This document shows, in pieces, positions 1-63,870 of a DNA stretch of 63,870 nt. The first letter of the stretch is position 1. Each line of letters starts with the position of its first letter. The notes under the pieces are model-generated. The model saw only the letters and a program-made list of their open reading frames with translations, had not been told where the DNA came from and did no database searches. The DNA lies in NCBI GenBank assembly GCA_002254885.1, contig NJDG01000004.1, forward strand, positions 1 to 63,870. Reading direction: 5' to 3'. The DNA is from Thermoplasmatales archaeon ex4572_165 (GTDB taxonomy: Archaea > Thermoplasmatota > E2 > DHVEG-1). The translations under genes and the position numbers were made by a program.

Positions 1-123
1 GGAGATGATAAGGCAGAGTTTTATTATATGCTTGGAAAGACGCTTCCAGTATCTGCATTTGTTTTAACGATTAGTATTTTTATTAGTCAAATCTTTTTGT
101 CTAATGTTGCATCAAATATATAG
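1..123 (+). CDS. C-terminal end of a membrane protein (partial)
   Basis: The reading frame is open from the first base to a TAG at 121-123 and gives 40 residues, with no start in the window. The piece has a short polar part (GDDKAEFYYMLGK) followed by a hydrophobic stretch rich in Ile, Phe and Val that is long enough for one membrane helix. It ends 92 bases before the MoxR gene on the same strand, so it could be the upstream operon member. The family cannot be told from 40 residues. Confidence 0.5.
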   Translation, partial: GDDKAEFYYMLGKTLPVSAFVLTISIFISQIFLSNVASNI

Positions 124-215
124 TGTTCATTGTTTTTCTTCATATTTTTTAAAATTAATGTTAGAATTTTATTAATAAACGTTGAATCTTTCAGGAAAGT
201 TTTTTATATCTCTTT

Positions 216-1229
216 TTGATTCATTTTCTCCTAGAAAATAAAAAATTTTATATAGTAACGTTACATAACACGAAAGCTGCCACATATGCAAAAGATATTG
301 AAACATTAGAATCTGAGATTAAAAAAATCATTGTTGGTCAAGAAACCGTAGTTGAAAAACTCATTATTGCATTAATCATACAAGGTCATGTCCTCTTAGA
401 GGGTGTGCCTGGCCTTGCAAAAACACTCATGGTGAAAACCTTATCTGATTGTATAGACTGTAGTTTCATACGAATGCAGTTCACACCTGATTTGCTTCCA
501 GCCGATATTACTGGGACAAAGATTTACAATCATAAAGAAATGACATTTACTACATTAAAAGGCCCTATTTTTGCTAATTTCATTTTAGCCGATGAAATTA
601 ACAGGGCACCTCCAAAAGTACAATCAGCATTACTTGAATCAATGCAGGAAAAACAAGTCAGTATCCAAGGAGAAACATTTCCATTGGAGAGACCATTTTT
701 AGTTATGGCAACACAAAATCCTATTGAATCTGAAGGAACCTATAAGCTCCCTGAGGCTCAACTTGACCGTTTTGTATTCAAAGTTCTTATCAACCATCCC
801 TCAAAAGAGGAAGAAATTGAGATCATGAATCGATTCACAGAAAGCATCATGCCTGCATCATCTAAGATTCTTTCTCTAAAAAGGATACTAGAAATCCAGG
901 ATTTTAATCAGATGATATATGCAGATGACAAGATTAAAACATATGTTTCTGAAATTGTAGATGCAACAAGAAATCCTAGTTTATATGATCTTGATCTTGA
1001 GGATTATATTGAATATGGTGCATCCCCTCGTGCATCATTATGGTTGATTCTTGCGGGTAAAGCTCATGCTCTTGTTCATGGAAGAGGATATGTTACACCT
1101 GAGGATATTCAAGCAATTGCATATGAAGTCCTAAGACATCGTATTTTACTAACATATGAGGCAGAAGCAGAGGAAATAAACAGTGACGAAATAATTAAAA
1201 AAATTCTTGCAAACATTGCTATACCTTAG
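216..1229 (+). CDS. MoxR-family AAA+ ATPase
   Basis: This is a cytoplasmic AAA+ chaperone-like ATPase (AAA_3/MoxR). Such proteins usually work with VWA-domain partners to mature or insert metal cofactors or to remodel membrane complexes. The Walker A motif is GVPGLAKT, Walker B/sensor is ILADEINRAPPKVQSALLES, and a sensor-1 ATQNP motif follows; the C-terminal lid is typical, ending LRHRILLTYEAEAE. The length (about 330 aa) is normal. The only initiator in frame upstream of IVGQE is TTG at 216, preceded by AGGAAAG about 16 bases upstream, so the exact start is uncertain. DUF58 and VWA genes follow, the standard MoxR operon order, so the three probably act together at the membrane. Confidence 0.93.
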   Translation: MIHFLLENKKFYIVTLHNTKAATYAKDIETLESEIKKIIVGQETVVEKLIIALIIQGHVLLEGVPGLAKTLMVKTLSDCIDCSFIRMQFTPDLLPADITGTKIYNHKEMTFTTLKGPIFANFILADEINRAPPKVQSALLESMQEKQVSIQGETFPLERPFLVMATQNPIESEGTYKLPEAQLDRFVFKVLINHPSKEEEIEIMNRFTESIMPASSKILSLKRILEIQDFNQMIYADDKIKTYVSEIVDATRNPSLYDLDLEDYIEYGASPRASLWLILAGKAHALVHGRGYVTPEDIQAIAYEVLRHRILLTYEAEAEEINSDEIIKKILANIAIP

Positions 1230-1286
1230 TTGAATTCAACTCATTAATATTTGTAATTATATCATATTTGTTATAGGAAATTTGTT

Positions 1287-2168
1287 ATGGAACAAACCAA
1301 AGAGATCATAAAAAAAGTAAAAAAAATTGAGATTACAACAAAGCAATTAGTTGATGGTCTAATCACCGGAAATTATCATTCAATTTTTAAAGGTAAAGGC
1401 ATTGAGTTCTCTGAAAGCAGAGAGTATCATATTGGTGATGATATTCGTTCAATTGATTGGAAGATGACTGCTAGATTTGATCACCCTTATGTAAAAGAAT
1501 TTATCGAGGAACGAGATCTTCAAGTTTATTTTGCTCTTGATATGTCTGGATCAAGTGCTTTTGGAAATAATGTTTCAAAGAAGATGAAATCCATTGAAAT
1601 CATTGCAAGTCTTATGTTTGGTGCAATGCAGAATAACGATAATGTTGGCCTCTTTCTTTTTACTGATGTAATTGAACAATTTATCCCTGCTCGAAAAGGT
1701 CAAAAACATGTATTAAAATGCATCAGTAATCTTGTATCATTTAAACCAAGATCAAAGATAACAAATATTCATGATTCTCTAAAATATATCTCAAAAGTTG
1801 TCAAGAAACGCAGTATTATTTTTGTGGTGTCTGATTTTTTTGATGATGGATTTATTCACCCCTTAAAAATCTTGAAAAACAAACATGACGTTATCGCATT
1901 ACGAATCATTGATAACCGTGAACTTAGTATACCAGATATTGGTTTTATTGAACTTGAGGATGAAGAAACAGGCGAGCAAATACTAGTAGATACCTCAGAT
2001 GAACAGTTCAGAAATAATTATACACAACTTATGAAACAACGTGAAGTTGATCTAATAACATCACTTCATAAAATTAAGATAGATATCGTTAGGATTCTAA
2101 CTGATGAACCTTTTGATATTCCTTTACGTAAATTTTTTAATATTAGACTACGGAGAGTGATTCGATAA
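1287..2168 (+). CDS. DUF58 domain protein (MoxR operon)
   Basis: This 293-residue soluble protein belongs to the DUF58 family, which nearly always sits directly after moxR. The family core is visible near residue 35-75: GKGIEFSESREYHIGDDIRS followed by IDWKMTAR. Beyond it is a degenerate VWA-like fold containing DMSGSSAFG, an incomplete MIDAS motif. There is no signal peptide or membrane helix. The gene starts at ATG 1287, 57 bases after moxR, and ends 1 base before the next start, indicating a tight operon. By family context it would be a scaffold or adaptor for the MoxR ATPase; the biochemical function of DUF58 proteins is not established. Confidence 0.92.
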   Translation: MEQTKEIIKKVKKIEITTKQLVDGLITGNYHSIFKGKGIEFSESREYHIGDDIRSIDWKMTARFDHPYVKEFIEERDLQVYFALDMSGSSAFGNNVSKKMKSIEIIASLMFGAMQNNDNVGLFLFTDVIEQFIPARKGQKHVLKCISNLVSFKPRSKITNIHDSLKYISKVVKKRSIIFVVSDFFDDGFIHPLKILKNKHDVIALRIIDNRELSIPDIGFIELEDEETGEQILVDTSDEQFRNNYTQLMKQREVDLITSLHKIKIDIVRILTDEPFDIPLRKFFNIRLRRVIR

Positions 2169-2169
2169 T

Positions 2170-3120
2170 ATGGCTGGTTTTGATGATCCAATTATACTTG
2201 TAGCATTAATCTGTATCCCTTTGCTTTTTCTTTTTTACCGACGTATTGTTGCAAAGAAAAGACAAGAGGCAATGAAATTTAGCCATATTGGTTTTATCAA
2301 ATCAGCTCTTGGAAATAAAAAGAAATCAAAACGAAGTGAAATCCTTTTATTTCTCTCTTTTAGCATGATTGCATGTATGATCATTGGCCTTGCAAACCCT
2401 CATATACCTCTAGAACAAACCAAAGAAGGAGTTAATGTTGTACTTGTTCTTGACATTTCAGGGAGTATGCTTGCATCTGATTATCAACCAAACCGTATTG
2501 AAGCAGCAAAAAGCTCAGCTGAAATCCTTCTTAATTCATTAAATGATAAGGATCATGCTGGAATTGTTGTTTTTGAATCAGGAGCAACAACTGCTGCATA
2601 TCTTAGCCCATATAAAGAAAAAGTGATCGAAAAACTCCGTTCAATTACTGCAAAAGAAGGGAAAACTGCAATTGGTGACGGGCTTACCCTTGGCATCGAT
2701 ATGGCATCTTCAATCCCTAATAAGAAAAAAGTAGTAATTTTACTTAGCGATGGAGTGAACAATGCAGGTATTATCACCCCTGATGAAGCTATTCAATTTG
2801 CTATTGCAAATCAAATACAGGTAAACACAATAGGTATGGGTTCAGAAGGAAAAGTAAAACTTGGTGAAGACTGGTGGGGAAACCCAGTTTATGCAGAGCT
2901 AGATGAGGAAACACTTCAAAATATTGCAATTCAAACCGGTGGATCTTACTTCAAATCTGTTGATATCTCAACTCTTGACAGTGTTTATGAAAATATTAGT
3001 GAAAACATTGAACGTGAACAAGAAGAAACCAATATTAAAGACTGGTTTTTCTTTGCCGCAATCACATTATTACTCATTCAGTTTTACCTACGTTACGGTA
3101 AAGGAAGGATTATTCAATGA
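2170..3120 (+). CDS. Membrane-anchored VWA domain protein (BatA-like)
   Basis: The 316-residue protein has a membrane helix near residues 7-24, a second near 57-77 and a third close to the C-terminus (about 292-308). Between the last two lies a von Willebrand factor A domain with a complete-looking MIDAS: DISGSM near residue 95, a downstream Thr, and LLSDGVNNAG near 178. The architecture is that of BatA-type proteins. The VWA face would lie outside or in the pseudo-periplasm and bind a divalent cation and protein partners. It begins one base after the DUF58 stop and overlaps the next gene by 4 bases (ATGA), so translation is probably coupled. The partner complex is unknown. Confidence 0.9.
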   Translation: MAGFDDPIILVALICIPLLFLFYRRIVAKKRQEAMKFSHIGFIKSALGNKKKSKRSEILLFLSFSMIACMIIGLANPHIPLEQTKEGVNVVLVLDISGSMLASDYQPNRIEAAKSSAEILLNSLNDKDHAGIVVFESGATTAAYLSPYKEKVIEKLRSITAKEGKTAIGDGLTLGIDMASSIPNKKKVVILLSDGVNNAGIITPDEAIQFAIANQIQVNTIGMGSEGKVKLGEDWWGNPVYAELDEETLQNIAIQTGGSYFKSVDISTLDSVYENISENIEREQEETNIKDWFFFAAITLLLIQFYLRYGKGRIIQ

Positions 3121-4610
3121 GAAAAATCAATCTTTTTCCACTTCTTCTATTCCTACTCATCATAATGCCTTTAACTTCTGCTGAGGATATTACATTTTCA
3201 ATAAATCAAACAGAGTATTATTTTTTAACAGGTCAAGAAGCAGTAATTCCTTTAACCATTAACAATACTTTTGATAAAGATATTGCTGGACAGATCAGTT
3301 ATTCCATCATTCAAACCGTTAATCAAGGTGGTCAAAGCTATAGTTCAACTCGATCGAATGTGCAATCATTTTCCGTTCAAAAAGGAAATAACACATTAGG
3401 GATGAATTTTGGTTCTTCAAATACGCCTGTTACCTACACTGTTAGTATAGAATTTTCATATGATGAACAAGATGATGATTATGTTGTTTCCCTTGATGGC
3501 ATTAAGATATTTTTTGTATCAAACGAATCGCAACAGAATAATCAAGAAAATCCGCAGCAGAGTAATTCTGAAAAAATCATAGATGCCACTCAACAGAACA
3601 ATCAAGAACAGCAGCAACCTCAAACACCTCAGGAGCAACTGCAAAACAATCAGATGAATCAAGATAGTCAATCATTAAAAGAGCAGATGCAGCAGCAAAT
3701 ACAGCAGCAGCAAGCAGAAAAAAAAGAATTTGAACAATCCGTCAAAGAAAATAACGAAGTTCAGGAAATGCAGGAGGAACTGCAAAATCAAGGTTATAAC
3801 CTTACAGAAGAGCAGTTTAATAATGAAAACAACAACACAGGTGATTTCAATTTTTCTTATCAAAATGATGAAGGGGAAACTGCAAATATTGAAGGACGGA
3901 TGGAAAATGGGGAAATCACGGAATTACAAAAACAGACGGCAGAAGACCGTCAACAGATGATGGATACCCTTAATCAAAGTCAGCAGTTTCAGGATTTCCA
4001 AGAGCAACTCAATTCTGAAGGCTTTAATCAAACAAATATTTCATTTAATCAAAATGGAAATGACACAACCGTTGAAATTGAATATAAAAATGAAAAAAAT
4101 GAGACGGCAATGATTCAAGCTGAGTTTGAAGACGAAGAACTAAAAGAGGTACGATTAGAAAAGCAAGAAGACTTGCCTTGGTATTTTTTGCTTCTTGCGA
4201 TAATTATCCCTATTTCAATTATTTCATTGTATCTATATAGGAAATATATTTTAAAAAAACAGGTAGATACAAGCAAACAAAAACCAATAATTTCAAAACC
4301 ATTTGATTACCGTAATGAAGCATATAGGCTATTAAACGATGCAAAAAAAAATTACAAACAGGGATTATACAAAGATGCTTATGGTAAAGCAGGTCAATCT
4401 CTTAGATTATTTTTAAGTCATTATCATGGTGTTAAGGAAGAGATGACAAATGTTGAAATGATAAGATATTTAAAAAAACTGAAAAAACCACATGATCATA
4501 TCAAACAATGTCTTGATCTTTGTAGCCTTGTTGAATTCGCTAAATATGCTGAAAATGAATCTGATTTTTCAAAAATCATTCAAGTAACTAGTGAAGTAAT
4601 TTCTCAATAG
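3117..4610 (+). CDS. Secreted-domain membrane protein with Gln/Asn-rich linker and internal repeats
   Basis: Last gene of the MoxR operon, 497 aa, in the position where BatD-like proteins occur. A signal peptide (about residues 1-22) is followed by a beta-sandwich-like region to about 135, then an extreme Gln/Asn/Glu-rich low-complexity stretch (about 138-225). Two tandem modules of about 60 residues follow; each starts with a Q-x-x-Q/E-E-x-L-x-x-x-G-[YF] motif and ends in an acidic strand pair. Next comes one membrane helix (about 360-378) and a cytoplasmic helical tail of about 115 residues, DUF4129/TPR-like by eye. N-x-S/T sequons are frequent, fitting an exported, possibly glycosylated domain. 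The start overlaps the VWA stop (ATGA). The function is not known; the operon suggests a surface partner of the VWA protein. Confidence 0.85.
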   Translation: MRKINLFPLLLFLLIIMPLTSAEDITFSINQTEYYFLTGQEAVIPLTINNTFDKDIAGQISYSIIQTVNQGGQSYSSTRSNVQSFSVQKGNNTLGMNFGSSNTPVTYTVSIEFSYDEQDDDYVVSLDGIKIFFVSNESQQNNQENPQQSNSEKIIDATQQNNQEQQQPQTPQEQLQNNQMNQDSQSLKEQMQQQIQQQQAEKKEFEQSVKENNEVQEMQEELQNQGYNLTEEQFNNENNNTGDFNFSYQNDEGETANIEGRMENGEITELQKQTAEDRQQMMDTLNQSQQFQDFQEQLNSEGFNQTNISFNQNGNDTTVEIEYKNEKNETAMIQAEFEDEELKEVRLEKQEDLPWYFLLLAIIIPISIISLYLYRKYILKKQVDTSKQKPIISKPFDYRNEAYRLLNDAKKNYKQGLYKDAYGKAGQSLRLFLSHYHGVKEEMTNVEMIRYLKKLKKPHDHIKQCLDLCSLVEFAKYAENESDFSKIIQVTSEVISQ

Positions 4611-4618
4611 CTCATTTT

Positions 4619-5065
4619 TTATAGTGCAATTGTTGGGGTGCGCTTATACACATCTAATAATAAAGATACATGGATTTTTTTATCAACACCTTTAATTGTT
4701 TTAATATTTGCATTGATAAACTTCCATATCTCTTTTCCATTTCTTGCGATTAATTGAATGATGAGATCATGATCTCCTGAGGATGTTGCAACATTTTGTA
4801 CTTCATTAAAGTTGGAGAGATGTTCTGCGATTTCATCCATTTTTAATGGTTCCACATTCAATCCTATTACTGCTGTTGCATCAAAACCAACTTTTTCAGG
4901 ATCGAGTATTGCAGATACTGATGTTATGATTCCTAGTTTTTTTAGTTTTGAAATTCTATAATGAATAGTACTTGTTCCAACATCCAATTCTTTTGCAATT
5001 GTTTGATATGAAATCGTTGCATCATTTTGAATAATATTCAATATTTTTCTATCAATGTCATCCAT
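4619..5065 (-). CDS. Lrp/AsnC-family transcriptional regulator
   Basis: A 148-residue full-length Lrp/AsnC protein. The N-terminal winged helix-turn-helix opens MDDIDRKILNIIQNDA and includes TISYQTIAKELDVGTSTIHY; a C-terminal RAM (ligand-binding, oligomerising) domain contains SGDHDLIIQL. The frame is open further upstream, but ATG at 5065 matches the family start exactly and lies about 27 bases from a TATA-like ATTTAAAT, which suggests a leaderless mRNA. Lrp proteins bind amino acids or related ligands and control metabolic genes, often divergent neighbours and themselves. The acyl-CoA synthetase gene is divergent, so it is a likely target (inference). Confidence 0.92.
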   Translation of the reverse strand: MDDIDRKILNIIQNDATISYQTIAKELDVGTSTIHYRISKLKKLGIITSVSAILDPEKVGFDATAVIGLNVEPLKMDEIAEHLSNFNEVQNVATSSGDHDLIIQLIARNGKEIWKFINANIKTIKGVDKKIHVSLLLDVYKRTPTIAL

Positions 5066-5081
5066 ATAACCCCATAATATT

Positions 5082-5102
5082 GAATAATATTTAAATGTAT
5101 TC
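5082..5102. promoter_or_regulatory. TATA box and imperfect palindrome between lrp-like gene and acyl-CoA synthetase
   Basis: The sequence GAATA-ATATTTAAATG-TATTC has inverted GAATA/TATTC ends around a TATA-like core. On the minus strand the core lies about 27 bases before the regulator's ATG. A second small inverted repeat, GTATT...AATAC, begins at 5097. A plausible TATA for the plus-strand gene is AATTATAAATAG at about 5139-5150, with a GGATG ribosome site before ATG 5214. The palindrome overlapping the regulator's own TATA suggests autoregulation. Confidence 0.45.
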
Positions 5103-5213
5103 GTATAAAATACTAAATTAATAGGTTTTATATCGACAATTATAAATAGTTGAGCCCAATATCCGCAATTCAATTAGAATATCTAAAAAATAATAAAAAA
5201 AGGATGTAAAAAA

Positions 5214-7757
5214 ATGGGCATTGAACATCTAGATAAGATATTTAAAGCAAAAAGCATCGCCGTAGTTGGCGCAAGTAATAAGAGAGAAGCAGCAGGATAC
5301 CGCATCTTTCGAAACCTAATTGGTTCCGGATTTGAAGGCATTGTTTATCCTGTAAACCCAAAACATGAAAGTGTACAAGGAGTACAAGCGTACAAATCAC
5401 AAAGATCCTCAGTCTTAAATACTATTTCATCAAACATATTTGTTAAAAATACAGTTTTATCTCCATTTAAATTTATAGGGCCTAATTGCGTAGGAATCAT
5501 CAATCCATTCCTCAACCTTAATGCAACCTTTGCAGGTACCATGCCCCTCAACGGAAACATTGCACTTTTTTCTCAAAGTGGGGCAATATGTGGATCTCTT
5601 CTTGATTGGGCTGCATCCTCACGTGTGGGTTTCAGCTCATTTGTTTCAGTAGGATCTATGTTAGATGTTGATTTTGGAGATCTTATTGATTATTTTGGAA
5701 GAGACATTCATACAAAAAGCATTGTTCTCTATGTTGAATCAATAACTCAGGCAAGGAAATTTATGAGTGCTGCTCGAAGTTTTGCTCGTTCAAAACCAAT
5801 CATCGTAATAAAATCAGGAAGATATGCAGAAGGTGCAAAAGCAGCAGCATCCCATACCGGAGCTCTTGCAGGAGAAGATGCAATTTATGATGCTGCATTC
5901 CAACGAGCAGGTGTCGTTAGAGTTAAAGAAATTGATGAATTATTCAATTGTGCATCTATTCTTGCAAAACAGCCTCGTCCACGTGGACCAAACCTTGCAA
6001 TAATAACAAATGCCGGAGGACCCGGTGTTCTTGCAACAGATTCAATCATTGAAAACAATGGAAAACTTGCTCAATTATCTGATGAAACCATGGAAAAACT
6101 AAATGCTTTCCTTCCAACTCATTGGAGCCATTCAAATCCAATTGACATCATCGGAGACAGCGATGATGAAGTCTATAAGAAAACAATTGAGGTTTGTTTA
6201 GAAGATAAAAACATTGATGGAATCCTTGTGATATCCGTACCTCAAGTTGTAGCAGACCCTAAGAAACTCGCAGATGCCGTTATTGATATTTCCAAGAAAT
6301 CAACAAAACCAATTCTAACTAGTTTTGTCGGCGAGGAAAGCGTACAATATGCAAGACAAATTCTAAATCGAAATAATGTTCCAACATATCACACGCCAGA
6401 AGGGGCGGTACGTTCATATATGCATCTATATCATTACGCTCGTAACCTCGAGATCTTATTTGAAACACCCATCGAACGTATTGTGAAGGACAAAAAAGCT
6501 AGTGAAAAAAACATTCATGAAATTATCAAAAACGCAAAAAGGGAAAATCGAACTCTTCTAACCGAAGATGAATCAAAATCCATTGTTAATTATTATGGGA
6601 TTCAAACCACAGAAACAATACTTGCAAAAAACAAAAAAGAAGCAATGCAAATTGCAAAAAAAATAGGATATCCCGTTGTAATGAAAATTCATTCACCTAA
6701 TATTAGTCATAAAAGTGATAGTGGCGGTGTGATTCTTAATATCTGCAATGATGAAGAAGTGGAAAAAGCATATACGAAAATGATTGCAGATGTAAAAAAA
6801 GCCGAACCTGGCGCAAAAATAAATGGAGTCACAATCCAACAGATGATAGATGCTCAAAGCCCTGAATTTATCTTAGGCTCAAAAAAAGATCCCATCTTTG
6901 GTTCAGTTATTCTTTTCGGAATGGGTGGAATATATACTGAACTGTTCAAAGATAAATCAATTGGAATCCCTCCATTAAATCAGGCTCTATCTCAACAAAT
7001 ACTCAAACAGACCAAGGCATATTCATTGCTAACAGGATATCGAAATCTTGTCGCACCAGACATGAAAAAAGTAGAGGAGACAATGATTAATTTTTCTCAC
7101 CTCATTGAAGATTTTCCAGAGATAAAAGAAATTGATTTAAATCCTTTGAAATCAACAGATAAAGGCCTTATTGCAGTTGATGCAAGAATAATTATTGATG
7201 AACATCCTAATAAACATCCTCATTTAATCATCAGTAAATATCCAAGTCATTATCAAAAGAATATTACATTAAAAGATGGTACAAAAATTCTATTACGACC
7301 AATAAAACCTGAAGATGAATATCTCTGGCTTGACATGTTTAACACATTTTCACAGCAATCAGTACGTTTTAGGTTCTTCAGATTAATCAAAGAAGCAGAT
7401 CATGCAATGCGTGTACGGTTTTGTAATATTGATTATGACCGTGAAGTTGGAATTGTTGCAGAAATTGAAGAAGATGGGAAAAAACGATTTCTTGGCGTAA
7501 CTCGTATTATTCTTCCACCTGGAGAAAAAGATGAAGTTGAATTTGCGTTGATTGTAACGGATAAATGGCAACGTAGAGGCTTAGGTTCTGAATTTCTTGA
7601 TTTTACTATTGAAATGGCAAAAATGAAAGGGGTGAAACGAATTGTTGGCGAGGTTCTTAAAGAAAATAGATCGATGATTAAGCTTTGTAAAGATAAACAA
7701 TTTGAAATATCAAGATCAAAAGATCCTGAGGTCTACAATTTAGAATACGTTATTTAA
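5214..7757 (+). CDS. ADP-forming acyl-CoA synthetase (alpha-beta fusion) with C-terminal GNAT domain
   Basis: This 847-aa fusion has, in order, a CoA-binding Rossmann domain (about 1-120), a succinyl-CoA-ligase-like flavodoxin domain (to about 430), an ATP-grasp domain (about 450-670) and a GNAT acetyltransferase (about 685-845, with WQRRGLGSEF for acetyl-CoA). NDP-forming acyl-CoA synthetases make ATP from acyl-CoA in fermenting archaea. The same layout occurs in Pat/PatZ lysine acetylases, where the synthetase part is reported inactive. Here both catalytic histidines are present: SHTGALAG (H214) and ISHKSD (H499). This favours synthetase activity, perhaps with GNAT control. Oddly, only about 20 residues separate AYKS (near 62) from FIGPNC (near 81), where the family normally has about 65-70, so part of the CoA-binding fold is missing. 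Confidence 0.88.
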   Translation: MGIEHLDKIFKAKSIAVVGASNKREAAGYRIFRNLIGSGFEGIVYPVNPKHESVQGVQAYKSQRSSVLNTISSNIFVKNTVLSPFKFIGPNCVGIINPFLNLNATFAGTMPLNGNIALFSQSGAICGSLLDWAASSRVGFSSFVSVGSMLDVDFGDLIDYFGRDIHTKSIVLYVESITQARKFMSAARSFARSKPIIVIKSGRYAEGAKAAASHTGALAGEDAIYDAAFQRAGVVRVKEIDELFNCASILAKQPRPRGPNLAIITNAGGPGVLATDSIIENNGKLAQLSDETMEKLNAFLPTHWSHSNPIDIIGDSDDEVYKKTIEVCLEDKNIDGILVISVPQVVADPKKLADAVIDISKKSTKPILTSFVGEESVQYARQILNRNNVPTYHTPEGAVRSYMHLYHYARNLEILFETPIERIVKDKKASEKNIHEIIKNAKRENRTLLTEDESKSIVNYYGIQTTETILAKNKKEAMQIAKKIGYPVVMKIHSPNISHKSDSGGVILNICNDEEVEKAYTKMIADVKKAEPGAKINGVTIQQMIDAQSPEFILGSKKDPIFGSVILFGMGGIYTELFKDKSIGIPPLNQALSQQILKQTKAYSLLTGYRNLVAPDMKKVEETMINFSHLIEDFPEIKEIDLNPLKSTDKGLIAVDARIIIDEHPNKHPHLIISKYPSHYQKNITLKDGTKILLRPIKPEDEYLWLDMFNTFSQQSVRFRFFRLIKEADHAMRVRFCNIDYDREVGIVAEIEEDGKKRFLGVTRIILPPGEKDEVEFALIVTDKWQRRGLGSEFLDFTIEMAKMKGVKRIVGEVLKENRSMIKLCKDKQFEISRSKDPEVYNLEYVI

Positions 7758-7895
7758 TAAAAAAAGATGAGGTGGAGTTTCTGAATCAAGCCCTCCTCCT
7801 TATTTTAAATTTTTATTATTTAAAACTTGAATATAACATCAATAAATAATGATTAATACAAAGTTTCATCAGTAACCTTTTTAATAACAAATATT

Positions 7896-8744
7896 ATGAA
7901 AATCACTGAATATTCAGATCCATCAACTTTTCTATCTATCCTAGAAAATGATTTTTCAACACCCTTTGAAAATGAACTAATGATCGGTTTAACATCCACT
8001 TTATTAAAGAATCCTAATCATTATCAAACAAAACCATTTCTTTCAACCATAGAAGATCAAGGGAACATGAAACTTGCAGCCTTTTTAACGCCTCCATGGC
8101 CAATCGTTCTATATTCAGAAGACACACCAAGTATACAATCATTAAACTGTCTTATTGAACATCTTGAAAATAGTAATATTTCATTGTCTGGTGTTAACGC
8201 TAAAAATGATCTATCCTCACTTTTTTCAAAACAATGGTCTTTAAAGAAGAATTGTTCATCGTTTCAAAAAATGAAGATGGCTCTTTTTGTATTAAATCAT
8301 TTAAATCCCATAGAACTATGTAATGGATATTTAATAGAAGCAGAAGAAAAACATTTTGATCTTATCTATGATTGGGCTCTTTTATTCCAAAAAGATTTAA
8401 ATTTGAATTATGAAAATGAAGTTTTGATTAAGAAACACGTTGAGTATATCATAAAATCAGGAAATGCGTTTCTATGGGTTGATGATAAACCAGTCAGTAT
8501 GGTTTTTCTTGAAAGGGCTCACAAAATAGGGTTCTCAATTGGGTATGTGTATACACCAGATAACTTACGATATAAAGGTTACGCAACTAATCTTGTATAT
8601 GAATTATGTAAAAAATCGTTATGTAAAGGATACCTTTATTCCTCGTTACTTACAGATTTAGAAAATCCTATTTCCAATCATATCTATAAAAAAATTGGGT
8701 TTAATGAAATATGTGAATATCAGATATTTGATTTCAAATATTAA
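7896..8744 (+). CDS. GNAT family acetyltransferase with N-terminal extension domain
   Basis: A 282-residue protein of the two-part GNAT type (COG3393-like). The first half is a degenerate GNAT-like domain. The C-terminal half (about 140-280) carries the acetyl-CoA binding region, with IGYVYTPDNLRYKGYATNLV matching the V-Y-T-P-x-x-x-R-x-x-G-Y-A-x-x-L consensus, and a final IYKKIGF. The substrate is not predictable. It stands alone, about 140 bases after the acyl-CoA synthetase, and is convergent with the next gene, another GNAT. The ATG at 7896 has no strong Shine-Dalgarno site. Confidence 0.85.
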   Translation: MKITEYSDPSTFLSILENDFSTPFENELMIGLTSTLLKNPNHYQTKPFLSTIEDQGNMKLAAFLTPPWPIVLYSEDTPSIQSLNCLIEHLENSNISLSGVNAKNDLSSLFSKQWSLKKNCSSFQKMKMALFVLNHLNPIELCNGYLIEAEEKHFDLIYDWALLFQKDLNLNYENEVLIKKHVEYIIKSGNAFLWVDDKPVSMVFLERAHKIGFSIGYVYTPDNLRYKGYATNLVYELCKKSLCKGYLYSSLLTDLENPISNHIYKKIGFNEICEYQIFDFKY

Positions 8745-8773
8745 AAATCAACTCAGATTTGAAATTTTTCTAT

Positions 8774-9214
8774 TTATTTTGAAACATTATCAATTTCTTC
8801 AATCCTCTTCCCATAACTTATTACCTCATCATCTGTGAAACCAAGTTTTTTATAAAATTCAATTACTGAGTTATTTGTTTTTCTTATCTGAACATTAATT
8901 TTTTGACATCCCATATTTGTTAATATCTCAGTTGCATAATCCATTAATTTTACCCCAAATCCTTTGCCTCTAAATTCTTGATGTATCGCTAAATAATTAA
9001 TCCAACCTCTATGGCCCTCATATCCAACCATTATCGTACCGATTAATTTTTTATCGAGTAATCCAACAAGAAATAGATCTGGTTGAAATCTTATTTTTTC
9101 ATCAATATCTCTCAAAGGATTATTTTTTGGAATAATTAAATTACTCATTTTCCAAAGTTGTATAACCTGTTTTTCATCCTTTTTTATATAAGATCGTACA
9201 ATGAAGTTAGTCAT
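8774..9214 (-). CDS. GNAT family N-acetyltransferase (YpeA-like)
   Basis: A 146-residue single-domain GNAT. The core INYLAIHQEFRGKGFGVKLM holds the acetyl-CoA pyrophosphate-binding loop (R/Q-x-x-G-x-G), and the C-terminal VIEFYKKLGFTDDEVISYGK is the usual helix-strand end. The overall pattern resembles YpeA-like acetyltransferases. It converges with the larger GNAT gene, leaving 29 bases between the stops. Substrate unknown. Confidence 0.88.
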   Translation of the reverse strand: MTNFIVRSYIKKDEKQVIQLWKMSNLIIPKNNPLRDIDEKIRFQPDLFLVGLLDKKLIGTIMVGYEGHRGWINYLAIHQEFRGKGFGVKLMDYATEILTNMGCQKINVQIRKTNNSVIEFYKKLGFTDDEVISYGKRIEEIDNVSK

Positions 9215-9576
9215 AATGAAAAATGTGAATAAATAATCAAGTTAAAAAAAATATCCCCATATTTGAAGATTTATTAAAAGAAATAATATTACTAGAAAAT
9301 GGGAAAATCCCACAATATTATACATTGTTTCAATAATCATTTTTATTATAGAAATAGGGAATCTTTTGATTTCAAATAAATTGTACAAAAAGATACAAAT
9401 AATTCATTTTTTGTTAAGGTTTTTAAAAACTTACTATTTAGTACACATTATATATGGTTGAGGGTGAGGGATGCTGAAAAAATTAATAAATTAATCATAG
9501 AAGAAAAAATTCTAGTTTATATAGAAAAAAAACCTTAGAATAAACAGTTTCTATTTGGTAGTTGAATGATTATCAC
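9215..9576. other. Intergenic region without a recognisable gene
   Basis: About 360 AT-rich bases between the GNAT start and the radical SAM stop. I found no tRNA, no convincing hairpin and no ORF with a ribosome site. TATA-like runs toward the GNAT gene and T-rich stretches occur, and a short G-rich patch (GGTTGAGGGTGAGGGATG, near 9457) leads only to a 7-codon ORF. Confidence 0.4.
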
Positions 9577-11583
9577 TCATACCTCGCCACTATTAGATAA
9601 AACAATATTTGAATTTTCGTTTACTGGCTCCATCTGAGAATTGTTTCTTGTTCCAAAATATTTAATGGCATCAATACTCCCTGCCGCCAGTAAACGAATC
9701 AGATTGATTTTTCTTTTAATGCCTTTGTTTGAAGTGAGTAATTTAGCAACAACTCGAGCTTTATCAATATTCGAAAAGTTACTTTGTCCTATCCTAAACT
9801 CCCGAAGATCTATATCAAAATCAATTGAGCAGTCATCATGCTTTCCACAGATAACCTGAATATATTCAACTTTTTCTTTTGTTGTTTTAAAAATCCAGCT
9901 AGTAGGAGTCATTCCATCATTTCTTAAAGACATCTGAATTTTTTGTTCACCAAGTAAATTTAAAAACCTAGACATTTCAACAACATTATGCATACCAATT
10001 TTTTTTGTATACTCCATTATTGCTGGATCTGGTGATGCATCTAGAAATTCTTTTGCATGTTGACTAAAATTACCTTCTTGAAGTTGCACTCCCGCATCTA
10101 CTGAAAATTCAAGATTATGCATTCTGTCATTAATGAATTTCATTAATGGTTTTTTTGTCTTATTTTTAATTACGCCCATCCTTTCTTTTTCAATGAATCT
10201 ATCTATTGTCCAAAATTTTGCCATACAAATAGAGGCCAACTCCTCAATACGTTCACTTGAAAGATGTTTAGTTTTAAACACTGAATGCATTTCATCAAAT
10301 CGATTCCAATCATCTTCAAATATCAAATCTTGTGAGTCCAATTCCTCATAAAATTTTGTTCCAGGATATGGTGTAGCGATACCAAAAGCAGAGCTTGTAA
10401 GTCCAATTTTTTTAGCATAAATCGGAAATTGTAATATTTCTTCTTCGGTCTGATCTGGTAAACCAATTACAAGTGTTCCACCAGCACTTCCACCCCATTT
10501 TTTAATATTGTTAACAGCTTTAACATGAACATCTGTTTTTAACCCTTTTGACGTAGATTTTATATCTTTCATATTTGGGCTTTCAATACCCATTTCAAAG
10601 CCATCAATACCTGCTGCTATCATTTTCCGAACTATATCTGGATGTTTTGCAACTGAGTCAGGTCGCACCTTTACACCAAATCTTATGTCAAGGTTATATG
10701 GAATTAATAGATCACAAAGCTGTTCAACAATCTTAGGTTTTCCCATAAAATGTGGGTCTGTTACTTCAATGCTGATAGGTTTGTTATCATGAAATTTAAC
10801 TATTTCTAAAATCTCTTCAATCACGTTTTCAGGTGATCGATATCGCTGAGAACTTCCACTCATTGTAGGTTCACAACAAAAACTACATCGACCCCAGCAA
10901 CCTCTTGATGTGGTAATAACATCATGTTCCCTATCTGGCATTAACGTTGTATTATACTTATATCTTCTCAGATGTCTAGCGGGAAATTTTATACCATCTA
11001 AATCCTTAATAAACTCACGATCTGGATTGTGAACTATCACCCCATTCTCTTTGTATGAAATGCCATTAATATTAGATGCATCACCCGCAATAACAAGATC
11101 CTGCATTGTTTGCTCACCTTCACCTCTAATCACAAAATCTACTTGTGAATGTGAAAGTAATTCATCAGGAATTTCAGTGGGATGATAACCTCCAAGAACT
11201 GTCATAATATCATGGTTTTTTGCTAATTGTGCTATTTCTAAACCTTCACTATGTTCTGTTGCAGACATTGAAATTCCAACAATATCTGGCCTAAGTTCTT
11301 CAAGATATTTTTCAATAGTTTGTTGAATCGGCTTAGGTTCCATTTCTAGATCTATAATGTTAACTTCATCAACATCATTTTCAATAAATGCGGCTATATA
11401 TTCAAATCCTGTTGGAATAATATCAAATGCAAAAGACAGCCCATGTCTCCCAGATGGTTTGATTAATAGAACTTTTTTGAATGACATCTTTATTTCACAA
11501 GTTTTTTCGTTTTTTATATTTTTTCGTTTCTCATTCTTATCCAATATCTCATCAGTCAAACCATTAAAAAGGAAGTTAATCAT
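9577..11583 (-). CDS. B12-binding domain radical SAM protein
   Basis: This 668-residue protein has an N-terminal cobalamin-binding Rossmann domain (about 35-175, with GISMSATEHS and VLGGYHPTE) followed by a radical SAM barrel. The cluster motif is C229-x3-C233-x2-C236 (RGCWGRCSFC), and the Elp3/MiaB-like pattern continues with GFEMGIESPN and GLPDQTEEEI. A C-terminal domain of about 200 residues is unassigned. B12-radical SAM enzymes methylate or rearrange unactivated carbons in lipids, cofactors or peptides; no substrate can be named. ATG 11583 has a good GGGAG ribosome site 6-7 bases upstream, which favours it over the internal ATG at 11487. The N-terminal 32 residues are Lys/Asn-rich. No neighbour suggests a pathway. 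Confidence 0.9.
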   Translation of the reverse strand: MINFLFNGLTDEILDKNEKRKNIKNEKTCEIKMSFKKVLLIKPSGRHGLSFAFDIIPTGFEYIAAFIENDVDEVNIIDLEMEPKPIQQTIEKYLEELRPDIVGISMSATEHSEGLEIAQLAKNHDIMTVLGGYHPTEIPDELLSHSQVDFVIRGEGEQTMQDLVIAGDASNINGISYKENGVIVHNPDREFIKDLDGIKFPARHLRRYKYNTTLMPDREHDVITTSRGCWGRCSFCCEPTMSGSSQRYRSPENVIEEILEIVKFHDNKPISIEVTDPHFMGKPKIVEQLCDLLIPYNLDIRFGVKVRPDSVAKHPDIVRKMIAAGIDGFEMGIESPNMKDIKSTSKGLKTDVHVKAVNNIKKWGGSAGGTLVIGLPDQTEEEILQFPIYAKKIGLTSSAFGIATPYPGTKFYEELDSQDLIFEDDWNRFDEMHSVFKTKHLSSERIEELASICMAKFWTIDRFIEKERMGVIKNKTKKPLMKFINDRMHNLEFSVDAGVQLQEGNFSQHAKEFLDASPDPAIMEYTKKIGMHNVVEMSRFLNLLGEQKIQMSLRNDGMTPTSWIFKTTKEKVEYIQVICGKHDDCSIDFDIDLREFRIGQSNFSNIDKARVVAKLLTSNKGIKRKINLIRLLAAGSIDAIKYFGTRNNSQMEPVNENSNIVLSNSGEV

Positions 11584-12019
11584 TTTTTTCTCCCTAATTG
11601 GGTTTATTTAATAAAAGAACTTTGACATTTGAACCCTGATAAAAAAACTGTTTGGGTTGTTTTTTCTTTTACTATTCAAAGGGCACATATTACAACAACA
11701 TAAAATATCTTTGGTATTATGAATCTTGGATAAAGTGTGTAACTTAATGAGATATATTACCTTTTGTTTCAGGATTTTTGTTTTCCGACATTAACATGTA
11801 ACAAAAGTGGTGACACACGTCTTTTGGTTTCACAATACATTTTTCAAGATACATTTATATTATTATATGAGACTAAAACAAACATTATGTAGAATCTTCC
11901 AAAATTATCTACTGATTTAAATTAAAAAGTTGAAGTAACAAAAGGAGCACCTCAGTGGAAAGATTGAATCACAAACAAAATATTTTTTTTAATTGAAATA
12001 TGCTTCAATATTCACTTAT
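11584..12019. other. Intergenic region, promoter side of the radical SAM gene
   Basis: About 440 bases. It contains the radical SAM leader (GGGAG directly before its ATG) and a TATA-like CATTTATATTA near 11850. A GGAG-preceded GTG near 11954 opens only a 13-codon ORF. I see no RNA gene or mobile-element ends. Confidence 0.35.
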
Positions 12020-13504
12020 TTACCAATTTTTAAGAAAATATGTTAAATCCATTCGTTCCCAGTCATCATAATCTCCAATAAAAGGCCCTAGATGAGGTCT
12101 AGATCCATCTGAGTAATCTACCATACGATACATCCATCCATAACTCATACAACTTTTATACAAAGGTAATGTTAAACGCAACAACCAGCCCCATTTACCA
12201 TGACCTGGAATTGGGTTAAATCCAAGAGTATGACCTGTCTCATGCATATAGCAGCTTGCATAGCTGACATCACGATCAAATCCTTTCTCCTCAATTTGTA
12301 TTTTTTCAAGCAGACCTGCAGAAATCTGAAAACGATTTGGACCAAACGCCATACCTTGAACCATATTACTCCTATAGATCAAGACACCATAATGGAAGAT
12401 TTCTCTTCTTGGATTATTTTCATCACCATGTAAAAAATAATCCGTGTAGATCTGTCGTAGTTCACTAAAATCAGTTACCGGATCAAATGGAATATATTCA
12501 GAACCTGTTTCACCAATCCAAGTGCCATCATCTAGATGATAAACCACATTTTGACGATCATAAGCAGTATATAACAATTCTTTTGCCCCATTCGGAAATT
12601 CACTTATCATGTTATTGGGACCTTCTTCCATTTGATCAAGCTCTAAAAATAAATCTCTGGTATATGGATCTGAGAACCATTGGGATGTTTTATATTCATG
12701 TAATGTTGTAAGCCCATCATTATCAATATCTACTGAATGGTCATCCCAAACCGTTGGATCATAATCATATTTCCATTCCCACCATGTTGGAATTTCATCA
12801 TTATCAATATCTAAATCCGAATCATCAACCATTGGATTTGTACCATATACTTCGTTTTCCATATAATATGGAATTAAATCATTATCATAATCATTTTGAG
12901 TTATTGTAAACCACAGCTCACAATCTCGATCCAATGTGTATATTGTTCCATCGTCGCAACCATTAAGTCGGCCATACCCTGATGCATCTTTTAGTGCATC
13001 ATCACCACTCCAACGACCCGTTCTTAAATTATAAGTGATTTCAACATCATATGCATCATCATCATTTCCAGCATCTGGGCTGATATCACATAATCTATCA
13101 TTTTTCATTCCACCATCTGCTGCATCCCAAAGTTGAATCACAATATCAACTATCTCCGATTCATCTGGCACATTAATTGTTAAAGAATATGGTGTATCAT
13201 AAATATATTTGGTATTCCAAAAAATATCTGAGATATACTGCCGATTAACTGCAATTGACCCATTTATTGTTGTGATATCTACAACAATATAGAAATCAGG
13301 GTTACTATCTTCATCAATTATCTCTTTAAAATCTAGTTGAGGATCATTATGTTCAAGAGATCTAATTTTTAAAATATCAATAGTAATCGAAATATCGACA
13401 AGTGGATCAATGTCTATTGGATCAGAATGAATTGAAGGAAATGTTGGTATTGTAAAAAGTATAAAAATTAAAAGTATTATCAGGTATTTTTGATTTTTTT
13501 TCAT
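12020..13504 (-). CDS. Secreted metzincin-like metalloprotease with Asp-rich calcium-type repeats
   Basis: A 494-residue exported protein. A signal peptide covers residues 1 to about 26. A beta-rich domain follows to about 210, then a stretch (about 210-290) with repeated D-x-D-x-D-x-[IL] loops (DIDNDEIPTWWEW, DIDNDGLTTLHEY), like thrombospondin type-3 or Ca-binding repeats. The catalytic part has H421-E422-x-x-H425-T-L-G-F, followed by a Met-turn-like SCMSYGWMY. The usual third ligand at position 11 of HExxHxxGxxH/D is Pro here; His is found four residues later (PGH), so zinc coordination may be atypical. The likely role is extracellular proteolysis. The gene is monocistronic, with a long leader toward 13693. 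Confidence 0.75.
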   Translation of the reverse strand: MKKNQKYLIILLIFILFTIPTFPSIHSDPIDIDPLVDISITIDILKIRSLEHNDPQLDFKEIIDEDSNPDFYIVVDITTINGSIAVNRQYISDIFWNTKYIYDTPYSLTINVPDESEIVDIVIQLWDAADGGMKNDRLCDISPDAGNDDDAYDVEITYNLRTGRWSGDDALKDASGYGRLNGCDDGTIYTLDRDCELWFTITQNDYDNDLIPYYMENEVYGTNPMVDDSDLDIDNDEIPTWWEWKYDYDPTVWDDHSVDIDNDGLTTLHEYKTSQWFSDPYTRDLFLELDQMEEGPNNMISEFPNGAKELLYTAYDRQNVVYHLDDGTWIGETGSEYIPFDPVTDFSELRQIYTDYFLHGDENNPRREIFHYGVLIYRSNMVQGMAFGPNRFQISAGLLEKIQIEEKGFDRDVSYASCYMHETGHTLGFNPIPGHGKWGWLLRLTLPLYKSCMSYGWMYRMVDYSDGSRPHLGPFIGDYDDWERMDLTYFLKNW

Positions 13505-13693
13505 TAATAATGCCCCTTATTATTTAATTAATGGTACATCATTTATAAATAGATTTTGATATTTAACAATATTGGTGTTTTTTGATGTCCTTTATACCAC
13601 CATTTCATATTTTCACTTTGATATTTTTCCACATTCAGTTAATAAAGGATTATTCAACATATTATTTTTATAACACTTAATGGAGATTTGAAT

Positions 13694-14119
13694 ATGGGAT
13701 TATTAGAAATCTTAACGAAAAGAAACGACATTCAAGAAAAAAAATTAATTTGTCAATCCTGTCAAGGATTATTATATCCGTTAGAAGAGAGTATTGAAAA
13801 ATTATATGTTTGCGAATCATGTGGAAAAACATTTGATCATAACGAACTCATTGATAAAAATCTTCATAACAATGGGTCAAAAGCTCCAATATATATGTTG
13901 TTCAATGATCGATTCATGCAAAAATATACGAATTTTGATAGTTTTATTGATTTCTTAGAAGATTGTCCCATTGAAGTTGAAAATTATCTTGGGGCATTTG
14001 ATGAGAATATTGTATTAAAAAATCCAAGAAAATGGAATAGGTTTGTAAAAACAAATACAATTTTTACTTCTTGGAATGAAATGTTTGAAAAAGCAATCGA
14101 AATACGCCTTCACATTTAG
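13694..14119 (+). CDS. Zinc-ribbon-containing hypothetical protein
   Basis: A 141-residue soluble protein. Residues about 19-50 form a zinc ribbon with two C-x-x-C knuckles (CQSCQG and CESCGK). The rest is mixed alpha/beta with no recognised motif. ATG 13694 is chosen because GGAGAT ends 6 bases upstream; a TTG two codons earlier is less likely. There is no signal peptide. Function not recognised; a nucleic-acid or protein-binding role is possible from the ribbon alone. Confidence 0.6.
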   Translation: MGLLEILTKRNDIQEKKLICQSCQGLLYPLEESIEKLYVCESCGKTFDHNELIDKNLHNNGSKAPIYMLFNDRFMQKYTNFDSFIDFLEDCPIEVENYLGAFDENIVLKNPRKWNRFVKTNTIFTSWNEMFEKAIEIRLHI

Positions 14120-14233
14120 TTAAAATCTTTTTATCGTTACAGTTATATGATTATATATTACTAAATTGTTATTATTTTATTTAAAGCAATATTTAAATAT
14201 ACCATTGTTAATATTATTTATGGGTTTTTTAAA

Positions 14234-14608
14234 ATGAAAAAGATATTTATGGGTATAGGAATAGTAGGTATTCTTTTCTTAATGGTTTCAAGTGCAACAG
14301 CAGTGCCAACAGCACACAGCGAACCATTAATGAAACAAATCGAAAAAATTGAAAATTTTGAATCACTTCTTGATTCGGATATAGCAATTAGTTCACCTGA
14401 AACAAACGGAATTATTGATATTTTAATTCAGTTAATAACGGTTATTATTCAACTTGTTATGGAAATAATATCAATTGTACAAGGGGTTTTAGGCATTATT
14501 GCATTAATACAAGCTTTAATTAATGCCATACAAGTATTATTTGAGCTTATTCCTCAACTCATTGAAATTATTCAAAATTTGTTCAATCCTGATCCTGAGA
14601 TGGTATAA
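14234..14608 (+). CDS. Small exported protein with Ile/Leu-rich hydrophobic C-terminus
   Basis: A 124-residue protein with a clear signal peptide (about residues 1-23, cleavage near ATAVP). A polar segment of about 35 residues is followed by about 60 residues dominated by Ile, Leu, Val and Gln (LIQLITVIIQLVMEIISIVQ and similar), ending NLFNPDPEMV. The tail could be one or two membrane helices or an amphipathic oligomerising segment. A TATA-like ATATTTAAATAT lies near 14189. The protein resembles, by composition and layout only, the product at 56811-57512. Function unknown. Confidence 0.6.
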   Translation: MKKIFMGIGIVGILFLMVSSATAVPTAHSEPLMKQIEKIENFESLLDSDIAISSPETNGIIDILIQLITVIIQLVMEIISIVQGVLGIIALIQALINAIQVLFELIPQLIEIIQNLFNPDPEMV

Positions 14609-14652
14609 ACACCATCATCTACCTTTTTTTTATTTTTACATCTTACAAATCT

Positions 14653-14661
14653 ATTTATAAA
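14653..14661 (+). promoter_or_regulatory. TATA box for RNase P protein gene (leaderless arrangement)
   Basis: ATTTATAA is centred about 27 bases upstream of ATG 14684. That is the archaeal TATA-to-transcription-start distance, so the mRNA probably starts at or next to the start codon. Confidence 0.5.
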
Positions 14662-14683
14662 AAATTATAATTCATATTGAAAG

Positions 14684-14995
14684 ATGAGTAAAAGAAAAAT
14701 TTCAAAAAAAATGATTCAGATTATAACACAAAAACGAATCAGAACATTATTTTCACTTGCTGAATCAAAAGTAAAGCAAAAAGATATCACTCTTGCGAAT
14801 AGATATATCATTCATGCTCGAAATCTTTCTATGAAAAATGTTTCACCTATCCCTCATGATCTTAAACATAAATATTGCAAATACTGCTACTCGTATTTGT
14901 ATCCACAATTAACCTGTCGTATCCGTATTAATCATGGAAGGATTATTAAACAATGTTTTCATTGCAAAAAAATAACTCGGATTCCCCTCAAATGA
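14684..14995 (+). CDS. rnp4: Ribonuclease P protein component 4 (Rpp21/Rpr2)
   Basis: A 103-residue archaeal RNase P subunit that supports 5' maturation of tRNA precursors together with the catalytic RNA and other protein subunits. The family pattern is plain: a basic helical N-terminus, RYIIHARNLSMKN, then zinc ligands in KYCKYCYSYL and QCFHCKK flanking a basic CRIRINHGR strand. The length is typical. It precedes ribosomal protein S19e by about 100 bases, a common archaeal neighbourhood. The TATA position suggests a leaderless transcript. Confidence 0.9.
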   Translation: MSKRKISKKMIQIITQKRIRTLFSLAESKVKQKDITLANRYIIHARNLSMKNVSPIPHDLKHKYCKYCYSYLYPQLTCRIRINHGRIIKQCFHCKKITRIPLK

Positions 14996-15099
14996 TAAGG
15001 GGATTTCAGCCGGCATCCTTAAATAATGAATCAAATATTACGGATACTCACTTCCGATTCATAATATATAATTAAATAATATGGAGAAAATGATAATCT

Positions 15100-15552
15100 A
15101 TGACTACAGCCTATGATGTTCCAGCATATGAATTAATTGAGAATACTGCAAAAAAACTCGAAAAAGAAGATGCTATTAAGATGCCTGAGCAAAACACATA
15201 TGCAAAAACAAGTGTTGCAAGGGAAAACATTCCTGATAATCCAAAATGGTGGTATATCCGCTGCGCATCAATCCTTAGAAAGATCTACATTAAAAACGGC
15301 ATTGGTGTTGAAGAATTAAAAGAAGAATATGGTGGAAAACGTAATCGAGGAAGTAAACCATCTCATGCACGAGGTGGAAGTGGTACTATTGTCCGTCGCT
15401 GTGTTCAACAACTTGAACAAGTAGGATATGTCACAAAAATCAAGGGTAAAGGAAGGATTATAACTCCAAAAGGCAAAAAATTTATGGATAACACCGCATA
15501 TGAAGTAAAATCACAGGTTGTATCATCCTATCCAGGATTAGAAAAGTATTAA
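15100..15552 (+). CDS. rps19e: 30S ribosomal protein S19e
   Basis: A 150-residue archaeal/eukaryotic-type S19e, a winged-helix protein of the small subunit head needed for 18S-like rRNA maturation in eukaryotes. Recognisable blocks are NPKWWYIRCASILRKIY, GGKRNRGSKPSHARGGSGTI and the final ITPKGKKFMDN. It opens the S19e-PDCD5-L39e-L31e-aIF6 cluster, all on the plus strand with short gaps. GGAG lies about 12 bases before ATG 15100. Confidence 0.97.
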   Translation: MTTAYDVPAYELIENTAKKLEKEDAIKMPEQNTYAKTSVARENIPDNPKWWYIRCASILRKIYIKNGIGVEELKEEYGGKRNRGSKPSHARGGSGTIVRRCVQQLEQVGYVTKIKGKGRIITPKGKKFMDNTAYEVKSQVVSSYPGLEKY

Positions 15553-15580
15553 CAAGTGGAAAGGAAATAGGTTTTATACC

Positions 15581-15922
15581 ATGGATGAAGAACTTGAAAA
15601 ATTAAGAAAGAAAAGAATTCAAGAACTCCAGCAGGAAGAACAACTGCAACAATCAATGGAAGGTCAAGAGGAACAACAAAAACAATTCGAAGAACAGAAA
15701 AAAATGATTCTTCGATCCGTATTGACTCCAAAAGCAAGAGAACGGTTAAATAATATTAAACTTGCTCGTCCAAATATCTGTGATGAAATTGAAAATCAAT
15801 TAATAATGCTTGCTCAAAGTGGTAGGCTAAATCAAAAAATAGATGATGACCAACTAAGACAACTACTCCAAAGAATAATACCAAAAAAACGTGATATTAA
15901 TATCAATATTAAAAGAAGGTAA
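15581..15922 (+). CDS. PDCD5/TFAR19-family DNA-binding protein
   Basis: A 113-residue homologue of the PDCD5 family. The long charged N-terminal helix (LEKLRKKRIQELQQEEQ) is followed by the three-helix core containing LTPKARERLNNIKLARP and QLIMLAQSGRL, then a basic tail. Archaeal members sit beside S19e and L39e as here, and a role in nucleic-acid binding or translation is assumed. The start at ATG 15581 follows S19e by 28 bases. Confidence 0.93.
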   Translation: MDEELEKLRKKRIQELQQEEQLQQSMEGQEEQQKQFEEQKKMILRSVLTPKARERLNNIKLARPNICDEIENQLIMLAQSGRLNQKIDDDQLRQLLQRIIPKKRDININIKRR

Positions 15923-15927
15923 ATGAT

Positions 15928-16086
15928 ATGTCCACTCATAAACCATTAAGTAAAAAAATGAAGTTAAATAAAGCTACGAAAAGTAACCGTCGTGTTCCGG
16001 CATGGATTATGATACGAACAAACCGTCGGTTTACACGCCATCCTAAAACTCGTCACTGGCGACGAAATAAAATGAAAAAAGTATAA
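15928..16086 (+). CDS. rpl39e: 50S ribosomal protein L39e
   Basis: A 52-codon gene starting at ATG 15928, five bases after the PDCD5 stop, with AGAAGG as the ribosome site inside the end of that gene. The product is very basic and matches L39e throughout: KPLSKKMKLNKATKSNRRVP, then AWIMIRTNRRF and HPKTRHWRRNKMKKV. L39e lines the end of the large-subunit exit tunnel. Short genes like this are easily missed. Confidence 0.95.
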   Translation: MSTHKPLSKKMKLNKATKSNRRVPAWIMIRTNRRFTRHPKTRHWRRNKMKKV

Positions 16087-16099
16087 AATTTGATGCGCT

Positions 16100-16726
16100 A
16101 TGGCAGAAGAAACAGAAAAAATATACGTTATTCCTTTAAAGAAAAAGAATTACCCTGGCTCCATTGCTGCTCCAACAGCAATGAAACGTGTGAAACAATA
16201 CCTCATCAAACATATGAAGGTTGAAGAATCAGATATTTGGATTGATGAATCATTAAATCATGAAGTATGGAAACGTGGAAAATACAATATGCCAAATAAA
16301 CTGCGTGTCAAAGCAGTAAAATTTGATGATGGTGTCGTGGAAGTTTATCTCCCTGAGCTTGAGTTTACTAAATCACGTCGTGAGATCTTACAGGATGAAA
16401 AAGCAAAGAAACAACCAATCCTCTTAAAAGATGAAGAAGCAGACGAAGATGAGGAAATGGACACCGGTGCAGATGATTATAATGTGGTTCCAACAGCCGA
16501 TGGTGACGTAAAAATCAAAAAGAAGAAAACTGAAAAAGAGTCAGATGAAACCGATGAAGAAGAAACAGAATCTGAGAACAGTACTGACGAATCAGCAGAT
16601 GTAGCAGAAGAAGAACCTAAGGAAAAAGAATCAGCGAAACCTGTAAAAGAAAAGAAAAAGACTGAATCATCAGATAATGAAAAGAAAAAGGAATCATCTG
16701 ATAAAGATATCAAAGAAAGTGACTAG
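16100..16726 (+). CDS. rpl31e: 50S ribosomal protein L31e with long acidic/basic C-terminal extension
   Basis: Residues 1 to about 90 are an ordinary L31e: EKIYVIPLKKKNYPGS, RVKQYLIKHMKVEESDIWID and DGVVEVYLPE. L31e sits at the tunnel exit, near binding sites for nascent-chain factors. Family members are normally about 80-100 residues; this one is 208. The extra roughly 115 residues are low complexity, alternating Asp/Glu/Ser-rich and Lys-rich blocks, with no stop or frameshift and direct continuation into aIF6 three bases later. The extension would be disordered and could bind basic partners at the tunnel exit (inference). Confidence 0.93.
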   Translation: MAEETEKIYVIPLKKKNYPGSIAAPTAMKRVKQYLIKHMKVEESDIWIDESLNHEVWKRGKYNMPNKLRVKAVKFDDGVVEVYLPELEFTKSRREILQDEKAKKQPILLKDEEADEDEEMDTGADDYNVVPTADGDVKIKKKKTEKESDETDEEETESENSTDESADVAEEEPKEKESAKPVKEKKKTESSDNEKKKESSDKDIKESD

Positions 16727-16729
16727 TAA

Positions 16730-17395
16730 ATGTTTTTACAAGTGGATTTTCATGAAAATCCAAATGTTGGAGTATATTGTCGTGCTAATGATGATGTAGC
16801 TTTTTTACAAAAAGGACTTTTAAAGAAAACTAAACAAAAATTAGCTGAAACTCTTAATGTAGATCTAATTGAGATGAGTATTGCATATACTACAATTATT
16901 GGTTCATTAATTGTAATGAACAAAAATGGTATTATTACAACGGATCTAACAGATCAGCATAATATTAAACTTATTACAGATCGAGGTTTTGATGTTTTTA
17001 TTGTTTCTGATGTATTAAATGCAGTAGGAAATGATATGCTAATTAATGACCATGGTGGTCTAGTACATCCAGATATGAATGATGACATGATTCATGAGAT
17101 GGAAGATGTACTAAAAGTTCCATTAGAAAAAGGAACAATTGCAGGTTTGAAAACTGTTGGAATGGCAGCAGTTGCGACAAATAAAGGCTTGCTGTGTCAT
17201 CCGGAGGTTACTGATGATGAGAAACAGATGCTTACTGATTTATTCAAAGTGTCTGTTATGATTGGTACAATCAATCATGGTGTTCCTTTAATTGGCAGTG
17301 GCCTTATCGCCAACTCCCATGGTTTTGTCGTTGGAACAGTGACCACAGGTATTGAAATGGGGCGAATTGAAGAAGCATTGGGTTATCTTGACTAA
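16730..17395 (+). CDS. eif6: Translation initiation factor 6 (aIF6)
   Basis: A 221-residue full-length aIF6, the pentein-fold anti-association factor that binds the 50S subunit and keeps it apart from 30S. Repeated pentein motifs are visible (NGIITTDLTDQHNI, NDHGGLVHPDM, NKGLLCHPEVTDDE, NSHGFVVGTVTTG). It starts three bases after the L31e stop, as in most archaea. The L18Ae(LX)-prefoldin-FtsY genes that often continue this cluster do not follow here. A T-rich tract after the stop probably ends the transcript. Confidence 0.97.
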   Translation: MFLQVDFHENPNVGVYCRANDDVAFLQKGLLKKTKQKLAETLNVDLIEMSIAYTTIIGSLIVMNKNGIITTDLTDQHNIKLITDRGFDVFIVSDVLNAVGNDMLINDHGGLVHPDMNDDMIHEMEDVLKVPLEKGTIAGLKTVGMAAVATNKGLLCHPEVTDDEKQMLTDLFKVSVMIGTINHGVPLIGSGLIANSHGFVVGTVTTGIEMGRIEEALGYLD

Positions 17396-17508
17396 GGCCT
17401 AAAATAAATAATGTTACCTTTTTTATTTATAAAATTTTTATAAAATATGACAAAATTTAAATAAGAATTCACATATTTATATGTGGGAGTAATAATAATA
17501 GTGATAGT

Positions 17509-17901
17509 ATGAATGAAAAAACATTAAATACAACTGATAAAAAAGTTATTGATGTGTTTAGCGATCTTGGCGTACCAAAAAATCTTGCAAAAACACTCAT
17601 GTATATATCAAGAGTAGATTATTGCAGGTCAGCAGATATCGAAAGAGGTGCTAATCTTAGACAACCAGAGGTAAGCGTTGCCATGCAACAACTTACAGAT
17701 CTTGGATGGATAAGTAAAACCAATAAAAAAAAAGAAGGAAAAGGTAGACCAATTTATATTTATAAACTTAGCACTGAAATTGATGATATCTTTGAGTATT
17801 TCCAAGAAGAAAAAAAACAGGAAATTGACGATATTCAAAAGAATTTAAGTGAATTAAAATCACTTCTTTCACAGCAAAAAGGAATTCAAGATATAGATTA
17901 A
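17509..17901 (+). CDS. Winged-helix transcriptional regulator (COG4738-like)
   Basis: A 130-residue archaeal regulator. The winged HTH spans about residues 18-88, with LGVPKNLAKTLMYIS, the recognition part NLRQPEVSVAMQQLTDLGWI, and a Lys/Gly-rich wing (KKKEGKGRPIYIYKL). A C-terminal coiled-coil (EEKKQEIDDIQKNLSELK) probably dimerises it. GGGAG lies about 18 bases before ATG, and a TATA-like AAATTTAAATA lies near 17455. Targets unknown; it is monocistronic between aIF6 and a secreted protein gene. Confidence 0.85.
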   Translation: MNEKTLNTTDKKVIDVFSDLGVPKNLAKTLMYISRVDYCRSADIERGANLRQPEVSVAMQQLTDLGWISKTNKKKEGKGRPIYIYKLSTEIDDIFEYFQEEKKQEIDDIQKNLSELKSLLSQQKGIQDID

Positions 17902-18015
17902 AACATAAAATTAAAAGAATTTAAATAAGTGATTCAATAAAGAAAATATTATTAATGGGGAAAGATTTAAATAACTACAAAATATATTATAATATAAAGG
18001 GGAAATGTGATTATT

Positions 18016-18624
18016 ATGAACCCAAAAAAAATAACTGCAATAGGAATTACAGCATTGTTTCTAGGACTTATGGTTATTCCAGTTCAAGGAGCAATCATTA
18101 AAGAAGACGTAGATATATTTCCAATTGAACTTTCATTTTTTAAAGCAGATGGAAGCATTGGATCTAAGATTATTTCACTAAGTAGTGAAGAGATAACGGA
18201 ACTTTCAACAATCATTGAACAGTTTTCCTATAAAAATGATCATAACGGCCTTATGAATGCATTAAGAAGCTTTTTCAAAAGATGCGGTAAAGGTGAAGGT
18301 ATGGATCTGTTTGATAAAGGAATCATTAATGTATTACCTGGCTGCCCAATCATTAGTATTGGAGAAGGAAGACAACTAAGTCGGTATCATGGAAGAGTTC
18401 AATTTAAAAAAATAGTAAGTACATGGAGCTATCCAGATAATGGATTTAGTATGATATTTGGAAATAATCTTTCACCAAAACAAGTTCTTTTCCAGAGACA
18501 AATGGGAATTATGATTGGTTTTGTTGGAATCTATGTATTCATACCAAAAGTTCTTGAAAGCCAACAAGCAGGCATTACCTGTTTTGCAGGATCAGCATTG
18601 TTTGCCTGGGGAACATCATTTTAG
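18016..18624 (+). CDS. Exported hypothetical protein
   Basis: About 202 residues with a signal peptide (MNPKKITAIGITALFLGLMV then cleavage near VQGA). The mature part has a Ser/Thr-rich start, a Cys pair (RCGKGEG, LPGCPI) and two hydrophobic segments near the C-terminus (MIGFVGIYVFIPKVL and FAGSALFAWGTSF), so it may be membrane-associated. GGGG at 17999-18002 fits either a GTG at 18007 or the ATG at 18016; the latter gives the better signal sequence. No family recognised. Confidence 0.6.
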   Translation: MNPKKITAIGITALFLGLMVIPVQGAIIKEDVDIFPIELSFFKADGSIGSKIISLSSEEITELSTIIEQFSYKNDHNGLMNALRSFFKRCGKGEGMDLFDKGIINVLPGCPIISIGEGRQLSRYHGRVQFKKIVSTWSYPDNGFSMIFGNNLSPKQVLFQRQMGIMIGFVGIYVFIPKVLESQQAGITCFAGSALFAWGTSF

Positions 18625-18642
18625 AATAAAACAAAAAATATG

Positions 18643-18682
18643 GTCAACAGCACATACTGTTGACATAATTCTCTTTTTTTTT
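18643..18682 (+). terminator. Hairpin terminator between convergent genes
   Basis: A perfect 8-bp stem, GTCAACAG / CTGTTGAC with a 6-base loop (CACATA), is followed by TAATTCTC and a run of nine T. On the minus strand the hairpin is followed by a shorter T run (18634-18640 region), so it may work in both directions. It lies between the exported-protein gene and the PAS-DUF835 gene, whose stop overlaps the T run. Confidence 0.7.
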
Positions 18683-21600
18683 AAACTACTTCTCTTTTAT
18701 TAAGTAATTTTTCACCCTTTCCAGTAAGCCTTATAACTTTCATCCTTCCTTTTTCATGAATACTAATAAGACCATGTTTTTCTAGCTCATCCAATCTTTT
18801 TTTCGTCGTAATTTTTGAGATATTAAAGTTTTTACCAACATTATGATATGAGACTAGGACGTTTTTTTCTTGTTCGCTTTTCAGGTATGTGAGTATTTTA
18901 TAGACCGGTTCTTCTAATGAAATATTCTCTATATGTTGATCTGGAAGAAGCGAGAACTCTGCTGACAGATATGCAAACTGTTCATTAGATACTAAATCCT
19001 GTGGAATATGAATAAAAAGTATCGCTTGATGCTTTGCAATCATTGCAGATACTGAATAAAGCCATTTTAATAACATATCAAAGCTGAAAAATGTAAGTAA
19101 ATAATCAACCCTATCTATTACAATAAAGCATTTAGGATGAGTTTCTACCTGTTTTTTGATATGGTTTAACTGTTTTTGAAGATAATCCTCAGAAGGAGGT
19201 GAATTAAAAGGAATTTCAGGATACAGCTCCAGAATTAGAGAATCATCATAATTAATTTTCTTCTGGTATTCTGGATTCAATCGTGTATGAAAAGCTCCAT
19301 TGTAACCCTTAATCTGTAAATATTCCATCAAATCAAAAATCTTATTTTGTGAAGGATCAATAACAAGATAACCAATTCCCTCTCTTATTTTTCCAAAACG
19401 AGAAGCATCAACCGTTATATCAACACCAATAAATAAAAATCCTTCTGGATTTGTTCTATCATTTCCTATCCCTGTGATAGAAAAAGAAAATAATCGTTTT
19501 TCGCCATTCTTTGAATTAATACTGACCGTATCTTTAACAGTTTTTCTTCCCTTTTTAATTTTATGAATACAATCAGTAATAACCGATGGATTTTCAATAA
19601 AAGATTTCAATGAAATTCCCTTGATTCTCTTTTTATGGTCATCAATGAGATCTAAAAATGAGTTGTTATACATTGTAAAATTTAATTTTTTATCAACAGA
19701 AAAAATAATTTCCGATGCACTATTAATCGTATTTTCTAGATATGAATATGCATTCTTTATCTCTTGATCTTTGATTTTTAATTCTGAGATATCACGCTCA
19801 ATAGTGAGCCAACATGGTTTTCCATTGACATGAATAGTATTTATATTGAGAAGAGCAGTATATATCTCCCCATTTGCTCTTTTTAACTGTATCTCATAAT
19901 TAGCTACACAACCATTTTTAAACAATTTCTGATGGATAATTTCACGGTCTTTCTTATTGACACAATGTAAATCAAAGTCAATATCTGGGCGTCTATCTCC
20001 TTCTGAATGATACCCTGTAATCTCTTTAAATGCTTTATTAATCTCAATAATATTTGTGTTTTTATCAATAATTCCAATACCTATAGGTGCAATTTCAAAC
20101 AGATTTCTATATTTCTTCTCTGAATCTTTTAATCGTTCAAGTGTTTCTTTTAACTCATATGTTTTTTTATCTACCTGATTTTTAAGATTTTCAGAATATT
20201 TTTTTAATTTATCCTCTGTTTTTTTCCGATATGAAATATCTCTAACAGTTGCCTGTAAGAAAGGTTTTCCTTTTTCTAGTTCAACACGAGTAAGCAAAAC
20301 ACTTGCCGGAAACTCTTCTCCTTTTAGAGTTTTATGAGTCCATTCAAAAAAGTTTGAACCATCATTAATTGCTTTTTCAATCATCTTTTTTGACAAATCC
20401 GATGATAATGATCCATCAGGTTGATATTCTGATGAAATATCCCAGGGGCTAATATTAACAAACTCCTTTTCATCTTCTGCTTTAAACAATTCAAGTGTGG
20501 CAGGATTTGCTGATGAAAAATTCCAATTTGGAGGAATCAAAGTCATGATTGCATCTCTTGAACTATTGAACAAAAATCGATATTTTCGTTCACTTTCTTT
20601 GATTTTAAATTCTGCCTCTTTACGCTCATTTATATCACGTGCAACCGCAAGAAATCGTTTTTTCCCATCAAATTCAATTAATTTTCCATTTATTTCATGC
20701 CAAAATAATTTTCCTTTTTTTGTTTTTGACAACCATTCAATTTTAACTGTTTTTCCCGAAAGTACTTGTTTGATTAATTCAATTGATTGAGGTGAATTAA
20801 TATCAAATAATGTTGTATCGGACAGATCATTTACCGATTTTTTTAATATTTCCTCTTTAGTATATCCAAATCGTTTACAGGTCTCATCATTAACATCAAG
20901 TATTCTTAAATCTTTTATATCATGAATGAAAATTGCATCAGTTGAAGAATTGAATATCTCTTTGAATTTATTTTCTGAGAGAACCACTTCTTTTTCAGCT
21001 TGCTTGATATCAGTTATATCTTTTGAAATAATAAATAATGTCTTTTTACCTGTTGGATATTTTACTGGAATATATGAATTCTCTAAAAAATAATTACCCC
21101 TTTGATCGATAAATTTCTGCATCTTATTTTCTTTCATCACTTCCTCACCAATTCTCCCCCGATCATTATGAATGTCATTTGGTAAAAGCTCACTATAATT
21201 CATCCCAATCAATTTATCTCTTGGGATCTGGAATCGTTTTATCATTTCATCATTTGCAGAAATAATTTTTCTTGTTTCATAATCAACTTCTGAAAGTGCA
21301 TCAGGAATTGTATTGAATAAAAACTGATATTTTTCCTCAATTTCCTTTTTTCCAGTGACATCAATTAAAAAATTCAATGTTGCAGGTTTACCCTTCCAAG
21401 TAAACAAAGAAACATGGATTTCAACCCATAAAATATCATTATTTAGATTAACAATTCGGAATTGATAACCTGATTCTCCACCCTTACCTTTCAAACGTTT
21501 ATGATATCGATTAATCACATCTTCTCGATCATTAGGATGAATAAAATCTACAAATTTTTTCTTATAAACTTCCTCTTTTTTCAAACCAGATAGTTTCTCA

Positions 21601-22082
21601 AAAGAATCATTAACAAGAACTAATTTTTCACCTTGAGCAATACAAATAGCTTCTCGGGCATTCTCAAATAATATTTTATAATTATCAATACTTTCTTGTA
21701 TTCTACTATTTTTTTGATTAATTGCTTTTATTTCACTTAATATAATAACTATTCCATTAATTGTTGAATAATCAATCATGTTATGTAGTAACACTTGAAA
21801 TTTCTTTGTTGTAGAACCTGGAAAACATATAGAACATGATTTTATTTCAATATTTGTTTTTTTCTTTACTATGGTTTGAAATTTTTTATTAAAATTTTTT
21901 AAATCCTTTTCATCAACTAATTCAAAAAACTGTGATTTAATAAATGATCCAGGTTCTAATTTATAAGATTTAATAATTGAAGGAGTGACAAATTGAATTA
22001 CTCCTTCTTTATCTACGATAAAAATGATATCATTTGTATTGTTTAGAAAAAAATCACAGAGTTGTCTTGATGGTTCTATCAT
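18681..22082 (-). CDS. Seven-PAS-domain sensor with DUF835 and C-terminal winged helix
   Basis: A 1133-residue cytoplasmic protein without membrane helices. Seven PAS/PAC units follow one another (about residues 10-115, 128-245, 255-365, 372-490, 505-620, 660-775 and 785-895); typical strands are NDIIFIVDKEGVIQFV and TDAIFIHDIKDLRILDVND. A DUF835 domain (about 905-1040, a P-loop-like fold common in Euryarchaeota) comes next, then a winged HTH (about 1055-1125, TKKRLDELEKHGLISIHEKG). There is no histidine kinase or receiver domain, so signals sensed by the PAS units are probably passed to DNA by the HTH itself. The upstream region has inverted repeats that could be its operator. Ligands unknown. 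Confidence 0.88.
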   Translation of the reverse strand: MIEPSRQLCDFFLNNTNDIIFIVDKEGVIQFVTPSIIKSYKLEPGSFIKSQFFELVDEKDLKNFNKKFQTIVKKKTNIEIKSCSICFPGSTTKKFQVLLHNMIDYSTINGIVIILSEIKAINQKNSRIQESIDNYKILFENAREAICIAQGEKLVLVNDSFEKLSGLKKEEVYKKKFVDFIHPNDREDVINRYHKRLKGKGGESGYQFRIVNLNNDILWVEIHVSLFTWKGKPATLNFLIDVTGKKEIEEKYQFLFNTIPDALSEVDYETRKIISANDEMIKRFQIPRDKLIGMNYSELLPNDIHNDRGRIGEEVMKENKMQKFIDQRGNYFLENSYIPVKYPTGKKTLFIISKDITDIKQAEKEVVLSENKFKEIFNSSTDAIFIHDIKDLRILDVNDETCKRFGYTKEEILKKSVNDLSDTTLFDINSPQSIELIKQVLSGKTVKIEWLSKTKKGKLFWHEINGKLIEFDGKKRFLAVARDINERKEAEFKIKESERKYRFLFNSSRDAIMTLIPPNWNFSSANPATLELFKAEDEKEFVNISPWDISSEYQPDGSLSSDLSKKMIEKAINDGSNFFEWTHKTLKGEEFPASVLLTRVELEKGKPFLQATVRDISYRKKTEDKLKKYSENLKNQVDKKTYELKETLERLKDSEKKYRNLFEIAPIGIGIIDKNTNIIEINKAFKEITGYHSEGDRRPDIDFDLHCVNKKDREIIHQKLFKNGCVANYEIQLKRANGEIYTALLNINTIHVNGKPCWLTIERDISELKIKDQEIKNAYSYLENTINSASEIIFSVDKKLNFTMYNNSFLDLIDDHKKRIKGISLKSFIENPSVITDCIHKIKKGRKTVKDTVSINSKNGEKRLFSFSITGIGNDRTNPEGFLFIGVDITVDASRFGKIREGIGYLVIDPSQNKIFDLMEYLQIKGYNGAFHTRLNPEYQKKINYDDSLILELYPEIPFNSPPSEDYLQKQLNHIKKQVETHPKCFIVIDRVDYLLTFFSFDMLLKWLYSVSAMIAKHQAILFIHIPQDLVSNEQFAYLSAEFSLLPDQHIENISLEEPVYKILTYLKSEQEKNVLVSYHNVGKNFNISKITTKKRLDELEKHGLISIHEKGRMKVIRLTGKGEKLLNKREVV

Positions 22083-22133
22083 ATTGTATTCCCCAAAAAA
22101 ATATTTATTAACCTTATTTAATCTATTTCTAGG

Positions 22134-22194
22134 TTGTCAATAATATTCTTTCAACATAACATAGAATATTCTCATATAATAGTATTGTTGACAA
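22134..22194. promoter_or_regulatory. Inverted repeat upstream of the PAS-DUF835 regulator
   Basis: TTGTCAATAATATT (22134-22147) and AGTATTGTTGACAA (22181-22194) are inverted copies matching at 11 of 14 positions. Between them lies a perfect palindrome AGAATATTCT (22163-22172). The pair lies about 50-110 bases upstream of the sensor start. The arrangement suggests an operator, perhaps for the encoded winged-helix protein (inference). Confidence 0.4.
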
Positions 22195-22376
22195 AAACTC
22201 AAAATATTTACAAAAAAATCATAAATTCCACATAAAAAAAACGCTTTTCTCTACTTTGAAATAAACATATTTAAATATCATTTTGCTTTCATGTAAAAAC
22301 CACTTTGTCTTAACATATAATCAATGTATCTTAGATATGATTTAAAATAAAAAATTTGATTTGAGGAATACTATCT

Positions 22377-25109
22377 ATGACATCAAATGCTTATGATCAA
22401 AAACAGATTGAGAAAAAATGGCAGAAACAATGGGAAGAAACAAAGGTTTATCACTTCAACTTTGAGGACGATAGAGAAATTTTTAGTATTGATGTTCCTC
22501 CAAGATATGCGTCAGGTCCCCTTCATGCAGGTCATGCTGTCCATTACACACATATTGATTTTGCTGCTCGTTACAAACGTATGAGAGGATATAATGTTTT
22601 TTTCCCACTCTGTTTTGATGTTAATGGAATCCCTATTGAGGAACGTGTAGAACGAAGACTTAACATCACTAGAAAAGACATTGATCGTCATGAATTTACA
22701 AAACTCTGCTCAGAGTTTGCAAATAAAAATATAAAAACAATGATTGAGCAATTCCAAATCCTTGGAGAAAGCATGGATCCAAGTGTTTATTACCAAACAG
22801 ATGCAAAATATTATAGACGCATCACTCAGATCAGCTTCATTGAACTTTTTAAAAAAGACCTCATCTATAAAGGTAAATTTCCAGTAAACTGGTGCCCACG
22901 ATGTATGACTGCAATGGCTGATGCAGAAGTCACATATAAGGATAATAAAACAAAATTAAACATCATAAAATTTTATTTTAAGGAAGAACAATCAGATAAT
23001 ATCACTAAATTTCCAGGGATTGGAAAAGATAACATTGGAGTTTATATTGAGATAGCAACAACAAGACCTGAAATGCTTCCATCATGTCAAATTGTTGCAA
23101 TAAATCCATCTGATGAACGAGCACCATGGCTTGTTGATCAAATTGTAAAGGTACCTGTTTTTGAAAAAGAAGTAAAAATTATCGAAGATGATGTAGTGGA
23201 CCCTGAGTTTGGAACGGGGCTAGTTATGATTTGTACGATTGGAGATAAAGAGGATTTAAACTGGGTTTTCAAATACAAACTTCCCCTTGAAATGAGTATC
23301 AACGAAGAAGGAAAGATGACAGAGATCTGTGGACCTTACAAGGGAATGACAATAAAAGATGCTAAACAAACCATCATTCAAGATATGAAACAGAACAATC
23401 TTCTTATTAAACAATTTGATTTAGATCAAAATGTTGGTGTTTGTTGGCGTTGTAAAACGCCTGTTGAGTTCATTAATGCAAAACAATGGTTCCTAAAAAC
23501 CACCGATTTCAAAGAAATGGTATTAAAATCAAGTAATGATATGAATTGGTATCCAGAATTTATGAAGATACGTCTTGAGGAATGGGTGAATAGTCTTGAA
23601 TGGGATTGGGTGATTTCTCGTCAACGATATTTTGCAACACCAATACCAATATGGGAATGTGGCGAATGTGGGGAGGTTGTTCTTGCTCGTATTGAGGATT
23701 GTTATGTTGATCCAACAATTGACAAACCACCCGTAGCAGTATGCCAAAAATGTGGTGGTGATCTAGTTGCCTGTGAGGATGTGTTTGATACATGGATGGA
23801 TTCTTCCGTATCACCATTATATAATACATTTTGGCAACGTGATAATGAAAAATTCAAAAAACTCTATCCAATGTCAGTAAGACCACAAGCCCATGACATC
23901 ATTCGAACTTGGGCGTTTTATACAATCCTTAGATGTAACCTTCTTACAAACAATAAGCCATTTGAAAACATCATGATGGGTGGATTTATTCTTTCAGAGG
24001 ATGGAACTCCTATGCATGCTAGCATTGGAAATGTTATTGATCCTATCGAGATTATTAACAAATATGGTACTGATGCTTTTCGTTGTTATGCAGCAAGCTG
24101 TTCCCTTGGTGAAGATAATGCATTTAGGGAAAAAGATGTGATACGAGGTAAAAAACTTCTTCGAAAACTCTGGAATGTTATCCAATTCATGGCACAAAAT
24201 ATTTCATTGGATCAAATTCCAGAAAAACCTGAAACTTTAACCATGCTTGACACTTGGATTTTATCTAAATATGGTCTAATGATTGAAAAGGTCACCAAGC
24301 AAATGGATGTTTATGACTATGCTGCTGCAATGAAACAGATAGAATATTTCCTATGGCATGAACTTGCAGATCATTATCTTGAACTAGTAAAAGCATACAC
24401 TTATAATGATAAAGAAAAAGAAAGTATTCAATTCACTCTTTATAATCTTGGCCTTGGAATGCTGAAACTTTTTTCACCATTTTTCCCTCATATCACAGAA
24501 GAGCTATTTGATCATCTCTTTAAACAATCTGAACAATTAAAAAGTATTCATATATCGCCCTGGCCTAAATCCATTATTATTGATAATGAAAAAATGAAAA
24601 GTGGCGAATGTGTTAAACAGTACGTTTCAGAAGTTCGATCATTTAAAAGTCAACAAAAGATTGCTTTAAACGCAGCTCTTGAAAGCACAAAAACCTATGC
24701 CCCTAAGGAAATCATAAAACATCTAAAAGAACAATCATTTCTAATAACTGAAACATTGAAACTTCCTAAAAATCATCAATTTATAGAAGGAAAACCTGAT
24801 GTAGAAGAAATTGTAAAAGAGATTATTCCAAATTATGCAATGATTGGACCAAGATTTAAAAATGAAAGTAAACAACTCATCAAATATATTAAAGAACATC
24901 AAAAGGAACTGATTAATATCATTGAACAATCTAATGATCTCACATGGAATGACATCCAAGTTGAATCAATTGAAAAATCTGATGAAAGCCTTATAAATCA
25001 AGGTTTAATTACACTCAAAATGGAAACACAAGTCAAAGGTGAAGACAAACAAAGAATTATTACATTTGATGATTTCTATATACTTGTAAGTTCCGAGGTG
25101 GTATCATAA
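22377..25109 (+). CDS. valS: Valyl-tRNA synthetase
   Basis: A 910-residue class I synthetase that charges tRNA-Val. ValRS identity rests on NWCPRCMTAMADAEVTY, the editing-domain TTRPEMLPSC and GTGLVMICTIGD, WDWVISRQRYFATPIPIWEC and RPQAHDIIRTWAFYTI; zinc-ribbon cysteines are present. HIGH is HAGH (H50-H53). The KMSKS loop, expected near residue 545-549, reads PMHAS before IGNVIDP, so both lysines are absent. The C-terminal anticodon-binding and tail regions are complete. GAGG lies 8-10 bases before ATG, and a TATA-like ATATTTAAATA lies near 22270. A possible small membrane-peptide ORF overlaps or follows the stop. Confidence 0.93.
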   Translation: MTSNAYDQKQIEKKWQKQWEETKVYHFNFEDDREIFSIDVPPRYASGPLHAGHAVHYTHIDFAARYKRMRGYNVFFPLCFDVNGIPIEERVERRLNITRKDIDRHEFTKLCSEFANKNIKTMIEQFQILGESMDPSVYYQTDAKYYRRITQISFIELFKKDLIYKGKFPVNWCPRCMTAMADAEVTYKDNKTKLNIIKFYFKEEQSDNITKFPGIGKDNIGVYIEIATTRPEMLPSCQIVAINPSDERAPWLVDQIVKVPVFEKEVKIIEDDVVDPEFGTGLVMICTIGDKEDLNWVFKYKLPLEMSINEEGKMTEICGPYKGMTIKDAKQTIIQDMKQNNLLIKQFDLDQNVGVCWRCKTPVEFINAKQWFLKTTDFKEMVLKSSNDMNWYPEFMKIRLEEWVNSLEWDWVISRQRYFATPIPIWECGECGEVVLARIEDCYVDPTIDKPPVAVCQKCGGDLVACEDVFDTWMDSSVSPLYNTFWQRDNEKFKKLYPMSVRPQAHDIIRTWAFYTILRCNLLTNNKPFENIMMGGFILSEDGTPMHASIGNVIDPIEIINKYGTDAFRCYAASCSLGEDNAFREKDVIRGKKLLRKLWNVIQFMAQNISLDQIPEKPETLTMLDTWILSKYGLMIEKVTKQMDVYDYAAAMKQIEYFLWHELADHYLELVKAYTYNDKEKESIQFTLYNLGLGMLKLFSPFFPHITEELFDHLFKQSEQLKSIHISPWPKSIIIDNEKMKSGECVKQYVSEVRSFKSQQKIALNAALESTKTYAPKEIIKHLKEQSFLITETLKLPKNHQFIEGKPDVEEIVKEIIPNYAMIGPRFKNESKQLIKYIKEHQKELINIIEQSNDLTWNDIQVESIEKSDESLINQGLITLKMETQVKGEDKQRIITFDDFYILVSSEVVS

Positions 25110-25126
25110 AAGATATTAAGCGTTTC

Positions 25127-25222
25127 TTGAAAAAATGGGCTGTAAAAATATTTGCAATACTTATTGTTGTTTTTATGATTTCCACAGGTTTTATTTATAT
25201 GGTTAGTAATGTACTCTCCTAA
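25127..25222 (+). CDS. Possible small membrane peptide after valS
   Basis: A frame open across the valS stop ends with TAA at 25220-25222. From TTG 25127 it encodes 31 residues: a Lys-rich start (LKKWAVK) and one hydrophobic helix (IFAILIVVFMISTGFIYM). GAGGTG sits inside the last valS codons, but the frame has only ATA/ATT codons near it, so the start is unclear. Composition fits a small single-pass protein coupled to valS. It could also be chance. Confidence 0.25.
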   Translation: MKKWAVKIFAILIVVFMISTGFIYMVSNVLS

Positions 25223-25373
25223 GGATAATCTCTCTTGCTTTGTATTCTATGTAAAAACCAATATGTAACAATTTTTGTATATAATTATTTATATCATTTA
25301 TGATAAAATATCTCATAAATAATTATCAATTTATATAACATAACAATTATTTAACATTTCATTTTCATTTTCT

Positions 25374-25391
25374 CGAAAGCTTTTTAAATAC
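25374..25391 (+). promoter_or_regulatory. BRE/TATA promoter for the OFA-family transporter
   Basis: CGAAAGCTTTTTAAATAC combines a purine-rich BRE-like CGAAA with a TATA-like TTTTTAAATA. Transcription would start about 25-28 bases downstream, near 25412, giving a short leader that contains AAAGG 9-10 bases before ATG 25425. Confidence 0.5.
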
Positions 25392-25424
25392 TTCCTATTT
25401 TTAGCCTCCTCAAAGGTTATCATT

Positions 25425-26747
25425 ATGACACCAGAAAAAACATCAGATGATATTAAGGTTATGAATCGTTGGATTGTTGTTGTTGGTGCTATCATGATTC
25501 AAGTAGCACTTGGTGCTATTTACGCATGGTCAGCATTCACAGGAGCATTACAATCAGAAGCATTTGGATTTTCAAAAACTATGACACAGGCTATTTTCAG
25601 CACAGGCCTTGCAACATTTGGAATATTTACTATTATAGGTGGTAGATTACAAAAGAAATATGGGCCAATGAAAATTGCACTCCTTGGTGGAGTTCTTCTT
25701 GGCATAGGTTACTTAATTGCAGGTTCTGTTGGTAATAACTATCTTCTAAAACTTATTGGAATTGGACTTATTGGAGGCGCAGGTATCGGTTTAGCATATG
25801 TTGTACCAATCGGCGTTGGAATAAAATGGTTTCCAGATAAAAAAGGACTTGTTTCAGGACTTGCTGTTGCAGGTTTTGGTTTTGGTGCCTTTATCTGGAT
25901 TCTTATGGCAAAACCACCATCTGTTCTTAATATAACTGGTTTAATTGATACTGGAAATTACACTGTTGCAAATGTAGATTCTGCATTTCAAATCTATGGA
26001 ATTCTTTTTTTAATTCTTGTAGTAATTGGATCTCTTGTTATGAGAAATCCACCTCAAGGATGGAAACCTAAAGGATGGAACCCTGTTGAAAAAAAAGATA
26101 AATCTGGGAAAACAAAAAAAGAAATAGCTCTCCTACCAAAAGAAATGCTAAGAACAAAGCAATTCTATATGCTTTGGGGCATGTTTCTAATAGGTGCTCT
26201 TGCTGGATTAATGGTTATTGGAAACATTGCAAACTTTGCCAATAATGCAACAGAAGGATTTCAAAGATATGGCTTTACAGCACAAGAAGCATTAGATTTT
26301 GCAGTTATTGGTGCAGCAGTATGCCTTCCAATTTTCAATGGACTTGGAAGAATTGTATGGGGTAAGATTTCAGATAATATCGGAAGGAAAAATGCATTGA
26401 TAGCCATGTTTATCTTCCAAGGTATCATGATGGCAGTTTTCTTTTTTACAACTGGAAATCCAATATTTTTCTATATTGCAGCAGCATTAATTGGGTTTAA
26501 CTTTGGTGGAAACTTTGCATTATTTCCAGCAGCAACTGCGGATTCATTTGGTGCAGAGAATGTTGGTTTGAATTATGGTTTTGTTTTCACATCATATGCC
26601 ATTGGTGGAATTGTTGGACCCACACTTCTAGCAGGAATCATTCAAGATGCGGGATTAAGTTTCTCTTATGCATTTATTCCTGCAGCATTAATGTGTTTCA
26701 TCGCAGCATTTATTGGTTTTATATATAAACCAAAAATCAACAACTAA
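25425..26747 (+). CDS. OFA-family MFS transporter
   Basis: A 440-residue major facilitator superfamily protein of the oxalate/formate antiporter (OFA) family. The family opening is present (NRWIVVVGAIMIQVALGAIY followed by AWSAF), and about twelve hydrophobic helices can be counted. The MFS loop motif appears as GRIVWGKISDNIGRKNALI, and a central cytoplasmic loop is Lys-rich (KKDKSGKTKKE). OFA members move small carboxylates, but many are uncharacterised, so the substrate is open. A beta-carbonic anhydrase gene follows after 23 bases and is probably co-transcribed, hinting at coupling to CO2/bicarbonate. Confidence 0.9.
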   Translation: MTPEKTSDDIKVMNRWIVVVGAIMIQVALGAIYAWSAFTGALQSEAFGFSKTMTQAIFSTGLATFGIFTIIGGRLQKKYGPMKIALLGGVLLGIGYLIAGSVGNNYLLKLIGIGLIGGAGIGLAYVVPIGVGIKWFPDKKGLVSGLAVAGFGFGAFIWILMAKPPSVLNITGLIDTGNYTVANVDSAFQIYGILFLILVVIGSLVMRNPPQGWKPKGWNPVEKKDKSGKTKKEIALLPKEMLRTKQFYMLWGMFLIGALAGLMVIGNIANFANNATEGFQRYGFTAQEALDFAVIGAAVCLPIFNGLGRIVWGKISDNIGRKNALIAMFIFQGIMMAVFFFTTGNPIFFYIAAALIGFNFGGNFALFPAATADSFGAENVGLNYGFVFTSYAIGGIVGPTLLAGIIQDAGLSFSYAFIPAALMCFIAAFIGFIYKPKINN

Positions 26748-26770
26748 ACAAAAATGAAAGGCAAATAAAT

Positions 26771-27301
26771 ATGCAAACTCAAACCGATGAACTCATTGAA
26801 CAGTTGCAAGAGAAAAACAAACAATATCAACAAGAATACAAAGATATCTTTGCACAACATGTAGAAGGGCAATCACCTAAGATTGCCGTTCTTACTTGTG
26901 CGGATTCTCGGGTCATACCCGAGCTTATTTTTAATTCATCTGTTGGAGATCTTTTTGTTGTTAGAATCGCAGGAAACATTTCAATTGATGAAACAGTAAT
27001 TGCTAGTCTTGAATATGCAGTAAATCATCTCAATATCTCTCATCTAATAATCCTAGGTCATACACATTGTGGAGCAGTGAAAGCAGCAGAAGAAACACAG
27101 GGTTCAGAAAGCTTATTATTAAAAGAAATACAGGATAGTTTTTGCCTTGATGAAAGCAATCATGTTAATGCAAATCTAACTCGTCAGCATACTTTACTTC
27201 CAAAAAGAAGTAAATCAATTCAAGATGCAATAGCAAATGGATCTTTAAAGCTCATCTCTGCCATGTATCATCTTGACGATGGCCATGTTGAATTCCTTTA
27301 A
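26771..27301 (+). CDS. Beta-class carbonic anhydrase
   Basis: A 176-residue beta-carbonic anhydrase interconverting CO2 and bicarbonate. Zinc ligands are C43 and D45 in CADSR, plus H97 and C100 in GHTHCGAVKA; R47 completes the Asp-Arg dyad. The short length fits the archaeal Cab type. AAAGG lies about 8 bases before ATG. It is the second gene after the OFA transporter on the same strand and converges with the DUF362 gene, 11 bases between stops. It would supply bicarbonate or remove CO2 for the transporter or for carboxylations (inference). Confidence 0.93.
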   Translation: MQTQTDELIEQLQEKNKQYQQEYKDIFAQHVEGQSPKIAVLTCADSRVIPELIFNSSVGDLFVVRIAGNISIDETVIASLEYAVNHLNISHLIILGHTHCGAVKAAEETQGSESLLLKEIQDSFCLDESNHVNANLTRQHTLLPKRSKSIQDAIANGSLKLISAMYHLDDGHVEFL

Positions 27302-27312
27302 AAACAGTGTTA

Positions 27313-28299
27313 TTAAAGCTTTATGAGCTCGTATTCCGTTGAACCAAGCCCAATCTGTTCACCAAATCGTATTTGCTTATATGGATCTACATGATGCGTT
27401 TTCTGAAACACATCTTTTTTTACTTCATCAATTAATTTTAATGATGCATGATCCACCGCAACAGGATCCAATGAAACACAGTACCCAATATCTTCACAAA
27501 GAGTGTTTTTTGCAAATGAATCACAATCACAGCTATCTGCAATACGATTGATATCATTGATATAGAGAACATGTTTCTTTTCCACACATGCTTTGGTAGA
27601 ACATGCAAGAAGATATTGGAGATTATCCTTTACAAATGAAAGAGCATCATGTGGACAGTTTTCAACACAGACACCACATCCAAAGCAAGAACGTGGAATT
27701 ACCTTCCAGGAATCATTTTCAACCTTTATGGCATTAAACGGACAAACCTCAGCACAAACCCCACAATATTTACAAGCTTCTTTTTTAAATACTGGTTTTG
27801 ATCCATCATGTATCATTTTTTTTGTGTTACGTGTTACTCCACCCATTCCAAAATTTTTTATCGCTCCACCCATGCCTGTTGCAATATGACCTTTCACATG
27901 AGAAAGACAGATAATATGAGATTGATAATGCAAGGTTTTCCCTACCTCAAAATTATTACCCTCAATTTCAACATCTATTCCTTCATCATCAATTTCAACA
28001 GGGCAACCAATCTTTCTTTTATTGAAACCATGTAAAGATGCAACCTTTTTGTATCCAGAAACTAATTTCCTAGGGCTATTATATAGAACCGTGGTATCAT
28101 ACAAAAATGGTGAAGCACCAACATGTAATAATTCTTGAACTACTTCTCTTACAAAACTGGGCCGAATAAAAAACTTGTTTTTTACCTCGCCCATATGAAG
28201 TTTCACAAGAACAGACTCATCCTTAAACCTAGATATATCAAAAGTACTTAATGCCTCTGAAAGTTTTTCTATATCTTTGAAAAAAACTACTTTGTTCAT
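27313..28299 (-). CDS. DUF362 domain protein with two 4Fe-4S clusters
   Basis: A 328-residue protein of the DUF362 family with an inserted bacterial-type double ferredoxin. The cluster motifs CKYCGVCAEVCPFNAI and CFGCGVCVENCPHDAL lie near residues 185-225, flanked by DUF362 blocks such as LKHMGE-like VKLHMGEVKNKFFIRP and HVKGHIATGMGGAIKNFGMG. It is thought to be an electron-transfer protein; its partner is unknown. ATG 28299 overlaps the upstream HPS/RraA stop by 4 bases (ATGA) with GGGAG about 11 bases before, so the two are translationally coupled. Confidence 0.88.
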   Translation of the reverse strand: MNKVVFFKDIEKLSEALSTFDISRFKDESVLVKLHMGEVKNKFFIRPSFVREVVQELLHVGASPFLYDTTVLYNSPRKLVSGYKKVASLHGFNKRKIGCPVEIDDEGIDVEIEGNNFEVGKTLHYQSHIICLSHVKGHIATGMGGAIKNFGMGGVTRNTKKMIHDGSKPVFKKEACKYCGVCAEVCPFNAIKVENDSWKVIPRSCFGCGVCVENCPHDALSFVKDNLQYLLACSTKACVEKKHVLYINDINRIADSCDCDSFAKNTLCEDIGYCVSLDPVAVDHASLKLIDEVKKDVFQKTHHVDPYKQIRFGEQIGLGSTEYELIKL

Positions 28300-29588
28300 C
28301 CAATTTTTTTCTCCCATTTTTTTAGATTTATTACAGAACCTAGAGACATACCTTGCTTAATTTCTTCTCTAATACGATTCTCATGTTCTTTTACATCAAG
28401 AGATCGGTTTGCAATTTCCTGAGCTTGATTTTTTGGAATTACAACAACACCTGAATCATCTCCTACAATCCAATCTCCTGTTTGTACTACTTGATTTCCA
28501 CATTTGATTTCCGCACCAATCTCACCAAATCCTTTTGGTTCTCCTGCATTTGGAACTTGATATCTTGAATAAATAGGTAAATCCAATTTTAATAAGTCAT
28601 CAATATCTCTAACGGATCCATCAATAACAACCCCCGATAAACCCTTCTGTTTTGCACTCCTTGTTGCAAGCTCACCCCATACAGCAGTATGTCCACTGGA
28701 TGCATCAATCACTAGAATGTTTCCTTTTTTTGCTTTATCAATTGCTTCAACAGGTTTTGCCCAATCCCCATCTAATGTTAGTACAGTTAATGCCTGTCCT
28801 ACCATATGATATCCGCGTTTTACAGGATGAATATCTTTCATAGCACCCTTTTTATGCATCGCATCTGAGATATTTGATGTTGACACCATTGAAAACGCTT
28901 GTATCAATGATGAATTATCATATTTTTTAAACAACCTAGTTGGAATATTCTTTTTTTCTTGAATTGCTTGAAACATTTCTTGTGTGGCTTTTTTGATATC
29001 CTTTGCTTTTGTTAATGCTCCACCAACAATAATGATATGTGCTCCTGCCTTGATCATATCAGCAGCATTTTCAGAGTTAATCCCGCCTGCAACCGCAACA
29101 GGAATAGATGTTTCTTTTGCTAGATTTCTAACTATCTGTAATGGAGTAATGCCCTTCATTTGTTCGTCTATTCCTATATGAACACAAATAAAATCAACAC
29201 CAAATGATTCAATTTCTTTTGCTCGATCTATTGGATTTTTTACTCCTATTAGATCAACCATTATCTTTGTTCCATATTTCTTTGCAGATTCCACGGCTTC
29301 TTTGATAGTTTCATCATGAGAAACACCAAGTATACAGACAACTGATGCTCCGGCCTTTGCTGCCATCTCCGTTTCAATAGATCCAGTATCCATAGTCTTT
29401 AAATCTGCAATGATCTCTGTATCCGAAAATTCTTCCCGGAGTTTACGAATGATCTCCATTCCCTCACTTTTAATCAATGGAGTACCTGCTTCAATCCATA
29501 CAGGTCCCCCTGATAATGCATCCTTAGCTATTCGAATCGCACGATTACCATTTAGAAGATCAAGTGCTATTTGCAATATAATTTCCAT
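28296..29588 (-). CDS. Bifunctional 3-hexulose-6-phosphate synthase / RraA-like protein
   Basis: A 430-residue fusion. Residues 1 to about 210 are a hexulose-6-phosphate synthase TIM barrel of the OMP decarboxylase superfamily (LQIALDLL, DLKTMDTGSIETEMAAKAGA, VAGGINSENAADMIKAGA). Residues about 225-430 are RraA-like (MVSTSNISDAMHKKGAMKD, IDASSGHTAVWGELATRSA, GVVIDGSVRDIDDL). In archaea lacking a full oxidative pentose phosphate pathway, HPS works in the reversed ribulose-monophosphate route to supply ribulose 5-phosphate. The RraA-like half may be an aldolase/decarboxylase rather than an RNase regulator. ATG 29588 fits the family start and a leaderless TATA. It is coupled to the DUF362-ferredoxin gene. 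Confidence 0.92.
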   Translation of the reverse strand: MEIILQIALDLLNGNRAIRIAKDALSGGPVWIEAGTPLIKSEGMEIIRKLREEFSDTEIIADLKTMDTGSIETEMAAKAGASVVCILGVSHDETIKEAVESAKKYGTKIMVDLIGVKNPIDRAKEIESFGVDFICVHIGIDEQMKGITPLQIVRNLAKETSIPVAVAGGINSENAADMIKAGAHIIIVGGALTKAKDIKKATQEMFQAIQEKKNIPTRLFKKYDNSSLIQAFSMVSTSNISDAMHKKGAMKDIHPVKRGYHMVGQALTVLTLDGDWAKPVEAIDKAKKGNILVIDASSGHTAVWGELATRSAKQKGLSGVVIDGSVRDIDDLLKLDLPIYSRYQVPNAGEPKGFGEIGAEIKCGNQVVQTGDWIVGDDSGVVVIPKNQAQEIANRSLDVKEHENRIREEIKQGMSLGSVINLKKWEKKIG

Positions 29589-29610
29589 ATGAACTATTGC
29601 ATCTATATTC

Positions 29611-29621
29611 AAATATTTAAA
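29611..29621 (-). promoter_or_regulatory. TATA box for the HPS/RraA gene
   Basis: TTTAAATATTT on the minus strand is centred about 28 bases before ATG 29588, consistent with a leaderless transcript. The same intergenic region must hold the plus-strand promoter of the methyltransferase gene at 29685, where CCTTTATGTG near 29640 is a candidate. Confidence 0.45.
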
Positions 29622-29684
29622 CAGTAAGGATGATACAAACCTTTATGTGAACAAGAATCTTTTCATCTGTTCATTTGTGCCACT

Positions 29685-30491
29685 ATGAATCAATCAAAAC
29701 CATCAAGATTTAAGAAAGATTCAAATAATGAATTTCAAGAGTTTGTTCAAAAACTTCATTTACAAGCCATTGAAACTGCAGAAGAGCGTATTCCATTATA
29801 TCTTAAAGTTGGTGTAAAAGATGCAAACATGATTCTTGATGCAGGTTGCGGATCTGGTATTGTCACTCGAGATATCGCAAATTTAACTCCAGGAACCGTA
29901 ACTGGTATTGATGCATCAAAAGACATGATTGATGTTGCAAAACATGTTTTAATCGATTATAAAAATGTTAATCTTAAAGTAGGATCTGCAGATAAACTTC
30001 CATTCAAAGATAACTGTTTTGACATTACAATCTGTAATCTTCTACTTATGTGGGCACAACAACCTCAAAAAGTCGTTAATGAAATGGCAAGAGTCACAAA
30101 AAAAAATGGAATGGTCCTTGCTAGTCTCGAACCAGATTATGGTGGAAAACTTCATTATCCAGAAAATCAAAAGGTAGATCCAATTTTTGCAGGACAAGCA
30201 ATCATCGATAAAGGGGGAGACCCACATATTGGTAGAAAACTTCGTTTTCTTTTTGTAAAAGCTGGATTAAAAACTGAGATAGGCATTGGAAATAATCGTA
30301 TTTGGAGCTGTGAAGAAGATAAAGCATATTATCAACATGCACGTGATTTTTATATTAGGGCATTGCAAAATGCTGGTTTAAACCAAAAAGACATTGACGA
30401 TTGGGAATATCATTATTTAAAATCTCTTGATATGGGAATACAGCTAAATTTTTTCCCTCAATTTTATGCAATTGGAAAAAAAATTAGATAA
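29685..30491 (+). CDS. Class I SAM-dependent methyltransferase
   Basis: A 268-residue methyltransferase of the UbiE/methyltransf_11 type. Motif I is ILDAGCGSGIVTRDIA, motif II GIDASKDMIDVAK, and post-motif blocks FDITICNLLLMWAQQPQKVV and VLASLEPDYGG follow. The C-terminal 90 residues carry the substrate-binding part. No substrate is suggested. It is divergent from the HPS/RraA gene and about 35 bases ahead of folD, so it may be co-transcribed with it. Confidence 0.88.
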   Translation: MNQSKPSRFKKDSNNEFQEFVQKLHLQAIETAEERIPLYLKVGVKDANMILDAGCGSGIVTRDIANLTPGTVTGIDASKDMIDVAKHVLIDYKNVNLKVGSADKLPFKDNCFDITICNLLLMWAQQPQKVVNEMARVTKKNGMVLASLEPDYGGKLHYPENQKVDPIFAGQAIIDKGGDPHIGRKLRFLFVKAGLKTEIGIGNNRIWSCEEDKAYYQHARDFYIRALQNAGLNQKDIDDWEYHYLKSLDMGIQLNFFPQFYAIGKKIR

Positions 30492-30525
30492 TTCTTACAA
30501 AAAAAATAAATGGTGTGAAAGTAAG

Positions 30526-31377
30526 ATGACTGCTGAAATTATATATGGAAAAGAAATCGCGGGAAGGATTAAAAAATCAGTTGTTGAAGATGTCAAGATA
30601 TTTTCAGATACAACAGGTATTTCACCAAAAATCTGTACTATTATGGTAGGTGACGATAAACCATCTAAAATGTATATGAATCTAAGGAAGAAAGCATGTG
30701 ATCTTGTTGGCATTGATACAGAACAAATCAACATATCTTCTAAAATTACAGAAAAAGAATTTCTTGATATTATAAAAGAAAAAAATCAAAAAAAGACCAT
30801 CCAAGGCATTCTAATTCAACTACCCTTGCCAGATAATATTTCAAAAACTAAGGTCTTTGAAACATTAAATCCATGTAAAGATGTAGAAGGGTTAACTCCA
30901 TATAATATGGGAAAAACATTGATGGGTGATGAATATCTTGTTCCCTGTACACCTCTTGCAGTTATTAAAATCCTTGAAGATATTCATTATAATGTCAAGG
31001 GAAAACATGTAGTAATAATCAATCATAGCACAATTGTTGGGAAACCATTAACTGCATTATTTTTACAGCGCAATGCCACCGTTTCAATTTGCCATGTTTT
31101 TACAAAAGATATTGTTTCTTTTACAAAACAAGCAGATATTATAGTAACTGCTGCAGGGATACCCGGTCTGATTACAGATCAACATGTAAAAAAAGGTGCA
31201 ATAGTAATTGACGTTTCTATTGTTAAAACAGATACTGGAATAACCGGAGACGTTGATCTTGAAAAGGTTAAAGAAATATGTTCATATATTACTCCGGTTC
31301 CAGGTGGGGTAGGACCTGTAACTATTGCATGTGCACTTGAAAACATGGTAAAAACCATGAATATTTCATCTAAGTAA
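30526..31377 (+). CDS. folD: Methylenetetrahydrofolate dehydrogenase/cyclohydrolase (FolD)
   Basis: A 283-residue FolD interconverting methylene-, methenyl- and formyl-tetrahydrofolate for one-carbon metabolism. The catalytic lysine is in SKMYMNLRKKACDLVGI (Y-x5-K), and Q and D residues are in GILIQLPLP and PCKDVEGLTPYNMG. The dinucleotide-binding motif reads NHSTIVGKPL instead of the usual G-R-S-x-x-V-G-x-P; lack of the Arg may affect NADP versus NAD preference. The C-terminal TPVPGGVGPVTIA is conserved. ATG 30526 is chosen over an earlier in-frame codon at 30466 because it matches the family start. Confidence 0.93.
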   Translation: MTAEIIYGKEIAGRIKKSVVEDVKIFSDTTGISPKICTIMVGDDKPSKMYMNLRKKACDLVGIDTEQINISSKITEKEFLDIIKEKNQKKTIQGILIQLPLPDNISKTKVFETLNPCKDVEGLTPYNMGKTLMGDEYLVPCTPLAVIKILEDIHYNVKGKHVVIINHSTIVGKPLTALFLQRNATVSICHVFTKDIVSFTKQADIIVTAAGIPGLITDQHVKKGAIVIDVSIVKTDTGITGDVDLEKVKEICSYITPVPGGVGPVTIACALENMVKTMNISSK

Positions 31378-31532
31378 ACATTATTAGTATCTCTTACTAT
31401 TTTTTTGATCTGCATTCAACAAGAGAAAATATTTCTAAATTCTTAATAAATAACGCTTATCGTCGATGTTAATATCGAAAATGTTTTAGATAATGACAAA
31501 CAGATATAATAATTGATAAAGAGGTGAAAAAA

Positions 31533-33083
31533 ATGAAGAAACACAATACCATAAAATTGGGCAGTTTTATCATTATAGTTTTATTAATTGCAACAATGTT
31601 TTCTTCTGTTGCAATCTCAACAATTCAGAACGATGATATCAATACTCAAAAACACGAAAGAAAAAAATCATTCATAGACATAATATTACCAAAAAGAAGA
31701 ATAAATACAACTCCAGGTCAAATTCCTTTTCTTGAAAGTACAATTACAACAAGCTGTGGAGCTATTGATAAATCATTTCAAATCACGTTTGGTCAATTCA
31801 ATGAACTCGATGTGGATAATAATGAAAATACTGGCATAAATGGAAAAGATATTCGAATACAATATCTGATTCTTCCTTGGCTAGAAACACAAACCTCAAT
31901 TCAAATTGGATTACGTTTTTTACTTACAATAGAACGAATTGGAGACGAGATTAAATCTCAATCTTTTACACTCTCATCTAATATGTTTGGTGGAATGATG
32001 CATCTTGGCTACCAATCCCCTCAAACAAATCAAAATGAAATACCTAGTTTTCTACAATTATCATCATTCATATTCTACAAACCAGAAACTGGAACATCAG
32101 GGATCTCATTTGAAATGAATCCCCAATATGATTCAAGTAACCAAGATCATAAACTAACATTTTTTACAAGATATAAAAATGGTGCTAGTACTCAATCATA
32201 TGAATTTATGTTTGAACCAGTTAACAACAAACAAATCACTATTGAATCCACCAAATCCCAAGGTGTTTTCCAATATAGTATCACAAAAGGAAATACTATA
32301 CCCACCACGGCATCTATTAAGATTATGAAAACAACCGATGATACCCCAATTGAAACAAATCTAATAATTGATCCTTTACCTTCTGATGTATCCTTTTCAC
32401 TAGGGATAACGCCATTTTCCAAAGGTGGTGGAGTCATTGAATACCAAAGTAACTCATACTATGATACATCAATACTTATTGAATCAAATAATATGGGTTC
32501 AGTTAAATATGCAGTTGTAAAAAATACTCCAAAATATTTCTATGCTGAATGGGATCCATCAAAAGAAAATGGTTACTATCATCTGAACATTGATGCAACA
32601 GATACTAATGTGTTTCTGCTTGATTCATTAGACAATCCAACGATTAATCTTAGTATACAAGACATTGAGGTTATTGAATTTTCAGCATTTTGGAATTTAA
32701 CTGATCCAGGGGATTTCACCATAATAAAAGATACCTCATTTCATATTGACCTTGATTTCATCATTGATGAATGGGAAGCACGAATTGATGCAGAACCAAC
32801 TGCAGAAAACATTAAGATAACCTGGCATACTGATGTTTCAGGATATTTCTCCTTTGATACAGATTCTGTTCCACTTAATACAATCGATATGTTGATTAAA
32901 GGCTCAGATCTTGGAATAAGAACCCAAGGTGAATTTGTAAAAGCAGAAGATTTCATGTTAGAATGGACGATTTGGCCACCAATTGATTGGAACATTGATA
33001 AATCAGGCACTATTGATTTTCATTCTATGAGCATTGATCTATTTCTTGAAGGAATCTGGTATCATCTCTGGCCCTGGATCTAA
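31533..33083 (+). CDS. Large exported beta-rich hypothetical protein
   Basis: A 516-residue protein with a signal peptide (about residues 1-32, LGSFIIIVLLIATMFSSVAI). The mature part lacks cysteine apart from one and is rich in Thr, Ser, Ile and aromatic residues with alternating strand patterns, ending LEGIWYHLWPWI. No catalytic motif was found. GAGGTGA ends 5 bases before ATG 31533; a GTG three codons earlier is part of that ribosome site. Similar large beta proteins are common on cell surfaces of uncultured Thermoplasmatota as far as I know, but I do not recognise a family. Confidence 0.65.
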   Translation: MKKHNTIKLGSFIIIVLLIATMFSSVAISTIQNDDINTQKHERKKSFIDIILPKRRINTTPGQIPFLESTITTSCGAIDKSFQITFGQFNELDVDNNENTGINGKDIRIQYLILPWLETQTSIQIGLRFLLTIERIGDEIKSQSFTLSSNMFGGMMHLGYQSPQTNQNEIPSFLQLSSFIFYKPETGTSGISFEMNPQYDSSNQDHKLTFFTRYKNGASTQSYEFMFEPVNNKQITIESTKSQGVFQYSITKGNTIPTTASIKIMKTTDDTPIETNLIIDPLPSDVSFSLGITPFSKGGGVIEYQSNSYYDTSILIESNNMGSVKYAVVKNTPKYFYAEWDPSKENGYYHLNIDATDTNVFLLDSLDNPTINLSIQDIEVIEFSAFWNLTDPGDFTIIKDTSFHIDLDFIIDEWEARIDAEPTAENIKITWHTDVSGYFSFDTDSVPLNTIDMLIKGSDLGIRTQGEFVKAEDFMLEWTIWPPIDWNIDKSGTIDFHSMSIDLFLEGIWYHLWPWI

Positions 33084-33124
33084 AAAAATAATTTAAATAT
33101 CCTTAGATTCAGAAATCTTTATTC

Positions 33125-33889
33125 TTAGATTTCACTTCGATTAAATGAATAACTACCAAGAGCAATCATTACAATACATATACAAAATACAATTACAAGA
33201 TTGTATAAAGGAGGGTTAATGTTTGCTGCACCAACTAAACTACCTCTCAACCCATCAACCATATAGAATAAAGGATCCAAAAATGCTATTGTTTTTAGTG
33301 TTGGGTTTTCAACAACTGGAAAAAATGCTGATGAAAGAAAAAGCAATGGCATAATAACAAGATTCATGATGAGTGGAAACGATTGAAAATCATTCATTTT
33401 AGATGCAAGAATTAGGCCAAAACCAACTGCTGAAATCGCGATTAAAATCATAAAAATTATAGCAAGGATCAATCCAGAAACACTTGAAATTGGGGTTCCA
33501 AGTAATACCGATATTATTAATATAATGAAACCTTGAATCAACGCAATAGTTGCCCCTCCTAGTGTCCTTCCAATAACAATTGAAAAGCGACTGATTGGTG
33601 CAACAAGAACCTCTTGAAGAAAACCAAATTGTTTATCCCATAAAACCGAGATTCCAGTAAACATTGATGAAAAAAGAATTGCCATGGTAATTATTCCAGG
33701 TGCAAAAAAATGGATAAATGAAATATCTTCCAACCCTGGAAATCGTACACCACCAAAACCAGAACCAAATATGAACAAAAATAAGAGAGGTTGAACCAGC
33801 ATTGCAATCAATCTACTTTTAAAACGGATGAATCGTTTCATCTGACGAAGCCACATCACATAAATTGCCTGCATCTCATTTTGAATCAT
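33125..33889 (-). CDS. ABC-2 type transporter permease (DrrB-like)
   Basis: A 254-residue membrane protein with six hydrophobic helices. It carries the ABC-2 permease signature, including FAPGIITMAILFSSMFTG, GISVLWDKQFGFLQEVLVAP and LFLSSAFFPV. It pairs with the ATPase gene immediately upstream on the minus strand (6 bases between them) to form an exporter of the DrrAB/NodIJ type. Substrates range from antibiotics to lipids or polysaccharides; none can be assigned. Confidence 0.9.
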   Translation of the reverse strand: MIQNEMQAIYVMWLRQMKRFIRFKSRLIAMLVQPLLFLFIFGSGFGGVRFPGLEDISFIHFFAPGIITMAILFSSMFTGISVLWDKQFGFLQEVLVAPISRFSIVIGRTLGGATIALIQGFIILIISVLLGTPISSVSGLILAIIFMILIAISAVGFGLILASKMNDFQSFPLIMNLVIMPLLFLSSAFFPVVENPTLKTIAFLDPLFYMVDGLRGSLVGAANINPPLYNLVIVFCICIVMIALGSYSFNRSEI

Positions 33890-33895
33890 GTTTTG

Positions 33896-34879
33896 TTATC
33901 TCCCATGATGAAAATTCTGCTGTGTATTATTATTTGATATTTCATCTCTCATACTGCGCCCCGTATAGTGAAGAAATGCATCATCAAGATTTGGCTTATG
34001 AACACTAATTGATTTAACCTGAATGCTTTTTTGCTGTGCTAATTCAATAAGTGCAGGTATTTTTTCATCTCCCTTTTCAACACCCAGAGTAAGATGATTT
34101 TCATGACTGTCAATTTGTTTAATCCAAGCGACATCATTTAAATATGATTTAAATTTAATATCCTCAGAAGTTGATACAGTAATAATATCATTTCCAACAG
34201 TTGTTTTAAGATTACTTGTTGTATCTGTAACTAATATTTTTCCATGATCTATAATTGCAATTCGATCACAAAGAAAATCAGCTTCATCCATGTAATGTGT
34301 TGTAAGAAAAATAGTTGTATGCTTATCTTTATTCATTTTTTTAACATATTCCCAAATTGCTCTTCGGGTCTGTGCATCAAGTCCAAGCGTTGGTTCATCT
34401 AGAAATAAGACCTTTGGACTATGCATTAGCCCTCGGGCAATCTCTAATCTTCTTTTCATTCCGCCTGAATACTTTTTTACAAACACATCTTTTTTATCAG
34501 TGAGATCAACAAGTGCTAAAACTTCATCAATCCGTTCTTTTCTTATAGATCGTTCAATTCCATACATACGGGCATGGTAATCAAGATTCTCCCTTCCAGT
34601 AAGTTCAATATCTAATGCTGGTTCTTGAAACACCACACCAATTGATTGTCGTACAGAATCTCTTTTTTTCTTGATATCATGATTGTTAATATGGGCAGAT
34701 CCCTTAGTTGGCATCAATAAAGTAGTAAGAATTTTAATTGTAGTTGTTTTTCCAGCACCATTTGGTCCAAGAAAACCAAATATTTCTCCTTTTTTAACTG
34801 AAAATGAGATAGAGTCAACAGCTGTAAAATCACCATATGTTTTTGTAAGATTAGTTGTTTCAATAATATTTGATGTCAT
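33896..34879 (-). CDS. ABC transporter ATP-binding protein (DrrA-like)
   Basis: A 327-residue ATPase. Walker A is GPNGAGKTT, the Q-loop VVFQEPALD, the signature YSGGMKRRLEIARGL, Walker B VLFLDEPTLGLD, and the H-loop TTHYMDEAD. A C-terminal extension of about 110 residues is typical of the daunorubicin-resistance subgroup. ATG 34879 has GAGG about 7 bases upstream; an in-frame TTG at 34891 is less likely. It forms an operon with the permease and is divergent from elp3. Confidence 0.93.
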   Translation of the reverse strand: MTSNIIETTNLTKTYGDFTAVDSISFSVKKGEIFGFLGPNGAGKTTTIKILTTLLMPTKGSAHINNHDIKKKRDSVRQSIGVVFQEPALDIELTGRENLDYHARMYGIERSIRKERIDEVLALVDLTDKKDVFVKKYSGGMKRRLEIARGLMHSPKVLFLDEPTLGLDAQTRRAIWEYVKKMNKDKHTTIFLTTHYMDEADFLCDRIAIIDHGKILVTDTTSNLKTTVGNDIITVSTSEDIKFKSYLNDVAWIKQIDSHENHLTLGVEKGDEKIPALIELAQQKSIQVKSISVHKPNLDDAFLHYTGRSMRDEISNNNTQQNFHHGR

Positions 34880-34996
34880 AATGATCCTCAACAGTTGATT
34901 CTGAATGCACTATCCCTTATTAATTTATCCAAAAAACATCAGAATAATTTATTGCAAAGTTTTTTATGTAATCGTTTTGATGATTCCTCAGTTGAT

Positions 34997-36586
34997 ATGA
35001 CATTTTATGAAGAAATCTGCTTAAAAATTCTTTCAGAAGAATCGGTAAATAAAAACGATATTCATCGTTGGAAAATGAAATTATGTAAAAAATATCATTT
35101 TAAAGACATTCCATCAAACAGCGACATTATTGCAAATATCTCCTCATCCTATTCAGAAAATAAAAAGGTCCAGTTAATTCAAGCGTTGCAACGGAAACCA
35201 ATGCGAACGATTTCAGGTGTTGCAATTGTTGCTGTGATGACCTCTCCTGAATCTTGCCCACATGGAAAATGTATTCCTTGTCCCGGGGGGCCATTGTATG
35301 ATTCACCACAGAGTTACACAGGTTTTGAACCAGCAGCTATGCGAGGTAAAATGCATGATTTTAATCCATTTGACCAAGTTAAAGCTAGATTATATCAACT
35401 AAAATGTATTGGGCATCCAACAGATAAGGTTGATCTTATTGTCATGGGTGGTACATTTACTGCAAGAAATCCTTGGTATCAAGAATGGTATATGAAGCGA
35501 TGTTATGATGCAATGAATGATTCCAATTCAGATTCATTGTTTAATGCAATGAAAAAAAATGAAACTGCTAAACATCGTTGTATTGGATTAACAATTGAAA
35601 CACGTCCAGATTGGTTCCGTCTGCAACAAGTTGATCAAACCCTAGATTTTGGTGCAACACGCGTGGAGCTTGGAGTTCAAACAATCTATGATGATGTATT
35701 ACATATCATCAAACGAGGTCACACAGTTAATGATTCAATTGACGCAACCCGTATTGCAAAAAATGCAGGGTTTAAAGTTTGTTACCATCTAATGCCAGGG
35801 CTACCTGGCTCAGATGAAAAAAGAGATAAAAAACTTTTTGAAACCATATTTTCTCATCCTGATTTTAAACCAGATATGATAAAAATTTATCCATGTTTAG
35901 TAATCAAAGGGACACCATTATATGATATTTGGAAGAAAAAACAATTTTCTCCATTGAACTCATCTAATGCAACAAAACTTATCGCCGATATTATTCCACT
36001 TATCCCTGAATGGATACGTATTCAACGTATTCAACGTGATGTTCCTGCTCAATTCATAGAGTCAGGTGTTAAAAAGAGCAACTTAAGACAATTAGTCGAT
36101 GATATATTAGATGAAAAAGGTATTGGATCTAAGGAGTTACGAGGTAGAGAAATCGGGCATTTATCATTAAAACATCAAACACAGATAGATACTAAAAATC
36201 CAGATTTTAAAAAAACAATATATCAAGCCAATGATGGTACAGAAATATTCCTTTCCATGGTTATAAAAAAATATGATGCTGTGATTGCATATTTACGGTT
36301 ACGTGAAATCCATTCATCCCATCGCCCTGAATTATATAACAAAAGAGTGATGATGATACGTGAATTAAAAGTTGTAGGAAAAGAAATTGAAATTGGAAAT
36401 AAGAGTGAAAAAGGCATTCAACATAAGGGATTTGGCTCACGATTATTACATGAAGCAGTTCGAATAAGTAAAGATGAATTTGATTGCAAGGATCTATATG
36501 TATTAAGCGGCGTTGGAGTGAAAGAATATTATAGAAAATATCATGATTTTAAAGATCACGGTATTTACTTATCTAAAAAATTGTGA
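34997..36586 (+). CDS. elp3: Elp3-family tRNA uridine(34) acetyltransferase (radical SAM/GNAT)
   Basis: Archaeal Elp3 makes the carboxymethyl-type modification at wobble U34 of tRNA from acetyl-CoA using radical SAM chemistry. The cluster cysteines are C87-x4-C92-x2-C95 (SPESCPHGKCIPCPGG). Further blocks are GGTFTARNPWYQEWY, RVELGVQTIYDDVL and a C-terminal GNAT domain (KGIQHKGFGSRLLHEAV, YYRKYHDFKDHGIYL). ATG 34997 gives 529 residues and an N-terminus like other archaeal Elp3 proteins. The frame is open upstream to a TTG at 34895, so a longer form cannot be excluded. It is divergent from the ABC exporter. Confidence 0.92.
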   Translation: MTFYEEICLKILSEESVNKNDIHRWKMKLCKKYHFKDIPSNSDIIANISSSYSENKKVQLIQALQRKPMRTISGVAIVAVMTSPESCPHGKCIPCPGGPLYDSPQSYTGFEPAAMRGKMHDFNPFDQVKARLYQLKCIGHPTDKVDLIVMGGTFTARNPWYQEWYMKRCYDAMNDSNSDSLFNAMKKNETAKHRCIGLTIETRPDWFRLQQVDQTLDFGATRVELGVQTIYDDVLHIIKRGHTVNDSIDATRIAKNAGFKVCYHLMPGLPGSDEKRDKKLFETIFSHPDFKPDMIKIYPCLVIKGTPLYDIWKKKQFSPLNSSNATKLIADIIPLIPEWIRIQRIQRDVPAQFIESGVKKSNLRQLVDDILDEKGIGSKELRGREIGHLSLKHQTQIDTKNPDFKKTIYQANDGTEIFLSMVIKKYDAVIAYLRLREIHSSHRPELYNKRVMMIRELKVVGKEIEIGNKSEKGIQHKGFGSRLLHEAVRISKDEFDCKDLYVLSGVGVKEYYRKYHDFKDHGIYLSKKL

Positions 36587-36615
36587 GATATATTTGAAAA
36601 AAAAATTGAAATGTC

Positions 36616-37032
36616 TTATGTTGTATCTTCAATAAATGAAATTGAATGGCTTTTTTCAGTGCTAATATTCTTAAAGGATTTTCTTGCAATCTCTAATGTT
36701 TCTTCATATGATAAACAAGGTTTGGTATTAATTTTTGGTAAAGTATTCATTTTCGTTATCAAAGGGGAATCTTCTGCATTGTTATCATTTTCAAGAAAAT
36801 ATGAAACAGGTAAGATTGGTAATTTTCCTTCAAATTCCTCACGACGTAACTGTGTTACAATCTCAGGTTCATCAAAAAAAGGCGTCTCTTCATATTCTTC
36901 TGTGAATAATTGGTCAAAAATATCATTATTGTCATTTTCCTTCATTGCATCAATATATTCCTTTTCAATATCAATTGCATTTAAAGGATCAACAGATTGT
37001 TTTTTATAGGGTTTCTTCTGATATCGGCCCAT
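36616..37032 (-). CDS. Small acidic hypothetical protein
   Basis: A 138-residue soluble protein. The start is basic (MGRYQKKPYKKQ), then mostly Asp/Glu-rich (YIDAMKENDNNDIFDQLFTE), with no recognised domain or membrane segment. A purine-rich GAGAGAGAAAG directly precedes ATG 37032, and an earlier codon at 37050 is also possible. It converges with elp3 (29 bases between stops). The overlapping plus-strand ORF has a hydrophobic, Ser-rich shadow composition, which is why this strand was preferred. Function unknown. Confidence 0.55.
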   Translation of the reverse strand: MGRYQKKPYKKQSVDPLNAIDIEKEYIDAMKENDNNDIFDQLFTEEYEETPFFDEPEIVTQLRREEFEGKLPILPVSYFLENDNNAEDSPLITKMNTLPKINTKPCLSYEETLEIARKSFKNISTEKSHSISFIEDTT

Positions 37033-37230
37033 CTTTCTCTCTCTAACCAAATATATCTATAAACTAGTACTTTAAAAATCCTATCATTTTTTACAAATAA
37101 AGATTTAATATATTTATTAAATGATATATCATATGATCTTTTTTAATATTTTAATACTCTCATTACACCCAAATAAAAAAAATAAATAGAACAGTTATAA
37201 AAGAAAGGAAAATAAGAAAAGATTTCATCT

Positions 37231-38366
37231 TCATAACCAAAGTTCTGTCCAGAAAAGCTTGTATCGCACATCACTTCTGGAGCAAAACCCCATGATACCA
37301 ATACTTCCACTTTTTATATCTGAATCAGTTCCAGACCAAAGAAGTTCCTCATAATCTCTGTTGGGATTATATGGATCAAAATATGAATAATAGATATAGA
37401 TATGTTCATCTATCATAACCACTCTAAATGCCTGTTCATGTTCAGTACTAGTTGGTTGTTTGTTGGGGACAAATCCTTGATCTTCCCAGAGAGTCGTGGT
37501 ATTCTTGTCAATTTTTTTATTAAAGTGCAGAGAATATTGTCCATATGAATATTCAAAAGTTAATTTATAGTATGAGTTCCAATTTCCGATGCTATTTAAA
37601 GGATATATTTGTCCACGAACAATTATACTTATTGATGAACCTGAGTCAAGATCTGTTGAAACAAGGAAATCTACATCAGAATACACTCCATTATATGCAA
37701 GTGAATCATATTGAAATTTCGTACCATTACAAGTAAAATAATTAGTCATTTTTCCATGTCCATCAAGCTTAACTCCATACCAATCACCAGATATCTTTGT
37801 CCATCCTGAAAATTTATCTCCTGAATCATGACAAAAAAATGGGCTATCTAAATGAATAATTTCATCATCACCAAAATCCCAGAATTTGCACAAATCATTC
37901 CAAATCGCGTAAAAGACCATATAAACGTAGAAACAATATTATTATCCGTATCAACAGTTCCATTGATGGGATGCCAACTACCTTCTATAAGTTTTCCAAT
38001 TTTAAGATCTGACTCGTTAATACCTGGAGGTAAATCGTCTTGATTATATTGAATTGAGAGTTTTACTAGTCTTTTGAATTTCGTACCATCAGGTTCAAAA
38101 GAATATAATGTGTTTGGGATATAAGCATCCGATTCATCTCCTCCTTGAACAGTTTTTATAACGATAGTTAATTCGTCTTCAATTGCGTCATCTGGAAAAT
38201 CCATCTGCAATGCTCCATCATCAATAATCCATTTGCTCTCACTCTCAGTAACAACAAATGTTTTCAAAATCTCATCAGTTTCTGTTTCATTATTAGTAAC
38301 GCAACCGATAAAACAAGTTATTACCAACATACTTAAAATACCGAATGTTAAACTTTTGATATTCAT
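37231..38366 (-). pseudogene. Frameshifted lipoprotein: ZU5-like N-terminal part and lectin-like C-terminal part
   Basis: Two overlapping minus-strand frames appear to be one gene. Frame one (38366 down to 37848) has a lipobox-type signal (LVITCFIGC) and a beta domain like ZU5-type modules (DDAIEDELTIVIKT, GSWHPINGTVD). It runs to FIWSFTRFGMICA and then out of frame. Frame two (open from 37920 to 37231) continues sensibly from KFWDFGDDEIIHLDSPFF into a concanavalin-like or DUF1080-like beta domain of about 210 residues. The switch lies near 37880-37915. A one-base indel, true or from sequencing, best explains this. If intact it would be a surface-anchored binding protein of about 375 residues. 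A start codon (ATG at 37918-37920) also exists in frame two, so two separate genes remain possible. Confidence 0.6.
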
Positions 38367-38693
38367 TTATATTTCTCCAATACAAAAATATCTTTTTTTG
38401 TACTTCTACATTGTTAGTAAATATGCACCTTTAAAAATTTTTTCTTAAATGTGTTCTATTCATTTGTAAATATCGGGATTTTTTAATATATATCTTTTTT
38501 TCAAGATTTTCTATTTTAAAAAAACATACCAAATTTTTGGCCTTAACAACTAAGCAAAACAATTTTTCTCATTTTCAAAATTCGTTTATAAACGTAATAT
38601 TTATCATAATTATAACTAAATATATGTACTTTCAGATCTACAGTATCTGTCGGAAGGCTCTAATAGCAAATGTTGTTTCGCTAATATCATACC
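38367..38693. promoter_or_regulatory. Intergenic region with palindromic TATA element before the DUF89 gene
   Basis: About 330 bases between divergent genes. A perfect 12-bp palindrome CGTTTATAAACG lies at 38583-38594 and contains a TATA-like core that could serve either strand. For the DUF89 gene it implies a leader of about 80 bases with no clear ribosome site. The left part is T-rich. No RNA gene seen. Confidence 0.35.
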
Positions 38694-39572
38694 ATGAAAA
38701 TTCAAAACGAATGTGTCCCTTGTCTATTCAAAAGAATTTTATTTGAAGCAAATGAAAGTACATCTGACAACAATAAAATAGATGAAGCGTTGAAAGCTGC
38801 TGCAAAAGCATTTGTAGAAATATATTCACATAATACTTGTAGTGCAGATATTGCAACAAAAGTCCATGAAGCTGCCTATACAGCATTAGAAGATTTTGAT
38901 CCATATAAAAAATTAAAGGAATCAAGCAATGAAATCGCAATTTCATTAATTCCAGAAGTAAAAAAGGCAATCGCTTCTTCTGAGGACCCATTAAAAATGA
39001 GTATTTTATGCTCCATTGTTGGAAATTCATTAGATTTTGGTATTGATGGAGGTAGTTCTCATCCTGAAATGTTTATAAATCAATTTCAAGACTATGTTTC
39101 AGAAGGATTTGGATATGATGATGTATCTCTTGTAAAACAATATCTTAAAAACAGTAATCATATATTATATTTCACAGATAACTGTGGTGAAATCGTTTTT
39201 GATAAATTAGTCTGTGAACAAATAAAAAAACAATATCCCAATATTACAATAACATTAGTTGTGAAAGGTACCCCAATTTTAAGTGATGCAACTAGGAAAG
39301 ATGCTGAAAAACTCAATTTTTCAGAGGTAGTTGATGAAATAATCGATACTGGATGCTTTGCAGTGGGAATTGATTTTAAAGATATGCCTAAGAAACTAGA
39401 TGAAAAATTAAAAACTTGTGACTTTATTATTTGTAAAGGAATGGCAAATTATGAGGTTTTTTCAGAACAATCATACCACCCTATTGCATATTTTTTAAGA
39501 AGTAAATGCCAACCAATTTCATATTCGATGGGCGTTGATATTCATAAAAATGTCGTTAAAATATATCCATGA
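38694..39572 (+). CDS. DUF89/ARMT1-like metal-dependent phosphatase family protein
   Basis: A 292-residue DUF89 protein (COG1578 group). The family start MKIQNECVPCLFKRIL with its two cysteines is present. The metal and phosphate site is marked by ILYFTDNCGEIVFDKLV and by FIICKGMANYEVFSE. DUF89 proteins are described as metal-dependent damage-control phosphatases acting on reactive sugar phosphates or similar. It is a single gene between the lipoprotein remnant and the large peptidase gene. Confidence 0.88.
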   Translation: MKIQNECVPCLFKRILFEANESTSDNNKIDEALKAAAKAFVEIYSHNTCSADIATKVHEAAYTALEDFDPYKKLKESSNEIAISLIPEVKKAIASSEDPLKMSILCSIVGNSLDFGIDGGSSHPEMFINQFQDYVSEGFGYDDVSLVKQYLKNSNHILYFTDNCGEIVFDKLVCEQIKKQYPNITITLVVKGTPILSDATRKDAEKLNFSEVVDEIIDTGCFAVGIDFKDMPKKLDEKLKTCDFIICKGMANYEVFSEQSYHPIAYFLRSKCQPISYSMGVDIHKNVVKIYP

Positions 39573-39765
39573 AATTGAAGTAATTACTTTTAAACATAGT
39601 AATGAACCTTTAAACATTAATTTTTGTAATAATGTATCAAAATTGTGTGAAAAATATTTAATACTAATATATACATTTGTTAATGGGCATAAAATATTAA
39701 TTAAAATATTTATAGGGCAATATTTCCTATATAATACCAAAAAAAATTTATAAAAGGGGAAAATA

Positions 39766-42700
39766 ATGAAAAATAGAAAAGGATTAGGTAAGGCAGGTTT
39801 TTTCATCATAATGATCAGTATCATGCTTGTAACTCCAACACTTACAGCACTATCATTTCAAAGGAATACAGAAAACAAATACAACCCAATTGAAATATAT
39901 ACTGAAAACACTGAATCAATAAATTCCATCGATATCACAAAAACAACTGATATGATGAGATATTTACCCTCTGAAAGCGTATCATTGGCTGATGAGCAGA
40001 ACGATATTGGATATAATATCGATGCTGGTGATACACTTCGTAGATCTTATGAAGTTTATATTGGTGAACCCGTAAATGAAAAAATTCCAGGTAGAGGCAG
40101 AACTGGAACATTAGATCCTGATGAGGGTGATGATGCGGATTGTTATCGATTCACTGCATGTGAAGGTCAAACAATTATTTCATCAGTTTCCCCCTCTCAA
40201 TTTGTTATTGAGATATATAACGGAAATGAAGAAATCATCCCAAGTGGGAATGTGGCAGGAGAAACAGGATGGTTTTTCATAAATATTTATTCAATAAATG
40301 ATCAAGCAGGCGAATATACATTTAATGTCATATTGCAGGGTCAAAACGATGCAGATTCAGGATCTGATGCGGGTAATTCAATTGGGTCTGCAATCAAAAT
40401 TACCACCGGATCACATGTTGGATATTTAGATTATAATGACTGGGAGGATTGGTATAGTTTTGATGTTTCCTCAGGCAGCGGAATATTTGTTGAAGTTAAA
40501 CCCGAAGAAGAATCGGATTTTGATATTCATCTATATAATCCAAATGGAGAACATGTACATTCAGCACAATTCTATGGTGAAGATATATTAGAATATCCTG
40601 CAGACATCACGGGAACATGGAAAATTCAAATTGATATCTTCCCAGGTTGGGATGAAAGTAAGTGGCCTGATAATTATTACTTGTATGGTTCCGGGGTATA
40701 TGAACTTGAATTATCTCTTGGAGGTGAAGCAGAAGCGCCGCCATCGTTGAAACCCTTACAAAATGAAATCATTCCAATAGCACAAACATTCATAATTAAT
40801 GATGATCAAGAAAGTACAAAAGATGAATATGGGTATTTAGCAGCAATTCCAGCTGCCAATTATATTGAAAATGGAAAACGATATGTTTCTCCAATTGTCT
40901 ATCAAGGTAACGATATAATTCCAAATTGGTTCACATCCATTGATGATACCACCCAATATTTACTTGATGACTGGAATACTTATCTTGACCGTCATGATTT
41001 GACACCACAAGAATATCTAATTCCATTAGATCCAATTCAAGCAGCCGCAGATATTGCAACCCAACATTGGGAGACAGTCGATACAGCAGTACTTGCAATT
41101 GATGGTAGTAACTTTGAGGACATAATCAATATTGTAATCGATCAAGATGTATCTTTATCATGTGAAAAGGAAACCGATAGATTTCTACCTGGTGATTTAA
41201 CAGAGTTTTCTTCTGATTTTTACTCAAAAACAATGTATATTGGATCAAAATGGGCTGCAATATATCTCCAAGCAGAAGGAGATGAATTCGCAGGAGACAC
41301 AATGGTATTAACACCAAGATATGAAGCATTTATGGCAGATTGGTGGCCTCATGATAGTGGTTCAAATGGTGCAGATAAAGACACGTTTTTCCCAATAACA
41401 AAACCTGGTATCTGGGTTCCACATGTTACAGATATAGAGGGGTTAGAAGCACTAACGGTAATGAAATATTCAGGAAATCGCCATACAATTGATGTTGGAC
41501 CATCTGATAGCAGTTTAAAGGTAACGCTTTCAACCCAGTCTGAATCAGATTTAATTGCATATCTTATTGATCCAGAAGGAAATGTTAGACGACCACAATA
41601 TCCTCATTGGAATGGGGGAGAAATTAAACCAATACATCAATGGAACGGTGGACATTGGGAACATGATGAAGACGAATATCGACATATGATAATTGACCCT
41701 CACACTGAATTCTCAGTTGAAATCCATAATCCAATGCAGGGAACATGGACTGCACTAGTGGTACCTTATTTAAATCTTGATACATGGGATGCATCATTTG
41801 ATGGATCATATCACATTCAAGCTACAATAAGAGAACATAATCCAAATCGTGTTGCAGCAGGCTTGTCAGCAGCAAATGCAGCAGTACTTGCCTCTCAAAA
41901 ACATGTACCACTCCTTTATGTAAATGAAAATGAGGTTCCATCTGAAACATCAAATACTTTAACTGAATTAGGAATATCAAATATAATCTTTGTAAATATT
42001 GATGACGTTAGCGCAGCATCCCCTAGTGGAACAGTAACAAAATATTCAACATTACAGGATGTAATAACGGCGATAAAAACAGATTCAAATTCCGAAAACG
42101 TCATTACGGTTACATCTTTTGCAACTGGAGATGGATATTTTGGCCCATCTGGCATGATTGCTGCATTCCATGGAAGTCCAGTTATTAATATTGCAGAGGC
42201 AAAAGATGCCTACAATACAATTGATATGTATCAAACCTATCGAGAATTCACTGGAGATTACTACCATGGAACTCGATCACTAGGTCATCTTCCAATGATG
42301 GATGAACCAATAGGAATGACAAATCCTCCTTCATTGTTGGATTTAATCATATACTTTTTTACAAATGATCAAACACTTCCACCATTTGGACTTGATCTAA
42401 AAATGCAATGGTTAACAACAGTATATGATGATTTACATTCTCTTATTGACGAGTATGGTCTTGATAATGAAGGACAGGAGATCTACATTTTTGTTTCACC
42501 AAGGGACACTGACATCCGCGATTCAATTGGAAGAGCGATGACTGGAAATAACTCATATGCTGGTTTAATTCCTGTCGAAACAACTGCTTTTTCATCTGCA
42601 ATAATTGTTCGTAATATCCTCTATCCAGCACTTATTTATGCCAACCCTGGAAAAGATGTTACAACATCGCAACATATGAACTATTTTACAGGGCAATATG

Positions 42701-43470
42701 ACCATACTGGCAATGATGGTGTAAGATATACAACTTATGCACCACGAGACAATAAAAATTCATTTTCATCATTTAACCGGTTTTATGAAGGTCATTGTAT
42801 GTGGGAAAACTTTTTAGAACGATATAACAAGGGTGCATTAATCTCAATTTATTCAGGTCATGGCACAGGTGGATCAGGAATATCTTCACAATACAAAAAT
42901 ATGAAAGAACAATTTCCGCTTGCAGAACCATACCATGAGTCATTATATGACTTTGAATGGTGGGATTCATGGGCAGGTTATTCAGGTTATGATGAACGTC
43001 AGACAAAAACAATCCGAGATCAATCAATGTCAATTTATAATGCAGAAGAACCAAGCCTTTATGATCTGATTCATTTTAAATGGGTTGATCAATTATTTGA
43101 AAATCTACATAGTGAAATAGATATTTGGAGCTCCTGTACAACTACATCTCATTTTGGCCCAATTGTATATCTATCTCATGGAACTGCTCTTTATGCAGGA
43201 TGTTTAGGCTCTGGATATACACTTGTTGATGATTTATATAAAACATGGATTCTTCGAGATGTATTAATCAAAGGATACACACTTGGTGAAGCTTTCTCAC
43301 AATCCCACTGGATTGTCAATAGAGATTTTACAACTGGTGATCCATCATCAGTATATGGTAGTGCATCATTTTTTGCCGATGGAATCAGTAGCAACAATGT
43401 AATTTTTGGTGATCCAACACTTCAAGTCTATAATCCAACATGGGTTGAACCGGTACCAATATTATCCTAA
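39766..43470 (+). CDS. Giant secreted peptidase-like protein (clan CD, C25-like) with PPC-type and cell-wall-binding-like regions
   Basis: A 1234-residue exported protein with a signal peptide at about 1-28. Two PPC-like domains follow (about 85-190 and 200-310: DADCYRFTACEGQ, DWEDWYSFDVSSGSG); a third similar region is near 565-690. Residues about 690-790 resemble cell-wall-binding repeat 2 (LSAANAAVLASQKHVPLLYV). The C-terminal third is caspase/gingipain-like: H1032 in IYSGHGTGGSG and C1124 in IWSSCTTTSHFG, followed by GTALYAGCLGSGY and FGDPTLQVYNP, the end typical of C25 peptidases. Probable extracellular cysteine endopeptidase. It lacks the C-terminal basic/hydrophobic tail of its neighbours. 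GGGG ends about 7 bases before ATG 39766. Confidence 0.75.
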   Translation: MKNRKGLGKAGFFIIMISIMLVTPTLTALSFQRNTENKYNPIEIYTENTESINSIDITKTTDMMRYLPSESVSLADEQNDIGYNIDAGDTLRRSYEVYIGEPVNEKIPGRGRTGTLDPDEGDDADCYRFTACEGQTIISSVSPSQFVIEIYNGNEEIIPSGNVAGETGWFFINIYSINDQAGEYTFNVILQGQNDADSGSDAGNSIGSAIKITTGSHVGYLDYNDWEDWYSFDVSSGSGIFVEVKPEEESDFDIHLYNPNGEHVHSAQFYGEDILEYPADITGTWKIQIDIFPGWDESKWPDNYYLYGSGVYELELSLGGEAEAPPSLKPLQNEIIPIAQTFIINDDQESTKDEYGYLAAIPAANYIENGKRYVSPIVYQGNDIIPNWFTSIDDTTQYLLDDWNTYLDRHDLTPQEYLIPLDPIQAAADIATQHWETVDTAVLAIDGSNFEDIINIVIDQDVSLSCEKETDRFLPGDLTEFSSDFYSKTMYIGSKWAAIYLQAEGDEFAGDTMVLTPRYEAFMADWWPHDSGSNGADKDTFFPITKPGIWVPHVTDIEGLEALTVMKYSGNRHTIDVGPSDSSLKVTLSTQSESDLIAYLIDPEGNVRRPQYPHWNGGEIKPIHQWNGGHWEHDEDEYRHMIIDPHTEFSVEIHNPMQGTWTALVVPYLNLDTWDASFDGSYHIQATIREHNPNRVAAGLSAANAAVLASQKHVPLLYVNENEVPSETSNTLTELGISNIIFVNIDDVSAASPSGTVTKYSTLQDVITAIKTDSNSENVITVTSFATGDGYFGPSGMIAAFHGSPVINIAEAKDAYNTIDMYQTYREFTGDYYHGTRSLGHLPMMDEPIGMTNPPSLLDLIIYFFTNDQTLPPFGLDLKMQWLTTVYDDLHSLIDEYGLDNEGQEIYIFVSPRDTDIRDSIGRAMTGNNSYAGLIPVETTAFSSAIIVRNILYPALIYANPGKDVTTSQHMNYFTGQYDHTGNDGVRYTTYAPRDNKNSFSSFNRFYEGHCMWENFLERYNKGALISIYSGHGTGGSGISSQYKNMKEQFPLAEPYHESLYDFEWWDSWAGYSGYDERQTKTIRDQSMSIYNAEEPSLYDLIHFKWVDQLFENLHSEIDIWSSCTTTSHFGPIVYLSHGTALYAGCLGSGYTLVDDLYKTWILRDVLIKGYTLGEAFSQSHWIVNRDFTTGDPSSVYGSASFFADGISSNNVIFGDPTLQVYNPTWVEPVPILS

Positions 43471-43482
43471 ACCATCCCCTCC

Positions 43483-43497
43483 TTTTTTTTCTTTTTT
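43483..43497 (+). terminator. T-rich terminator after the giant peptidase gene
   Basis: Two T runs (eight and six T, split by one C) follow CCCCTCC about 12 bases after the TAA. Archaeal polymerases terminate on such tracts without a hairpin. Confidence 0.45.
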
Positions 43498-43627
43498 AAT
43501 TTTCATTAATACTTTTAAGAAATCGCCATTCAATATCTTTTGAAATAAGTAGAAATAGAAAATTTTCTCATCTATAATATAATTTCAATTTCATTAATCT
43601 TATAAGATCAATCAAAATCCACTGTCG

Positions 43628-45814
43628 CTAATTAAGAAAAAACATTTTAAGAAAATAAATTTGTTCTATAATCCATTCAAGAAACGGAAATTGAATGTTT
43701 TTATTTTTTGGAATGTTTAGTATAAGATAATCTGACCATTCACTTTCTGCACCATGTTCATCCTTTGCTTTCACTTGTATTTGATAATCGCCATGTTCAA
43801 GCCATTGATGTTCTTCTTTGATTTCTTCCCCTGAAGAATAAGGGCCAAGCCATTCAGAATACGTTCCATCTCCCCAATTAAAGAGATAATATATATCATC
43901 CCCTTCAGAATCAATTGAAGTTGTTGCATATTCGTAATTTATTTTTATTTTTCCAGTTTGAGGTCCATTTGGCATATCTGGTGTATTTGGGGGTTCACTT
44001 ACACGAAGTGAAATAGTTGGATCTCCAAAGAGATTTAATTCATAATATGTCCACCTCATACAAGAACGACCTATGAGATACAGGTTATCTTCTTTTGAAT
44101 CTTGATTTGCTTTACTTATCACAGGTGTTTTTTCACCAAAAACACTATCCCAAAATTCACGTGCAAATCTTGTTCCATCACCATCAGTACTATGAGACCA
44201 AAACCAACCATACCTTGCATTCATGATAGCTGCAAATGCTCCATGATCAGTTTTTACAGTAAGATATTCAGCAAAACAGTCAGACCCTTGAGGATCATCA
44301 AAGCCACCTGCCATACATCCAACTGAATAAGCAAAACAATACTCATCATTTGTTAATGAATAAACATGACCATTTACCATCTTCATATTATACCCATAAT
44401 TAGAATGTCCATCATGATTTATTACATGAACACCATCGTTTATTGCATTGATCATATCATTTGCAGTCCATTCATTTTCACGATCGTATAATTTATTAAT
44501 TTGAAATTTTTCAGAAGGAATGCCGGATGTTATATAACCATCTTCAGATGCCTCATCAATAAGAAGATCTAGATAATTTCCACCCCAACTAGCAACACCA
44601 TGGCTACCAAGATATTCCCCTGCCATAAGAAATGTATTGATATACTCATTAGAATTAGAGGTGGATAAATAAGAGATAGTTTTATTTACAAAATATCCTA
44701 CTTCAATTAAATCCCCAACACTTGCTCTACCTACATATACCTCAGCGAAAAGATCAACATCATTTCCATTTTCTCCATCTGTTGGTTCACCCCAACGATC
44801 ATCCCCATCATTATTATAGGTTCCATCTAAACAAGAATAATACAAGTCCGAAGGTAAAAATGTTTCATATGGCCATTTCTCCTCATCAAGTCCATAGACA
44901 TAAAGCATTTTTGCAGGTACAATATCTGCATCACCACCAATTAATACATACTCAATTCCATTATGTTGATATTGCTGTTTTATATATTCTCTGATATCTT
45001 CTGGTGTTATATAATTCGGAGTTAAAGTAATATCACGAAGTGTTTTTATTTGTGTTTTAATCCCTCTTTTTTCTTGTGTCTGTTGTAATGGGATAAATCC
45101 TTCTTTTAATTCCTGAGTAGTAATAATAAGATAATCATAAGATTCCATTGATGTTGTTTTTGTTTTTAGAGGATATGAATTCAATATTTGGGGATTATCA
45201 ACCATATTATTAATTTGAATTATATCTTCTTCTAAGCCTCGTGATTCTAAATAATTATTCTGTTTTTCTGAAACTTCAATAGTAATTTCGATAGAGGAAT
45301 AAAAAATTATTTCTCCAGTTTTAGGTATGTATTGAATAGGATGTAACGTAAGAACAAGAATTTCAAATCCTTTACATTTATAAGTTCCAATCTCAGAATA
45401 TAATGTCCCTGGATACATAGTATCAGATGTATAAATTTGAGTATTTGCAATTGGTGCTTGGGCTTGTTCTTGATGTGACATTGGAACGGGTGTTGACCCT
45501 GGTTTTATAATAAATCCTTTCCCTAAGTTTATCTGGTTAGAATATGTTGCAGATATACTTTTAACATTTGAATTATATGGTATACTAATATAACCACCCT
45601 TTATAGGCAAACTTGGTAATCCAGGGTCTGCCATCGTTGAAAGATTTGGAATTGTGATCTCATCATAAATTGTTCCATTTATCTGTATCTTTTGAAATGA
45701 AGGAGAATCAAAGTTATATATTATTTTTAAATCTTCATCTTGATTAAGGCTAATGGCAATGGATGAATTAATTAATAAACTTATAATTATAAATAAATAA
45801 TAAATTTTATTCAT
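43628..45814 (-). CDS. Gingipain-like peptidase C25 with PKD-like domain and C-terminal tail
   Basis: A 728-residue secreted C25 peptidase. A signal peptide (about 1-20) and a C25 propeptide-like region (INGTIYDEITIPNLSTMADP) precede the caspase-like catalytic domain. This has EYVLIGGDADIVPAKMLYVY, VHVINHDGHSNYGYNMK (H470) and FAYSVGCMAGGFDDPQGSD (C500), ending ELNLFGDPTISLRV. A PKD-like domain follows (about 625-700, YYLFNWGDGTYSEWLGPYSS), and then a tail IPKNKNIQFPFLEWIIEQIY. It would degrade extracellular protein, with Arg/Lys-type specificity known for characterised gingipains but not predictable here. The tail is shared with neighbouring genes and may retain the enzyme at the cell surface. 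Confidence 0.92.
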   Translation of the reverse strand: MNKIYYLFIIISLLINSSIAISLNQDEDLKIIYNFDSPSFQKIQINGTIYDEITIPNLSTMADPGLPSLPIKGGYISIPYNSNVKSISATYSNQINLGKGFIIKPGSTPVPMSHQEQAQAPIANTQIYTSDTMYPGTLYSEIGTYKCKGFEILVLTLHPIQYIPKTGEIIFYSSIEITIEVSEKQNNYLESRGLEEDIIQINNMVDNPQILNSYPLKTKTTSMESYDYLIITTQELKEGFIPLQQTQEKRGIKTQIKTLRDITLTPNYITPEDIREYIKQQYQHNGIEYVLIGGDADIVPAKMLYVYGLDEEKWPYETFLPSDLYYSCLDGTYNNDGDDRWGEPTDGENGNDVDLFAEVYVGRASVGDLIEVGYFVNKTISYLSTSNSNEYINTFLMAGEYLGSHGVASWGGNYLDLLIDEASEDGYITSGIPSEKFQINKLYDRENEWTANDMINAINDGVHVINHDGHSNYGYNMKMVNGHVYSLTNDEYCFAYSVGCMAGGFDDPQGSDCFAEYLTVKTDHGAFAAIMNARYGWFWSHSTDGDGTRFAREFWDSVFGEKTPVISKANQDSKEDNLYLIGRSCMRWTYYELNLFGDPTISLRVSEPPNTPDMPNGPQTGKIKINYEYATTSIDSEGDDIYYLFNWGDGTYSEWLGPYSSGEEIKEEHQWLEHGDYQIQVKAKDEHGAESEWSDYLILNIPKNKNIQFPFLEWIIEQIYFLKMFFLN

Positions 45815-45943
45815 GTGTCAGATACCTAATAATTAATATATTTTGTTAATATATATAATTTTACTAATTTGATTGTTTATCATAAAAATCTGATTAATTA
45901 TATTATAGAAAGAATTTTGCTTTATTTAAACAATCTAAATACA

Positions 45944-45952
45944 TTTAAATAG
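45944..45952 (+). promoter_or_regulatory. TATA box of the small exported protein gene
   Basis: TTTAAATAG on the plus strand lies about 38 bases before ATG 45986, predicting a short leader that includes AGGTTAATTG just upstream of the start codon. Confidence 0.4.
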
Positions 45953-45985
45953 ATGTATAATATTAATATCATTAGGTTAATTGAT

Positions 45986-46543
45986 ATGAAAAAAAGTAGT
46001 CGATATTTATATTCGGGTTTTGTAGCATTTTTAATGATTTCAATATTTTGCAGTGGAATTAATGCAAACAGCGCTATTACAACATACAAAACAAATAATG
46101 AAGAGATATATCTTGGATATGCCTCGATTTGGGGAAATGGAACCTCAAGTGTTTTAGATGCTTCTGTTGAATCTAATCTTCTTATAAAAATTAGCTCCAA
46201 AAGTGAAATTGTTGATTTTTATATTGATTATGACATGAATTGTGAAAGTTTAACTGATGAAGGAATAATTACTTTGGCATTATCTCTTGATAATGAAAAT
46301 ATATCTTTAAATATTACACAGACTCCTACACAAAAATCAGGATCACTTTATTTGAATGATGTAGAAGTTAATCGAGGTGAATCATTAATTCTTTCAATAA
46401 ATGTCGCCTATGGGAATATTGTTCCATTATATCATAATGAAACAAGCGCATTGGGTGCTGCAATTGTACCAAAGAACAAGTTAAGTACAATATTTTTTGA
46501 ACGTTTTCCAATTCTGTTTAATCTATTTCAAACATTTTTATAA
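45986..46543 (+). CDS. Exported beta-sandwich protein ending in the shared C-terminal tail
   Basis: A 185-residue protein with a signal peptide (about 1-28, YSGFVAFLMISIFCSGINA) and one beta-sandwich domain with Asn-linked sequons (ENISLNIT, YHNETS). It ends VPKNKLSTIFFERFPILFNL plus five residues. That ending matches the PKNK-plus-hydrophobic tail of the adjacent C25 peptidase even though there is no PKD-like domain here. ATG 45986 is preferred to an earlier in-frame ATG at 45953, which overlaps the TATA region. Function unknown; the tail suggests it shares the neighbours' final location. Confidence 0.7.
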   Translation: MKKSSRYLYSGFVAFLMISIFCSGINANSAITTYKTNNEEIYLGYASIWGNGTSSVLDASVESNLLIKISSKSEIVDFYIDYDMNCESLTDEGIITLALSLDNENISLNITQTPTQKSGSLYLNDVEVNRGESLILSINVAYGNIVPLYHNETSALGAAIVPKNKLSTIFFERFPILFNLFQTFL

Positions 46544-46665
46544 ATAGATAATTTGGAATTTTAATTCTCTTCTTTTTTTCATTTTTACAATTCACAATAA
46601 CAAATTGTTGATTAATATTATTGCATCATTCATATTTTAAAAAGAATAAATGAAAATAATAATTT

Positions 46666-47556
46666 TTATATTGGATTCATTAAAGGGAAAAAATCTTTTC
46701 TGCCAGTATTTGTAACATTGTATGCACTATCACCAATACCATCATCATTTTCATCCACCCCAAAGTAATCATCCCAATAATTACCTTCTGAAAGATTTAT
46801 ACTATTCCAACTATTTGATCCAACTTGATCATCTGCATTCCATTTAGTATGATTTAGAAATGTATTGTGATAAACTGTATTTTGTTTTGCTCCACAACAA
46901 AAGTACATCCCCTGCATACTATCATTAAATCGATTTCGGATTACTTCACAATGTTGAGATCCTTTGATTCTTAAACTACAATCATTTGAATAAAATTCAT
47001 TGTCAATAAGCTTTGTATTTGATGAAGAATATACATAAACCCCATATTCATTGTTTAATTTGAAAGTATTATTATTAATATCAGCATAAGATGCAGTTCT
47101 TGCATAAATTCCACATTTGTTATCATATATTATATTATTTTTAATAATTACATATTTAGAATTAATATGGATGCCTGCATCATTTTGAGTTCTTCCACTT
47201 CCAAAAATGCTACAATTTGAGATCGTTACACTATCATTATTAATAACTATTACATCTTCTGTGTCATTTCCATCAATAAACGTTGTTAAAGGGTTTTCAC
47301 CCACTATCGTTAATGGTTTGTTTATTATCAAGTTCTCTTTATAATGCCCATTTAAGATAGAGATTGTATAATTAGCCGGTGCTGCATTAATTGCATTCTG
47401 AATTGAACTAAAGTTTGTTGAACCATCGATATCTACATAAAATGTATTCTTCTCATAAAATATATTATCAGTGGGTTCATTAGTAATACAACCTTGAAAT
47501 TGTGTTACTAGTAAAATCAAAATTAGAATAATTATTGATATGTTTGTTTTGTTCAT
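46666..47556 (-). CDS. NosD-like right-handed beta-helix lipoprotein
   Basis: A 296-residue parallel beta-helix protein. The signal ends in a lipobox-like LLVTQFQGC (about residue 23), suggesting lipid anchoring. The start of the helix has the DGSTNFSSIQNAINAAP pattern, followed by about eight Asn-rich rungs (VIIKNNIIYDNKCGIY, TKLIDNEFYSNDC), and the family end NYWDDYFGVDENDDGIGDSA. Such NosD-like repeats bind or process carbohydrates in some proteins. No catalytic residues identified; probably a surface carbohydrate-binding protein. Confidence 0.88.
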   Translation of the reverse strand: MNKTNISIIILILILLVTQFQGCITNEPTDNIFYEKNTFYVDIDGSTNFSSIQNAINAAPANYTISILNGHYKENLIINKPLTIVGENPLTTFIDGNDTEDVIVINNDSVTISNCSIFGSGRTQNDAGIHINSKYVIIKNNIIYDNKCGIYARTASYADINNNTFKLNNEYGVYVYSSSNTKLIDNEFYSNDCSLRIKGSQHCEVIRNRFNDSMQGMYFCCGAKQNTVYHNTFLNHTKWNADDQVGSNSWNSINLSEGNYWDDYFGVDENDDGIGDSAYNVTNTGRKDFFPLMNPI

Positions 47557-47695
47557 CGCATTTTCACTTATAATGTGAATATATTTTTAATTATTTATTA
47601 TTTCCCTAAAAAATAAATTTAATTAGAAAACTTTAATATTATAAATTATTATAGTAATGATAAGAATTTAAAAAAAAGAAGGGAAGAATTTCCCT

Positions 47696-49114
47696 TTATT
47701 TTACAATAAAAGGAAAAAGAATATTGATTCTTTGAAACAACCATTGTATCCATGTAAAATCCATGTCTTTTCTCTTTGACAAACTAACTTCAAATGTAGA
47801 CCAAAGACTTTCATCTTCATTGATATCCTTTGCTTTTACATGTATAATATAAGTATCTTTTTTTGCCCAAGAATGATTTACTTCAATGGTTTCACCTGAC
47901 AAATATGGACCAATCCAACCATCTACCGTTCCATCATCCCAATCAATTTTATAAAATACTTCATCGTTTTGAACATCTATTGTTGTTATTTGATATGTAT
48001 TCGATTCATCTTTTTTAACTGAGCTAGGTCCTTGTATTTCAGGAGGGTTTGGTGCTCCATCATCTGATGTAAATGTTACATTTAATGTTTCAAAATCAAA
48101 TGAATAGTAATCATGATTCTGATAAACAATTGTGCAATCATAATCCATATGCATATTCATACGAAATAATCCTGTGGATCTATCAGATGTGATACCCCAA
48201 CTGTTCAGCATAATCCAATAATCATTTTCTATACCCTCTTCATCGTTGTATCCTACACATAAAACAGCATGACCTGCACCTTCATCTTCAATATATTCTT
48301 TACCACATGCCCAGTCAATATTATACACATCTTCCTCTTTTTGATCACTCCAAAAATCATTGAAATGAGTTAGATATTCATCATCGGGCAATATAAAACT
48401 AAAATAGACGCCTTTCTGCTGATGAAGTATATTTTTTATATTTGAAATTGCTTGTTCTTCTGAAATTTCATGTGTTTCAATTGTTCTTGCATAAATTGAA
48501 GATATTGGATAATATGGTGTTGTTGAGATGCTATCGCATGAAGTATCACATTGAGCCCTATTATCTTGCCAATCCGCATTTGTATTTGACCATGGAATCG
48601 TTATATCTGTTTTTCGATAAAACCTGCAGAAAATATCTAGGTTTCCTCCATCACAACAACCTACGCCCACCTGAGATCCACAAGAATTTATATATTGTAC
48701 AGATAAACGTTCATAAATCCCTTCTTGAACATTGAGGGCGATTTCAACAACACTTGTAGCAGGCCACGCCCAACAATTTCCACACCAACCCTGATTTCTT
48801 TCAGATGGTACATAATTCAACAGATCTAAAATACTATAACTTGAAGTTGCAATGATATTATTTGCTAATTTTGGATTAATATATGCTTTTTCTGCCTTAA
48901 AATAATCTTCTTTCCATTCTTTTAACGTGTTACCATCAGGCCTCATTAATCCATGTTCTAAATTTTGTTTTGAAAAAGTGTTCTTATCAACCAACTTGTA
49001 TTGACCTCTTTCCATCTGATCAATACTCTGATTATTTATTAACGCATAACCCGAAGGAATATAGCTAATTAAAAATAGACTTATTATTATACAAACAACC
49101 AATTTTTTTTTCAT
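47696..49114 (-). CDS. Papain-like C1A cysteine peptidase with PKD-like domain and C-terminal tail
   Basis: A 472-residue secreted C1A peptidase with a signal peptide at about 1-25 and a propeptide-like region to about 90. Catalytic residues are C114 in NQGWCGNCWAW, H282 in GHAVLCVGYND and N304 in MLNSWGI, with the oxyanion Gln before C111. Extra cysteines (CGSQVGVGCCDGG) suggest disulfides. A PKD-like domain (about 360-440, FYKIDWDDGTVDGWIGPYLS) is followed by a tail SKRKDMDFTWIQWLFQRINI, like that of the C25 neighbour. It likely works with the C25 enzymes in extracellular protein digestion. An in-frame ATG at 49114 gives a good signal sequence. Confidence 0.92.
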   Translation of the reverse strand: MKKKLVVCIIISLFLISYIPSGYALINNQSIDQMERGQYKLVDKNTFSKQNLEHGLMRPDGNTLKEWKEDYFKAEKAYINPKLANNIIATSSYSILDLLNYVPSERNQGWCGNCWAWPATSVVEIALNVQEGIYERLSVQYINSCGSQVGVGCCDGGNLDIFCRFYRKTDITIPWSNTNADWQDNRAQCDTSCDSISTTPYYPISSIYARTIETHEISEEQAISNIKNILHQQKGVYFSFILPDDEYLTHFNDFWSDQKEEDVYNIDWACGKEYIEDEGAGHAVLCVGYNDEEGIENDYWIMLNSWGITSDRSTGLFRMNMHMDYDCTIVYQNHDYYSFDFETLNVTFTSDDGAPNPPEIQGPSSVKKDESNTYQITTIDVQNDEVFYKIDWDDGTVDGWIGPYLSGETIEVNHSWAKKDTYIIHVKAKDINEDESLWSTFEVSLSKRKDMDFTWIQWLFQRINILFPFIVK

Positions 49115-49310
49115 AATATCTCCATATATATTATGATAAGAACTACAATAAATATTTTTTGATTATATTTTTGAACAAATGTTAAATTAGTTATTAAATT
49201 TTGTAATTTATTACAAATAATGTTAATATATATTATTTTTTTTCAACATATATAAATATTTACAAATATTTTTTCAATCATTAATAAAAAAAAGAAAAAA
49301 GAGAGGTTGT

Positions 49311-50942
49311 CTATATATTTGTATAGACAAATAGTTGTGTTCCCGAGATAGTTTCACTAGCAGATCCAACAATAAGTTCAATGGTAACTGCACCAACTCC
49401 AATGATCATTGGTAACGAAATTGTTTGTGACCCTCCTGCATTAACCGATATTGTTCCACTAGATTCTTTATTGATCATTCCTAAAATTCCCCCGGTTGCC
49501 GTTATTGAATAATCAACATCAGTTGCGTCTGCTGTTCCAGTGTTTGCAATAACTGCGTTTACCCCAAAACCTCCAGATACACTTTCAATCTCTATGATTG
49601 GTACATCAACACCCGCCACATCAAAAAGAAGTGAGGTATACTCTGACCCTTCATAGGTCCATGCCATATAACCTCCTGCAATATGAGAACTATGAGTATC
49701 ATCCATCACGGTTCCACTTTCATCATTAACAGTGCTCTCTTCCCAACTTGACCCTGAATTTTCAGAGATAGCTGAGATAAGATTGCCATTATCGATATAA
49801 GTAATAATTACACTATCTCCTGCTATTGATACATGTGGGTTTGTTCCAGTTGATGATAACTCCATTACGTCAATATTTCCACCATCATTATTTGAATATG
49901 CACAGTAAATACCACCATCTAACTCAAAGACACAATACATTTTTCCATTTGCTGAATCAATATCTGGACTACTTGCCCCTTCAATTACATCTGTTGCATA
50001 CCAATCATTATTTTGCCACCAATCATTTGTTCCATCAAGTCTACACCATTCAATCTCAATACCTGGTTCAAATTCTCCTTGATTTGATGAAATTTCATAT
50101 ACTTCCCAATGCATTCCCGTTACTAGATCGTTATCAGTCTTAACATTTTCCCATTCATAGTCTGCATCTCCACTTCCAGTCCAAAGACTTTGACCACCTG
50201 TTTCACTGTCTGACCATAAAAGATGCATCACGTTGGTTGTAGTATCATCATCTGCTGTGTATACTATCATTCCTTTTGAAAAATCTGGAGCAGGTGAAAA
50301 CTGACTATTCCAACCACAAACATCAATGCTATCAACTTCATCATTATCATTCCATGTTAATAGTTGCCATCCATCGCCTGCTTCAGGGTCAGTAATGCTA
50401 TCGAAGTCAAACTGGGGAATTCCCTCAGGATTTAATCGTAAAAATGATCCAATAGCCCCTAAATCACCTGAATAATCTACAACCGGTTTTTCAGGAATTA
50501 TGCCTCCACTAGCAAGATCAAACCAGATTGTACCATCTTCGGGTAACCAAGATTGTCCACCATCTATTGATGATCTAAAATAAATATCAGAATTAAATGA
50601 ACTTTCATAACCTTCACCAGCTAACAAAATATTTCCTCCACCGTCTGTTGCTAAATGTGGATTTAATACATCCATTCCTTCAAGACCCAGTATAGGAAGA
50701 TCAATACCAATTTGATTTTTTATTTCTCTTGGTAAATATGATGCTTTTGTTATTTTATTTAGTTCCAATGAATCTGATACAAATGAAAACTTATTGGTAA
50801 CCTTTTTTACTTCAAGTTTTTCATATGTTTTTGCAAATTCGTTATTTTCTGCCTCTTCTGCGGGCATTACAAGAGTACTTGTTATCATTAATCCAATGAT
50901 TAATAATGATATAGCCCATTTTCCAATTTGTTTTCTTTTCAT
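49311..50942 (-). CDS. Secreted BNR/sialidase-like beta-propeller protein with CARDB-like C-terminus (copy A)
   Basis: A 543-residue exported protein with a signal peptide at about 1-28. Blades with BNR/Asp-box character are visible (FRSSIDGGQSWLPEDG, AYSNNDGGNIDVMELS, AISENSGSSWEES). The last 95 residues form a CARDB-like beta domain starting IEIESVSGGFGVNAVIANTG. There is no hydrophobic C-terminal tail; it ends QLFVYTNI. GGGGGT lies about 10 bases before ATG. It is a paralogue of the gene at 51257-52879, with the same layout and the same upstream repeat element. Probable glycan- or protein-binding surface protein; no sialidase catalytic set was identified. Confidence 0.8.
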   Translation of the reverse strand: MKRKQIGKWAISLLIIGLMITSTLVMPAEEAENNEFAKTYEKLEVKKVTNKFSFVSDSLELNKITKASYLPREIKNQIGIDLPILGLEGMDVLNPHLATDGGGNILLAGEGYESSFNSDIYFRSSIDGGQSWLPEDGTIWFDLASGGIIPEKPVVDYSGDLGAIGSFLRLNPEGIPQFDFDSITDPEAGDGWQLLTWNDNDEVDSIDVCGWNSQFSPAPDFSKGMIVYTADDDTTTNVMHLLWSDSETGGQSLWTGSGDADYEWENVKTDNDLVTGMHWEVYEISSNQGEFEPGIEIEWCRLDGTNDWWQNNDWYATDVIEGASSPDIDSANGKMYCVFELDGGIYCAYSNNDGGNIDVMELSSTGTNPHVSIAGDSVIITYIDNGNLISAISENSGSSWEESTVNDESGTVMDDTHSSHIAGGYMAWTYEGSEYTSLLFDVAGVDVPIIEIESVSGGFGVNAVIANTGTADATDVDYSITATGGILGMINKESSGTISVNAGGSQTISLPMIIGVGAVTIELIVGSASETISGTQLFVYTNI

Positions 50943-50967
50943 TTATTTTTTACCCCCTAATTTTTCT

Positions 50968-51160
50968 GGTAATATTTTTGTAGTGGCCGGGTAAATATAA
51001 AAACAAGAAAGCGAAATTTCTATGACTTGATACTATGTCTGACATCTTGCATATACATATAATCCACTACATGATTATTACCAATATTATTATATTATAA
51101 TCATAATAACAAATATATGAACGCTTTTATTGAATCTTTAAACAAACAGTAAAAATTTTT
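50968..51160. repeat. Intergenic repeat element, copy 1 (degenerate small ORF)
   Basis: Copy 1 of a three-copy element. Inverted arms GGTAATATTTTTGTAGTGG (50968-50986) and CCACTACATGATTATTACC (51064-51082) pair at 16 of 19 positions and enclose 77 bases. The interior begins CCGGGTAAATATAAAAACAA, equivalent to the ATGAAAAC start in the other copies but with ATA instead of ATG. A flanking block to about 51160 (ATATATGAACGCTTTTATTG) is also shared. It lies in the leader region of BNR-like copy A. Confidence 0.75.
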
Positions 51161-51256
51161 TATTTTTTTGTTGTTTCATTCAAATTATATTAATTATTTT
51201 CCCAATATGGTTCATTATTATGTTGAAAATAAAAAAAAGAAGATGTGGGATAATTA

Positions 51257-52879
51257 TTATATCCCTAGTACAAAAAATAGAAAAACATTTCCAGATCTTT
51301 GTTCAGATGCAGAACCAACAGATATTGTTATATCAGTCTTTCCAACTCCAAAAACTAATCCAGTTTTAACAGTTGTGCTTTCTCCTGCTGCAAGAGTTTG
51401 AATTGTTCCAGATGTTTCACCGCCAATAAAAACGCCACCATCAAAAGCTATACTCCAATCAATGTCATTTGCATCAGCGGTACCAGAGTTTATAATGTTT
51501 GCAGAAAGACCAAAACCTCCAGAAATACTTTGAATTTCTACTATTGGGAATTCTACTTCTGCTGCACTACTAATGTATACTCCATAGTTACCATTTCTAT
51601 CATCGGTCCAGACCACATTTGAACCTGAAACATCAGTACATTGCATCTGCTCAATTGCACTTCCACTTACATCATTTATCTTTGTTTCTTCCCACGTATT
51701 TCCATTATCTTTTGAAACAACTGTAAAAATGTTATTATCTCGAGTAAATGAACAAATTACAGTGTTATCTATTATTGAAACAGCAGGATATTTTCCATTA
51801 CTTGCTATAGTTTTTGATTGGAAATTTGCACCATTATCATTTGAATAATAACATACGATGTCATTTCCAACTTCACAGACACAATAACAACTACCACCAC
51901 CTGCAACGATATCAGGATTATGTGCTCCTTCAAAAATAAATACTGGCCAATCATTTTCCCACCAGTTTTCATTTCCAGGCTCAACCCAACATGATTCTAA
52001 AAATACTCCATCTTCAATCATGTCTGGTTCATTACTCAGCTCCATTGCCTCATAATATGTTGCTGTTGAAATGTCAATATCTATAGATATTTTATCTCCT
52101 AAATCCCCTACAAATGATAAAAAACATGCACCTATCCCATTACCTTCAGTCTCATAAAAATTTTCTATTGTTTCACCATCTTCATTATTGCCAATCACTG
52201 TTACGACACCATGGAAATCTGGTGCCGGTGCAATTGATCCATGAGGATATCCTGCAACATCTATACTATAAAAATCATTAAACGTTGAAAGATCAAGAGA
52301 CCACATTGTCCAACCTTCTGAATCTTTATAGGCCATTTCTGGATCAATCATACTTGGAAAATGAATTAAAGATAATGTTCCAACCATTGGATCTGGTAAA
52401 TATGTACCATATGCCTGAAATTCACCATTGTGACAATAATCAATTGATGCTTTTTCCTCAAATATATCTTCTGTTATAAAACCAGATAAATCTGACCAGG
52501 TATTTCCAGCATCTGATGAATAAGTCATTATTAAATCAGATGACATTGAGCCTTGATATTCCTCGGCCATTACAAGAATATTATTTCCATCTGTTGCAAT
52601 AACAGGGTTTTGACAATCAGATTCTGTGATCATAATTGGCATGTTACCATTAATTGCAATTGAGTTGTAATCATTTTGAATATGTTTTTCTTTTGTTAAT
52701 TTTTCAGATTTTAATGATACTTCTCTATGTTGCCTAACTGAATTTAACTTTTTTATCGTTAAATCATTTTCATTTATTTCTTCTGATGCTGTTCCAAATT
52801 GAATTGCCGTTAAACAAAGCATCATTACTACGCCTAACATTATAACTTTTTTCATATTAAAATTTCTTTTTTTTGTCAT
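51257..52879 (-). CDS. Secreted BNR/sialidase-like beta-propeller protein with CARDB-like C-terminus (copy B)
   Basis: A 540-residue paralogue of the 49311-50942 product. Shared features are the signal peptide (here about 9-30), an early block (NPVIATDGNNILVMAEEYQG), Asp-box-like strands (TYSSDAGNTWSDLSG, VVSKDNGNTWEET) and the C-terminal domain VEIQSISGGFGLSANIINSG to the end FLFFVLGI. GGGGGTC ends 5-6 bases before ATG 52879, supporting that start rather than the ATG eight codons later. The upstream region carries copy 2 of the repeat element. The pair looks like a tandem duplication that carried its leader along. Confidence 0.8.
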   Translation of the reverse strand: MTKKRNFNMKKVIMLGVVMMLCLTAIQFGTASEEINENDLTIKKLNSVRQHREVSLKSEKLTKEKHIQNDYNSIAINGNMPIMITESDCQNPVIATDGNNILVMAEEYQGSMSSDLIMTYSSDAGNTWSDLSGFITEDIFEEKASIDYCHNGEFQAYGTYLPDPMVGTLSLIHFPSMIDPEMAYKDSEGWTMWSLDLSTFNDFYSIDVAGYPHGSIAPAPDFHGVVTVIGNNEDGETIENFYETEGNGIGACFLSFVGDLGDKISIDIDISTATYYEAMELSNEPDMIEDGVFLESCWVEPGNENWWENDWPVFIFEGAHNPDIVAGGGSCYCVCEVGNDIVCYYSNDNGANFQSKTIASNGKYPAVSIIDNTVICSFTRDNNIFTVVSKDNGNTWEETKINDVSGSAIEQMQCTDVSGSNVVWTDDRNGNYGVYISSAAEVEFPIVEIQSISGGFGLSANIINSGTADANDIDWSIAFDGGVFIGGETSGTIQTLAAGESTTVKTGLVFGVGKTDITISVGSASEQRSGNVFLFFVLGI

Positions 52880-52899
52880 TTATGACCCCCTATTTTTTT

Positions 52900-53120
52900 G
52901 GTAATATTGTTGTAGTGGCGGGGTAAACATGAAAACAAGAAAGGAAATATTACAATGTTAGGAATATTAGCCTTAATATTTGTAAACATATTAATCCACT
53001 ACATCATTATTACCGTTAGTATTAACACACAATGATATTAAGAAATATATGAAGGCTTTCATTAAAAATTAAAACGAATCGTAAAAAAATATAATCTTTT
53101 TGTAATTACATCCAAAAAGT
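52900..53120. repeat. Intergenic repeat element, copy 2 (frameshifted small ORF)
   Basis: Arms GGTAATATTGTTGTAGTGG (52900-52918) and CCACTACATCATTATTACC (52996-53014) pair at 17 of 19 positions around exactly 77 bases. Inside, GGGGTAAACATGAAAACAAG starts an ORF of only 10 codons (MKTRKEILQC, stop 52959). A second frame from ATG 52955 gives a hydrophobic 26-residue continuation, so the small ORF seen in copy 3 is frameshifted here. The outer block (ATGAAGGCTTTCATTAAAAA ... TTACATCCAAAAAGT) is nearly identical to copy 3. Confidence 0.8.
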
Positions 53121-53213
53121 AAGCTTATTCAATCATTTTTATCTTTAAATTTTATTGTTTTTTAAAATCATAATTTTATTATAGATAATGATATTTATAA
53201 TTTTGATTATATT

Positions 53214-53431
53214 GGTAATATAATTAGAGTGGAGGGGCGTATATGAAAACAAGAAGGGAAATATATAAATGTAATAATAAACAATTAATATTTTTCTTGA
53301 CATTACATATGATTCCACTACTAATTATTACCACAGCTATAATTATGATACATATTATATGAAGGCTTTTATTAAAAATTTAAACGAATCGTAAAAAAAA
53401 ATTATCGTATTTGTGATTACATCCAAAAAGT
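53214..53431. repeat. Intergenic repeat element, copy 3 (intact small ORF)
   Basis: Arms GGTAATATAATTAGAGTGG (53214-53232) and CCACTACTAATTATTACC (53315-53332) enclose 82 bases. The middles of both arms differ from copies 1 and 2 but still pair, apart from a bulge. Homology to copy 2 starts at GGTAATA and stops after ATCCAAAAAGT at 53431; no BNR-like gene adjoins it. It contains the 39-codon ORF at 53243-53362. The remaining bases of the 52880-53542 gap hold no other gene that I can see. Confidence 0.8.
53243..53362 (+). CDS. Small single-pass membrane peptide in repeat copy 3
   Basis: ATG 53243 opens 39 codons: a basic start (MKTRREIYKCNNK) then a hydrophobic segment (LIFFLTLHMIPLLIITTAII), ending MIHII. 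It is preceded by GGAGGGG about 5 bases upstream, and by a TATA-like ATTTATAA (53192-53199) about 25-30 bases before a likely transcript start. Copies 1 and 2 of the element carry degenerate versions of the same frame. This may be a genuine small protein, toxin-like or regulatory by size and layout only; homologues are not known to me. Confidence 0.45.
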   Translation: MKTRREIYKCNNKQLIFFLTLHMIPLLIITTAIIMIHII

Positions 53432-53542
53432 TCAATAGTTTTTAAATTATCATTATTATAAAAAATAATGCATATACTTTTTAAATTTTTAATTATGTTA
53501 TTTATTATATTGAATTGTTCTATTTTATGGAAATCTGCCAAA

Positions 53543-55138
53543 TTATAAAAATAATTGTTGTGGAAAAAAATATTTTAGTAAATTGTGATTTAAAAACTCA
53601 CAAATGAAATTAAAAAAACCCGTTCTAGTTTTTGTGTTGCTTATCTCTATCGAACCCACATCACTTTCAATACCATCTTCTTTATATCTAACTTTAATAG
53701 TATAATCTCCATCATCGCTCCAAGTATGGCTCGCACTTACTTTTTCACCTGAATTATATGGGCCTAGCCAACCTGAATTTTCATCATCACCCCATTGAAA
53801 AAACCAATAGTATTCTGATCCATCAGTATCCTCAGTTGAGGCAATATATGTATAGGATTTATCATTTTTAATTTGTTTAGGGCCTGATATTATTGGCGCA
53901 AATGGCGATCGAGTGAAAAATAAATTTTTTCCAACGCTATGTTGAGATCCTTGTGCATCTTCTGAAACAACTTGCCATGAATAAATTGTGTCTTTTTTTA
54001 ATTTATTGATTTCATATGAATTTGTTGCTAGTCCTGATACAATTGGTTCTGAATCTAAATCAATTTTATGACCTTCATTTAAATAAACAGCGTATGAAAT
54101 AAAATCTCCATCAATATCATAACTTTGATCCCATTGAAGAGTAATATCTGTATCAAGAGAATTTTCCCCATTTATTGGTTGAATGATTTTAGGTTTTGAG
54201 GGTTGAATATTTCCAATTATTTGATCAAAGAAATATACCTTTTTATCTATTTTACATTCTCTATATTTAATATTGAAGAATCCGTCTTCACCCCAACCTT
54301 CACCCCAACTATTTTTACATATCCAATATCCCGGATCATCATTATAACCAATGATTACTACTGCATGGCCTCCAACTTGATTTCCCCATACGTGCTCATA
54401 GATGCCCCCATTATAACTACTGAAATCATCATAAACTTTAAATGTTGTTAAAAGAGGTCCATATGTAATTAATGCATCTTTTATATTTTGATTTTCTGAG
54501 GTAGATCCAGTATTTTTTGCTTTAATTACTCGCGATTTCCAATTTGATTGTTTTTGATCACAGTTTAAATCATAAGAACTATATGGAAAACAGAGTTCAT
54601 CAACTACTCCTACATTTTCCACAAAATCAGTAGCTTCTTCTGGAAACCATCCTCCACCACAAGAACCTCCACCACAAAAAAATAAATGTGATTCTGATAA
54701 ATCACAATCAAAAATTTCTCCTGCCTCAATTTGAACAACAGCCTCTAATGCACCAATAGTTGCAAATCCCACACAACTTCCACAACTTGCTTGATTTTTT
54801 ATTGAAGTTACATAGTTCAATCCATCAACATTCCTCCAATCATAAGATGCTGGAAGATCAGAAGTTGAAATTGGTTCATCTTGATTAATAATCTCACTTT
54901 CATTGAGATTGCATCCAAGAAACTCTTCAATAAAATCTATTTTATCTGTAAAAATATTATTATGACCAGCAACCCAATCTGCTTTTTTATCGTTAATTGC
55001 ATCTTGTATAAGATCAAGTTTTTCTTTAATTGAATCTTTTAATTGTGGATTTGTTTTCTGAGTTGCAATTCCAATTTGAGAAATTGATGAAAACATTAAT
55101 AATACAAGCATTATTGAAATTAATTTTTTTGTCCCCAT
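53543..55138 (-). CDS. Papain-like C1A cysteine peptidase with fibronectin/PKD-like domains and C-terminal tail
   Basis: A 531-residue secreted C1A peptidase with a signal peptide at about 1-25 and a propeptide to about 100. Catalytic residues are C122 in NQASCGSCVGFAT (the usual Trp after Cys is Val), H258 in GGHAVVIIGYNDD and N276 in KNSWGEGWGEDGFF. A fibronectin-III-like domain (about 320-405, NSLDTDITLQWDQSYDIDGD) and a PKD-like domain (about 410-495, WFFQWGDDENSGWLGPYNSG) follow. The tail NTKTRTGFFNFICEFLNHNL is a divergent version of the shared tail. Predicted to digest external proteins with the other peptidases here. Confidence 0.9.
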   Translation of the reverse strand: MGTKKLISIMLVLLMFSSISQIGIATQKTNPQLKDSIKEKLDLIQDAINDKKADWVAGHNNIFTDKIDFIEEFLGCNLNESEIINQDEPISTSDLPASYDWRNVDGLNYVTSIKNQASCGSCVGFATIGALEAVVQIEAGEIFDCDLSESHLFFCGGGSCGGGWFPEEATDFVENVGVVDELCFPYSSYDLNCDQKQSNWKSRVIKAKNTGSTSENQNIKDALITYGPLLTTFKVYDDFSSYNGGIYEHVWGNQVGGHAVVIIGYNDDPGYWICKNSWGEGWGEDGFFNIKYRECKIDKKVYFFDQIIGNIQPSKPKIIQPINGENSLDTDITLQWDQSYDIDGDFISYAVYLNEGHKIDLDSEPIVSGLATNSYEINKLKKDTIYSWQVVSEDAQGSQHSVGKNLFFTRSPFAPIISGPKQIKNDKSYTYIASTEDTDGSEYYWFFQWGDDENSGWLGPYNSGEKVSASHTWSDDGDYTIKVRYKEDGIESDVGSIEISNTKTRTGFFNFICEFLNHNLLKYFFPQQLFL

Positions 55139-55300
55139 TGTGCATTACTCATTTGTCCAAATAAATTATGGTCATTATGAATTATAAATGTTGTTATTCT
55201 ACAAAAAATTAAAATTATAACATTCTAACACATTTATTCTCTTCAATAATTCTAATTAAATCATTAATTTTATTACTTCCTTTTAGATGTTATTTTTTTG

Positions 55301-56020
55301 ATGACAACACAAAAAAAGGATCACAACAATGAAGAAAAATTCCTGTTATCCTACCTTATAATACCACTTTCAAGCATAATAATATTTTCAATTGGATTTA
55401 TTCCCATAATATTTTATTGTTTATTCATAAAAATTTTTATTCCTTTTACTTTCATTAACTGGACCCTTTTACTTCTCCCATTTATTGTTTATTTTGGAAT
55501 ATCTATTTTACTGCTATCTCAAATATTCCTCTCAGGTTTAATAATCAAAATATTTAATATTTATTACATGCCTGGTTCTTATCCATATTCAACTCATGAA
55601 AAAAATGTTTTAAAATGGATGATTATAGTATCAATATATACACCAATTCGAAAAATTCTAGAAATTATTCCAATTGGTCGATTAAAAAATACATATTTTC
55701 GATTATTGGGGATGAAAATTGGAAAAAATACACTAGTTGGTGGAGTAATTAAAGATCCTTGTGTTACATCGTTTGGAAAGAATTCAACAATGGGCGAATA
55801 TGCAATCATTTATGGCCATATACATAATTTTGAAAAAGGAACTATACTTATAGATCCAGTATCAATTGGAAATAATTGTGTGATTGGTGCAGGAGCAATT
55901 ATCATGCCTGGTGCAATCATTGAAGATAATGTAACAGTTGCTGCCGGTGCCCTTGTAACCAAAAAACAACGATTAATCTCAGGAAATATGTATGTAGGGA
56001 TTCCTGCAAAGAAACTCTAA
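55301..56020 (+). CDS. Membrane-linked hexapeptide-repeat acyltransferase
   Basis: A 239-residue protein with two or three N-terminal membrane helices (about 20-95) and a C-terminal left-handed beta-helix of hexapeptide repeats (about 135-235: IGKNTLVGGVIKDP, PVSIGNNCVIGAGAIIMPGA, IIEDNVTVAAGALVTKKQ). This resembles acetyltransferases acting on sugars or amino acids. The His of the common NGNHxxH-type motif is probably in YGHIHNFEKG. A role in modifying surface polymers would fit the neighbourhood (inference). ATG 55301 is preferred over the TTG just before it. Confidence 0.82.
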   Translation: MTTQKKDHNNEEKFLLSYLIIPLSSIIIFSIGFIPIIFYCLFIKIFIPFTFINWTLLLLPFIVYFGISILLLSQIFLSGLIIKIFNIYYMPGSYPYSTHEKNVLKWMIIVSIYTPIRKILEIIPIGRLKNTYFRLLGMKIGKNTLVGGVIKDPCVTSFGKNSTMGEYAIIYGHIHNFEKGTILIDPVSIGNNCVIGAGAIIMPGAIIEDNVTVAAGALVTKKQRLISGNMYVGIPAKKL

Positions 56021-56088
56021 TCGTACTTTCATTTTTTATCTCTGGTTTTAAATTCATTAATTTTTATGTTATTGAAAGGAAGGTTTTT

Positions 56089-56769
56089 ATGGTTAAATCT
56101 ATTTACCATTATATGGGTGGTTTTATGGTAAAAGAAACATTATCATCAAGTTCAAAAAGTATCTTAGGACCAATGATTCTATTATTATTGTTGAGTTTTA
56201 TAAACCTATTATTCCATGTTTTCTTCTTTGGTTTTGTCAATGGACAAATTGAAGAATTAACTTCAATATCATTTTTTTCGATTCTATTTAGTCTTGAACT
56301 TATCTTAAATTTTATTATTCTAGGAATTATTCCATATGGGTTCTTGAATCAAAAGCGCGGTTCATACTATACTATAGTTGGATTCTTCACATTTTCATTA
56401 ATTTATAATCTTTCCTCGGTTTTATATTATCAAGAAAATATTTTAATTTATTATCTCTTATTTACTGCATCATTAGTCGCACTTATGTATCTATTAATGT
56501 CACATGTCATATCTATTTTTATACCATTAGAAACATCAAAGGATGAAATAGAAGATTTAGAACCTGAGTTCTTACAGATTGGTGACTATATTCTTAATAA
56601 ACAACAGATAAAGATGCGCAATGATACAATGCAAACATTATATTATTTTAGTAAGGGATCTTCGGAAAAAGGAACTCCTTGTACTAAGCCTAAACAGTAT
56701 GAAATCAGTTATAATAAGAGAACAAATGTCCCATATCTAAAAAAGAAGAAATCAACTGAGAAAAAATAA
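56089..56769 (+). CDS. Four-helix membrane protein of unknown function
   Basis: A 226-residue integral membrane protein. Helices are near 30-50, 60-85, 95-115 and 122-145; a cytoplasmic tail of about 75 residues is acidic then strongly basic (TNVPYLKKKKSTEKK). GGAAGG lies 5-6 bases before ATG 56089, which supports this start although ATGs 9 and 13 codons later are possible. It follows the acyltransferase by 68 bases and may be co-transcribed. No family recognised. Confidence 0.6.
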   Translation: MVKSIYHYMGGFMVKETLSSSSKSILGPMILLLLLSFINLLFHVFFFGFVNGQIEELTSISFFSILFSLELILNFIILGIIPYGFLNQKRGSYYTIVGFFTFSLIYNLSSVLYYQENILIYYLLFTASLVALMYLLMSHVISIFIPLETSKDEIEDLEPEFLQIGDYILNKQQIKMRNDTMQTLYYFSKGSSEKGTPCTKPKQYEISYNKRTNVPYLKKKKSTEKK

Positions 56770-56810
56770 ATATTTTATTTCAATGAAAGCCATTTAATTA
56801 TTTCTTATTG

Positions 56811-57512
56811 TTAATTAACACCTATGTTGGGAAATATTGTCTCAATGATTACACTAATAATCTCCAAAATAAATTGTAGTATTGTTCCAATTCCATTCCA
56901 TATATCTGCAATAATATTTCCAATACCTTGAATTAATATTAGTAATACTGTAAAAATACCAGTAAAGATAAGTAGAATAACATCAAGAATAAATGTTCCA
57001 ACTTTAAGGCCTGTTGATAATGCACCTTTTACAATATTTAAAGCAAGAGTTATAATAAAACTTACAATAGAAATAATAGAACCTATGAACTGTAGAATTT
57101 TTAATTTAATCCCTTGAAAGATGCCTCTAATTCCGCCTCCAATGAACCTTAGGACAATTACACTAATGGCAAGAAGAACATAAGCAATCGCTAGATAAAT
57201 AAAAATCCCTAGAAACGGGAAAAATCGTGGTTCACCGCCCTCATCATTTCCAACGTCAGCATCAGATTCAAATATTTTTTTTTCAAAATTATTGATTATT
57301 TCTTCAAAATATAAATTGAAAGTATCTGTTGTTTGTTTATCTAAAAGATCGTTTTCATGAAAATCACTGATTTGACTAATTATTGAAAATTGTTCAGTAA
57401 TTGTCTTTATTTGTTCATCTTTAACCAAGGATAATTCTACTGCAGGAACAGATGGTATTAGAAGAATTGCAAATAAAGATAAACTTAGACCAATTAGTAT
57501 TGTTTTTTTCAT
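56811..57512 (-). CDS. Exported/membrane protein with Ile-rich hydrophobic segments
   Basis: A 233-residue protein with a signal peptide (about 1-24), a polar acidic part to about 95 (KKIFESDADVGNDEGGEP), then at least three long Ile/Leu/Val-rich segments (FFPFLGIFIYLAIAYVLLAI and others) up to the end IIETIFPNIGVN. The C-terminal half is so hydrophobic that it must sit in a membrane or oligomerise. It resembles the 124-residue product at 14234 in layout and composition. Function unknown. Confidence 0.6.
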   Translation of the reverse strand: MKKTILIGLSLSLFAILLIPSVPAVELSLVKDEQIKTITEQFSIISQISDFHENDLLDKQTTDTFNLYFEEIINNFEKKIFESDADVGNDEGGEPRFFPFLGIFIYLAIAYVLLAISVIVLRFIGGGIRGIFQGIKLKILQFIGSIISIVSFIITLALNIVKGALSTGLKVGTFILDVILLIFTGIFTVLLILIQGIGNIIADIWNGIGTILQFILEIISVIIETIFPNIGVN

Positions 57513-57739
57513 TTTTTCACAACAATATTAGTTATTATGAGATTATCAATATAAACTTTTCCATATTTATTTGTTAATAATGTAAATAATCTTGAAGAAA
57601 TCAATTGTATTATAAGTTAATTTTGAATAAAATTTTAACCTCCAAAAGATTTTATTATTTTTAATTTGTTTTTAATATATTCAAAATATTTATATGATAT
57701 TATTATATTTTGATTATCAAGATTCAATGGCGAGGGCAT

Positions 57740-58695
57740 ATGGAAAATAAACTATTGGTCAATCATTCAAAGAAAATATTATTCCTGTTGTAGAAGCACA
57801 AGCAGATGTTTCATATGGAACTGCACCATTAATTATTTCATTTTCTTGCTTTCATAATGATCAAGATGGAGATATAAAAAAAGTTCTATGGGATTTTGGA
57901 GATGGTTCGGAATCAGATAAAGAAATGATTAGACATACATATTCTAAACAAGGAACCTTTTTTGCAACAATTACGGTATGGGACAATGCAGGAGCAAAAT
58001 CAAGCGATACTATTGAAATCGATGTTGTAAATTATCAGAAACCTATTGCATCAATAACTACTAATAAAACCGTTGGAAAATCTCCATTATTGATTAATTT
58101 TTCAGGAAATGCATATGATCTTGAACGTAAGATCTCTTCATACCACTGGGATTTTGGAGATGGTTCAACATCAGACATCCAAAATCCAATACACTGGTTT
58201 AATGAAACAGGATCATATTATGTTTGGCTAACTGTTTCATTTGATAATAGAATTGAAGTAACAACATCCATTGAGATCAATGTTATTGAAAAATACATTC
58301 CTCATGCCATTCTAACATCTAGTAGTATCAGCGGAAAAGCACCAAAGAAAATAAACTTCTATGGTGATTGTTTAGATAGCGATAATGGTAATCATTCATA
58401 TCATTGGTTTTTTGATGATGGATTTCTTCCAAAAAACAAGGAAAGTACTGAACAGAATCCCTCCCACATATTCTGGATTCCTGGAATCTATCAAGTATCA
58501 CTTAACGTAACTGATGAAGATGGAAATTCGGATATTGAAACAATTACAATTCATATACATGAAAGCAAATTCTCAGATTTTATGTCAAATGTTACTAATT
58601 ATGCTTTAAATCGGTTTTTTAACAATATTGTTAAATTAATCATAGAAAGGTCCATAAGTAATATCTTTGGAAATATCTTTTCATTTAGAAATTGA
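57740..58695 (+). pseudogene. PKD-repeat surface protein gene, frameshifted in the signal peptide
   Basis: ATG 57740 (GAGGG just upstream) opens a signal-peptide start, MENKLLVNHSKKILFLL, that stops at TAG 57791. The adjacent frame carries on without a start (VVEAQADVSYGTAP) into three PKD domains of about 80 residues each (VLWDFGDGSESD, SYHWDFGDGSTSDIQNPIHW, YHWFFDDGFLPKN), then a C-terminal helix-rich tail (FMSNVTNYALNRFFNNIVKL). The combined product would be a roughly 318-residue secreted adhesin-like protein. A one-base or short deletion near 57785 explains the break. A shorter protein from ATG 57925 would lack a signal and half of PKD-1. Confidence 0.65.
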
Positions 58696-58727
58696 ATTCA
58701 GACATATTCTATTATAATGCATATAAA

Positions 58728-58870
58728 ATTGAGGCTGACTAATAATTCCAATTCTAGATCGCAGAGTGCTTAAAACAGTATTCCTTGCATAGAAATCCGG
58801 GATTTTCATTGAACAAATGTCTTTTTGATTACTAGTATTTTGCAATATTTGGTTGTTGGTCAGCCACAAT
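58728..58870. mobile_element. MITE-like element or IS remnant at the 3' end of the nosD-like gene
   Basis: Imperfect terminal inverted repeats ATTGAGGCTGACTAA (58728-58742) and TTGGTCAGCCACAAT (58856-58870) match at 13 of 15 positions and bound 143 bases. The right end lies inside the last codons of the nosD-like gene, whose final residues (ADQQPNIAKY) would then be encoded by the element. The interior is slightly richer in G+C than the surroundings and has a minus-strand frame with SRIGIISQPQFYMHY. No full transposase is present. Confidence 0.5.
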
Positions 58871-60430
58871 TATAGCATAAATACGATATAGAATCTGTTG
58901 ACAAAAGTTGAATATGAAATTTCCTATAATGTCTATTTTGTTTTTTGGATCTTTTGGCATCGTAATTGATAATGGTTGTGACCAATCACTTTGAAAACCC
59001 TGATCATCCATTGCTTTCACTTTTATTTGATATGTTCCATTTTGATTCCAAATATAAGATGTTTCACATGGTTCTTCAGGTGAATAAAAAAAAGTCCATT
59101 CATCCACAACATCATCTCCATTCCAATCCCACCCATATTGTATCTTATTGTGCAGATTATCTGATGAAGTTGTTCTATATGTGTAACTTGTTCCGGGTAC
59201 TCCAATTGTAGGCCCTCTTGGTTGACTTGGAGTTTGAGGCGGATATAAAGGGTCAATGAATGGTGTATTATCCATATTTCCCATTCCCTCAATAATATAA
59301 GGTGTATCGCCAATGCCATCTCCATCCACATCTAACCCCTTGTAATATGACCAGTAGTTTCCCCCGGCATCTCTTCCATCATCCCATATGTTTTTTCCAC
59401 CATCAAATGCATTATCATTAATTATATTATTATAGTATATTTGATTATTTTGAGATCCTGAGAACAAAAAGACAATGCCTTCTTCTTTATTGTCTTGGAT
59501 GGTATTTCGTATGATTCTATTGTTATCTGCGTTTCCAATTTGAATTCCATTTAATAAGTTTAAATAAATCATATTATCGGATATGATATTTGATTGTCCA
59601 TTGACAATATGAACCCCATTCCAGCCATTTGAATAAATTTCATTATTGTTTAAATTATTATAATAAACATTTGAATCCATTATTTTTATTCCATCGATAC
59701 TATTTGAATGAATTATGTTTTTTGTTATTTCATTGTTCATACAGGTATTCCTTAGATGAATACCATCTTTACCATTCAGTGAAAAAGTGTTTTCAGTTAT
59801 GGTATTTTTATTTGCCTCATACATAAACATTCCTTGGAAACCATTTTCCCTAATGATATTATTTGAAATGATGTTTTCTTCTGTGAAAAGAAGGTATATC
59901 CCATCCATAGTGTTTGAAAGAATGTAATTATTTTCTATAATGTTTTCAGTACAATTATTTACAAGAATACCATACTGATTACTAACAATTCCATTTGTAG
60001 ATATTATTACTTCATTTGAAAGAATGAAAATTCCTGCATCAAAAATACCATGTCCACTATTTTGGATGATACATGATGTTATTTGACAATGTTTTCCATA
60101 TATTTCGATAACATTTCCAATCTGATCTCCATTGATGATTGGATATTCAGTATCAGTTCCAGCTCCCAATTCATGATCAATTCCTTTAAGTGTGATTCTT
60201 TCTTTTTGAATGATTAGTTTCTCATTGTAAATTCCACTATATATTTGGATTATATCGCCCGAATTTGCATTATCTATTGCTTGTTGTATGGTTTGATAAT
60301 CACCATCTCCTTCATTATCCACAATGATTATTTCGTTCTGTGAACAAGATATGTTTGAGGATACAGGTTGTATTAATATTAAAGTGATAATAATTAGAGA
60401 TACTAAATTGACAAATATCATTTTTTTCAT
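58832..60430 (-). CDS. NosD-like beta-helix protein with PKD-like domain and C-terminal tail
   Basis: A 532-residue exported protein with a signal peptide at about 1-25. The parallel beta-helix (about 30-345) starts DGDYQTIQQAIDNANSGDII and has over ten Asn-rich rungs, ending GNYWSYYKGLDVDGDGIGDT. A PKD-like domain (about 375-465, YGWDWNGDDVVDEWTFFYSP) follows, then a tail MPKDPKNKIDIIGNFIFNFC of the kind found in the neighbouring peptidases. The last roughly ten residues fall inside a MITE-like element. ATG 60430 with GGAAGAA just before it is taken as the start. Probably a surface carbohydrate-binding or -processing protein. Confidence 0.88.
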   Translation of the reverse strand: MKKMIFVNLVSLIIITLILIQPVSSNISCSQNEIIIVDNEGDGDYQTIQQAIDNANSGDIIQIYSGIYNEKLIIQKERITLKGIDHELGAGTDTEYPIINGDQIGNVIEIYGKHCQITSCIIQNSGHGIFDAGIFILSNEVIISTNGIVSNQYGILVNNCTENIIENNYILSNTMDGIYLLFTEENIISNNIIRENGFQGMFMYEANKNTITENTFSLNGKDGIHLRNTCMNNEITKNIIHSNSIDGIKIMDSNVYYNNLNNNEIYSNGWNGVHIVNGQSNIISDNMIYLNLLNGIQIGNADNNRIIRNTIQDNKEEGIVFLFSGSQNNQIYYNNIINDNAFDGGKNIWDDGRDAGGNYWSYYKGLDVDGDGIGDTPYIIEGMGNMDNTPFIDPLYPPQTPSQPRGPTIGVPGTSYTYRTTSSDNLHNKIQYGWDWNGDDVVDEWTFFYSPEEPCETSYIWNQNGTYQIKVKAMDDQGFQSDWSQPLSITMPKDPKNKIDIIGNFIFNFCQQILYRIYAIIVADQQPNIAKY

Positions 60431-60576
60431 TTCTTCCAAATCACCTTATTTTTTAAGAAATGAAGGTATTTATATTATTTTAGATGGTATTTTACGACTT
60501 ATGCCGAACTTGTTATTTTAAAAAAACAAATGATTTATAACATATTGCTATTTTCTATATTTAAAGGTTGTATGGC

Positions 60577-60873
60577 ATGCACGGTGTAAAACGACTTCTC
60601 TGGTGGTTACTCAGTGGTTCTTCTGGTGGGTTTAACCGTGGGAGAATTCTTGAAGCCCTATGGGCACAGCCATATAATGCCAATGAACTTTCAAAAAAAG
60701 TTAATCTTGATTATAAAACAGTTCGACATCATATTCAAGTTCTGGAAAAAAATAATCTTATCACCCACACTGGTTCAGGGTATGGCATAATGTATTTTCC
60801 ATCTGATTTATTAGAAAAAAATGAGGAATTTTTTCATGAGATTTGGGGAAAAATTGGGAAAAAAAAGAAGTAG
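60577..60873 (+). CDS. ArsR-type winged-helix regulator
   Basis: A 98-residue DNA-binding protein. After GVKRLLWWLLSGSSGG comes a winged HTH (about 20-80) with RILEALWAQPYNANELSKKV and the recognition helix region LDYKTVRHHIQVLEKNNLIT. AAGG lies 9 bases before ATG 60577; an in-frame TTG at 60568 is less likely. A gene for a four-helix membrane protein follows after 23 bases, a pairing often seen for small archaeal regulators that respond to membrane signals. Targets unknown. Confidence 0.85.
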   Translation: MHGVKRLLWWLLSGSSGGFNRGRILEALWAQPYNANELSKKVNLDYKTVRHHIQVLEKNNLITHTGSGYGIMYFPSDLLEKNEEFFHEIWGKIGKKKK

Positions 60874-60896
60874 TAGAAATAGGAGAGTAATATACA

Positions 60897-61388
60897 ATGG
60901 GTAAAATAATGGAAAAATATGATCCTAAAACAAAAACAATCATGATGCTCTTTGTTTTTCTTGTCATTGGAGTTATTGTTGGCCTCATCCTCTCATTTGG
61001 TAGCCTGAGTATCCTCCATAGGCGCATTGGAGGTATTGATCAGTATCAGGACATTTGGCATGGTTTTTCAACAAATTTTATTTTTGAAACAATTTTTATT
61101 AGTATTAATCTAAGTCTTATTGCTGGATTGCTATGGAGTTATAAAAAGGATTTCAAAAACACACAGTCCCCATTTCTTCTGGGTTTAATCGTGTTTCTCC
61201 TTGTCCTTTTTATTCAATCACTTTTAAGTCTTCCAATTCTTAATATATTAATCTCAATTATGTCCATTGGGCCCAGGCTAGGAATATATAATATTTTATT
61301 AACATATCAATCAGCAATATTTTCCATCATTGCTAATTTTTTTGAAACCATTGCCCTTGTTATCCTCTTTCATCTAAGTAACGAATAA
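60897..61388 (+). CDS. Small multi-helix membrane protein paired with the HTH regulator
   Basis: A 163-residue protein with four predicted helices (about 17-38, 62-85, 95-118 and 130-155) and short loops. GGAGAG lies about 9 bases before ATG 60897. It is on the same strand as the winged-helix gene, so it may modulate that regulator or be controlled by it. No family recognised. Confidence 0.65.
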   Translation: MGKIMEKYDPKTKTIMMLFVFLVIGVIVGLILSFGSLSILHRRIGGIDQYQDIWHGFSTNFIFETIFISINLSLIAGLLWSYKKDFKNTQSPFLLGLIVFLLVLFIQSLLSLPILNILISIMSIGPRLGIYNILLTYQSAIFSIIANFFETIALVILFHLSNE

Positions 61389-61495
61389 GCATGATTTAGG
61401 TTGAATTTGGGTATCATTTTGGCCTCTTTTGGTATAAATTTTGGTAAATGCATATATAAAAAAAATGACAAAAAGGAGGGATGAAGTGATAGAAC

Positions 61496-62104
61496 ATGAA
61501 AAAAATCTACACAATAGGAATGGTGGTTGTAGTTATTGCTGCACTCATCCCAACGCTGGTACTTGCAGAAGACGTATTGAATAACCAAACCGTGGAAAAT
61601 GGAGAATACCTCGAGTATGTTGATGTTTCACCTTTTGCAGACATTGATGCTGAACTTTTAGAGGCATATGATGAAGAGATTTCGTCTGTTGATGATGAAG
61701 AATATATATCTGAAGATGAAACAACAGATCTTCCAGAGTTTACTGATTCGGATAAATGTTTGAAAAAATATCTAAGGATCCGAGGTAAATGGGGTAATGG
61801 GACCGATAGAGAATTTAATGGATATTGGGGTGGAAGAATCACACTCAGAACAACCCAAAATGGTATACGAGTTGGCGTTTTCAAAGGACTCTTCAATAAA
61901 ACAGGTGATGATGAAAAACAACAACTTGTTGGTATAATGAAAAAAGGATATTTTAATGGAAAGATAATAAAAGAAGATGGATCTGAAACAAAATTAACAG
62001 GTCTTTATAAAATTGATAGGGAAAATCAATTATTAAAAATGCAATGGATGGTCCCTCATAACGCTGGATGGGCTATTGCACATGTGAAAATTGTTGAGAT
62101 GTAA
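61496..62104 (+). CDS. Exported hypothetical protein with acidic linker
   Basis: A 202-residue secreted protein with a signal peptide (about 1-23, MVVVVIAALIPTLVLAEDV), an Asp/Glu-rich linker (to about 80), and a C-terminal domain with YLRIRGKWGNGTDREFNGYW, GIRVGVFKGLFNKTGDD and KMQWMVPHNAGWAIAHVKIV. The C-terminal domain recurs in uncultured Thermoplasmatota as far as I recall, without assigned function. GGAGG lies 15-17 bases upstream of ATG 61496, rather far. Confidence 0.6.
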   Translation: MKKIYTIGMVVVVIAALIPTLVLAEDVLNNQTVENGEYLEYVDVSPFADIDAELLEAYDEEISSVDDEEYISEDETTDLPEFTDSDKCLKKYLRIRGKWGNGTDREFNGYWGGRITLRTTQNGIRVGVFKGLFNKTGDDEKQQLVGIMKKGYFNGKIIKEDGSETKLTGLYKIDRENQLLKMQWMVPHNAGWAIAHVKIVEM

Positions 62105-62165
62105 ATACATCTCAACTTCTTATTTTTTTATATCAATAATGTTATAATAGTACGATAATTTATAA

Positions 62166-63194
62166 TTAATCTAAATAGAAGTAATCTTTTGTAACAGGAT
62201 CTATTGCAGTTTTTGTTCCAGTAACATTTGCATCATATCCTGGGTATCCATACTCTCCCGCCGTAGGTTCAAGAACCACACAGTGTTTTTCTTTAACAAA
62301 ATAGGTTCGTATTGTCTTGTTTTCAAAAAGTTTATAAAAAGATGGATGAGAATAAAAAGTAAGATTAACGGTTACTTGTGCGTCAAGCCATCGTGGATTA
62401 CTCAGAATGATTCCCCCATAGTTTTTCATATTGCTGCAATTACCATTCATCTGTGTTTCTTTTATATATTGATGATGTGGGAAATTTGTGAAATCATTAT
62501 CCTTTGTGAAATCATCAAAATCATCTTTAGTTGGAACAATATACATATCAATTGGTTGTTTTGATGAAACATTATAAATAATTTCTAAATAGTCAAAACT
62601 TTCACTTTCAGCCAATAACTCTCCATTTCCACCATAATACCAATTTCTATGTTTTTGTAAAGTAAATGTTTGATGATAATGTTGCCATATTGTTTCTCCT
62701 GAATCCTGTTCAACTTGTTGGACAAGCTCTTGTTCTACATATTGCCAAAGATTACTGATATTGACATCGTAAGCAAGAGCATAAGCATGTTCCTCTGTTA
62801 AAACAAGATATGTTTTAATACCCATGTTTTCCAAAAGGGACATTAGTAGAATTGATAAGTCTTCACAGTCACCTCCTTTCAATTGAATGGTTTGTTTTGG
62901 CGATCTGATAAGTTCCTCGTTTTCAGGATCTGAGATATATGAAAAATCTTCTACAATATGGCGATACAGAGCAGTAATAATAGATTCTTTATCTGAACTG
63001 CCATAATCATTACACACCGAAAGTGCATAAGTTTGAAGTGTTGGATCATCAAAAACAATTTCTTTTAAATAGGGTTCTGCTCGTCTCAATTCTTTATCAA
63101 AAAAATTTAATGTGTCATCCAGATCAATACATCCTGAAAAAGATTGTGTAAATATTAGAAAAGAAATTAAAATAAAACTAATAATTTTGTACAT
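62166..63194 (-). CDS. Transglutaminase-like lipoprotein
   Basis: A 342-residue exported protein. The signal peptide ends in a lipobox-like TQSFSGC (Cys about residue 22). The transglutaminase/protease-like core has C110 in LKGGDCEDLSILLMSLL, H136 in LTEEHAYALAYDV and an Asp a few residues on (D143), the expected Cys-His-Asp triad. The remaining C-terminal half is beta-rich. Such proteins may be cysteine proteases or cross-linking enzymes on the cell surface. ATG 63194 gives the better signal sequence than the earlier in-frame ATG at 63221. Confidence 0.83.
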   Translation of the reverse strand: MYKIISFILISFLIFTQSFSGCIDLDDTLNFFDKELRRAEPYLKEIVFDDPTLQTYALSVCNDYGSSDKESIITALYRHIVEDFSYISDPENEELIRSPKQTIQLKGGDCEDLSILLMSLLENMGIKTYLVLTEEHAYALAYDVNISNLWQYVEQELVQQVEQDSGETIWQHYHQTFTLQKHRNWYYGGNGELLAESESFDYLEIIYNVSSKQPIDMYIVPTKDDFDDFTKDNDFTNFPHHQYIKETQMNGNCSNMKNYGGIILSNPRWLDAQVTVNLTFYSHPSFYKLFENKTIRTYFVKEKHCVVLEPTAGEYGYPGYDANVTGTKTAIDPVTKDYFYLD

Positions 63195-63368
63195 ACCCTC
63201 TGTTTCCTTTATACCATCCAATATATCATATTATAACAATAAGGTTTATATTTTTTATTATATTCAAAATCTTTATTTTTTAATAATTTATTCAAATACA
63301 ATTTTTACATAGAAAAGATTTTTATATCTAATTTTTAGTACGGGAGAAAAAAAGGATGGATTTATTGA

Positions 63369-63620
63369 ATGATCTCAGCATATGTATTGACAACTGTAAA
63401 ACAAAATGGAAAAATTCATGAAACTATGGAACAAATCAAAAGTATTGATAATTTAAAATCAATTTCTGTCGTATCGGGAAAACATGATCTAATTATTTAT
63501 GTAAATACAACTTCACTTGACAAATTATATGATTTGACAAATAAAATACAATGTCACCCCTCAGTAATTCGTACTTCTACACAAATCATAGAGCAAGAAA
63601 TCATGGGATCATTAAATTAG
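63369..63620 (+). CDS. Stand-alone Lrp/AsnC ligand-binding (RAM) domain protein
   Basis: An 83-residue RAM domain without a DNA-binding part. The order of elements (ISAYVLTTVKQNGKIHETME, SISVVSGKHDLIIYVNTTSL, VIRTSTQIIEQEIMG) is that of archaeal SARP-like proteins. They oligomerise and bind amino acids, and may modify full-length Lrp proteins such as the one at 4619. A TATA-like ATTTTTATATC is near 63318, and GGGAG is about 23 bases before ATG. The final 250 bases of the window show no further gene. Confidence 0.9.
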   Translation: MISAYVLTTVKQNGKIHETMEQIKSIDNLKSISVVSGKHDLIIYVNTTSLDKLYDLTNKIQCHPSVIRTSTQIIEQEIMGSLN

Positions 63621-63870
63621 ATTGTATAACAAACATTAAGATGTGGATCATATAAAATTTTACTTATTCAATTTTTGACAACTATTTTTCTTCACATCAT
63701 CCTTCTTTTTGCATTCATTTTTTATTTTAACTGGTCACATCTGGCCATTTTCATATTATATAATGACCAATATCAATCATAATACATGAAATATATTTCA
63801 ATGAATCATTATTCACTTATAATCCAACCCACATTTTCTGGATATTTTAAAAAAATATTTTATTTTACTA

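Follow-up and report, generated by a model that had tools for sequence, protein, structure and literature searches.

A predicted acyl-CoA synthetase-GNAT fusion with a probable in-frame replacement in its CoA-binding domain

A gene in an archaeal draft genome encodes a protein of 847 residues in which an NDP-forming acyl-CoA synthetase is fused to a C-terminal GNAT domain, and in which 22 unrelated residues stand where relatives have 64 residues of the CoA-binding Rossmann subdomain. We favor, with some reserve, the view that a real and fairly recent in-frame replacement has broken the CoA pocket of the synthetase, in a gene that has been displaced and is less constrained. That the short form itself is real, whether its effect is damaging or adaptive, we consider probable, and we judge it real over an assembly error. 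What is directly supported is that the swap is in the assembly and absent from 21 others, that the flanks and catalytic motifs are intact, and that the Rossmann fold is lost in the model. Positions below are those of the window, the whole 63,870-nucleotide stretch of Thermoplasmatales archaeon ex4572_165 that was analysed.

5214..7757, plus strand: open reading frame of 847 residues, NDP-forming acyl-CoA synthetase with C-terminal GNAT fusion (from the open reading frame, Pfam and alignment to structure chains)
5214..5399, plus strand: residues 1-62, N-terminal half, CoA-binding Rossmann subdomain, well conserved
5400..5465, plus strand: residues 63-84, 22 unrelated residues where relatives have 64 (beta3-alpha3-beta4-alpha4)
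5466..5552, plus strand: residues 85-113, where family homology restarts at FKFIGPNC
5553..5963, plus strand: residues 114-250, Succ_CoA_lig domain with phospho-histidine H214
6534..7196, plus strand: residues 441-661, ATP-grasp domain with H499
7236..7748, plus strand: residues 675-845, GNAT domain with QRRGLG
4619..5173, minus strand: Lrp/AsnC-type regulator gene, divergent, adjoining the fusion

A short form of a conserved fusion

Pfam identifies, in order, a partial CoA-binding domain, a succinyl-CoA-ligase flavodoxin-like domain, a CoA-ligase domain, ATP-grasp and GNAT. The CoA_binding_2 match covers positions 1-54 of the 116 in the profile, against 1-114 and 3-115 in two full-length relatives, in agreement with the first-pass annotation, which had described an 847-residue acyl-CoA synthetase-GNAT fusion missing part of its CoA-binding domain. 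It had also held both catalytic histidines, H214 and H499, and the GNAT domain to be intact, as a motif check and Pfam confirm. The phospho-histidine motifs lie at 5838-5861 and 6702-6719, the two histidines align with H256 and H535 of Nmar_0206 (numbering as in the excerpted text of PMC11494057), and QRRGLG agrees with the Arg/Gln-x-x-Gly-x-Gly/Ala P-loop of GNAT enzymes (motif as excerpted from PMC8556138).

Homology to the family ends at residue 62, after AYKS (59-62), and restarts at residue 85, so that 66 nt (22 codons, 5400-5465) occupy the place of 192 nt (64 codons) with the reading frame preserved. The distance from YPVN to GPNC is 44 codons here and exactly 86 in all 21 distinct segments from 21 family genomes, and the earlier estimate of about 20 unusual residues for the customary 65-70 after AYKS was therefore close to the measured 22 for 64. 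This count leaves aside the distant homologues L013-L017, which the search pattern did not pick up, the fragments L012 and L032, which are missing the YPVN-GPNC part, and three homologues measured apart, namely the Phycisphaerales homologue L031 (87 codons) and the more distant L018 and L033 (86 codons each). Twelve of the full-length family fusions are 63-68% identical to the 847-residue protein over its alignable length, and the nearest named genomes found are those of Thermoplasmata archaea, of which L029 and L030 carry the whole protein and L032 a fragment.

No short form was found among the 21 other family genomes carrying the fusion. The search covered 45 family genomes, 23 of them without a match, and then 80 genomes of the class including those 45; it used a 67-residue probe that gave no match in the remaining genomes and that distant homologues would escape. 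A short form common to the clade is thus ruled out among the genomes searched, and the shared short orthologues that the first-pass annotation had envisaged are not seen in any of the 21.

The 22 residues resemble the missing 64 no better than shuffles do (gapped P 0.93 to 0.97; P 0.81 for one clean deletion), and the DNA of the insert matches the missing stretch on neither strand, which is why we regard the segment as a replacement. The same shuffle tests rule out deletion as the origin, whether in one clean step or in several small steps. Two compensating frameshifts are ruled out as well, as the other frames of the insert are unlike the missing segment in 10 relatives. Of the true deletion altering CoA binding that had been proposed, the loss of the domain core therefore stands, while the clean deletion gives way to a replacement.

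Modelling of the Rossmann domain, a check proposed at the outset, points the same way. Two models, of the window protein and of the full-length L029 protein as a control, were built on one set of six sequences, of which five extend to the N-terminus; the alignments are equally shallow for both, and the result is a comparison, not a structure. In the window model, residues 1-110 have no confident fold, with pLDDT block means of 25-41 and almost no strands, though residues 1-62 are conserved. The CoA-binding domain of the control is mostly modelled with strands and helices: its first six ten-residue blocks reach 68, 76, 63, 70, 56 and 39 and residues 61-130 reach 58-85, that is, 56 to 85 over residues 1-130 except for the one block of 39. 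In the control, the part missing here is predicted to form strands at 72-75 and 96-99 and helices at 79-92 and 114-125.

The CoA pocket of Nmar_0206 is described, in the excerpted text of PMC11494057, as shared between two monomers, one contributing subdomains 1 and 2 and its partner subdomain 5. Because that pocket uses subdomain 1, its loss should damage CoA binding. We suggest that an orthologue of a conserved thermoplasmatal acyl-CoA synthetase-GNAT fusion underwent a fairly recent in-frame event in which 192 nt (64 codons) would have been exchanged for 66 nt of unrelated AT-rich DNA. Subdomain 1 would then be unable to form its share of the CoA pocket; ATP could still phosphorylate H499 and H214, transfer to CoA would be lost or much weakened, and the GNAT domain may still be made, now without its acetyl-CoA-sensing partner.

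Gene setting, constraint and rate

The fusion gene sits outside the locus of its congeners' copies. Directly upstream of the fusion in the 21 other family genomes is a histone-deacetylase-family gene in 11, a pyruvate:ferredoxin oxidoreductase (PFOR) gene in eight and neither in a recognisable form in two, as called by similarity to one reference each, the references being confirmed by Pfam. Its upstream neighbor here is the divergent Lrp gene, whose orthologue lies about 10 kb from the fusion in the congener G002 and on a different contig in G001. The same-genus copies L002 and L006 have the deacetylase-family gene directly upstream, and in G002 the deacetylase gene and the fusion, with a few other genes, are found between uvrB and a pair made up of a small protein and a PRC gene. 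At the corresponding site here, uvrB is followed by a NosD-like gene and then by the genes for the small protein and the PRC-barrel protein, and both the fusion and the deacetylase gene are missing. The sole deacetylase-family match to the G002 gene found in the organism's own genome (L070:2558-3565, contig C34) is 33% identical to it; as the genome is a draft, 72.86% complete and in 55 contigs, absence of the deacetylase gene elsewhere is not proved.

In a tree, the fusion protein groups with the congeneric L002 and L006 proteins with support of 91/89, below the tool's mark of 95, a grouping that bears out common descent with them. Its end branch is 0.62, compared with 0.20 and 0.25 for the congeners. 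The three-way ratio of its branch to the congeners' mean is 2.03 without residues 63-84 and 2.22 with the insert, and the same ratio for six other proteins ranges from 0.96 to 1.85. Since two of these reach 1.71 and 1.85, and the branch of the Lrp protein (4619-5173), the fastest of the eight proteins compared, is 4.14 times the congeners' mean (3.85 in another computation), the rate signal is weak and the raised rate may be regional.

Constraint was assessed from positions that are otherwise invariant, the fusion protein being set against the range of twelve relatives on a base that shifts by a few for each row left out. Such positions are changed at 2 of 28 in residues 1-63 (relatives 0-2), at 2 of 15 in residues 84-113 (relatives 0-2), where the final insert residue accounts for one change, at 1 of 90 in residues 114-250 (relatives 0-3) and at 3 of 75 in residues 251-412 (relatives 0-4). 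The ATP-grasp domain (441-661) departs at 6 of 84 (relatives 0-6), and the GNAT domain (675-845) at 7 of 67 (relatives 0-4), the highest of any row. By these counts the fusion gene is constrained, with departures commonest in the GNAT domain and beside the insert, and with no special relaxation in what remains of the broken domain. The swap is either recent or not real. The absence of the gene from the congeners' locus and its faster evolution would fit relaxed constraint or early decay.

Alternative explanations

The chief alternative, less probable than a real replacement yet to be taken seriously, is a local assembly error, also raised in the first-pass annotation, in which the organism has a full-length domain and the assembler linked two DNA pieces, or a strain variant, across 5400-5465. 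The incompleteness of the draft speaks for it, as does the confinement of the short form to this one genome among those with the fusion, and the scarcely relaxed half-domain is also compatible with an artefact in an otherwise intact gene. The coding scores of the insert are a further point in its favor. As first noted from the letters alone, its composition is unusual: it has 26% G+C, against 36% for the whole gene, and an in-frame coding score below those of all 70 other 66-base windows of the gene, a score as low being found in 5.5% of 1624 coding windows on the whole contig. The minus strand scores better than the plus strand (4.54 vs 0.94), a difference matched in 0.7% of those 1624 windows; a score as high as that of the minus strand occurs in 4.6% of 454 noncoding windows, taking the best of six frames, and on the antisense strand of 21% of the 1624 coding windows, and is thus only a hint. 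Because the minus-strand score beats that of the plus strand, the insert may have come, in inverted orientation, from a different gene.

Searches of the organism's own genome and of 24 relatives gave no convincing origin for the 66 nt. The AT-rich DNA matches are weak, with best E values of 6e-4 (own genome) and 1.2e-5 (a relative), and as many such matches appear (21 in the own genome besides the insert itself, at E up to 10) we judge them to be chance. The minus-strand peptide gave one match in the 24 relatives, at E 0.6, and none in Pfam; searches for a source of the insert gave one match in PHROGs at E 0.099, one in phages at E 0.09 and none in viral contigs. The lack of a convincing source counts against a real replacement, together with the draft state of the genome, the weak rate signal and the small number of sequences behind the models.

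Set against an assembly error is first the frame, which is kept exactly and stays open over 22 AT-rich codons, with a length that also fits it and with the rest of the gene conserved. Intergenic 66-mers are open in a given frame in 268 of 1408 cases (19%), and out-of-frame coding 66-mers in 483 of 3260 (15%). In addition, a wrong join would be explained by a second copy of the insert, and the assembly has none, the best other match being 35 bases at 83%. A similar loss of a domain core was seen in none of 13 other proteins compared with congeners (five from the window and eight from contig C6), where gaps of at least 8 are otherwise confined to the border of the UvrB intein and the N-termini of two open frames. 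The changed gene setting and, more weakly, the changed rate are independent signs in the same direction. Were the replacement real, it would offer a natural experiment in which the phosphohistidines are kept and the CoA pocket is lost, separating the ligase role from the acetyltransferase role; were it an assembly error, it would be a warning against reading domain losses off a single draft genome.

An adaptive change seems unlikely. The 22 residues would be a compact new linker, leaving an acetyltransferase free of CoA-ligase activity or a GNAT domain free of acetyl-CoA sensing, and the intact reading frame, the retained GNAT motif, ATP-grasp domain and both histidines, and the new setting beside an Lrp regulator and away from the deacetylase gene are all compatible with this. 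However, according to the excerpted text of PMC8556138, E. coli PatZ and S. enterica Pat depend on their synthetase part for acetyltransferase activity, the model has no ordered replacement fold, and the GNAT domain is off at more otherwise-invariant positions than in any other row. A little more doubtful still is the specific proposal of an acetyltransferase that shed its CoA pocket by way of a short foreign stretch and now acetylates without acetyl-CoA sensing, away from the deacetylase.

That the missing segment was itself inverted, with minor losses, was rejected as very improbable, an inversion having also been considered in the first-pass annotation: one reverse-strand comparison, with L003, gave P 0.003 among 20 tests, but similarity on that strand to the 21 family segments is ordinary against dinucleotide shuffles (P 0.44 for the best and 0.71 for the mean; query of 62 bases, 71 in an earlier test), and the protein segment that is missing here, taken from 10 relatives, is matched in none of the six reading frames (lowest P 0.14).

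Relation to known enzymes and the recurrent neighborhood

The top matches among solved structures are chains 9it0 and 9isq, named protein acetyltransferase, and 8wzu, the ADP-forming synthetase Nmar_0206; the alignment to 9it0 spans residues 85-833. The first two are the solved-structure kin among type I GNAT protein acetyltransferases, the group of Salmonella Pat and E. coli PatZ, whose synthetase domains are described in the excerpted text of PMC8556138 as inactive, the enzymes there being bacterial. Both chains contain the stretch that is skipped here and have no histidine at the position of H214, whereas the 847-residue protein is the opposite on both counts. It resembles ADP-forming acyl-CoA synthetases such as Nmar_0206 (as excerpted in PMC11494057) in its domain order before the GNAT domain, its two phospho-histidines and its ATP-grasp domain, and differs from them in its added GNAT domain and its incomplete subdomain 1, as both the truncated Pfam match and the model indicate. 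From the full-length archaeal fusions (L002 and L006 of the same genus; L029 and L030) it differs in having 44 rather than 86 codons between YPVN and GPNC.

As one type I feature, the missing histidine, and one ADP-forming feature, the complete subdomain 1, both fail, we call the protein a damaged orthologue of the archaeal fusion that belongs fully to neither group. Whatever activity it retains would resemble that of a type I synthetase-GNAT acetyltransferase. Nearly every archaeal fusion read has the two phospho-histidine motifs (in L055 the pattern did not pick up the first, and the fragment L045 is without the second), and because both histidines are kept, unlike in 9it0 and 9isq, which are without the first, these fusions may be bifunctional. 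A limited literature search found no description of such a short form.

The comparison of neighborhoods is of more use than the lesion itself, as it reveals a recurrent archaeal pairing of a deacetylase-family gene with a synthetase-acetyltransferase gene. The loci compared are L002-L011, L029, L030 and L035-L051. In the 11 of 21 genomes with the histone-deacetylase-family gene directly upstream, it is on the same strand as the fusion, and the arrangement, with PFOR in that place in eight others, resembles an operon for acetylation and deacetylation linked to the supply of acetyl-CoA. Locus L029 ends within a deacetylase-like piece that lies upstream of its PFOR gene. The UvrB gene on contig C6 (L089:3457-6846) contains an intein, recognised by Pfam Intein_splicing and LAGLIDADG_3. 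It is about 520 residues long and lies inside the P-loop, between GVTGSGK and TFTMA; the UvrB frame of the congener G002 is 649 residues long.
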